A stretch of 32,360 nucleotides of DNA, taken from contig OMZC01000032.1 of assembly GCA_900315395.1 (NCBI GenBank), positions 1 through 32,360 of the forward strand, read 5' to 3'. The notes under the pieces were generated by a model. That model was not told the DNA's origin. It ran no database searches and worked only from the letters and a program-made list of their open reading frames with translations. Numbering within the stretch: the first letter of the stretch is position 1; the number at the start of each line of letters is the position of its first letter. Source of the DNA: an uncultured Gammaproteobacteria bacterium (GTDB lineage: Bacteria; Pseudomonadota; Gammaproteobacteria; Enterobacterales; Succinivibrionaceae). The translations under genes and the position numbers were made by a program. This document shows, piece after piece, positions 1 through 32,360 of this stretch.

Positions 1-1
1 A

Positions 2-688
2 AACGGCTTTAGTTTCTCCAGAGAATACGAGCCATTAGCTCGTATGTACAATGAGTTATCAGGTGATGATAAGTTCTTTGATATCTTAGATAAGGCTCTA
101 GCTACCAGTCAGACCTCAAGTGATGTGATTAAGTCCTTTTATCTGATGTTAGGACTTGGCTTTGATGGCGCTTATAAGCGTGATCCTAAAGAGGTTATCC
201 CTTACATCAATGACTGTGCAGACAGAATGTCACTAGACTTAAATCCTGAAGAGGAGTTTTTAACTCCAGATGTACAGCCTGAGGACAGATTAGATAATCG
301 CACTGATGGCAAAACCTACAGTCAGTCTCTAAAAGAAAAGACCTCTCGTGAGATTGCTGCTTTTCTTTTGAAAAAGAATTTGATCTTTATTTTAATAGCC
401 TTAACCGTACTGTGCTTTGTGATCAATATGGCCAGTGTCTATAAAAACACTAATGCCTTTAATGCTGTGGTTGATGATACCGTTGAGTCAGCATCTCCAT
501 ACAAGAGCATGTCTTCAAATACACAAGCTACAGAAGATGATTTAAATGATGATCTAAGTAAAGATAGTTCTGCAAATGCTAAAGATGGCAGTTCTACATA
601 TCCTAATAATGAAACTGTGAATGGGACTGTGAATGGCACTGTAATCGTTGGCAATGGTAATGCTGACTATACAACTGATGAGAACTAG
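2..688 (+). CDS. tssL: TssL (DotU/IcmH-like) T6SS membrane protein, 5' partial
   Basis: This is the C-terminal part of TssL, which with TssM and TssJ anchors the T6SS baseplate in the inner membrane. The frame is open to the window edge, so the ATG at 44 is internal and the true start lies outside. DotU-like signatures are visible: GDDKFFDILD, then MLGLGFDGAYKR, which fits the family pattern LALGFEGRYR. A single transmembrane segment lies at about 379-437, after which comes an acidic, Asn/Ser/Thr-rich tail of about 80 residues that would be periplasmic. That tail has no peptidoglycan-binding domain and ends in a short NGTV duplication. tssM starts 34 nt downstream, presumably in the same transcript. 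The family call is from motifs and context. Confidence 0.85.
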   Translation, partial: NGFSFSREYEPLARMYNELSGDDKFFDILDKALATSQTSSDVIKSFYLMLGLGFDGAYKRDPKEVIPYINDCADRMSLDLNPEEEFLTPDVQPEDRLDNRTDGKTYSQSLKEKTSREIAAFLLKKNLIFILIALTVLCFVINMASVYKNTNAFNAVVDDTVESASPYKSMSSNTQATEDDLNDDLSKDSSANAKDGSSTYPNNETVNGTVNGTVIVGNGNADYTTDEN

Positions 689-722
689 GCTACAGGAAAT
701 AAGAATTTACGGATAGATAAGC

Positions 723-3700
723 ATGGATAACAGCAAAGATATTACTCCTAGCGTGGACTCAGGTCTGTTTGATGGATTATTCGACAGTGCAACTGGCATT
801 ATTTTAGTTGTACTTATTGTTCTAATTCTGTTGTTAATTCTCTTCTTCCTGTTCAAGAGATTTAAGTTCAAGCATCAGATGAACAAGGAAAGACGCTCTT
901 TAAAAGAAGATCTGATGATCTGGTCTAACCTTGCAAACCTAGTTTCAGGCGGTAAGAAAAGAAAGCAGGGTAAAGAAGAGCTGACAGCTGATGTAAAGAT
1001 TGTAAAGTTAATCTTAGACTCAGCTGTAAGTTACATTAAAGCTAAGTGCTATAAAAAGTTACGCACCCCATGGTACATCATCCTAGGTGAGCCTTTATCT
1101 GGTAAGAGTTCTATCTTAAAAGACTCAACTCTAGGCTATGACCAGTCTCGCCGTGAGTTAGATTTAAAAGATGAAGAGTGTCTGCATGTCTTTGTCTCAA
1201 AGGGCAATGTCTTTTTAGATGTAAAAGGTAAGACTTTCTTTGATACCTGGTTAGGTGGATCTTCAGCTCAATGGGAAGTTATCTGTGAGCAGATTAAAAA
1301 GTATCATCACAACAAGCCTCTTTCAGGTGTAGTTTTAACTATTCCAGCTGATGCGCTGATTGCTGATGACAGAGAACTTACCATTAAAAAAGCTAATTTA
1401 ATTGCCTCAGAATTACATAAATTAAGTTCAACTGTATGTATGAACTTACCTTGTAAAGTAGTCATCACCAAATGCGATTGTATTGTAGGTTTTAGAGAAT
1501 ACTTCTCTTCATTCTCAGATGAGATGCGAGAGCAGGTATTAGGTTTAGATCTTTCAAATGATGATGGCTATTATGACGAGGATCTGTTCTATAACAGCTG
1601 GTCTAACTTTATTGAAAGATTAAAGTCAGGTGCCGTATCTTTACTCTCATCTCGTGAGGTCACCGACAAGAGCTATACCTCTGAGAACAGATTAGACTCA
1701 ACAGCCTATATCTTTTCTTTCCCAGAGCATATGAATTATTTAAAACATGCTCTTGAGATTTACTTAAAGACCATCTTTGAAAGAACCGGTTCTTTTAAGC
1801 CTAACTTTATTGAAGGTGTGTACTTTACCTCAGCTACAGATCAGGGCGTATGTCTTGATCCAGAGTATGCAGCTCACGAGAACAAAGCTGTAGATGAAGC
1901 TTTATTAGTTGATGAGAATAAAGTCTCTGAAAAGTCATTCTTTATAAAGCAGCTCTTTTTAAAGCTCGTTCCTGACATGAATGATAAGGCTGTCTTTACT
2001 AAAAGAGAGAGACTTATTAGAAACATTCCTGTTGTAGCTTTATGCACAGTGCTAGCAGTTTTAAGCTTAAACTACCTGTCAGGTGCTCTGATGGGCAGAG
2101 AACTTATCTATGATAAGTTACATTCAGATGTTCTTTACTATAAGAACTTAAATGCCATGTTTGACAGGGGATACATTGGAGCATCTCCTTTAATTGATAT
2201 TGATAAAAATGGCAGAGGCTATAACCGCTTTAATGAGCTTATGGCCGGTAATTCAAGAAACAGCAGATTAAACTTCTTTACAGAGTCTAAAACAAGACTT
2301 CTAAAAGATGTGTCACTGCCATTTATGTATTTCCCATCCTCATATCTGTTAGCTGACTTTAATAACTTAAAGAAAGAAGAACGTCATACTATCTACAATC
2401 AGTTATTAGTAAATATGGTCTTCTCGCCAGCTGCTTCTAACTTTGCCTTAGATCTTTTAAGACGAGATGAGCCTTTTACTGAGAAAAAGGCTGATGCCTT
2501 GTTCTCATACATGTTCTTGGCGATAGCAAGAACAGGTCATGATGTGGAAGGTATTGAGATCTTAGAGAACAGCATCAAAAAGATCTTAGCTTATCAGTAT
2601 CCTGATATCTCACCTAAAGTTTTGGCAGATTTGACCAAGATGAGCTGTGGTGATGATGACTATGCTAAAGCTGCTGCAACTGAGATTTTATTAGATCCAA
2701 ACTATGCTCCATCTGTAAATCATGGACTAAAGATCTTTATGAATCAGTTATCAAAGATTGAGGCCTATCCAGAGTCTAAATACCAGATAATAAAGCAGGA
2801 TTTAAACTCAGGTGCTTTCTTAGTTTCTGTTTACAAGAGATTGTATGAATTTGCCTTTAACTATTCAGATAAAGTAAAAGACGAGGACTATTTACAAGAG
2901 TATCAGGAGCTACAAGCTTTAATTAAGAAAGCTATTAAGGTGTCCTCAGATCTTGATAAGACAGCAGCGGTCTTTTTACATGATTATGCGTCCCCTGTAG
3001 TAAAGAGTTCTAATTCTTCAGATAAAGGCGAAAAGGTTACAGTAACAGCTCAAAGAACCCTGTTAGTAGATGCTGCTTACAGAGCCTACAGAAAGATTGT
3101 TGCAGATGACTTTGACTCCTTTATTGAATATGTAGAGCAAAGTGATGCCTCAGGAGCTGATATGGTCGAGGATGTGGTCTTATCAGGTGAGGTTAAGACC
3201 TCACGTGAGGATACTTTAAACAATCTTGATAAAGACAGACAAGAGCTCAATTCTGTCATGAGGATCGTCAATAATTCAAGAATTTTTGACAAGACTGTCA
3301 ATGAAAAAGACGGTATGAGATTGAACTATCAGCTCGTATCAGAGATGTTAAACATCGCTGATACTTCAAACTTAAACTTATCTTTAGATTCAACTGCTGA
3401 CTTTATCGAGCGCTATAACCAGCTAAATGTTACTTTTGCTGATAAATATAAAGCACTAGATAACTTTGACAGTCAGAATACTGAGGACTCAAAGATCAAT
3501 GCTTTAACTAAGAGCATCAAGAACTATCTAAAGTTCTCTGAGTTTACCTGTCGCATGCAATTAGCTAATGCACTTTTAGACAAGTATCCAGCTTCAAGCT
3601 CAAAGGGCAGTAATTTAACTTTACTAGCTGAAGCCATCAGTAACTCTAAAGAGTTTGATTATGATGAGTACTTATCAACCTCTTTAGCTAAAGAAGCTTT

Positions 3701-5192
3701 AGGTTATTTTGAGGTAGCTGACGAGTTCTCTCCATCAGCTGTACATGACTTTATCAATCCTATAGCAACTTTAGAGAGCTTTAAGAACGTAAAGCTAAAA
3801 GATAACAACGTTTCTCAGAATAACGGTACAACACAGGACAACAGTGTAGTTGCCTTTAACAGTTATATCTCAAAGAGCAAAAAGGTAAAACAGGTAAGTG
3901 CCTTAATTGAGGACTATGCTGACAAATTTATCAATTACTGGGGTAATTTTGCTGACTCTCTAAAGCCTTATGCTCAGGATTATGCTTCATTCCATGACTT
4001 TGCTTTAGACAGCAAGGCTTATCAGATCAACTCTCAGTTATCTGATATCTATAACTTTAGCTATGATTTGTTATCCTCAATTAAAGATGAGTCTTTAAGT
4101 GCTAAAACTAAAAAGACTAAAGCACAATTGCTCTCTTTAATTGATGACAGACGTAAAGCTCTATCTTTGAACTTTACACAGGCATGTACCAATGTTCTAA
4201 ATTCATGGGCAATGCTCCCTGAAGATCCTGTAAAAGCTAACCACTTTATCAGTGCTTTAGATAAGAAGTCTGTACGTAATGATTACACTACTGTACGTAA
4301 TTTAAACAGTGCTAAGGGCAATATCCCATGGTGGACCTCATTTGTAAATTTAGGTACCACTCTCTTAAAGTCTGAAGCTTCATATCAGACAGCAACTGGC
4401 CTTGAAGAATTCCAGTCAAAGCTGTATTTCTTCCCAGTATTAAAGGATGCTGCAGCTGATGCGATGACACTTCGCTATGATGACATGCCTTTATTAAATC
4501 GCAGATTAAAGAGCTATAGCATTGTTAAAGCTAAAGAGTCAGAGCTTAATGCTCCAAAGATTGAAGAGAGCGCAGATGAGGGCGTAGATAACTTACAGGA
4601 GCCATTATTGAACAATGTCATGGCAGGACGTAATGACATTCGTCAGTGGGCATCAGCTGTAAGCAGGATCTTAACTGATGTAGGTGACAGAAAGAATAAG
4701 CTTGAGTTTACTCTTTCAATTCCATCTATGGAAAAACAAGAAGAGTTAAGACAGATGTCTGGTATTTCATTACCTAGTGCTGCAGTAACAATGCGCTATG
4801 TAAGTATTAAATCTACAGCTCAGTCAAGCTTATCAAGCTCACTATCTACAGTACAAAGCTCACGCTTTAGTACTGCTGTTGAATCAGGTGAAAGAAAGAT
4901 TGCAAGCTCTGATGTTGCTAACGGTAACTTTGAGTTCCAGTTCTACAGATATTCTGACTCAAATATGCCAGACACTACTTATAAAGTAAAAGGTAACTAT
5001 GCAGCATTGCGCATGTACTTAAATGACAGAGCTATCTACTCAGATAAAGAGCATTGCTCATATGTACCTTTGATTGTGTCAAATCGTGGCGACGAGAGTG
5101 TACTCTTTGTAAAAGTTTCCTTTAACAAAGAACTGCTCCGTCCTGATGAATGGCCTGATTCACAGAACTGGCCTGCAATTACGATGTTCTAA
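723..5192 (+). CDS. tssM: TssM (IcmF-like) T6SS membrane complex protein
   Basis: This inner-membrane core component of the T6SS links TssL to the periplasmic channel. The protein has 1489 residues; the family is usually about 1100-1300. One N-terminal transmembrane segment (about 25-44) precedes a cytoplasmic NTPase-like domain with a Walker A motif GEPLSGKS (122-129), a DVKG Walker B/G3-like motif (166-169) and a TKCD G4-like motif (249-252). A second transmembrane segment lies at about 432-455 and is followed by a periplasmic region of about 1030 residues ending in a Trp/Pro-rich sequence (EWPDSQNWP). Many TssM proteins have two N-terminal helices, but only one is evident here. The gene follows tssL closely and ends before a strong terminator. 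The ATG at 723 is the first in frame; its SD is weak. Confidence 0.93.
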   Translation: MDNSKDITPSVDSGLFDGLFDSATGIILVVLIVLILLLILFFLFKRFKFKHQMNKERRSLKEDLMIWSNLANLVSGGKKRKQGKEELTADVKIVKLILDSAVSYIKAKCYKKLRTPWYIILGEPLSGKSSILKDSTLGYDQSRRELDLKDEECLHVFVSKGNVFLDVKGKTFFDTWLGGSSAQWEVICEQIKKYHHNKPLSGVVLTIPADALIADDRELTIKKANLIASELHKLSSTVCMNLPCKVVITKCDCIVGFREYFSSFSDEMREQVLGLDLSNDDGYYDEDLFYNSWSNFIERLKSGAVSLLSSREVTDKSYTSENRLDSTAYIFSFPEHMNYLKHALEIYLKTIFERTGSFKPNFIEGVYFTSATDQGVCLDPEYAAHENKAVDEALLVDENKVSEKSFFIKQLFLKLVPDMNDKAVFTKRERLIRNIPVVALCTVLAVLSLNYLSGALMGRELIYDKLHSDVLYYKNLNAMFDRGYIGASPLIDIDKNGRGYNRFNELMAGNSRNSRLNFFTESKTRLLKDVSLPFMYFPSSYLLADFNNLKKEERHTIYNQLLVNMVFSPAASNFALDLLRRDEPFTEKKADALFSYMFLAIARTGHDVEGIEILENSIKKILAYQYPDISPKVLADLTKMSCGDDDYAKAAATEILLDPNYAPSVNHGLKIFMNQLSKIEAYPESKYQIIKQDLNSGAFLVSVYKRLYEFAFNYSDKVKDEDYLQEYQELQALIKKAIKVSSDLDKTAAVFLHDYASPVVKSSNSSDKGEKVTVTAQRTLLVDAAYRAYRKIVADDFDSFIEYVEQSDASGADMVEDVVLSGEVKTSREDTLNNLDKDRQELNSVMRIVNNSRIFDKTVNEKDGMRLNYQLVSEMLNIADTSNLNLSLDSTADFIERYNQLNVTFADKYKALDNFDSQNTEDSKINALTKSIKNYLKFSEFTCRMQLANALLDKYPASSSKGSNLTLLAEAISNSKEFDYDEYLSTSLAKEALGYFEVADEFSPSAVHDFINPIATLESFKNVKLKDNNVSQNNGTTQDNSVVAFNSYISKSKKVKQVSALIEDYADKFINYWGNFADSLKPYAQDYASFHDFALDSKAYQINSQLSDIYNFSYDLLSSIKDESLSAKTKKTKAQLLSLIDDRRKALSLNFTQACTNVLNSWAMLPEDPVKANHFISALDKKSVRNDYTTVRNLNSAKGNIPWWTSFVNLGTTLLKSEASYQTATGLEEFQSKLYFFPVLKDAAADAMTLRYDDMPLLNRRLKSYSIVKAKESELNAPKIEESADEGVDNLQEPLLNNVMAGRNDIRQWASAVSRILTDVGDRKNKLEFTLSIPSMEKQEELRQMSGISLPSAAVTMRYVSIKSTAQSSLSSSLSTVQSSRFSTAVESGERKIASSDVANGNFEFQFYRYSDSNMPDTTYKVKGNYAALRMYLNDRAIYSDKEHCSYVPLIVSNRGDESVLFVKVSFNKELLRPDEWPDSQNWPAITMF

Positions 5193-5261
5193 TCAGGATC
5201 AAAAGCTCTATCTTTGTGCGTATCGATAGGTTACAAACAATAGATTAGACACAAAAATGTG

Positions 5262-5311
5262 AGATAGCACCAACTTATATGCAAAAAGTATAACTAGGTG
5301 CTATCTTTTTT
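5262..5311 (+). terminator. Rho-independent terminator after tssM
   Basis: A perfect 10-bp outer stem (AGATAGCACC at 5262-5271, GGTGCTATCT at 5297-5306) encloses a second stem (TTATA/TATAA) and runs into a T-rich tract at 5305-5311. It separates the structural tssL-tssM part from the tip and cargo genes downstream, so the PAAR gene must have its own promoter or depend on readthrough. Confidence 0.85.
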
Positions 5312-5381
5312 AGAAAAGGTCAAAATTAGAGAAGTAAATTTTTGAGATTAATCTATACTTCAATAAGTTACAGATGATTTT

Positions 5382-5444
5382 TGAGATTTACAGAGTAACT
5401 AAAAGCAATGAGAGTCAAAGCTAAAAGTTGTCTGTTAAATCTCA
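5382..5444. repeat. Inverted repeat upstream of the PAAR gene
   Basis: TGAGATTTACAGA at 5382-5394 is matched in reverse complement by TCTGTTAAATCTCA at 5431-5444, with a single bulged base and a 36-nt loop. TTTTTGAGATT also occurs as a direct copy just upstream, at about 5339-5349. This could be a leader hairpin or an operator for the PAAR transcription unit. Its function is unknown. Confidence 0.45.
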
Positions 5445-5482
5445 CCTAAAAATTAAATCCCAGCTAAAAAAGGAGTGTAGCT

Positions 5483-5773
5483 ATGCCAACACCAAGTGCC
5501 ACACTAGTCAACCTTACTGCAACAGGCGACGCTGTTACAGGTCCTGGAATGCCTACTAATCTTGTAAACGGATTACCACAAGCATGTATGGGTGATCTGG
5601 TTGTAGGTCCTGTCTGTACCGGTGCGATTACAGCCACTACTGCTGTAAATATCTTAACTAAAGGTAGACCATCAGCTAATTTAGGTTCAGTTGTAACCGG
5701 TGTAAATCCTATTACAGGTATTCCAGTAGCAACAGCTCTAGCAGCTTGCCCAAATCTCAACCGTATAGTTTAG
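5483..5773 (+). CDS. PAAR-like T6SS spike tip protein without histidines
   Basis: A 96-residue Gly/Pro/Val/Thr-rich protein with the repeating pattern of PAAR tip proteins: VNGLPQACMGD (28-38) matches the INGKPAARVGD repeat, with a weaker second copy at LTKGRPSANLG (58-68). Such proteins cap the VgrG trimer and sharpen the T6SS spike. Canonical PAAR proteins bind a metal ion at the tip through three His and one Cys. This protein has no histidine; only Cys35, Cys45 and Cys89 could serve, so metal binding may be altered or absent. There is no C-terminal toxin extension. The ATG is preceded by AAGGAG at suitable spacing. The gene sits between tssM and a DUF6931-like gene, upstream of two vgrG genes. 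Confidence 0.8.
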   Translation: MPTPSATLVNLTATGDAVTGPGMPTNLVNGLPQACMGDLVVGPVCTGAITATTAVNILTKGRPSANLGSVVTGVNPITGIPVATALAACPNLNRIV

Positions 5774-5838
5774 TATTACCAGTTTTGTAGTACGTAATCT
5801 GTAAGCTTAGCTTGCATCAGATGTAAAAGATCCTTTGT

Positions 5839-7233
5839 ATGGAAAATTTTGAAATGGCAGATAAGTTAGATTGGTTAAATCAGCATTTTGTACTTTTATT
5901 GCATAAGACTGTAACTGAGGTAATTGCAAATGAGAATTACAAATTACCTTTTGAGTTAAGGCAGACAGCTTTAACCTATCCTCAGTCAGATGCTTATATC
6001 TATGAGCTAGAAAAACAAAATGAGCTGAAAAAAGCCAGTGAGTTTTTAGCTTATAACTTACAGCACCGTGCTTTAGCCTGGTGGGGCTATTGCTGTGTGC
6101 TCTCTCTTGAGCAGGAGCTACAGGAAAAGCCTTCTGAGGAGAGAAAACTTGAGGACATTGGTAAGCCTCGGGAGTTTAATATTCCAGACTGGGCTAAGAT
6201 GCCAGAGAATGAAGAGCCTGAGCTCAAATCATTAGAGGATGTATACAACATCCCTGAGATTAAAAAGATTAAAGAAGAGTTAGAGGCTACAAGAGCTAAG
6301 GCACAGGCTGAATTTGACAAGTTTCCTCAGGAATTAAAAGACAAATACTACAAGGTCAAAAAAGAGGTTTATGACCAGTTCACTAAAGAGTTTGGTAAAT
6401 CACCAAATGATCTTATTAACGATCTGATGAAACTTGCTAATGAGAACTTGAATAAGCCTGATATTGATATGGAGAAATCTCCTATCTTTAAGGCTGAAAA
6501 AGAGCTTAAAGAAAAGATTGAAAAGGTAAGACAGGAGACCATTAAAAACATTAAAGCAGCAGTTCCTCAAAAAAGTGATGAGGAGAAAAAAGAGCAGACT
6601 ACAAATGCTATGGATAGCTCCTATGCTTATATTGTTGCACCAAATGATCTTAATGCTTTAAACTGCCTGAACTTAGGTAATTTATGTCCTGATTTACCTG
6701 AAGGCTTACTCTCATTAGTCTGCTTCTGGTCATACGGCAATATGACACCTAATGTAGATAACAAAAAAGCAATGGTCATTAAGACTCCTCCTGGACTTGC
6801 TGCAAACGGTCTTAACTCATTACTGCTTATGTGTGCTCTAGCAAAAGGTGGCACCCGTAAGTTTGAAGAGAGAATAAAACTTTACTTTGAAATCGGTAAA
6901 GAAATTGCTTATGGCCACAACGTCTGGTCTGTACATGTAGCTAATAAGATCCCTCCACACAAAGACATCTCTGATAAGAGATTTACAGGTCTTGTGGGCG
7001 ATAATGAAGCTTTTAAAGGAAGCTTAAATCCTGAGGATGTATCAGTAGAGAATGAGAGCTTAAATAGCGAATTAAAGCGTGACAACGTACAGAACGAAAG
7101 GTTACGTAGCCAGAGCTTGCAAGGAGCTAATCTACAGAACTCAACGCAGGATCCAAACTTACAGAATACTCAGAGAAAAGAAGTAGAAACAGAACATAAG
7201 AGTCATCCTGTATTTACTCGTTTTAAAGGCTAA
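5839..7233 (+). CDS. DUF6931-like T6SS-associated protein with inserted coiled coil
   Basis: The protein has 464 residues, no signal peptide and no transmembrane segment. Two separated parts look like the T6SS-associated DUF6931 family, as judged from memory: LQHRALAWWGYCCV (74-87) and LVCFWSYGNMTPN (293-305) followed by a Pro-containing stretch and an Ala/Leu-rich helix. Between them, about 130-250, lies a Lys/Glu-rich, probably coiled-coil insert. The C-terminus (about 395-450) is an Asn/Gln/Leu-rich, pentapeptide-like stretch (SLQGANLQN). Its place directly after the PAAR gene suggests a cytoplasmic chaperone or adaptor that loads the tip; this is inference. The start is uncertain: ATG at 5839 or at 5854, neither with a strong SD. 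Confidence 0.7.
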   Translation: MENFEMADKLDWLNQHFVLLLHKTVTEVIANENYKLPFELRQTALTYPQSDAYIYELEKQNELKKASEFLAYNLQHRALAWWGYCCVLSLEQELQEKPSEERKLEDIGKPREFNIPDWAKMPENEEPELKSLEDVYNIPEIKKIKEELEATRAKAQAEFDKFPQELKDKYYKVKKEVYDQFTKEFGKSPNDLINDLMKLANENLNKPDIDMEKSPIFKAEKELKEKIEKVRQETIKNIKAAVPQKSDEEKKEQTTNAMDSSYAYIVAPNDLNALNCLNLGNLCPDLPEGLLSLVCFWSYGNMTPNVDNKKAMVIKTPPGLAANGLNSLLLMCALAKGGTRKFEERIKLYFEIGKEIAYGHNVWSVHVANKIPPHKDISDKRFTGLVGDNEAFKGSLNPEDVSVENESLNSELKRDNVQNERLRSQSLQGANLQNSTQDPNLQNTQRKEVETEHKSHPVFTRFKG

Positions 7234-7265
7234 AAAAGAAAATAGGTAACAGCATTAAAGTCTGT

Positions 7266-7304
7266 AAAACAGGACCTTAACATAAGCTTACGCATTCCTG
7301 TTTT
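7266..7304 (+). terminator. Hairpin after the DUF6931-like gene
   Basis: AAAACAGGA (7266-7274) pairs with TCCTGTTTT (7296-7304) across a 21-nt loop and ends in a short T run. It lies 33 nt after the stop codon of the upstream gene. It is a plausible but weak intrinsic terminator because the loop is long and the T tract short. Confidence 0.45.
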
Positions 7305-7318
7305 GATACAGCCTAGCA

Positions 7319-7358
7319 TGCAACAAAGGTTTTAAAGAGAATTAAGGCTTTTGTTGCA
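7319..7358. repeat. Inverted repeat upstream of the first vgrG
   Basis: TGCAACAAA (7319-7327) and TTTGTTGCA (7350-7358) form a perfect 9-bp inverted repeat with a 22-nt loop, about 70 nt upstream of the vgrG start. It could be a terminator stem, since Ts follow it, or a leader structure. Confidence 0.45.
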
Positions 7359-7425
7359 TTTGTTGCTGTTTACCTTACTGATTATCAGTCCTAAAAGACA
7401 AAAAAGAATTTTTGGAGTCACCTCT

Positions 7426-10400
7426 ATGGCAGCTTACAGCGGTGTTTTTAAAAAAAGTATTGAAGTTACAGTTAGTGCTAAAAAACAGGATAGCGATGCT
7501 CAAAATGCCTTAGTTTTCTTTAATCCAGCAAGGGAAGTTCCTGATGTAGCTTATGGAGTTGATTTAACAGAAGGTGTATCTGTTCCTTTTGAATTAAAGC
7601 TGACTATCTTAACTACTTATCAGCCAAGCCGCTCTGATTTAAAAGATCATCTTTTAAAGAGTAATTACACTGTAACTTTAAGACAGGGTAATTCTTATGA
7701 TGCGACTGTATCGCAGTTAGAAAAAGTACAGCGTGAGCGCGTCTTTAAAGGTATTGTTACCTCATATCAGTACAAAGGTAAGAGTCCATCTTTACCTAAT
7801 ACTGATAAATCCTGCTATATCTATGAGCTTACCATTGCCCCTGAAATGATTGAGCTTGGTCTTCATAAAAGAACCGCTCACTACAGTGGTAAGAAAGTAA
7901 CTGAGATCATCAAAGATCTTTTCAAAGCTCATGATCTTGAGGCAAACTGCCAGATAGATGCATCTTTATTAGGTAAAGATACATTAGATGATACCGGCTA
8001 TGTCTTTGAGCAGAACAATGAAACGGATTTAGATTTTCTGCAAAGACTGTGCTACCTCTTCTCTTTAAATTACACCTTTGCTTATGAAGATGGCAGATGC
8101 AATGTAGTCTTTTCAAGAGTAAGCGCTTTATGCTCATCATTCCCTGTAAAGGTCTTACCTGAAATTGTAAGTAAAGAGGGAGAGCATAGTGCAGCTTCAG
8201 CTGCTGTAATGGTACAGGCATTTTTAAATTCAAATATTGAGCTTGAAGCTTCAGAGCGCAACTATGTGCAGGATATTGCCTATAAAGGTGGTATTACAGA
8301 AGGCTCTATCTTTTCTGAAGACTCAATTGTAGATAACTTACAGTACAATCTTCAGAGTAACATCAACACTGATATTGCAGGTAATGCCAAGCAATTAGCC
8401 TATATCAAAGAGAGTATTGCCAAAACCAAAGAAAAGGTTGATGAATATCTGGTCGCAAAATCATCTGATCTTATCTTTGCTTCAGGTGTTCATTTTAAAG
8501 TAAATGATGCTAACTCCATCTACAACGACAGTCAGTGTCTAGTGGTGCGCTCTTACCTTAAATTCAATGTGAAATATCCAGTATCAATGCCTAAGGTAGA
8601 TGCAGTGTCTCCATCTGAGAGCCCTCTTTATTTAAGATTTGCAGCAATCCCTGCTGCAAACTCAACTAATGATGTTCTAGGATCTTTAAATATCTTTGCA
8701 AAATTGAATAACACCATGAGTGTGGATGATTGTCTGTCAATTGATTCAAACAATCAAATCACAGCATCTACCATTCAAAACACCTGCTCAAGTGTAAAAA
8801 CTGTAATTGGTGTGGTTTGTGATATTGAAGGTAAAATCAACTCATCTAATACAGAGACAACTACAGAAACAACTACAGAAAAAAACAACAGAAAAGCCAA
8901 AGAGTCTAATTTTAGTAGTTTTGATAAATTCTATGTAAGACTGGATCTTCAGAGTAAAACACCTACTGTAGTCGTTTGTGATTATGTAAGTGCTTATGGC
9001 AGTTTAGGCAATTTACCAAAGCTTGGTAGTAGAGTGGTGATGCTCTATACTGGCAACAAGTACTATTACTTAGGTCAGATTGCAACCAATGAGGTTTTAG
9101 GTCTTAATAACGAAAAACTCTTAAAACAGAGATCAGATTCTTTGATCTTACAAAACGATACACAAACTAGTGTGATCGACATAAAAGCTGCATCTGATAA
9201 TGAAATTGAGCTTATGAAGCTCATGCTATCAGGTGAAATGCCTTTATTTATCGATAAGCTTAATTTCCAGAATAACAGCTTACGTCCAAAAGAGATTTTT
9301 GAAAAAAATATTGTTCGTCTTGGTTATTCTTTAGCAAAAGAGGCAACATCCTCTGATGCTAAAGCTCATGAAATTAAGCTTACAAAAGTCAATAAAAAGA
9401 AAACTTTTGCTCAATGGACTGAAAAACTGCCACAAGACATAAACTCTGTAAAAGAGCTTATGAATTCAATTTCAATGAATCTTTCAAACAGCCTCATTGA
9501 AGGTCAGACTGATAAAGAGGAGAAATTAAGAGATTCATATGAGAAGTGTATTCAGTCTTTAAATTCACTAAACCAGGCTATGAAGACTTTATCCACAAGT
9601 TTAGCTAAATCTTTAGAGTCTTACCTCTCTTTTAAAGGTAAGGATAATATCTCGATTAAGACCCCAGGTGAAGTTGTACTAAGCTCGGTTGAACAGGACG
9701 AAGAAGGTTCATTTATTAGTGTGTCTTCAGATAGCGGTGTAACTATCAATGCACCTGTTGTGAACGAAGAATCAGACTCTTCTGGCCAGTTAACTCTAAA
9801 TGCAGGCAAAAATCTTAATATTAGTGCAGAACAGTCTATTACTTTAAATGTTGGTAACTCTACGATTACCATTGATGCTGGTGGTATTAACCTCACTGCT
9901 AAAAAGTTTAAAGAGAACACCACCTTATGGGACAGCTCGATTACCATCGATGGTATGACCGGTATTCAAATGGAAGCATTTGATACTAATATTGACTCCT
10001 TCTCTTCCACTACTATTTCAGATGGCTTTGGTGCAGAGATCTCCACTTTAGCAGGTAAAGTTACTGTAAACGGTACAAACGTCGATATTGAAAACACTAG
10101 ACGTGACGATTTGATCTACTGTTTGACCAATCTGTCTAAAAATGTAGCTACCTGGATCACCTCAGCTGTGGAAGCAGGTCAGAATTACAGTGATGAAGAG
10201 CGTCGTGATGCTGAACGAGGTGTAATGCTCTTCTCTAATATTGTGGATACCTATCAGGGTATTACCAAGATCATCAGAGATGTAGCAAGTGCAACTAATG
10301 CCTCTTCAAGAGGAGAAAAACTTACAGCAGCCTGCTCTGCAATTGCAGGTATCCTAAAGATCGTCGACTTAATTGAGGACATTGTAGCAACCTCAATTGA

Positions 10401-10683
10401 TATCGATCAGAGAAAGGATGAGAATCAAACTTGGGAAGCTCGAAATGAAGAAAATAACTACCTCTCAAAGAGAGACGTCTTTAGAATGACAACCTCTACT
10501 ATTGCTAAGACTGCATTGCTCATTGGTTCAATGCCTTCATTCTTCTTTGCTCTAAAGAGTCCAAATGTAAGTTCAATGTCAGTATCTCCTGATGAAATCA
10601 GTGTTTCTAGCCAGAGCAACAAATCCTTCTATGTTGATCTTAAGGCATCATCAACAGTTGCTGCAGGCAAGAACATTATCTAA
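7426..10683 (+). CDS. vgrG: VgrG spike protein with helical C-terminal extension (copy 1)
   Basis: This is the trimeric T6SS spike. From the ATG at 7426 the protein has 1085 residues. That start has GGAG 8 nt upstream and gives an N-terminus (MAAYSGVFKKSI) collinear with the second VgrG; a longer frame from a TTG at 7351 has no support. The gp27-like base domain includes HYSGKKVTEIIKDLF and the conserved VFEQNNETDLDFLQRL (193-208). A gp5-like OB fold lies at about 455-555 (LPKLGSRVVMLYTG). A helical insert (about 590-740), a β-helix of short repeats (about 740-890) and a mainly helical extension (about 890-1085) follow. No known toxin motif was recognised in the extension. The loop before the OB fold holds a short Thr/Glu repeat (TETTTETTTE). 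Confidence 0.92.
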   Translation: MAAYSGVFKKSIEVTVSAKKQDSDAQNALVFFNPAREVPDVAYGVDLTEGVSVPFELKLTILTTYQPSRSDLKDHLLKSNYTVTLRQGNSYDATVSQLEKVQRERVFKGIVTSYQYKGKSPSLPNTDKSCYIYELTIAPEMIELGLHKRTAHYSGKKVTEIIKDLFKAHDLEANCQIDASLLGKDTLDDTGYVFEQNNETDLDFLQRLCYLFSLNYTFAYEDGRCNVVFSRVSALCSSFPVKVLPEIVSKEGEHSAASAAVMVQAFLNSNIELEASERNYVQDIAYKGGITEGSIFSEDSIVDNLQYNLQSNINTDIAGNAKQLAYIKESIAKTKEKVDEYLVAKSSDLIFASGVHFKVNDANSIYNDSQCLVVRSYLKFNVKYPVSMPKVDAVSPSESPLYLRFAAIPAANSTNDVLGSLNIFAKLNNTMSVDDCLSIDSNNQITASTIQNTCSSVKTVIGVVCDIEGKINSSNTETTTETTTEKNNRKAKESNFSSFDKFYVRLDLQSKTPTVVVCDYVSAYGSLGNLPKLGSRVVMLYTGNKYYYLGQIATNEVLGLNNEKLLKQRSDSLILQNDTQTSVIDIKAASDNEIELMKLMLSGEMPLFIDKLNFQNNSLRPKEIFEKNIVRLGYSLAKEATSSDAKAHEIKLTKVNKKKTFAQWTEKLPQDINSVKELMNSISMNLSNSLIEGQTDKEEKLRDSYEKCIQSLNSLNQAMKTLSTSLAKSLESYLSFKGKDNISIKTPGEVVLSSVEQDEEGSFISVSSDSGVTINAPVVNEESDSSGQLTLNAGKNLNISAEQSITLNVGNSTITIDAGGINLTAKKFKENTTLWDSSITIDGMTGIQMEAFDTNIDSFSSTTISDGFGAEISTLAGKVTVNGTNVDIENTRRDDLIYCLTNLSKNVATWITSAVEAGQNYSDEERRDAERGVMLFSNIVDTYQGITKIIRDVASATNASSRGEKLTAACSAIAGILKIVDLIEDIVATSIDIDQRKDENQTWEARNEENNYLSKRDVFRMTTSTIAKTALLIGSMPSFFFALKSPNVSSMSVSPDEISVSSQSNKSFYVDLKASSTVAAGKNII

Positions 10684-10702
10684 AGGTTAGGTCGGAGCAT
10701 AT

Positions 10703-11098
10703 ATGAAAACAAAATCAGAATATACCAGAGAATCTGCAACCTCTGAGACTGTAAAGGCCTGTTCATCAATTTCTCTTACAGCACTGTCAGCTGTAGCTAC
10801 AGGTATTCTGTTATCAACAACTGTAACTAACTATGAGAATAAGAATGTCATAGGTAATAAAAAGGTCTCTCCTACTAATGATGAAACTTCATTAGAGAAA
10901 AGAGAATCAGCAGGTGTCAGCAATGACAGTTCATTATCTAAAGATGATGTTTCTGCTCAAAAAGGTGAAGTTGATGCTGCAGAGACTGAGGGTAAAGCTG
11001 CAACTACTGAAGCTACTGCATCAGATACTGGTGCTTCAGCTTTAAAGACCAAAGCTGGTGCAACTGATATTGCAACTAAAGGTATCAAGCTCAATTAA
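10703..11098 (+). CDS. Small VgrG-linked protein, paralogue A (function unknown)
   Basis: A 131-residue protein encoded 19 nt after vgrG copy 1, with GGAG upstream of its ATG. The N-terminal third holds a hydrophobic stretch (about 20-43), including the conserved LLSTTVTNYE and Cys20. It is too polar at the edges to be a sure membrane helix. The rest is Ala/Thr/Ser/Asp/Glu/Lys-rich and probably extended or disordered. The C-terminus ATDIATKGIKLN resembles the β-helix strand IDASGIKL of the neighbouring VgrGs. A paralogue follows the second vgrG; the last 55 residues match at 49 positions. No domain was recognised. It could be cargo, a spike-capping subunit or a chaperone. Confidence 0.8.
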   Translation: MKTKSEYTRESATSETVKACSSISLTALSAVATGILLSTTVTNYENKNVIGNKKVSPTNDETSLEKRESAGVSNDSSLSKDDVSAQKGEVDAAETEGKAATTEATASDTGASALKTKAGATDIATKGIKLN

Positions 11099-11133
11099 GT
11101 TTAAAACAGTGCGTTTTAGCTTTTTATTTTGCA

Positions 11134-11208
11134 TTATGGCAAAAGATGTCATAACCTTAATTTAGTATGTCAATATTCACATATGACGATAAATCTAAAA
11201 TGCCATAA
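11134..11208. repeat. Nested inverted repeats between small gene A and vgrG copy 2
   Basis: TTATGGCA (11134-11141) pairs with TGCCATAA (11201-11208). Inside these arms, GTCATA (11148-11153) pairs with TATGAC (11183-11188). The pair sits in the 176-nt gap before the second vgrG. It may fold as one long stem with an internal bulge. No T tract follows, so a regulatory or leader role is more likely than termination. Confidence 0.4.
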
Positions 11209-11274
11209 GGTATGCTTTTGAACTGAAAATTGAAGTTATTAGAAAATGTAAGTTAACCTATAAGGAGCCACCTT

Positions 11275-14200
11275 ATGTCCATGTATAACGGTGTATTTAA
11301 AAAGAGTATTGATGTCTCTGTTATAGCAAAACAAAGTGACCCTGCAAAAGAAAGTGATAGCGCAAAAGAGCATTCTATCGTTTTCTTTAATAAGTCTAAT
11401 GATATTGCTGATGTTGCTTACTCAGTTGAAGTATCAGAAGGTATCTCCACACCATTTACATTAAAACTTACTGTTTTAAGTTCACTAAAGCCAAGTCGCA
11501 CTGAATTAAAAAACGATCTCTTATTTAGTAAATACACAGTTACCTTGCGTCAGGACAATGAAAAAAGTGACGCACTATCAGAAAGAGTAAAGCGTGAACG
11601 CAAGTTCAAAGGTATTGTGACCTCTTATGCTTTTAAAGGCTCTGTACCTTCAGCACAGAATTCAGAAAAATCCTGCTATGTCTATGAACTTACAATTGAG
11701 CCTGAGCTTGTATTACTCTCATTAAAGAAAAGAACCTGTCATTACAGTGGTATGACTGTAATTGAGATCATCAAAGAGTTGTTCAAAAAGCATGATCTGC
11801 AATCATATTGTGAGATTGATTTAAGCCACTTTGGACAGGACAAATTTGATGATAAAAGCTTTGTCTTTGAGCAAAACAATGAGACTGATCTTGAGTTTTT
11901 AAACAGGCTTTTAAGGCAGTTCTCAATTAACTACTGCTTTGATGATAGTGGTGATGACTATAAAGTCACCTTCTCACGTTCAAGCTCTGTCTATTCTCAT
12001 TTCCCTGTAACTACACAGAACGATACCACCAAAGATACAGTGGTAAATGCAATTGTAAATCCTAATCTTGAGCTTAAAGTTGGGGATAACAGCTACATCT
12101 TTAATGCCTATTACAAAGGAAGTTCTTTGCAAGGATCGATCTATTCTGATGAGGATGATGCGTCATTCTCAGACGAGGTAGAGAGTAACCTTAATACCGA
12201 TATAGCAGGTAACTCAAAACAGCTTTATTACATCAATGAAAGCCATAATAAGATTAGAAACACTCTTGATGAATACTTAGTCTTAACAGCTTCAGATCTA
12301 GTGTTCGCATCTGGAGTGAACTTCCTGTTAAAGGATGAGTCATCCTGCTTTAATAACTGTCAGTGCCTCATTGTAAGATCTTATCTAAAGTTTAATGTGG
12401 CATATCCTAGCTACTTTGCAAGCAGTGAACATTATGAAAAAACAGAGAGCACACTTACTCAAAAGTTTGTAGCAATACCAATAGATAACGCAACCGATGC
12501 TGTTTTAGGTCCAATCGGTGTCTTTAAAAAGTTAGAGAACGTGGATTTACACAGTAGTAAAGATCTTGATACATGCTTTGGTTTGACAAAGGTAAGTGAG
12601 AGTCGAGGCTCAAAGAACAATCAATCTGTGACCGTAACAGGTGTAGTCTGCAACGCAAAAGGTGAGATCACAGATGACAATGAAGTAAACAGAATTGCTT
12701 TAGAGTCAAATCAGAGTAACTACGATAAGTTCTATGTCAAAGTCTCAAACAATGGTAATGATCCTTCAGTTGTAATTTGCAACTATCTAAGATCCTATTT
12801 AGGTGTTAACAACCTGCCAAAACTAGGTCAAAAGGTTGTTATGCTCTTTACAGGCAGTAAGTATTACTTACTGGGTATTCTACCTAAAGAAACAATAGGT
12901 CTTACTGATGAAGCTATTCAGAATAAGCAAGCAGATTCAGTTTTAATTAAGAATAACGACGGCTCTAGTGCAATTTCATTAGGTGCCATGACTGACATTA
13001 AGTCAGCCATAAGAGAAAAACTCTTATCTCACGAATTGTCATCATACGTAGGTCTTCTTAATATCCAAAATAACAGCTTGCTTCCAAAAGAGAATTTTGA
13101 GACTGAATATGTACAGTTAAGCTATAAAAAAGCAGTGCTCTCAAATGATGAAGACACCGTGACTTTAGAAGATGTCAACAAACTTTGCTCTTATAAAGAC
13201 TGGTCTGAGATTCTGCCAGATGAGATTAAAGCTGTAGAGTCCTTAAAAGACGCCATTGCCAAAAAGTTAAATGCTTATGAATTGCAAAAGGATCTTGAAA
13301 GCGCTGATAAGCAGTGCAAGTACTATGACTTATGTAAAGAATCATTAAACTCTTTAGTAGAAGCTACTAAGGAGTATTCTGCTAAATTAGAAGAGGAACT
13401 GCATAATTACATAGCTCTTAATAAAGGTGCACTATCAATTAAATCAAATGGCAGTGTAAAGCTGTCATCAGCACCTTGCAATCAAGACTCTGGCAATTCA
13501 GCTAATGATGAATCTTCATATGTGGATGTTTCATCTGCAAAAGGTATATCTATCAAGTCTTCAAAGACAGTGAATTCTGCAGGTACTACTGGAAAAGTTA
13601 ATATCCTTGCAGACGACACTGTAACTGTTAATGCAGGTAATAAGATTATTCTAAATGTGGCAAATTCCACAATTGTTATTGATGCTAGTGGTATCAAACT
13701 TTCATCTAAAAAGTTTGCTCAAGACTCTGTGCTTTGGGATAGCGCAATTTCCGTTGACAGTATGGGCAACTTAAAAATGTCAGCTTTTGATACTGTGATT
13801 AACTCATTTTCTTCAAATACGATTTCAGATTCTTTTGGTGGAAGAGTATCTACCATGGCAGGCAAAGTTCTCGCAAAAGGTAACTTTGTGAATGTAGCTA
13901 CTCAAAAAAGTTCAGAAGTTATTGATAGCTTAGTAGGAATTTCAACGGTTTTACCAAAATGGTTCGCATCAATTCAAAAAGCATACAACGGTACAGAAAG
14001 TAATTCTACTGAAGCACTAACCTTAGATAGGATGAGTTTGCTTTACGGAGATGGTGTTAATTTATTTACAAACATAAGAAGTCTTATTAGAAATTATGGT
14101 GCTGCAAAATTTTCTGAAAGTAATGGGCAGATATTTGGTTTTTCTTGTGCATGTATAGTAAGCATATTAAAGATAGTAGATACACTAGAAGATATTGTGA

Positions 14201-14625
14201 TTACGTCAATAGATCTTGCAGAATCAAAACAACAAGATGATACTTGGGAAAAACGCGATAAATCAAATAACTATATTTCTAATCGAGATAAATTTAAGTT
14301 AGTAACTAGCTCTTTATCAAAGACAGCTTTTGTATTAAGTTCAATCCCAGCTTTATTAGGAGCACTTAATGCTACTAAATCAAGTTCTTTAGTTTTGTCT
14401 GGTGGAAATATGAGGTTTGTTTCTCCATTCAATATTTCATTCTTTCAAGACTTTAAGGAGGCGACAGCCGTTACTGCTGGACAGAGCGTTGCTGTAAAAG
14501 AAGAATCAAATTCAAAGGCAGTTTCTTCTGGGGCGGATAATTCCGAAAGTCAAACAGAACTTGAAGAAGCCATGAATGAAGATATAGATGAAGATCTATT
14601 AAGAGCAGAGCTATCATTATTGTAA
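11275..14625 (+). CDS. vgrG: VgrG spike protein with helical C-terminal extension (copy 2)
   Basis: A second T6SS spike protein of 1116 residues, homologous to copy 1 along nearly its whole length. The gp27-like domain contains SFVFEQNNETDLEFLNRLL, the OB fold contains LPKLGQKVVMLFTG, and the β-helix includes STIVIDASGIKLSS. AAGGAG lies 8 nt before the ATG. The C-terminal helical extension aligns with that of copy 1 (ILKIVDTLEDIVITSID against ILKIVDLIEDIVATSID) but is less conserved, and an extra acidic tail of about 45 residues (EELEEAMNEDIDED-like) is present only here. From about 14070 on, codon use changes: seven ATA codons in 515 nt, none in the matching part of copy 1. This suggests the 3' end was exchanged by recombination. 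Confidence 0.92.
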   Translation: MSMYNGVFKKSIDVSVIAKQSDPAKESDSAKEHSIVFFNKSNDIADVAYSVEVSEGISTPFTLKLTVLSSLKPSRTELKNDLLFSKYTVTLRQDNEKSDALSERVKRERKFKGIVTSYAFKGSVPSAQNSEKSCYVYELTIEPELVLLSLKKRTCHYSGMTVIEIIKELFKKHDLQSYCEIDLSHFGQDKFDDKSFVFEQNNETDLEFLNRLLRQFSINYCFDDSGDDYKVTFSRSSSVYSHFPVTTQNDTTKDTVVNAIVNPNLELKVGDNSYIFNAYYKGSSLQGSIYSDEDDASFSDEVESNLNTDIAGNSKQLYYINESHNKIRNTLDEYLVLTASDLVFASGVNFLLKDESSCFNNCQCLIVRSYLKFNVAYPSYFASSEHYEKTESTLTQKFVAIPIDNATDAVLGPIGVFKKLENVDLHSSKDLDTCFGLTKVSESRGSKNNQSVTVTGVVCNAKGEITDDNEVNRIALESNQSNYDKFYVKVSNNGNDPSVVICNYLRSYLGVNNLPKLGQKVVMLFTGSKYYLLGILPKETIGLTDEAIQNKQADSVLIKNNDGSSAISLGAMTDIKSAIREKLLSHELSSYVGLLNIQNNSLLPKENFETEYVQLSYKKAVLSNDEDTVTLEDVNKLCSYKDWSEILPDEIKAVESLKDAIAKKLNAYELQKDLESADKQCKYYDLCKESLNSLVEATKEYSAKLEEELHNYIALNKGALSIKSNGSVKLSSAPCNQDSGNSANDESSYVDVSSAKGISIKSSKTVNSAGTTGKVNILADDTVTVNAGNKIILNVANSTIVIDASGIKLSSKKFAQDSVLWDSAISVDSMGNLKMSAFDTVINSFSSNTISDSFGGRVSTMAGKVLAKGNFVNVATQKSSEVIDSLVGISTVLPKWFASIQKAYNGTESNSTEALTLDRMSLLYGDGVNLFTNIRSLIRNYGAAKFSESNGQIFGFSCACIVSILKIVDTLEDIVITSIDLAESKQQDDTWEKRDKSNNYISNRDKFKLVTSSLSKTAFVLSSIPALLGALNATKSSSLVLSGGNMRFVSPFNISFFQDFKEATAVTAGQSVAVKEESNSKAVSSGADNSESQTELEEAMNEDIDEDLLRAELSLL

Positions 14626-14711
14626 AACAGTGCTTGAGACGGGATGTCAAGCGAAATATAGAGCTGATCTTTGTGATAGAAAAATGGGCTCAGTAACCAG
14701 TTTGTAATGAC

Positions 14712-14728
14712 TATCTTTTGAAAAGATA
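14712..14728. repeat. 17-bp palindrome upstream of small gene B
   Basis: TATCTTTT and AAAAGATA flank a single central G. It lies 67 nt before the ATG of the small gene. It is a possible operator. The single-base centre rules out a simple RNA hairpin with the full stem. Confidence 0.35.
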
Positions 14729-14795
14729 ACTTGAATTATGAATAAGATTAAATTGATATCCTAAGATCTTATATAGTATAAGTAGAGGTAATTGA

Positions 14796-15179
14796 ATGGC
14801 AGATGATCAAAAAACAGCTGTATCAGAAGCTGTAAAAGTGTGTTCACAAATAGCTTTAAGCGCTGCAACAGCAGTTATTTCTAATCTTTTACTGTCAACT
14901 ACAGTTACCAACTATGAGGAAAAGAAATTATCAGGTAACAAAGTAGTTACCCCCACAAATGATGAGACTTCTTTAGAGTCAAGAGAATCCACAGGTGTAG
15001 ATAACGACAGCTCTCTTGCAAAAGATGATGTTGCAGCTCAAAAAGGTGAACTTGATGCTGCAGAAACTGAAGGTAAGGCTGCAACTACTGAGGCTACCGC
15101 AGCAGACAGTGGCGCATCTGCTCTAAAGACTAAAGCAGGTGCTACAGACATTGCAGCTAAGGGAATTAAGCTCAACTAG
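14796..15179 (+). CDS. Small VgrG-linked protein, paralogue B (function unknown)
   Basis: A 127-residue paralogue of the 131-residue protein after vgrG copy 1, in the same position relative to vgrG copy 2 but after a longer gap (170 nt). It shares LLSTTVTNYE, a Cys (Cys16) before the hydrophobic stretch, PTNDETSLE, and an almost invariant C-terminal 55 residues ending in KGIKLN. Synonymous codons differ between the copies, so the protein sequence is being conserved rather than the DNA being freshly duplicated. GAGG precedes the ATG. It was not assigned to any family I recognise. Its position, where effectors or adaptors often lie, makes a T6SS role likely but unproven. Confidence 0.8.
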   Translation: MADDQKTAVSEAVKVCSQIALSAATAVISNLLLSTTVTNYEEKKLSGNKVVTPTNDETSLESRESTGVDNDSSLAKDDVAAQKGELDAAETEGKAATTEATAADSGASALKTKAGATDIAAKGIKLN

Positions 15180-15298
15180 CACATCCCTATAAAGTCAGTA
15201 ATTGCACTTTCTTGTTTTGATCGATATATGTCTTAGGTGATTGCCTTTGATATAAGATTCTAAAGTACGGTTAGAAAATATAAGAAGACTTTTAGTCT

Positions 15299-15479
15299 GG
15301 CACTTTGGTGGCACTTTGGGTGGCACTTTGGGTGGCACTTTGGGTGGCACTTTGGTGGCACTTTGGTGGCACTTTGGCGGCACTTTGGCTGGCGCTTTGG
15401 TAGCGCTTTGGGTAGCGCTTTGGTGGCATTGTGGGAGAACTTTTGCTAGCACTTTGTGGCCCTTTGGGTGGCACTTTGG
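15299..15479. repeat. Tandem array of 11-12 bp units (GGCACTTTGGT / GGCACTTTGGGT)
   Basis: About 15 units run head to tail. The first eight are near perfect; the rest degenerate progressively (GGCGCTTTGGT, AGCGCTTTGGGT and others). Units alternate between 11 and 12 bp, about one helical turn. No spacers are present. Because the units lack stop codons in several frames, repeat-encoded open frames appear on both strands (around 15195-15498); these are composition artefacts. The array lies in the 404-nt gap between the last T6SS-linked gene and a convergent gene, and accounts for most of that gap. It is a minisatellite, possibly unstable in length. Confidence 0.9.
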
Positions 15480-15523
15480 AATGCGGTTCGGAGGATAAGT
15501 TAGAAAGAAGATCTTTTCTTCCT

Positions 15524-15561
15524 AAATAGAAAAGACCTCAGATCTTTTGATAAGAGGTCTT
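15524..15561 (-). terminator. Rho-independent terminator for the secreted-protein gene
   Basis: Read on the minus strand, AAGACCTC (15561-15554) pairs with GAGGTCTT (15539-15532), followed by TTTTCTATTT. It lies 23 nt after the stop of the gene ending at 15584. The T tract lies only on the minus-strand side. Confidence 0.8.
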
Positions 15562-15583
15562 GATTGAGATTTTGTTTTTATTC

Positions 15584-16333
15584 TTAGAACTGAGTCTTCT
15601 TGTAGGTCTCAGTTGCTAAGAACTCACCTAAAGAGTGAGATACAGCTTTTCTAGCTTTATCTGCTACAACTCTTGGGAAAGCACTCTTGATAATAGAGAT
15701 GTAATCCTGCTCATTCTTACTTAAGGTATGAACATAAGACAGTGATCCGTCTTTATAGAGTTCATAGCTTTCAAATGCAAAAAGATTTGTATTTTTGTCG
15801 TGCAGGGCAAACTGACAAACTGATGAATCTTTACCTGTGTAAAGAGTAGCTTTGCTTAAAACTTTCTGTGAATGATTGGTCTTTGCTAGCTTGTATAAAG
15901 TTTTACAGAAAGTGCTCTGATCCTTATCTTTGATCTCTTTAGTAAAATCAACATAAGCAGTTACCATCTTTTCAGAATTTGATAACAGAACTTTTTGATT
16001 TTTGTTGTCAGCATCATTCTGTGTGAACAATACGGCATTGTAGCCATTAGGTACCCACTGATTTAATTCGTCAGAATCAACCATCTCGCCTTCAAAGTAA
16101 ACATTTACCTTGTACTTGCTACCTAATTTGTCCTGATAGTATTGTTCCATCTCACTGCGCTTGTTTTCTAAAGCCTTTTTACGCTCTAATCTTGCTGCTT
16201 TTGCCTTTTCAAGCATGATCATAGCTTTGCTCTTACCTTCATCTGAAACAGCCTGTGAAGGAATAGAAGCAAAAACACCAGCAACAATGCATGCGCTCAA
16301 AATGGTGAGATAAGTCAGTTTTTTCTTAGTCAT
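15584..16333 (-). CDS. Secreted protein of unknown function
   Basis: The protein has 249 residues and a clear Sec signal peptide: KKK, a hydrophobic core, and a likely cut after Ser-Gln-Ala at about residue 28. The mature part starts with a charged, probably helical stretch (about 33-72, Lys/Glu/Arg-rich), followed by a mixed α/β domain. Two cysteines (in TFCKTL and SVCQFAL) could form a disulfide in the periplasm. No enzyme motif or family was recognised. It has its own candidate promoter at 16384-16413 and a terminator just downstream, so it is probably monocistronic. It is convergent with the T6SS region, and nothing ties it to secretion except the neighbourhood. Confidence 0.75.
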   Translation of the reverse strand: MTKKKLTYLTILSACIVAGVFASIPSQAVSDEGKSKAMIMLEKAKAARLERKKALENKRSEMEQYYQDKLGSKYKVNVYFEGEMVDSDELNQWVPNGYNAVLFTQNDADNKNQKVLLSNSEKMVTAYVDFTKEIKDKDQSTFCKTLYKLAKTNHSQKVLSKATLYTGKDSSVCQFALHDKNTNLFAFESYELYKDGSLSYVHTLSKNEQDYISIIKSAFPRVVADKARKAVSHSLGEFLATETYKKTQF

Positions 16334-16383
16334 TTTTATAATCTTTCTGTAAGGTGTGCATCTGAACGATAACTTATGTGCAC

Positions 16384-16414
16384 ATATTAAAGATTTTATG
16401 TGATGTATGTCAAA
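16384..16414 (-). promoter_or_regulatory. Candidate σ70 promoter with overlapping CRP-like site
   Basis: On the minus strand a perfect TTGACA (16413-16408) and TAATAT (16389-16384) are 18 bp apart, placing a start near 16377, about 45 nt upstream of the ATG at 16333. A CRP-like half-site pair TGTGA-6-TCAAA lies at 16399-16414 and overlaps the -35, an arrangement more typical of repression than of activation. Both calls are by eye. Confidence 0.5.
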
Positions 16415-16461
16415 CTTTTTTTTGAATTGATTTTGCTGACTTTAGTGAAGAGATTGATATT

Positions 16462-16501
16462 AAACAGAATATACCTAGTAAATACTAGGCATATCCTGTT
16501 T
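16462..16501 (-). terminator. Long hairpin downstream of the amylase gene
   Basis: Two 19-nt arms (16462-16480 and 16483-16501) pair at all but two positions. On the plus strand those two are A·C mismatches, but in RNA made from the minus strand they become G·U pairs. That points to an RNA structure in the amylase transcript, 44 nt after its stop. The T tract after it is short, so it may act as a 3' end stabiliser or a weak terminator. Confidence 0.6.
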
Positions 16502-16545
16502 CATGAGGTTTAAAGAAAGGGAATATTTAAAGTTCTATGTGGCTT

Positions 16546-18204
16546 CTATTCATAGAAGCCTTTAGCGTATCCGTCTGTTACAACTTCAAAGCTCAAAGGT
16601 GCAACTGTAACTGTGTAAGATCCATCAGCATTCTTTACAGCAGGAGTACTGCTAATTAAGGCTTTTAAACTCTTATCTTTAGCAAACAGCTCACTGCTAA
16701 TAGTTATCTTAGCTACATTGCTTTTATCAAGATTCATCAGATAGAAGAAAGTGTCATCACCTTTGAAGGTCTTTCTACATGAGAAGAGAGTACTTCTAAT
16801 CTTTAAAAGCTCCATCTTGCCATTAGAGATAGCTCCATGTTGAGCGCGCAACTTCATTAAATAGGTAAAGAGGCGTTGATGCTGTAACTCTTTGTCGGTG
16901 AAGTTACTGATCTTGCCATTATCACGAGCTACATGATCGTCATAGTAGCCCATCTCATTTCTCTTTTTATCAAAGTTAGGCACTTCTTGACCTATCTCTT
17001 CACCATAGTAGTTGGTGATAGGTCCTGAGTGCGCTATTGCAAGATAAGACAGCGCAAGATCAACTCTCTTGTCATAGCTCTCCTGTAGTCCTGCTCTTTG
17101 GATAAGATCACCAAAGCGCACCAGATCATGATTTGAGATCATTAGATTTGGATAAGCATGACTAGGAAGGTTGTTCTCGTCATACTTTAAGAGATCGATT
17201 AAGTTTAGTGCTGAATGGTTTTGCTTACCCCACTCTTCAGTGGCTAAGGTCTGTACGATACCGTAGCGTAACCCAAAGTCAAAACAGGAGTCTAGGGCAG
17301 GATCTTTATCCGGACCATAACCTGTTCTTGCCATAGTAGGATTATCAGACCAAATTTCACCTACCATATAGCCTAATGGGTGCACGTCTTTACCGTTACT
17401 GTCTTTATAGGTAACAGTTGCACTGGTGCTCTCTACAGCCTTTTTAATATGACGCCAGGTATCTAATGGTACCTGATAGGCCTGATCAAGTCTCCAACCA
17501 TCAATCTTGTAGTTCTCAATATAGTGAGTTGCTACCTCGGTCATGAACTTTTCAGAATCACCATTGGCATCAAAGTCAGTACAAGAGGTGTTCTCAGGTG
17601 GATTGTATGGTTGCAGATTGCTACCAATACATTTACCAGTCATATGTAAGGTATTGCCTTTAGGTGACTTTGTAATTACATCTGTTCTAAAGTGACCAAA
17701 GACACCGTCTAAGAAGACATACAAGCCATTCTTATGTGCTGTATCGATCAACTCTTTTAATTTTTCATTGGTACCAAAGCGAGGTTCTACATTAAAGTAG
17801 TCATAGATGTAATAACCTGTTGCATCAAGTTTTGATGGTGTCTTACCATCAGGTACTGTTCTAAAGACAGGTGTCATCCAGATAGCATTCATGCCTAAGC
17901 TTTTAATGTAAGGTATGGCATTGATAATACCTTGCAGATCACCTTTGTGTGATGAAGTACCATAGCCTGTATCAAAGTTAATAGAATCATCTCCATTTTG
18001 AAAAGACTCAACCATTACCTGATAAATACGTAAATTAGCTATAGGATCAACCGAACCTGTGTCATTTCTGTAAGATTTAAAAGTGTTGTACCAGCTAGAA
18101 TTAACTGAATCTAGTGTGTATTCATCAACTCCGTTGTTAGAGGCACAACCTGACAATAGAGCTAATAAGCCTAAAGATAGGGGAGTTTTAATTATTGTTT
18201 TCAT
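16546..18204 (-). CDS. GH13 α-amylase-family lipoprotein
   Basis: A glycoside hydrolase of the α-amylase family, 552 residues from the ATG at 18204. That start has GGAA just upstream and puts a lipoprotein signal directly at the N-terminus (LALLSGC, lipid Cys20); a longer frame to 18345 would bury it. The four GH13 regions are present: DGVFGH (166-171, with Gly in place of the usual Asn), GWRLDQ with nucleophile Asp240, GEIW with acid/base Glu283, and ISNHD with Asp360. The N-terminal barrel opening is IYQVMVESFQNGDDS; the last 100 residues form the usual β-sandwich. It probably degrades starch or maltodextrins from the periplasm or outer membrane. The exact substrate specificity cannot be read. 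Confidence 0.9.
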   Translation of the reverse strand: MKTIIKTPLSLGLLALLSGCASNNGVDEYTLDSVNSSWYNTFKSYRNDTGSVDPIANLRIYQVMVESFQNGDDSINFDTGYGTSSHKGDLQGIINAIPYIKSLGMNAIWMTPVFRTVPDGKTPSKLDATGYYIYDYFNVEPRFGTNEKLKELIDTAHKNGLYVFLDGVFGHFRTDVITKSPKGNTLHMTGKCIGSNLQPYNPPENTSCTDFDANGDSEKFMTEVATHYIENYKIDGWRLDQAYQVPLDTWRHIKKAVESTSATVTYKDSNGKDVHPLGYMVGEIWSDNPTMARTGYGPDKDPALDSCFDFGLRYGIVQTLATEEWGKQNHSALNLIDLLKYDENNLPSHAYPNLMISNHDLVRFGDLIQRAGLQESYDKRVDLALSYLAIAHSGPITNYYGEEIGQEVPNFDKKRNEMGYYDDHVARDNGKISNFTDKELQHQRLFTYLMKLRAQHGAISNGKMELLKIRSTLFSCRKTFKGDDTFFYLMNLDKSNVAKITISSELFAKDKSLKALISSTPAVKNADGSYTVTVAPLSFEVVTDGYAKGFYE

Positions 18205-18417
18205 AGTTTTCCAAGACATGTTTATTTGATTTATGAAGGCATTGTACGGAGAATACTTACAAAATATTTGGAGATATTTCACAAGTTTTGAGCGGATTTG
18301 CAGGAAATAATGAAAACTATGCAAAAAACTGAGTAAAACCCTCAAATTTGCTTGAAATGGATCACGTTGAGCACGAACTTAAACTTAAGGTCTTACAACC
18401 AACAGCTCTTACTATCA

Positions 18418-18900
18418 CTAGCAACTAACAGTAGCGTATGTAACCTTTAAAGCTGTAAAGAACACTTTTATAAGATCCTGAACTTTTAACTTCACAGTCA
18501 TGGTGTTTACGCCAGGATGACAGCCGATAAATTCATAAGATAACAGCTCGTTGTCGATGAGTACCTTTACTTTATGCTCAGTATCAGATACCAAATCTAA
18601 AGGACTTACCGCACCTGTAGTTACATCTAATAGTCTCTTTAAATCAGTATCGGAGGCAAAGGATAGGTGTGAAGAGTTAATCTCTTTAGCAAGGTTATTT
18701 ACTTTGACTCTTTTGTCACCTGCTACCATCAGTAAAAAGAACTCCTGTTGACGGTTTACTAACAACAGATTTTTGCAAGGCTCTATATGTAACTTCTTCT
18801 CAATCTCAAGACCATCCTGCATGGTAAGCAAAGGTTCATGTTCTAGAACATCATAGTGGATGTTAAGCGAGGTGAGAGTATCTAAAATACGGTTAGACAA
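18418..18900 (-). CDS. YbaK/ProXp-like trans-editing aminoacyl-tRNA deacylase
   Basis: A 160-residue single-domain protein of the YbaK/ProX superfamily, which hydrolyses mischarged tRNA, for example Ala-tRNA(Pro). Family features are visible: PCKNLLLVN with the conserved Lys, VTTGAVSPLDL (the GxVSPxxL loop), and GCHPGVNTMTVKL near the C-terminus. This pattern is closest to the stand-alone ProXp-ala/PrdX group. The start is TTG at 18900 with AGAGGA 5 nt upstream; the next Met (about residue 27) would cut into the domain. It lies 38 nt after the response regulator gene on the same strand, so it may share its transcript, though its function is unrelated. Substrate tRNA is inferred. Confidence 0.85.
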   Translation of the reverse strand: MSNRILDTLTSLNIHYDVLEHEPLLTMQDGLEIEKKLHIEPCKNLLLVNRQQEFFLLMVAGDKRVKVNNLAKEINSSHLSFASDTDLKRLLDVTTGAVSPLDLVSDTEHKVKVLIDNELLSYEFIGCHPGVNTMTVKLKVQDLIKVFFTALKVTYATVSC

Positions 18901-18938
18901 GGTAATCCTCTAAATTTAAATCTTGCAATAATAATGGG

Positions 18939-19844
18939 CTATTTTTGATTGATCACTTTTAAAGCCATGTTAGCAGCACTTGTCCTATTTTCTACGAGCA
19001 TTTTCTCAAAAACGCTCTCTAGATGCTTGTTTACAGTTCTTGGGCTTATCCCAAGAATCATTGCTAAGTCTTTATTAGATTTACCTTGGCTTACCCAATA
19101 CAGAACCTCACCTTCACGCTCTGTTAGAGAAAAGTGTTCACACAGTAATTTTGACTCATCTACTTTAGGTTTATCTTCAGAAATACTGAATATAAACAGA
19201 TCGTTCTTCTTGTTGTCGTATTTTAATGTTAACTTAGGATCAGAGTCAGGAATGGTTATCTCCATTTTATCTTCAAGCTTTGCAACGATCTTTTTAAAGA
19301 AGCACGGAAGAGTGCTGACAATATCGATCTTTTTTATTCCTGAGTTATCAAGTAATTGTCCTGCTTTTGGAGTCATCCACTTGATATTACCATTATTGTC
19401 TACAGCAATAGAGCTCAAGCCTACGCTATCTAAGAGTTCTCGAGACATAGTAATTTGACGAGATTTCTTTATGTGAGTTTTTATTCTTGCAACTAGTTCT
19501 TTTATGCGGATTGGTTTTTGAATGTAATCAACAGCACCACTGTTAAAACTAGATTCAACGTTATTCTCAGAATCTAGTCCTGTCATAAAAATTACAGGAA
19601 CAGATTCTAAATCAGGATTTTGTTTTAGCGTTTTGCAAGTTTCAAAACCATCCATTTCAGGCATTACTGCGTCAAGTAAAATGAGATCTGGTTTGATCTT
19701 TTTACAAATTGAAACTGCTTGCATACCACTTAAAGCAACTAATACAGAAAATCCCTCATTGTCTAATGCATCGTTAAGCATAGAAACGGTATCAGGTGAA
19801 TCATCCACAACTAGTACTATTTCATCTTCGTTTTCGTCGTTCAT
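18939..19844 (-). CDS. NarL/LuxR-type response regulator with central PAS-like region
   Basis: A 301-residue DNA-binding response regulator. The receiver domain (about 8-125) has the acidic pair Asp14/Asp15, phospho-acceptor Asp58 in LLDAVMPEMDG, Thr88 and Lys110 in QKP. A short PAS-like region (about 138-215) follows. The C-terminal LuxR helix-turn-helix contains SLTEREGEVLYWVSQGKSNK and GISPRTVNKHL. It begins 4 nt after the end of the permease-kinase gene, so the two are almost certainly a cognate pair. Its probable targets are the 16-bp inverted repeats before the urtA-like gene and amiF, whose 7-2-7 layout matches that of NarL-family sites. Confidence 0.92.
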   Translation of the reverse strand: MNDENEDEIVLVVDDSPDTVSMLNDALDNEGFSVLVALSGMQAVSICKKIKPDLILLDAVMPEMDGFETCKTLKQNPDLESVPVIFMTGLDSENNVESSFNSGAVDYIQKPIRIKELVARIKTHIKKSRQITMSRELLDSVGLSSIAVDNNGNIKWMTPKAGQLLDNSGIKKIDIVSTLPCFFKKIVAKLEDKMEITIPDSDPKLTLKYDNKKNDLFIFSISEDKPKVDESKLLCEHFSLTEREGEVLYWVSQGKSNKDLAMILGISPRTVNKHLESVFEKMLVENRTSAANMALKVINQK

Positions 19845-19848
19845 TTTG

Positions 19849-22800
19849 TTATTCCAGATGACTCTTTAGTTCGTCAAATTTCATTTCATCAGCTAAAGAT
19901 AGTAAAAGATCTTTTTGTTGTTGAGAAATGAGGTTATTGGTAAAACACTTTTCTGTAAGTTTTTTTATTCCGCTAATATACCCTATTGAAATGTACTGCT
20001 CTAATTTATCCTTTTCTAAAGGCGGTAATTTTACTGTTTTGGTGCAGTCTGAATTGAAATTGAGCACCTTATTTTCGGTAGCTTTCTGTGCAACTTCATG
20101 TTTGTTTTCTGAGTCAGATGTAGAAAATTCTTGGACCTTTGTAGGTTCATCTCCCTTATATATATAATCAACAGGTAGCACTCTAGCAATAGCATCAAAA
20201 AGACGTTTTTGCTTAAAAGGTTTGATTATGTAGCCATTGTGTAGTGCGCGAATATCTTCAGGAACGTTACCTTCACTAGCCTCAGCTGACACCATAATAA
20301 TTGGCGCTCTTATTCCTAAAGCTCTTAACTGTTGAAGCAAATACCAACCATTGTGAACAGGCATTGCAACATCTACTAAAAACAGTGAGTATGAGTTAAG
20401 TTCTTCTTTAGTTTTTAATAGTACTGAGTCTGGACAGTCAGCGGTGTCCACTACAAAACCTACAGGTTTTAGTATTGATACAACTAAGTTGCGATGATCC
20501 TCGTTATCATCAACTTCTAGTATTTTGAAAGGGTTTGTTTGTGAATTACTATAGCCACAAACGATTTTTTCGTGTTTAGAAAGATTTGGATCAGCAAAGG
20601 CTCGAGACAATTTTATTTTTACAGAAAATGTTGTACCTACGCCATGAATGCTGTTAACTTCAAGTTCGCCTCCCATAATGGTTACAAGCAGATTGGTAAT
20701 AGTTAATCCTAATCCTGTTCCTCCTGCTTTCTTTTTAGCTTCATCAAGTCTGTTAAAAGGCTCAAAGATCTTTTTTAAATCGTTCTCCTTTATACCAATA
20801 CCGCTGTCTTTAATGATAAATTCTGCTACTTCATTTCTGTATTTAACTGTTAAATTTACACCTCCTACAGAAGTGTACTTAACAGCGTTGGATAGCAGAT
20901 TTATCAAGATCTGTCTTAATCTTTTTTCGTCTGTATAGACAAGTTGAGGTAAGTTACCTGTTATGTCAGAGGTGAACTTCAAATCCTTTTGAGATGCTTT
21001 ATCTGAGAAGTAATCGATAAGCTCATCAATAAGTTGCTTTAGGTTTAAGTTTTCATAATGAAGTTCAAGTCTGCCAGCTTCAATCTTAGAAATATCAAGA
21101 AGTCCTTCAATGAGATCTGCTAGATAATCAGCTGAACGACACATGATCCTAATAGCCTTTTGGTGTTTAGGCGGAATATCAGATGACTGAGATAGTATTT
21201 GGCCATAGCCTGTGATTGTGTTCAGAGGTGTTCTTAATTCATGAGATATTCCGGAGAGATAGCGACTTTTTGCTCTATTAGCCGCATCTGCATTTTTTTT
21301 AGCTTCTGAAAGGAGTTTTTCTGTTTTTTGCCTTTCATTAACTTCATTTATCAAAAGCAAATTTTGAGTATGAAATTCCTCTTGTGTTCTTTTTCTGCTT
21401 TCCTCAACAAGCATGAACATCAAAGAAAAGATACAAAATATGAACTCAAATAGTAAAAAGCACAGTGTAAATCCTGAAAGTAAAGTCGCTTTGTCAATTT
21501 GAGAAAACTTGTATTCAACAGTGTAGTAAGATGCGGTTATTACCGTGAAATTAGCAATCGAATATACTAAAAGATGGCTTAAAAATCGCAATATTCTCTT
21601 TGCAATTGTTGTTCTTAATTGCTCTGGAAGAATTCTTTCAAGTTGATACTGTATGTTTGCATGTTTTTTACACTCATCTTCACAACAAGAATCAAGAGTG
21701 CAGCACAAAGAACAAATGTACCCACCATATCTAGGACAATAACAAAGATCTTGAGAGTCAAAGGTGTTTTTACAGATGGAACACTCATGTTGACCGTGTA
21801 TGACGTCTACTTTTCTTGCTAGGTAATATTTTCCATGAGTTATAAAAGCCAAGCTAGGGCATAGCACAAAGGTTAGAACTAGAGTAAATGGAGCGCAAAA
21901 TGCTTCTAAAAATTGTCCAAAAATTCCAAAATAAGCAAGATATCCTAACAAAGACGATATCAGCATGGAGCCAAATCCAACCGGATTTATGTCATACAGA
22001 TAAGCTCTTTTAAACTCGATCCCTTTAGGACTTAAATGAAGTCTTTTATTGATGCTCAGATCGGCTGCTATAGTGCCACACCAAGCTACAGCTACGATTG
22101 CATATAAGTTAAGAACAGATGTAGCAATTGAGTAGATACCATAGCATGTAAGAATGTAGGCAATAATTACATTAAAGAATACCCATACCACACGACCAGG
22201 ATGTGTATGAGTTAATCTTGAGAAGAAATTTGACCAAGCTAAAGATCCTGCGTATCCATTGGTAACGTTAATTTTAATTTGAGAAAGGCCCACAAAAGCT
22301 ACCGTAAGAAGAAGCGCCACTGTGTTAGCATAAGATCCTAAAAATGAGGTTGTTTCATCAAATACCTTAAGGTACATAAAATTAGGATCAATAGCATTTT
22401 TAAAAGGTGTCTCGATGCTTATAAGGTAGACTCCAAGAAATGCTCCTATCAGTATTTTTATTCCGCCTAACAGTATCCAACTAGGTCCTGCGATTAAAGT
22501 TCCTAAGTATCTGGCTTTCTTATTCTCTTTAGTTTTGTTTGGCATAAATCTCAAGTAATCAACTTGCTCTCCAATTTGAGAAATCAGAGCCATCAGTATT
22601 GATAAAGAGTAGCCAAAAAAGCATAAATTGAAATCTGAACTAGAGCTTAAAGATAGACTCAAGTGAGAATCTTTAAATAGTAATAAAACACCTGCTATAG
22701 AAAGAATTTGTAATATTGCCCAAACAGGTTGAGTGTAGCGTTGAAACTTACTGATGAAGCTAAATCCATTCAATATAAGGGGAATAATCACAAGTGACGT

Positions 22801-23259
22801 TACAAGATAACCTATCCATAGAGGCAAATTAAAGGCTATCTGCAACATATTAGAGAGAATAGTTGATTCAAAGGCTAAAAAGATAAATGTAAACGAAGCA
22901 TAAACAAGCGAGGTTACAGATGAGCCTAGATAACCAAAGCCAGATCCTCTTGTAAGAAGATCGATATCAACATTGTATTTTGCAGCGTAAAAAGCAATAG
23001 GTTTACTAACTAAAAAGATAAGGGGGAGCGCTACTAATAAAGCAAAAAAGAGGTGGTTAAATCCGTAAAAGATAGCAATATTAGCTCCAATAACTTCAAG
23101 TGCTAGAAAGCTAATTGAACCTAAGGCAGCGTTCGATACTGTCAAAGGGTTTCTCTTTCGAGCATTTTCAGCTGTATAGCGTAAAGAAAAATCTTCTAAT
23201 GTTTGGTTAGCTACGTATCTGCTATAAACTCTTCTTGCTTTAATTACCGGCTGTACCAA
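19849..23259 (-). CDS. NCS1-type permease fused to hybrid histidine kinase
   Basis: The protein has 1136 residues. The N-terminal 470 or so form a multi-spanning NCS1 (purine/cytosine permease-like) transporter. A Cys-rich segment follows (493-530: ten Cys, including CSIC, CYC, CSLCC, CC), then two transmembrane helices (about 557-620), a coiled linker, the phospho-accepting domain with His673 in SHELRTPL, and an ATPase domain (Asn791, DSGIGI 818-823, GGTGLGL 847-853). A receiver domain (Asp917/918, Asp963, Lys1013) and an α-helical tail end the protein. It probably senses a transported nitrogen compound and signals to the adjacent NarL-type regulator. The start is TTG at 23259 with AAGGAG 6 nt upstream. 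It is divergent from the urt-like operon, which it probably controls. Confidence 0.93.
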   Translation of the reverse strand: MVQPVIKARRVYSRYVANQTLEDFSLRYTAENARKRNPLTVSNAALGSISFLALEVIGANIAIFYGFNHLFFALLVALPLIFLVSKPIAFYAAKYNVDIDLLTRGSGFGYLGSSVTSLVYASFTFIFLAFESTILSNMLQIAFNLPLWIGYLVTSLVIIPLILNGFSFISKFQRYTQPVWAILQILSIAGVLLLFKDSHLSLSLSSSSDFNLCFFGYSLSILMALISQIGEQVDYLRFMPNKTKENKKARYLGTLIAGPSWILLGGIKILIGAFLGVYLISIETPFKNAIDPNFMYLKVFDETTSFLGSYANTVALLLTVAFVGLSQIKINVTNGYAGSLAWSNFFSRLTHTHPGRVVWVFFNVIIAYILTCYGIYSIATSVLNLYAIVAVAWCGTIAADLSINKRLHLSPKGIEFKRAYLYDINPVGFGSMLISSLLGYLAYFGIFGQFLEAFCAPFTLVLTFVLCPSLAFITHGKYYLARKVDVIHGQHECSICKNTFDSQDLCYCPRYGGYICSLCCTLDSCCEDECKKHANIQYQLERILPEQLRTTIAKRILRFLSHLLVYSIANFTVITASYYTVEYKFSQIDKATLLSGFTLCFLLFEFIFCIFSLMFMLVEESRKRTQEEFHTQNLLLINEVNERQKTEKLLSEAKKNADAANRAKSRYLSGISHELRTPLNTITGYGQILSQSSDIPPKHQKAIRIMCRSADYLADLIEGLLDISKIEAGRLELHYENLNLKQLIDELIDYFSDKASQKDLKFTSDITGNLPQLVYTDEKRLRQILINLLSNAVKYTSVGGVNLTVKYRNEVAEFIIKDSGIGIKENDLKKIFEPFNRLDEAKKKAGGTGLGLTITNLLVTIMGGELEVNSIHGVGTTFSVKIKLSRAFADPNLSKHEKIVCGYSNSQTNPFKILEVDDNEDHRNLVVSILKPVGFVVDTADCPDSVLLKTKEELNSYSLFLVDVAMPVHNGWYLLQQLRALGIRAPIIMVSAEASEGNVPEDIRALHNGYIIKPFKQKRLFDAIARVLPVDYIYKGDEPTKVQEFSTSDSENKHEVAQKATENKVLNFNSDCTKTVKLPPLEKDKLEQYISIGYISGIKKLTEKCFTNNLISQQQKDLLLSLADEMKFDELKSHLE

Positions 23260-23330
23260 AATCGACTCCTTACCACAATCTCTTATGGCTCTTCTTTACT
23301 CCATTTTCTTCCTATCTTCTTTGTCAGGCA

Positions 23331-23346
23331 TACGTAATTTGACGTA
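23331..23346 (+). promoter_or_regulatory. NarL-type 7-2-7 inverted repeat upstream of urtA
   Basis: TACGTAATTTGACGTA is an inverted repeat of two heptamers (TACGTAA and, on the other strand, TACGTCA) separated by 2 bp. It matches 14 of 16 bases of the site upstream of amiF and lies at the same distance from the -10 region. It is the probable binding site of the neighbouring response regulator. It lies between the divergent kinase gene and urtA, so it could act on both. Confidence 0.75.
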
Positions 23347-23391
23347 GTCGCATAGAGCATTCTGCACATTCAGTCACAACTTTTCCTTTGT

Positions 23392-23397
23392 GATAAT
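23392..23397 (+). promoter_or_regulatory. Predicted -10 element of the urt operon
   Basis: GATAAT, followed by GA, with no good -35 hexamer 17 bp upstream (TTCAGT). A weak -35 fits an activator-dependent promoter. The predicted start near 23404 puts the regulator site at about -66, a class I position. The operon leader would be about 33 nt. Confidence 0.6.
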
Positions 23398-23436
23398 GAC
23401 ATCAAATCGTTATTAACCCACAGAGGAGAAAACATC

Positions 23437-24663
23437 ATGGAAAAACATACCAAGATGAACTTCATATCAAAGGCTCTGACAGCTTTGGCTTTAAGTGCAA
23501 CTGTCTCAACCTCAGCTTTTGCAGCAGACAGCGTAAATACCACAGGTCTTGCGGTTACCGACACTACTGTAAAAGTAGGTATTCTGCATTCAATCACTGG
23601 CACCATGGCTTTATCAGAGGCCGGTTCCGTTCAGGCAGAAAAACTTGCCATTGATCAGATCAACAAACAGGGCGGTGTGCTAGGTCGTAAGATTGAAGTG
23701 GTACAAGAAGATGGTGCTTCTGACTGGCCTACCTATGCAGAAAAAGCTCAGAAACTTATTGTAAATGATAAAGTAGCTGCAGTGTTCGGTTGCTGGACTT
23801 CTGCATCAAGAAAGGCCGTTCTCCCTATTTTTGAGCAATATAACAACATGCTGTTTTACCCAACTTTTTATGAGGGTCTAGAACAGTCTCCAAACGTGAT
23901 CTATACAGGTCAGGAAGCCACTCAGCAGATATTAGCAGGTCTTGATTGGGTAATGAAAGAAAAAGGTGCAAAGACCTTTTATCTAATTGGCTCTGACTAT
24001 ATTTGGCCTCGTACTTCTTTCAAGATTGCAAGAAAGCATATTGAAAAGAATGGTCTAAAAGTTTTAGGTGAAGAGTATTACCCATTAGGTCACACTCAGT
24101 TCAACTCTGTTATCAACAAGATCAAATTAAAGAAACCTGATGTGATCTTCTCAATTGTCGTAGGTGGCTCTAATGTAGCTTTCTACAAACAGTTAAAGGC
24201 AGCTGGTATCGATCTTAAGAAAGAAAAGCCAATGCTTCTATCAACCTCTGTTACAGAAGATGAAGTGCTAGGTATTGGTGGTGAGAACTATGAAGGTGCT
24301 TACTCAGTAACCAAGTACTTTGAAAGCATGGATAACGAGAACAACAAAAAGTTTGTCGCAGACTTTAAGAAAATGTGGGGCGACAAGATTGTTATCGGTG
24401 ATGTTACAGAGTCAGCTTACTTAGGTCCTTGGTTATGGAAGGCTGCTGTTGAAAAGGCAGGTTCTTTTGATATCGACGCTATTAAGAAAACATTACCAGG
24501 TACTGTATTCGATGGTGCACCAAACGGTTCTGTAAAGGTTCATGAAAACCACCACCTGTATATGAAGACAGTAATTGGTCAAGGTCAAAAAGATGGTCAG
24601 TTTAAGGTTGTTTATGAGTCAGGTGTGATTGAACCTAACCCATTCCCAGAGGGATATCAATAA
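23437..24663 (+). CDS. urtA: Urea/short-chain amide ABC transporter, substrate-binding protein
   Basis: The periplasmic binding protein of a branched-chain amino acid-type ABC transporter, 408 residues. A Sec signal peptide with a cut after AFA (about residue 29) precedes the mature domain. Features of the UrtA/FmdD group are visible: VKVGILHSITGTMALSE, GGVLGRKIEVVQEDGASDWP, VFGCWTSASRKAVLP, and a C-terminal NHHLYMKT-like segment. GAGGAG lies 8 nt before the ATG. This family binds urea or short amides; sequence alone does not separate the two, and the nearby formamidase favours formamide. A GC-rich hairpin follows the gene, likely giving the binding protein more expression than the membrane parts. 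Confidence 0.9.
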   Translation: MEKHTKMNFISKALTALALSATVSTSAFAADSVNTTGLAVTDTTVKVGILHSITGTMALSEAGSVQAEKLAIDQINKQGGVLGRKIEVVQEDGASDWPTYAEKAQKLIVNDKVAAVFGCWTSASRKAVLPIFEQYNNMLFYPTFYEGLEQSPNVIYTGQEATQQILAGLDWVMKEKGAKTFYLIGSDYIWPRTSFKIARKHIEKNGLKVLGEEYYPLGHTQFNSVINKIKLKKPDVIFSIVVGGSNVAFYKQLKAAGIDLKKEKPMLLSTSVTEDEVLGIGGENYEGAYSVTKYFESMDNENNKKFVADFKKMWGDKIVIGDVTESAYLGPWLWKAAVEKAGSFDIDAIKKTLPGTVFDGAPNGSVKVHENHHLYMKTVIGQGQKDGQFKVVYESGVIEPNPFPEGYQ

Positions 24664-24690
24664 CAGAAAGACTGATTAGCCATCAATCTA

Positions 24691-24711
24691 AAAGGGGGTA
24701 AATCCCCCTTT
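24691..24711 (+). terminator. Intra-operon hairpin between urtA and urtB
   Basis: AAAGGGGG (24691-24698) and CCCCCTTT (24704-24711) form a perfect 8-bp stem with a 5-nt loop (TAAAT). Only three Ts follow, so it is probably a partial terminator or a 3' stabilising stem for the urtA message. Confidence 0.75.
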
Positions 24712-24736
24712 ATAAAATCTTATAGGAGCAAATCTT

Positions 24737-25663
24737 ATGTTTTCAGATTACAGTTTTGAGGATCTTGCCTCCATTTTCGCCATGCAAGGCTTCGCAGGTC
24801 TATCCCTGTTCTCAGTTTTCCTTCTTATGGCATTAGGATTAGCCATTATCTTTGGTCAGATGGGCGTTATCAATATGGCTCATGGTGAGTTCATGATTTT
24901 AGGAGCCTATACTACTTATCTGACTTCTCATTTTTTTGAAAATTATTTACCTTCTCTATTTCCAATTTATTTCTTTGTAGCTTTGATCTTGTCTTTCATC
25001 TTCACAGGATTATTAGGAGCCCTGATAGAGTATTTGATGATAAGACATCTCTACTCAAGACCTTTGGATACTTTACTTGCTACATGGGGCCTGAGCTTAA
25101 TTTTGCAGCAGACTTATCGTTCAATATTTGGAGCTCGTGAAGTTGGTGTAACCCTACCAGATTGGCTAATGGGTTCAGTAAACCTGACTGACAGCATCGA
25201 AATCCCAATCAACGGTCTTTTTGTTTTGTGTCTAACCATTTTCGTAACTTTCTCAGTTTGGTACATCATGTATCGCTCAAAGCTAGGAAGACAACTAAGA
25301 GCTGTAATTTTAAATCGTCCTATGGCCGGTGCTGTTGGTATCAATACAGGTCTCGTTGACAGACTGACTTTTGGTTTGGGCTGTGGAATTGCAGGTGTAG
25401 CAGGTTGTGCATTCACAATGATTGGTTCAACCGGTCCTACAGCAGGCCAGCTCTATATTGTTGATACTTTCTTAGTTGTTGTATTTGGTGGTGCAGGAAC
25501 TTTAATTGGAACAATTGCCTCTGCTTTTGGTATTGCTCAGGCTCAATCAGTAATGGAGTTCTTTATGTCTGGTTCTATGGCAAAAGTTCTAACTCTATTG
25601 TTTGTAGTTGGCATTCTAATGATTAGACCACAAGGTCTGTTCTCTGTAAAAGTTCGTCACTAA
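24737..25663 (+). CDS. urtB: Urea/amide ABC transporter permease (UrtB-like)
   Basis: An inner-membrane permease of the LivH/UrtB type, 308 residues with about eight hydrophobic segments. Family motifs are MALGLAIIFGQMGVINMAHGEFMILGAY near the N-terminus and RAVILNRPMAGAVGINTGLVDRLTFGLGCGIAGVAG, the cytoplasmic loop that contacts the ATPases, near residue 200. It lacks the long periplasmic N-terminal extension seen in many UrtB proteins, so it is the short form. It pairs with the UrtC-like permease 10 nt downstream. TAGGAG precedes the ATG. Confidence 0.9.
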   Translation: MFSDYSFEDLASIFAMQGFAGLSLFSVFLLMALGLAIIFGQMGVINMAHGEFMILGAYTTYLTSHFFENYLPSLFPIYFFVALILSFIFTGLLGALIEYLMIRHLYSRPLDTLLATWGLSLILQQTYRSIFGAREVGVTLPDWLMGSVNLTDSIEIPINGLFVLCLTIFVTFSVWYIMYRSKLGRQLRAVILNRPMAGAVGINTGLVDRLTFGLGCGIAGVAGCAFTMIGSTGPTAGQLYIVDTFLVVVFGGAGTLIGTIASAFGIAQAQSVMEFFMSGSMAKVLTLLFVVGILMIRPQGLFSVKVRH

Positions 25664-25673
25664 GGAGAATACT

Positions 25674-26873
25674 ATGTTTAAACGAGATCCTATTTATTCA
25701 GTTCCGTTGATGGGAAGAAGAACATTCTTAAACTTCATTGTCCTTGCAGTTCTACTTTTAATCATAATGCCTGCATCTTTGGAAGTTTTCCGTCTGAACC
25801 TGTTAGGAAAGTACCTAAGTTATGCTTTTGTGGCTATTGGTTTAGTACTGTGTTGGGGATATGGTGGCATTTTAAGTTTAGGACAGGGTATCTTCTTTGG
25901 CTTGGGCGGATATTGCATGGCAATGTTCTTAAAGTTAGAAGCTTCAACTCCAGAGGCAACTGCTATTCAGTCAACTCCAGGTATTCCTGATTTTATGGAT
26001 TGGAACCAGCTTACAGAGTTGCCTTGGTTTTGGGTTCCTTTTAAAAGTTTCCCTCTAACTCTTATTTTGATGTTCGCTGTTCCTACCGTTTTTGCATACA
26101 TCTTCGGTCTATGTATGTTTAAACGTAGAGTTGGTGGTGTGTACTTTTCAATTATCACTCAGGCTATTGCAGCTATTTTGACAATTTTAATTATCGGTCA
26201 ACAAGGTTACACAGGTGGTGTTAATGGTATTACCGATCTTAGAACCTGTCTTGGCATTGATATTAGAACAGACGAAGCAAAATTAGCTCTCTACTACATT
26301 TGTGTTATCTGTCTACTGTTAGCTATGTTTGCTTGCCATTTGCTTTTGCGAGGAAAAATTGGTCACTTGCTGTTAGCTATCCGTGACGAGGAAGAAAGAG
26401 TTAGATTCTCAGGATATGACGTAGCAAACTTCAAGATCTTTATTCTGAGTTTCTCTGCAATGCTATCAGCTGCAGGTGGTGCTCTATTTACCTTGCAAGT
26501 AGGCTTTATGTCACCAAGCTTTGTAGGCATTGTAGCTTCAATTGAAATGGTTATCTTTTGTGCTGTAGGTGGAAGACTATCAATCTTCGGTGCTATTTAC
26601 GGAACCATTATTGTTAATTACGCTAAAACTGCTGTTTCAGAAAACTTCCCTGAGTTATGGCTTTTTGCAATGGGCGCGCTGTTCATTGGTGTAGTTATGT
26701 TCTTCCCAAGAGGTCTAGCAGGCTTATATGAGGATTATCTAAGTCCATATCTTTATAAAGGACTTAAATATCTGTTAACTCCAGAAAATGAGGAATCAGC
26801 AAAGAGGACTCCTCCTGGCAAATTGCTTTATGCAATGCTTGTAAACAAGATCCATGAGTACAAAGGAGCTTAA
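25674..26873 (+). CDS. urtC: Urea/amide ABC transporter permease (UrtC-like)
   Basis: The second inner-membrane permease (LivM/UrtC type), 399 residues, highly hydrophobic. Motifs include VLCWGYGGILSLGQGIFFGLGGY in the N-terminal half and the ATPase-contact loop LLAIRDEEERVRFSGYDVANFK near residue 235. A periplasmic loop of about 40 residues (around 95-135) is typical of UrtC. It lies 10 nt after urtB, with AAGGAG upstream, and 1 nt before the ATPase gene, so all are translated from one transcript. Confidence 0.9.
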   Translation: MFKRDPIYSVPLMGRRTFLNFIVLAVLLLIIMPASLEVFRLNLLGKYLSYAFVAIGLVLCWGYGGILSLGQGIFFGLGGYCMAMFLKLEASTPEATAIQSTPGIPDFMDWNQLTELPWFWVPFKSFPLTLILMFAVPTVFAYIFGLCMFKRRVGGVYFSIITQAIAAILTILIIGQQGYTGGVNGITDLRTCLGIDIRTDEAKLALYYICVICLLLAMFACHLLLRGKIGHLLLAIRDEEERVRFSGYDVANFKIFILSFSAMLSAAGGALFTLQVGFMSPSFVGIVASIEMVIFCAVGGRLSIFGAIYGTIIVNYAKTAVSENFPELWLFAMGALFIGVVMFFPRGLAGLYEDYLSPYLYKGLKYLLTPENEESAKRTPPGKLLYAMLVNKIHEYKGA

Positions 26874-26874
26874 T

Positions 26875-27678
26875 ATGAAAGAGATTTTTGATAGTAGCTT
26901 ACCTGAAGAATCAAGTGGCTTAGCTGGTAACAGAAGTTTAAGTAAAGATTATGCTCTGTACATTGAAGGTCTTACCGTTTCTTTTGATGGCTTTAAAGCT
27001 GTAGATAATTTGTCTTTATACGTTGATGAAGGCGAGATCCGTGTAATCATCGGACCAAATGGCGCTGGTAAAACAACAGTTTTAGACATGATCTGCGGTA
27101 AAACAAAATCTACCTCTGGTTCAATAAAGTTTCATGACAAAGAGCTTACAAAACTCAAAGAGCATGAAATTGTAGATGCAGGTGTTGGTAGAAAATTCCA
27201 AAACCCTTCTATATATGAGGCTTTGACTGTATTTGAAAATTTGGAATTGTCCTATCCAAAAGGTAAAAAAGTTTGGGGAGCTTTATTCTTTAAACGTAAT
27301 AAGGAGATCATCAAAAAGGTAAAAGAAGTAGCAGATACCATCTTTTTAGGCGATAAGCTCAACATGAAGGCTTCTCTTCTAAGCCATGGTCAAAAGCAGT
27401 GGTTAGAAATTGGAATGCTGCTTATTCAAAATCCATCACTGTTAATGCTTGATGAACCTGTAGCTGGTATGTCGGTTGCTGAGAGAAAGCAAACAGCAGA
27501 ACTTTTAAAGAAGATCATTAAAGGTCGTTCTGTAATTGTTATTGAGCATGACATGAAGTTTGTTGAAGACATTGCAGACAGAGTAACTGTAATGCATCAA
27601 GGAAAATTGCTTGCAGAGGGCAGCATGGAGAGCATTAAGAAAAATCCTAAAGTTATAGATGTCTACTTAGGACAATAG
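26875..27678 (+). CDS. urtD: Urea/amide ABC transporter ATPase (UrtD-like)
   Basis: The first nucleotide-binding subunit, 267 residues. Walker A is GPNGAGKT (60-67), the signature is LSHGQKQWLEIG, and Walker B is LLMLDEPVAGM, followed by the His switch in VIEHDM. The ATG at 26875 is chosen because AAAGGAG lies 8 nt before it and it falls 1 nt after the urtC stop; an in-frame ATG at 26854 overlaps urtC and lacks an SD. The signature has His in place of the second Gly of LSGGQ, as is common in UrtD-type proteins. The N-terminal 25 residues form a polar extension. Confidence 0.92.
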   Translation: MKEIFDSSLPEESSGLAGNRSLSKDYALYIEGLTVSFDGFKAVDNLSLYVDEGEIRVIIGPNGAGKTTVLDMICGKTKSTSGSIKFHDKELTKLKEHEIVDAGVGRKFQNPSIYEALTVFENLELSYPKGKKVWGALFFKRNKEIIKKVKEVADTIFLGDKLNMKASLLSHGQKQWLEIGMLLIQNPSLLMLDEPVAGMSVAERKQTAELLKKIIKGRSVIVIEHDMKFVEDIADRVTVMHQGKLLAEGSMESIKKNPKVIDVYLGQ

Positions 27679-27689
27679 GAGATTTTATT

Positions 27690-28379
27690 ATGTTAAAACT
27701 TGAAAATTATTCTGTTGCTTACGGTGAAAGTTCTGTAATTAAAGATCTTAACCTTGAAATTAAAGACAATGAGATTGTTGCCCTATTAGGTCGTAATGGC
27801 ATGGGAAAAACTACTCTCATGAAATCTCTTATTGGCATGATCAAAAGCTGTGGAGGAAAAGCCTTTTTAGGTAAGGATGAAATTGAAAATCTAAAAAGCT
27901 TTGAGAGGGTAAAATCTGGTATTGGCTTTGTTCCTCAAGGAAGAATGATCTTCTCTACAATGAGTGTAAAAGAGAATATTGAAACAGGATTAACTGTTAC
28001 CGGTTCTAATGTAATTCCTGAGGACTTGTATGTTAGTTTTCCAATTCTAAAAGAGTTTGCTAAGCGTAAAGGCGGTAATTTATCAGGAGGTCAGCAACAG
28101 CAGCTTGCTATTGCAAGAGCCTTAGCTTCAAATCCTAAGTTGTTATTGTTAGATGAGCCAACTGAGGGTATTCAGCCAAATATCATTAAAGATATGGCAA
28201 AGACACTTAGAAAAATTCGTGATGACAGGGGACTTACAATATTTGTTTCAGAGCAAGTATTAAGTTTTGCGCTTGATGTCGCAGATAGAATCGTGGTGAT
28301 GGAAAAAGGAGCCATTGTTTACGATGCACCACGAGACGAGACTGATGCTGAACTTGTTACCAAGTTCCTTTCTGTATAG
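27690..28379 (+). CDS. urtE: Urea/amide ABC transporter ATPase (UrtE-like)
   Basis: The second nucleotide-binding subunit, 229 residues, of the LivF/UrtE type. Walker A is GRNGMGKT (34-41), the signature LSGGQQQQLAIARAL, Walker B LLLLDEPTEGIQP. The GIQP sequence after Walker B is typical of UrtE. It lies 11 nt after urtD with AGGAG upstream and is the last gene of the operon, with a strong terminator after it. Confidence 0.92.
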   Translation: MLKLENYSVAYGESSVIKDLNLEIKDNEIVALLGRNGMGKTTLMKSLIGMIKSCGGKAFLGKDEIENLKSFERVKSGIGFVPQGRMIFSTMSVKENIETGLTVTGSNVIPEDLYVSFPILKEFAKRKGGNLSGGQQQQLAIARALASNPKLLLLDEPTEGIQPNIIKDMAKTLRKIRDDRGLTIFVSEQVLSFALDVADRIVVMEKGAIVYDAPRDETDAELVTKFLSV

Positions 28380-28413
28380 TGCTATTTTCAGGTAGATTGT
28401 GTCTGAAAACTTT

Positions 28414-28450
28414 GACAGGTAAATTTGAGAGAGGTTTACCTGTCTTTTTT
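28414..28450 (+). terminator. Rho-independent terminator of the urt operon
   Basis: GACAGGTAAA (28414-28423) pairs perfectly with TTTACCTGTC (28435-28444), with an 11-nt loop, followed by six Ts (28445-28450). It separates the transporter operon from amiF. Confidence 0.92.
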
Positions 28451-28507
28451 ATCAAGAGTGTACAACCTCTTATTCTCTATAAATTTCCAAGTTATCCCCA
28501 TTTGATC

Positions 28508-28633
28508 TTAAAACTTACTTTTACAATAACTTAAAGCTGAGTCATCAATCCAAATCTTCTTATTGGTACCTATTTTAAAGTCATTACTAATGTAGTGATT
28601 GAATGCCTCATAGTTAGCATAAATACAACGAAA
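28508..28633 (-). pseudogene. Possible 3' remnant of an unidentified gene
   Basis: On the minus strand a 41-codon frame without a good start reads like a natural protein end: YANYEAFNHYISNDFK, then KIWIDDSALSYCKSKF and a stop. Its amino-acid composition is protein-like and not repetitive. It is preceded by a stop codon and has no start or SD. It lies within the 409-nt gap between urtE and amiF. No family was recognised. It may be the tail of a lost gene, or chance. Confidence 0.3.
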
Positions 28634-28645
28634 TTAAGATCTAAC

Positions 28646-28661
28646 TACGTAAAATGACGTA
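28646..28661 (+). promoter_or_regulatory. NarL-type 7-2-7 inverted repeat upstream of amiF
   Basis: TACGTAAAATGACGTA differs from the urtA site only in the two positions 8 and 9 at the centre, where base contacts are usually weak. Its centre is 53.5 bp before the GATAAT of the amiF promoter, exactly as at urtA. It is the second predicted target of the response regulator. Confidence 0.75.
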
Positions 28662-28706
28662 TCCGTATAGTCAATTCTGCCAATTTTTTACCCATAAGCA
28701 ATCTTA

Positions 28707-28712
28707 GATAAT
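28707..28712 (+). promoter_or_regulatory. Predicted -10 element of amiF
   Basis: GATAAT followed by GA, the same octamer as at the urt promoter, again without a good -35 (TTTTTT 17 bp upstream). The predicted start lies near 28719, leaving a leader of about 70 nt that contains a GAACTCAAGTTC-type inverted repeat (28713-28724). Confidence 0.6.
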
Positions 28713-28788
28713 GAACTCAAGTTCAGAGGGAAATGAACCTTGAACTGAAAGTTTTTCTTTATCTACATCAATATATGAGGTGATCATT

Positions 28789-29805
28789 ATGGGTAGCACT
28801 GGTTCAGTTAGTTCTTGGGAAGAGGCTCTATTAGTTGCAGCAATTCAGTATCCTGTTCCTGTAGTAAATGGTCCTGAAGATATTCAGGTTAACGTTGACA
28901 GAATCTGCAAAGCAGTAGCTTCAACAAAAGCTGGTTATCCTGGATTAGATTTGATTGTATTCCCTGAGTATTCAACACAGGGTCTAAATACAGCAATTTG
29001 GTCATACGATGAAATGTTGTTGAGCTTAGATAGTCCAGAGGTTGGTCAGTTCAAACAGGCATGTAAAGATGCAGATGTTTGGGGCGTGTTCTCAATCATG
29101 GAAAAGGATCCTGAAGGTGGTCATCCATTTAACACAGCAATTATCATTAACAACAAGGGTGAAATTGCACTTCACTATAGAAAGTTACAGCCATGGGTTC
29201 CAGTTGAGCCTTGGGCACCAGGTAATTTAGGTATGCCTGTATGTGATGGTCCTAAGGGCTCAAAGCTAGCAGTATGTATCTGTCATGATGGTATGTTCCC
29301 AGAGTTAGCTCGTGAAGCTGCTTATAAAGGCGCTAATGTTTACATTAGAATTTCTGGTTACTCAACACAGGTTAACGATCAGTGGATCATTACAAACAGA
29401 ACTAATGCATGGCAGAACCTCATGTATACAGTTGCTGTTAACCTTGCAGGCTACGATAACGTCTTCTACTACTTTGGTGAAGGTACTATCTGCAATTACG
29501 ATGGTAATGTTATTCAGCAAGGTCAGAGAAATCCTTGGGAAATTGTTACCGCGGAGTTATTCCCTCGCTTAGTGGATAAGGCTCGTGAGAACTGGGCATT
29601 AGAAAACAATATCTTCAACTTAGGTTGCCGTGCATATGTGGGCAAACCAGGTGGTGAAAAGGCTAACTACTTAACATGGGTTAAGGATTTAGCAGAAGGT
29701 AAGTACAAGCTACCATGGGATGAGAAAATTAAGATCCGCGATGGTTGGAAGTACTATCCAAATGGAGGTCAGTATGGCCCAATGCCAGATAAGTTCAAGA
29801 AATAG
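28789..29805 (+). CDS. amiF: Formamidase (AmiF-type, nitrilase superfamily)
   Basis: This enzyme hydrolyses formamide to formate and ammonia in the cytoplasm. The protein has 338 residues and is very close to the Helicobacter AmiF pattern along its whole length: [52 protein letters not shown] and [15 protein letters not shown]. The catalytic triad is Glu60, Lys132 and Cys165. The start is the ATG at 28789, because GAGGTG (28777-28782) is its SD; a GTG at 28780 is part of that SD and is not the start. Strictly amide-specific AmiE has a different C-terminal region, so the formamidase call is favoured. It has its own promoter and terminator but shares the regulator site of the urt operon. Confidence 0.93.
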
Positions 29806-29829
29806 TATACAAATTTGCTAATGACGTTA

Positions 29830-29859
29830 AAGGCGAGTACTTGTTACTCGCCTTTTTTT
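29830..29859 (+). terminator. Rho-independent terminator of amiF
   Basis: AAGGCGAGTA (29830-29839) pairs with TACTCGCCTT (29845-29854), with a 5-nt loop and seven Ts (29853-29859). It lies 25 nt after the amiF stop. The minus-strand side has only three Ts, so it would end the convergent prmA transcript poorly. Confidence 0.92.
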
Positions 29860-29881
29860 AGATTTAGTAAAAGAAGCAGTA

Positions 29882-30769
29882 TTACTTTCTAGTACCTGTT
29901 AACAGTGCCCATCCATCAAGATCTTTAACCTTATTCATCACAAAGTCTTTTGAATAAGCATCAATTACAGACTGTGACTGCTCGGTTAAAATACCTGATA
30001 GTGCTAAAAGACCACCTGACTCTGTAAGAGATGCAATGATAGGCTCAAGCTCAGCTAAAGGACCTGCTAGGATGTTAGCAACAGTTACAGGTGATTTTGG
30101 TAGATTTAATTCTTTATCTGTACCCATTACAAGTTGTAACTTTTCTGCTACACCATTTCTTTGTGCATTCTCTTTAGAAGCAATTAAAGCCTGCTCATCG
30201 ATATCAACACCGATAGCGTTTTTTGCACCAAGTTTTAAAGCTGCAATACCTAAGATACCTGAACCACAGCCATAATCTAAAACCTGTTTATCTTTTAAGT
30301 CTAAAGAGTCTAGGTAACCTAAACATAAAGCTGTAGTAGGGTGAGTACCTGTACCAAAGGCAAGACCAGGATCTAGCATAACCACTACGCTGTCTTTTTC
30401 ATCAACTCTAAGCCATGAAGGGCAGATCCATAATCTTTTGCCAAACTTTAATGGTTTGAACTGATCCATCCAAGCTCTGATCCAGTTCTTATCCTCAAGG
30501 TGAGTTGCAGCCATTGGAATATGATCACCTAATAGAGCTCTTAGCTTGTCTAAGATAGGTTTAGGATCGGTGCCTTGAGCTAAAAGACCTGTAACCTCAG
30601 TATTAGGCCATAGTCTTCTCTCACCAGGTCTTGGCTCAAGAATAGGAGAGTCTTCAGCATCGGTGTAACTTACAGCAAGAGCTCCAAAGCTTTCTAATAG
30701 TTCAGCAATGGTATCTGCTGACTGATTGGTGGTACGAAGTTTAATTTGTATCCAGTCTGTATCACTCAC
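29882..30769 (-). CDS. prmA: Ribosomal protein L11 methyltransferase
   Basis: This S-adenosylmethionine-dependent enzyme methylates ribosomal protein L11. The protein has 295 residues, the usual length. The N-terminal L11-recognition domain contains WIRAWMDQFKPLKFGKRLWICPSW (about 96-119). The methyltransferase domain has LDPGLAFGTGTHPTT (132-146), the SAM-binding DYGCGSG (165-171), GVDIDEQAL, and the NILAGPL motif. The start is GTG at 30769, overlapping the upstream stop by 4 nt (GTGA) with AAGGAG 7 nt before it, so it is translationally coupled to the EIICB-like gene. Confidence 0.96.
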   Translation of the reverse strand: MSDTDWIQIKLRTTNQSADTIAELLESFGALAVSYTDAEDSPILEPRPGERRLWPNTEVTGLLAQGTDPKPILDKLRALLGDHIPMAATHLEDKNWIRAWMDQFKPLKFGKRLWICPSWLRVDEKDSVVVMLDPGLAFGTGTHPTTALCLGYLDSLDLKDKQVLDYGCGSGILGIAALKLGAKNAIGVDIDEQALIASKENAQRNGVAEKLQLVMGTDKELNLPKSPVTVANILAGPLAELEPIIASLTESGGLLALSGILTEQSQSVIDAYSKDFVMNKVKDLDGWALLTGTRK

Positions 30770-32190
30770 TTTTTGTCTCCTTCTTGCGCTTTTACATAGC
30801 CTTCAAAATTAAATGGTTCTGATAGAGAAACTTCATTTTGGGTGTAGTTAGCTGAATCTGACACGATGTTGTTTAAGCGTGTGTAGATTACATTTGTCAT
30901 GCTTCCTAAATCAAGTTTTATATTATTGATTGAACGAATAAAGGTAACTTTTTTAGAACCTAACTTACCTAATTCTCTTGAGGTAATGAGCTTGTAGTTA
31001 AAGACTTTGATAATAAGCTCATTGCCTAATTTTGAGACGGCTTCGATGTTGCTCTTGCCACCGATATTCTTTAAAAGGGCAATGAGCATTAACTCAGGAT
31101 TCTCAATCTCATCAATTGAGTGTCCTCCCGTAAAGGAGCGTCTTTTGAACTTGTTCTTTAAGTAATTAACAGTACCTATCTTGGTTAAGAGAACCTGCAT
31201 GATGGCAGGTACAATTACCGCGATTAGCATTAAGGCATAGTGACTTGTGGATAACTGGAAGAATGCTAAGTTCTTTAGCACTAGATCAGGCTGATAGAGC
31301 ATAAAGAAGTTTGTAAAGGTTGATAAATCAAGATACAAACTAAAAAAGAACAGCATTACTGAGGATATACACAGGACGATTAAGGTACCTGGATAGAAGA
31401 ACATTAAGATTGAAAGTTCAACAGAGATACATGATCCAATCTTTGAGGTAAGACAGGTGATCATGGCTAAAAAGACTAAGAACAGACGGTTATAGGATTT
31501 AGCAAAGTAAGCTCTTACCATGATAAGTGTAGGTAACACAAAGAGATTGGTTAAGAGAATACTGTTTAGCATGGCATGGATAGTATCACTCTCAGTTTGC
31601 AGACTTACTAATGAATTTAGTAATGAGCTAAAGCCTAATGTCAGCATGATTTCGTAGATAGGTACAAACAGACATGATAAGAATGAATCTACGAAGACAG
31701 AGGTAAAGGTAATTAGAATTGAGTGCTCAATGTTTTTAATGACAACAACAAAGCTAAGCAGTACTAATGCTGGCACAAAGAGTACACCTAAAACCTTAAT
31801 TAAAGTAGCACCTACACTTGATCTTTCAGCCTCCTGATCAAGATCATTTGAGGGGAGTAAGAACATGGTAGAGGCAAGGGATGAGATCACCCAAGCAGTA
31901 GGCTGAGAGAACAGATGTGGGTAGAAGGTAATAGAGATACCACACAAAAGAGAGTAGTTAAGACCTACTGAGAATAACTGATAAAATCGGTTAAAAGTTG
32001 GAATTAGACAGGCTACAGCAATTGCAAAAAAGCCTGGTAGCATAGTTCTGCAAAGTTCTAACAGAATGTTCTGAATGGTAAAGTCGATACCAATGGGAAT
32101 TCTTTTATCAAGCGCAAATGAAGCAATAGCGAGCAGTCCTAATGGGAACAGAAGTAATAAGCTTCGCTGCTGATAATTTGCGTTATTCAT
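30766..32190 (-). CDS. Degenerate PTS EIICB-like membrane protein
   Basis: The protein has 474 residues. The N-terminal 345 or so are strongly hydrophobic (about ten segments) and resemble glucose-family EIIC: the start RSLLLLFPLGLLAIASFAL, and a CISVELSILMFFYPG segment (254-268) where transporters have GITEP(I/A)EF; only Glu258 of that motif is kept. A C-terminal EIIB-like fold (366-446) is recognisable from LMLIALLKNIGGKSNIEAV and the following LGSKKV, but the phospho-acceptor Cys of the CITRLR motif is Leu388 and the following Arg is Glu391. It is therefore unlikely to phosphorylate sugar; a sensor or regulatory role, or a different transported solute, is possible. It is the first gene of a unit with prmA. 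Confidence 0.7.
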   Translation of the reverse strand: MNNANYQQRSLLLLFPLGLLAIASFALDKRIPIGIDFTIQNILLELCRTMLPGFFAIAVACLIPTFNRFYQLFSVGLNYSLLCGISITFYPHLFSQPTAWVISSLASTMFLLPSNDLDQEAERSSVGATLIKVLGVLFVPALVLLSFVVVIKNIEHSILITFTSVFVDSFLSCLFVPIYEIMLTLGFSSLLNSLVSLQTESDTIHAMLNSILLTNLFVLPTLIMVRAYFAKSYNRLFLVFLAMITCLTSKIGSCISVELSILMFFYPGTLIVLCISSVMLFFFSLYLDLSTFTNFFMLYQPDLVLKNLAFFQLSTSHYALMLIAVIVPAIMQVLLTKIGTVNYLKNKFKRRSFTGGHSIDEIENPELMLIALLKNIGGKSNIEAVSKLGNELIIKVFNYKLITSRELGKLGSKKVTFIRSINNIKLDLGSMTNVIYTRLNNIVSDSANYTQNEVSLSEPFNFEGYVKAQEGDKK

Positions 32191-32333
32191 AAATCCAAAC
32201 CTAAGATTAAATAGAGTGCGTCTATTTTATCAAATTTTAAGCATTAAGCCTTAGTAAAGATTTCTCTTAATAGTAGTTACGCATCAAACTGACCATATTT
32301 CGACCAATTCTAAGAATTTCACCTTTAGTGCGT

Positions 32334-32339
32334 ATTATA
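32334..32339 (-). promoter_or_regulatory. Possible -10 element for the EIICB-like gene
   Basis: On the minus strand a perfect TATAAT lies about 145 nt upstream of the ATG. The matching -35 would fall at or past the window edge, so it cannot be checked here. Confidence 0.3.
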
Positions 32340-32360
32340 GTCAAATATAATACATAAATT

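Follow-up and report, generated by a model that had tools for sequence, protein, structure and literature searches.

Binding sites of the response regulator NarL are inverted heptamers (TACYYMT) separated by a 2-bp spacer, an arrangement abbreviated 7-2-7. The CrbS/CrbR (MxtR/ErdR) acetate system combines a permease-like hybrid kinase with a LuxR-type regulator, as does the locus described here, and activation by CrbR requires the ACTU motif, an imperfect inverted repeat at -52 to -36 (PMC5715377). On the side of the transported substrates, a second urt-like cluster of Bradyrhizobium lies beside a PF03069 gene and an aliphatic amidase gene, and was suggested to carry amides (PMC3098086). In Ectopseudomonas guguanensis G3, the urtABCDE genes of urt operon III have as neighbours a hybrid kinase and a two-component regulator of the LuxR family, and the locus tag of fmdA directly precedes those of the operon (PMC13296017). 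Among titles and the beginnings of abstracts we found no paper on the box or the regulon analyzed below; subscription literature was thinly represented in these sources, so such a paper may have been published. Here we analyze the window, the whole stretch of 32,360 nucleotides presented above, in which a first-pass annotation had noticed twin 16-mers in the promoters of a urea-type importer operon and a formamidase gene. That observation is real, and stronger than was claimed. Judging from sequence, one undescribed switch probably turns the import and breakdown of amides and urea on together in this gut bacterium.

Results

The features of the locus are collected in Table 1. The five UrtABCDE subunits are encoded in one operon and each scores above its curated NCBIfam cutoff; the AmiF product likewise passes its equivalog cutoff. 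The regulator contains Pfam domains Response_reg (100.8 bits) and GerE (68.2 bits) in one protein, and its phosphorylation residues D14, D15, D58, T88 and K110 are invariant in 21 aligned sequences. By its domains and phosphorylation residues it is classed with the LuxR/NarL-type (GerE) response regulators.

Table 1. Coordinates of the regulatory, transport and amidase features in the window
Feature	Position	Strand	Details
Response regulator, 301 aa	18939..19844	-	receiver, ~100-residue middle region, LuxR/GerE HTH
Hybrid sensor kinase, listed 1136 aa	19849..23259	-	NCS1-like permease domain, Cys-rich linker, HisKA, HATPase, receiver
Distal (strong) palindromic site, urt promoter	23331..23346	+	TACGTAA-TT-TGACGTA; direct sequence reading
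Proximal, weaker second site, urt promoter	23353..23368	+	22 bp downstream, abuts -35 position; 11/16 identical to amiF counterpart
-10 region GATAATGA, urt promoter	23392..23399	+	-10-like hexamers peak at offset 53.5
urtA, substrate-binding protein	23437..24663	+	NCBIfam TIGR03407, 530.7 bits (cutoff 492.75)
urtB, permease (short form)	24737..25663	+	TIGR03409, 411.2 bits (cutoff 250.3)
urtC, permease	25674..26873	+	TIGR03408, 442.9 bits (cutoff 296.2)
urtD, ATPase	26854..27678	+	TIGR03411, 378.6 bits (cutoff 304.1)
urtE, ATPase	27690..28379	+	TIGR03410, 308.5 bits (cutoff 285.8)
Intrinsic terminator-like hairpin	28414..28444	+	13 bp stem, T6, z -2.87; after urtE, before amiF
Distal (strong) palindromic site, amiF promoter	28646..28661	+	TACGTAA-AA-TGACGTA; direct sequence reading
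Proximal, weaker second site, amiF promoter	28668..28683	+	11/16 identical to urt counterpart
-10 region GATAATGA, amiF promoter	28707..28714	+	direct sequence reading
amiF, formamidase	28780..29805	+	NCBIfam NF009803, 601.1 bits (cutoff 406)

In the adjacent kinase, Pfam recognizes HisKA, HATPase_c and Response_reg, and the linker, which is possibly metal-binding, has eight invariant cysteines between residues 493 and 530. The sensor domain matched no Pfam permease, NCS1 or STAC family at E-values up to 10, and no PDB sequence at E-values up to 1. When an AlphaFold model of residues 1-640 (pLDDT 81.4) was compared with the PDB using Foldseek, the top five matches were the NCS1 proteins CodB (TM score by target 0.77) and Mhp1 (0.68), with SSS proteins ranking below (5nva 0.52, 5nv9 0.56). 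In its predicted structure the sensor domain is thus of the NCS1 fold; the match being one of fold and not of sequence, we call it NCS1-like in fold and do not count it as an NCS1 member by sequence. The kinase does not fit the type with an SLC5 (SSS) permease and a STAC domain, since NCS1 proteins outrank SSS proteins and Pfam gave neither a permease nor a STAC hit.

Direct reading confirmed both the 16-mers, TACGTAATTTGACGTA (23331-23346) before urt and TACGTAAAATGACGTA (28646-28661) before amiF, and their common distance from the -10 region: the centre of each lies 53.5 bp before the start of GATAATGA (23392 and 28707). Their description as inverted heptamers with a 2-bp spacer is correct. 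The promoters had also been said to want a good -35, and they do: at 17-bp spacing the -35 positions read TTCAGT (3/6 to TTGACA) for urt and TTTTTT (2/6) for amiF, and a sigma-70 scan called no promoter at either position. The poor -35 sequences suggest that the promoters depend on an activator. On one point the first-pass annotation was wrong: the two promoters are not otherwise unrelated, as the elements 22 bp 3' of the 16-mers have 11/16 bases in common. The binomial probability of this identity is 5e-4, and it was reached by 137 of 200,000 random pairs of 16-mers from the window. That the 16-mer, the second element and the -10 are common to both promoters might reflect a recent duplication of no regulatory meaning. 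Such an origin is hardly credible: identity elsewhere is at background (13/60 upstream, 7/23 from the second element to the -10, 10/37 downstream), and the elements recur across other genera and classes.

We scanned the assembly (2,480,842 bases in 125 contigs, estimated to be 92.6% complete) for the box. The exact core TACGTNANNTNACGTA occurs at only two places in these 2.48 Mb, the urt and amiF promoters; the 16-mer is thus rare genome-wide in its exact form, which bears out the earlier view that a chance origin is unlikely. One mismatch adds six sites, four of them inside ORFs. At up to two mismatches the assembly holds 99 sites against 144 for a reversed-pattern control, so the near-exact form alone is informative genome-wide, and we rejected the two-mismatch scan as evidence. 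Counts of a looser pattern, TRCGYNANNTNRCGYA, did not separate regulator-bearing from regulator-free genomes among 56 genomes of the family, and we therefore relied on sites that were near-exact or stood in a promoter context.

The regulator-kinase pair adjoins urt-type operons in Gamma- and Alphaproteobacteria; at 97 of 117 loci the kinase and UrtA are both encoded near the regulator. Ninety-six urtA upstream regions near a regulator were available, each covering the 400 bp that precede the aligned part of UrtA. The box was present at no more than two mismatches in 70 of them (24 exact, 42 with one mismatch and 4 with two), against ~1.5% of 1903 random 400-bp windows from the same loci. The loose pattern was found within 2.2 kb at 88/96 urtA loci vs 10/96 for its reversed control; the strict form or the loose form within 2.2 kb was found at 92/96, leaving four loci (L083, L129, L135 and L164) with neither form near urtA. 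In genomes of the order that have no full-length regulator hit, the box at up to two mismatches was found in 0 of 34 urtA upstream regions. Among 15 more distant UrtA-like genes from the family, of which 14 come from genomes lacking a full-length regulator and one is the second copy in the window genome itself, none had the box at one mismatch or fewer and one had it at two. Six extra UrtA copies from regulator-bearing genomes yielded one box.

The regulator, the amidase and the close UrtA co-occur in the same 4 of the 56 family genomes. Because G032 and G045 are closely related and their promoters nearly identical, these genomes represent about three independent cases. The box is near-exact (at most one mismatch) at three of the four amidase genes; the variant in G047 has three mismatches to the strict pattern and fits the looser one. 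In G032 the amidase gene with its box sits on a different contig from the regulator. Because most boxes lie in the same kinase-urtA region, their conservation is partly a matter of common descent. Against descent as the sole explanation speak the amidase promoters, the case on a separate contig and the urtA copy L255.

The conservation expected upstream of orthologous urtA and amiF genes was thus found, at 70/96 urtA genes and, as a site, at 4/4 amidase genes. Together with the 0/34 control and the co-occurrence in 4/56 genomes, it supports what the first-pass annotation had proposed, a small regulon for import and hydrolysis under the putative control of the adjacent regulator. The 16-mers might instead serve a general NarL-type regulator of nitrogen or nitrate use, given that the 7-2-7 layout is that of NarL and that global nitrogen control often extends to genes for nitrogen scavenging. 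We regard this as very improbable, because the box tracks the adjacent regulator (70/96 beside it vs 0/34 without a full-length hit) and because the box of a general regulator should be common genome-wide, where only two exact sites exist.

The second element had escaped the first-pass annotation, as had the breadth of the system across proteobacterial classes. In 25 gamma-type promoters, no shift scores better for a second site than +22 (z 4.5). The element at this position is palindromic, with 3.36/8 half-site pairs vs a mean of 2.03 and a peak at exactly +22; its mean log-odds is -8.7 vs +23.3 for the strong site. Two good copies of the site stand 22 bp apart in the promoters of L148, L163 and L066, and in L148 two loose-form sites have exactly this spacing. 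In the promoters of L024 and L255 a second site was not clearly seen. Across 42 non-redundant urtA promoters, the offset of the -10 peaks at 53.5 bp (21) and 31.5 bp (13), with a mean of 0.91 per offset, and 11 of the 42 belong to neither offset class. Departures from 53.5 bp include the urt promoters of L021 and L022 (54.5) and of L024 (52.5) and the amidase promoter of L024 (50.5). Rhizobium-type (alpha-type) promoters have a single site at the proximal position, 31.5 bp before the -10; an upstream second site was sought there and not found, the best shift being +14 (z 3.5).

One dimer might be enough, the 22-bp element being a part of the core promoter or a contact for RNA polymerase. The element is indeed degenerate and directly precedes the -35 position; alpha-type promoters seem to get by with one site, and L024 and L255 would fit as well. 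We nevertheless hold a single dimer to be unlikely, in view of the palindromic pairing with its maximum exactly at +22 and the two good copies in L148, L163 and L066.

Starting from the observed sites, spacing, conservation and regulator association, we infer binding, activation, cooperativity and ligand in a model that, taken whole, we consider very likely: dimers of the regulator would bind the 16-mers, with a second dimer at +22 bp, and urt and amiF would be co-activated. The adjacent hybrid kinase (19849-23259) would phosphorylate the adjacent LuxR/NarL-type regulator (18939-19844), whose predicted binding to inverted repeats as a dimer fits the anatomy of the sites and their association with the regulator. 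A dimer would occupy the strong distal palindrome, whose centre 53.5 bp before the -10 hexamer corresponds to about -65 provided that the hexamer begins at -12, and its presence would favour occupation of the weaker palindrome, two helical turns (22 bp) further downstream, by another dimer. Lying against the -35 position, this proximal dimer could contact RNA polymerase and compensate for a -35 of poor quality. The importer operon and amiF, between which lies the terminator-like hairpin, would be separate transcription units, both activated by one switch when a small amide, urea or a need for nitrogen is signalled by the sensor. A circuit of opposite sign, in which the regulator keeps the promoters silent in the absence of ligand, is possible in principle from sites near the -35. 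It is quite improbable here, since a distal centre at about -65 and a proximal element that stops short of the -35 match the positions of activator sites, of which the ACTU motif for CrbR, at -52 to -36, is an example (PMC5715377).

UrtA proteins of two classes carry one NCBIfam name, urea transporter. The class with at least 60% identity is amidase-linked in 21 of 28 loci, the other class in 0 of 69. The amidase link of the window-type class suggests amides as a substrate besides, or instead of, urea. At 69 loci where the sequence examined around the locus contains no amidase, the kinase and regulator likewise accompany urt operons, and urea or nitrogen status is hence as possible a signal as an amide. 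The ligand class of the kinase may thus be amide, urea or nitrogen status.

Discussion

We lean slightly towards a broader reading, that the locus represents a widespread and undescribed proteobacterial module. In it, an NCS1-like kinase with a Cys linker and a LuxR-type regulator would govern how small amides and urea are scavenged, through a near-invariant TACGTCA-N2-TGACGTA, with two dimers 22 bp apart in gamma-type promoters and one proximal dimer in Rhizobium-type promoters. Its proposed targets are the ABC importer, an FmdA/AmiE/AmiF amidase and, for certain lineages, proteins of the outer membrane. If this is true, one regulator family acts at either of two positions separated by exactly two helical turns. 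The 31.5/53.5 bp split offers a natural experiment on how a LuxR-type activator functions at both. The analysis also divides UrtA into amidase-linked and unlinked classes and ties the former to a dedicated sensor.

With NarL-type promoters the system shares the 7-2-7 layout and the LuxR/GerE HTH. It differs in its half-site (TACGTMA vs TACYYMT), in its local target set and in the extra middle region of ~100 residues in the regulator. Like CrbS/CrbR, it has an inverted repeat just upstream of the -35 and targets that comprise a transporter and a catabolic enzyme (PMC5715377). However, CrbS joins an SLC5 symporter to a STAC domain (PMC5715377), whereas the window kinase is NCS1-like with an 8-Cys linker, and the targets here are urea/amide genes. 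ACTU examples such as TACTACCATCGTCGAAT (PMC5715377) differ by eye from TACGTCA-N2-TGACGTA in the inner half-site, and on this comparison we do not class the box as an ACTU-type motif. In RpuS/RpuR of Sinorhizobium fredii a permease-kinase and a regulator also govern an importer, but with a sensor of the SLC5/STAC type and, as target, the pyruvate symporter MctP (PMC9100948). UrtABCDE importers with amide variants offer a likeness on the transport side, where all window subunits pass the NCBIfam cutoffs; the accessible part of the account of the Bradyrhizobium cluster leaves regulation aside (PMC3098086). The G3 urt operon III is described, in the accessible part of its report, at the level of annotation, without a site or a regulon (PMC13296017). 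To nitrogen scavenging in Gamma- and Alphaproteobacteria, which the literature searched presents in this form as annotation only, the system supplies a candidate regulator, a box and a target set.

Results

Two copies of a 16-bp palindrome (the box, in strict form close to TACGTCA-N2-TGACGTA) precede urtA and amiF, and the sequence bears out both the positions and the equal spacing of the 16-mers in the first-pass annotation: the box centre lies 53.5 bp before the first base of GATAATGA in each promoter. The 16-mer is not frequent genome-wide, as the core TACGTNANNTNACGTA has no other exact match anywhere in the 2.48 Mb assembly. Six more places match at one mismatch, four of them within ORFs. 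At up to two mismatches the assembly holds 99 sites, fewer than the 144 for the reversed pattern, so looser forms are uninformative by themselves. All urtABCDE genes score above NCBIfam cutoffs, and amiF reaches 601.1 bits against a formamidase cutoff of 406. Given the hairpin behind urtE, amiF is probably a separate transcription unit, which would make its box an independent occurrence.

Features of the window's two promoters and regulatory genes
Feature	Position	Location	Details
Response regulator	18939-19844	upstream of urt, divergent from urt	receiver + LuxR/GerE HTH
Hybrid sensor kinase	19849-23259	upstream of urt, divergent from urt	HisKA, HATPase, receiver domains
Distal box	23331-23346	urt promoter	sequence read directly
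Proximal element	23353-23368	urt promoter	TAGAGCATTCTGCACA
-10	23392 (first base)	urt promoter	GATAATGA
Hairpin	28414-28444	after urtE	13-bp stem, T6 tail
Distal box	28646-28661	amiF promoter	sequence read directly
Proximal element	28668-28683	amiF promoter	TAGTCAATTCTGCCAA
-10	28707 (first base)	amiF promoter	GATAATGA

Within the family, the full-length regulator is found in four of 56 genomes (G000, that of the window, G032, G045 and G047); the fifth match listed, in G034, comprises the receiver part alone. The same four genomes carry an amidase of amiF type (that of G047 is 37% identical and nearer AmiE) and a UrtA of at least 74% identity, any UrtA-like gene being present in 17/56. The box precedes all four amidase genes, 107-118 bp ahead of the alignment start. 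It is exact in the window, has one mismatch in each of the close relatives G032 and G045, whose promoters are nearly the same, and in G047 reads TACGCATAATTGCGTA, with three mismatches to the strict pattern and a full loose-pattern match. The G032 amidase lies on a different contig (L200) from the regulator. None of the 15 other family UrtA-like genes, L219 among them, has a box at up to one mismatch, and one (L212) has a two-mismatch match. The second UrtA-like gene of the window's genome (L219, G000:C66:10265-11347; 42% identity) is probably under other control, because the box is absent there. G034 contains nine exact loose-pattern matches versus one for the control; despite these, no full-length regulator was found in it. 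The G047 regulator (L024) has the recognition helix SPRTVTKF in place of SPRTVNKH, and both G047 boxes have TACGCA half-sites, possibly a single case of protein-site covariation.

Across the order, the full-length regulator occurs in 36 of 394 genomes, as counted from the matches listed. The order genomes and the best 80 named contigs provided 117 loci, 97 of which hold kinase and UrtA in the same stretch as the regulator; loci with all three include Rhizobium, Agrobacterium, Alcanivorax, Marinobacterium, Methylomicrobium and Halomonas relatives. The 400 bp upstream of urtA, usable in 96 cases, yielded 24 exact boxes, 42 with one mismatch and 4 with two. As controls, 400-bp windows drawn at random from these loci gave matches at up to two mismatches in about 1.5% of 1903, and shuffled palindromes did so in about 0.8% of 2784. 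Within 2.2 kb upstream of urtA, 88/96 loci have the loose form TRCGY-N6-RCGYA (reversed control, 10/96). The box, strict or loose, is conserved upstream of orthologous genes, at 92/96 urtA loci and 4/4 family amidases. The chosen site is 1.1-1.5 kb upstream of urtA in 11 loci; in L074 the intervening gene encodes a BBP2-type porin, which is present in 9/69 loci with UrtA below 60%. Among 34 urtA upstream regions from order genomes without a full-length regulator match, none has a box at up to two mismatches, the best match having three. Six further urtA copies from regulator-bearing genomes comprise one with an exact site (L255) and five without. Regulator relatives (44-45%) in G255 and G169 each have a loose-form box (L057:12650, L058:7605) in stretches with no adjacent full-length kinase match and no urt operon, and may represent paralogous systems.

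Sequence was sufficient in 63 promoters (60 urtA, 3 amidase). In these, -10-like hexamers peak 53.5 bp from the box centre (26 promoters: 24 urtA, 2 amidase) and again at 31.5 bp (23 promoters), against a mean of about 1 per offset; seven have one at 89.5. The 42 non-redundant urtA promoters repeat the pattern, with 21 at 53.5 and 13 at 31.5 (mean 0.91). The 53.5 class comprises 19 promoters, all gammaproteobacterial, and the 31.5 class 12, of which 11 are Rhizobium-type; 11/42 belong to neither. Offsets drift to 54.5 in the urt promoters of L021 and L022, and to 52.5 and 50.5 in L024. The 22 bp between the classes equal two turns of the helix. Over all shifts in 25 gamma-type promoters, the best second box match falls at +22 (z 4.5), and no other offset is as palindromic (3.36 of 8 vs 2.03). 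The consensus is about TGcGNNatTcNNCgaA-T. Two fair box copies are seen in L163 and L066, and L148 has two loose-form copies spaced exactly 22 bp. The proximal copy stops at the start of a would-be -35 and occupies the position of the sole strong copy in Rhizobium-type promoters. The window's two proximal elements are identical at 11/16 positions (P = 5e-4), with other promoter sequence at background. The promoters had been described as otherwise unrelated; this holds for the remainder but not for the proximal element, so what they have in common is two elements and the -10 rather than one element. Alpha-type (Rhizobium) promoters such as L104 and L145 have a conserved TTTGC stretch after the single box and C-rich sequence before it, and in these +14 is another scoring shift (z 3.5).

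A box with its +22 partner also lies just downstream of the regulator gene at L092:10909 and L098:10917. The genes behind these boxes, of 229 and 222 aa, are, from their position, likely an extra target; the 229-aa product matches PF09694 (Gcw_chp), and the 222-aa one has no Pfam match. Where UrtA is at least 60% identical to the window's, an amidase is present in 21/28 loci (FmdA 11, AmiE 8, AmiF 2). Of the remaining seven, five have less than 1.4 kb beyond urtE, L148 stops inside urtA, and the genome of L021 has an amidase on another contig. In loci with UrtA below 60%, over stretches no longer than about 20 kb, 0/69 have an amidase and 4/69 have UreD. For a second urt-like cluster in Bradyrhizobium an amide role was earlier proposed in the SIMBAL paper (PMC3098086).

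Discussion

Computation shows that box and regulator go together and how the promoters are laid out; binding, activation, cooperativity and ligand are inferred. Most likely, dimers of the adjacent regulator bind the boxes and activate import along with hydrolysis. Because urt operons that have no amidase within reach are served by this pair as well, it is too early to name an amide as the signal. In a literature search, the neighbourhood of urt, regulator and kinase was annotated in one paper (PMC13296017); the titles and abstract openings retrieved contained no description of the box or regulon.

Between receiver and HTH, the regulator has a middle region of ~100 residues (about 130-230) with conserved W and T-P residues and no Pfam match. 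The conserved residues suggest a folded domain, perhaps, at a guess, PAS-like.

A Pfam search of the N-terminal 620 residues of the kinase gave no permease match, and a profile of residues 1-640 found no match among PDB sequences. An AlphaFold model of residues 1-640 (25 sequences; pLDDT 81.4, pTM 0.83) most closely resembles the NCS1 transporters CodB and Mhp1, with SSS-type symporters ranking behind. Between this permease-like domain and the kinase core, eight cysteines are invariant in 25/25 aligned kinases (residues 493, 496, 508, 516, 519, 520, 526 and 530; CxxC...C...CSLCC...C...C), and this linker could possibly be a metal or redox site. CrbS and RpuS are SLC5/STAC sensors, whereas the window's kinase differs from them in its predicted NCS1-like permease domain and eight-cysteine linker.
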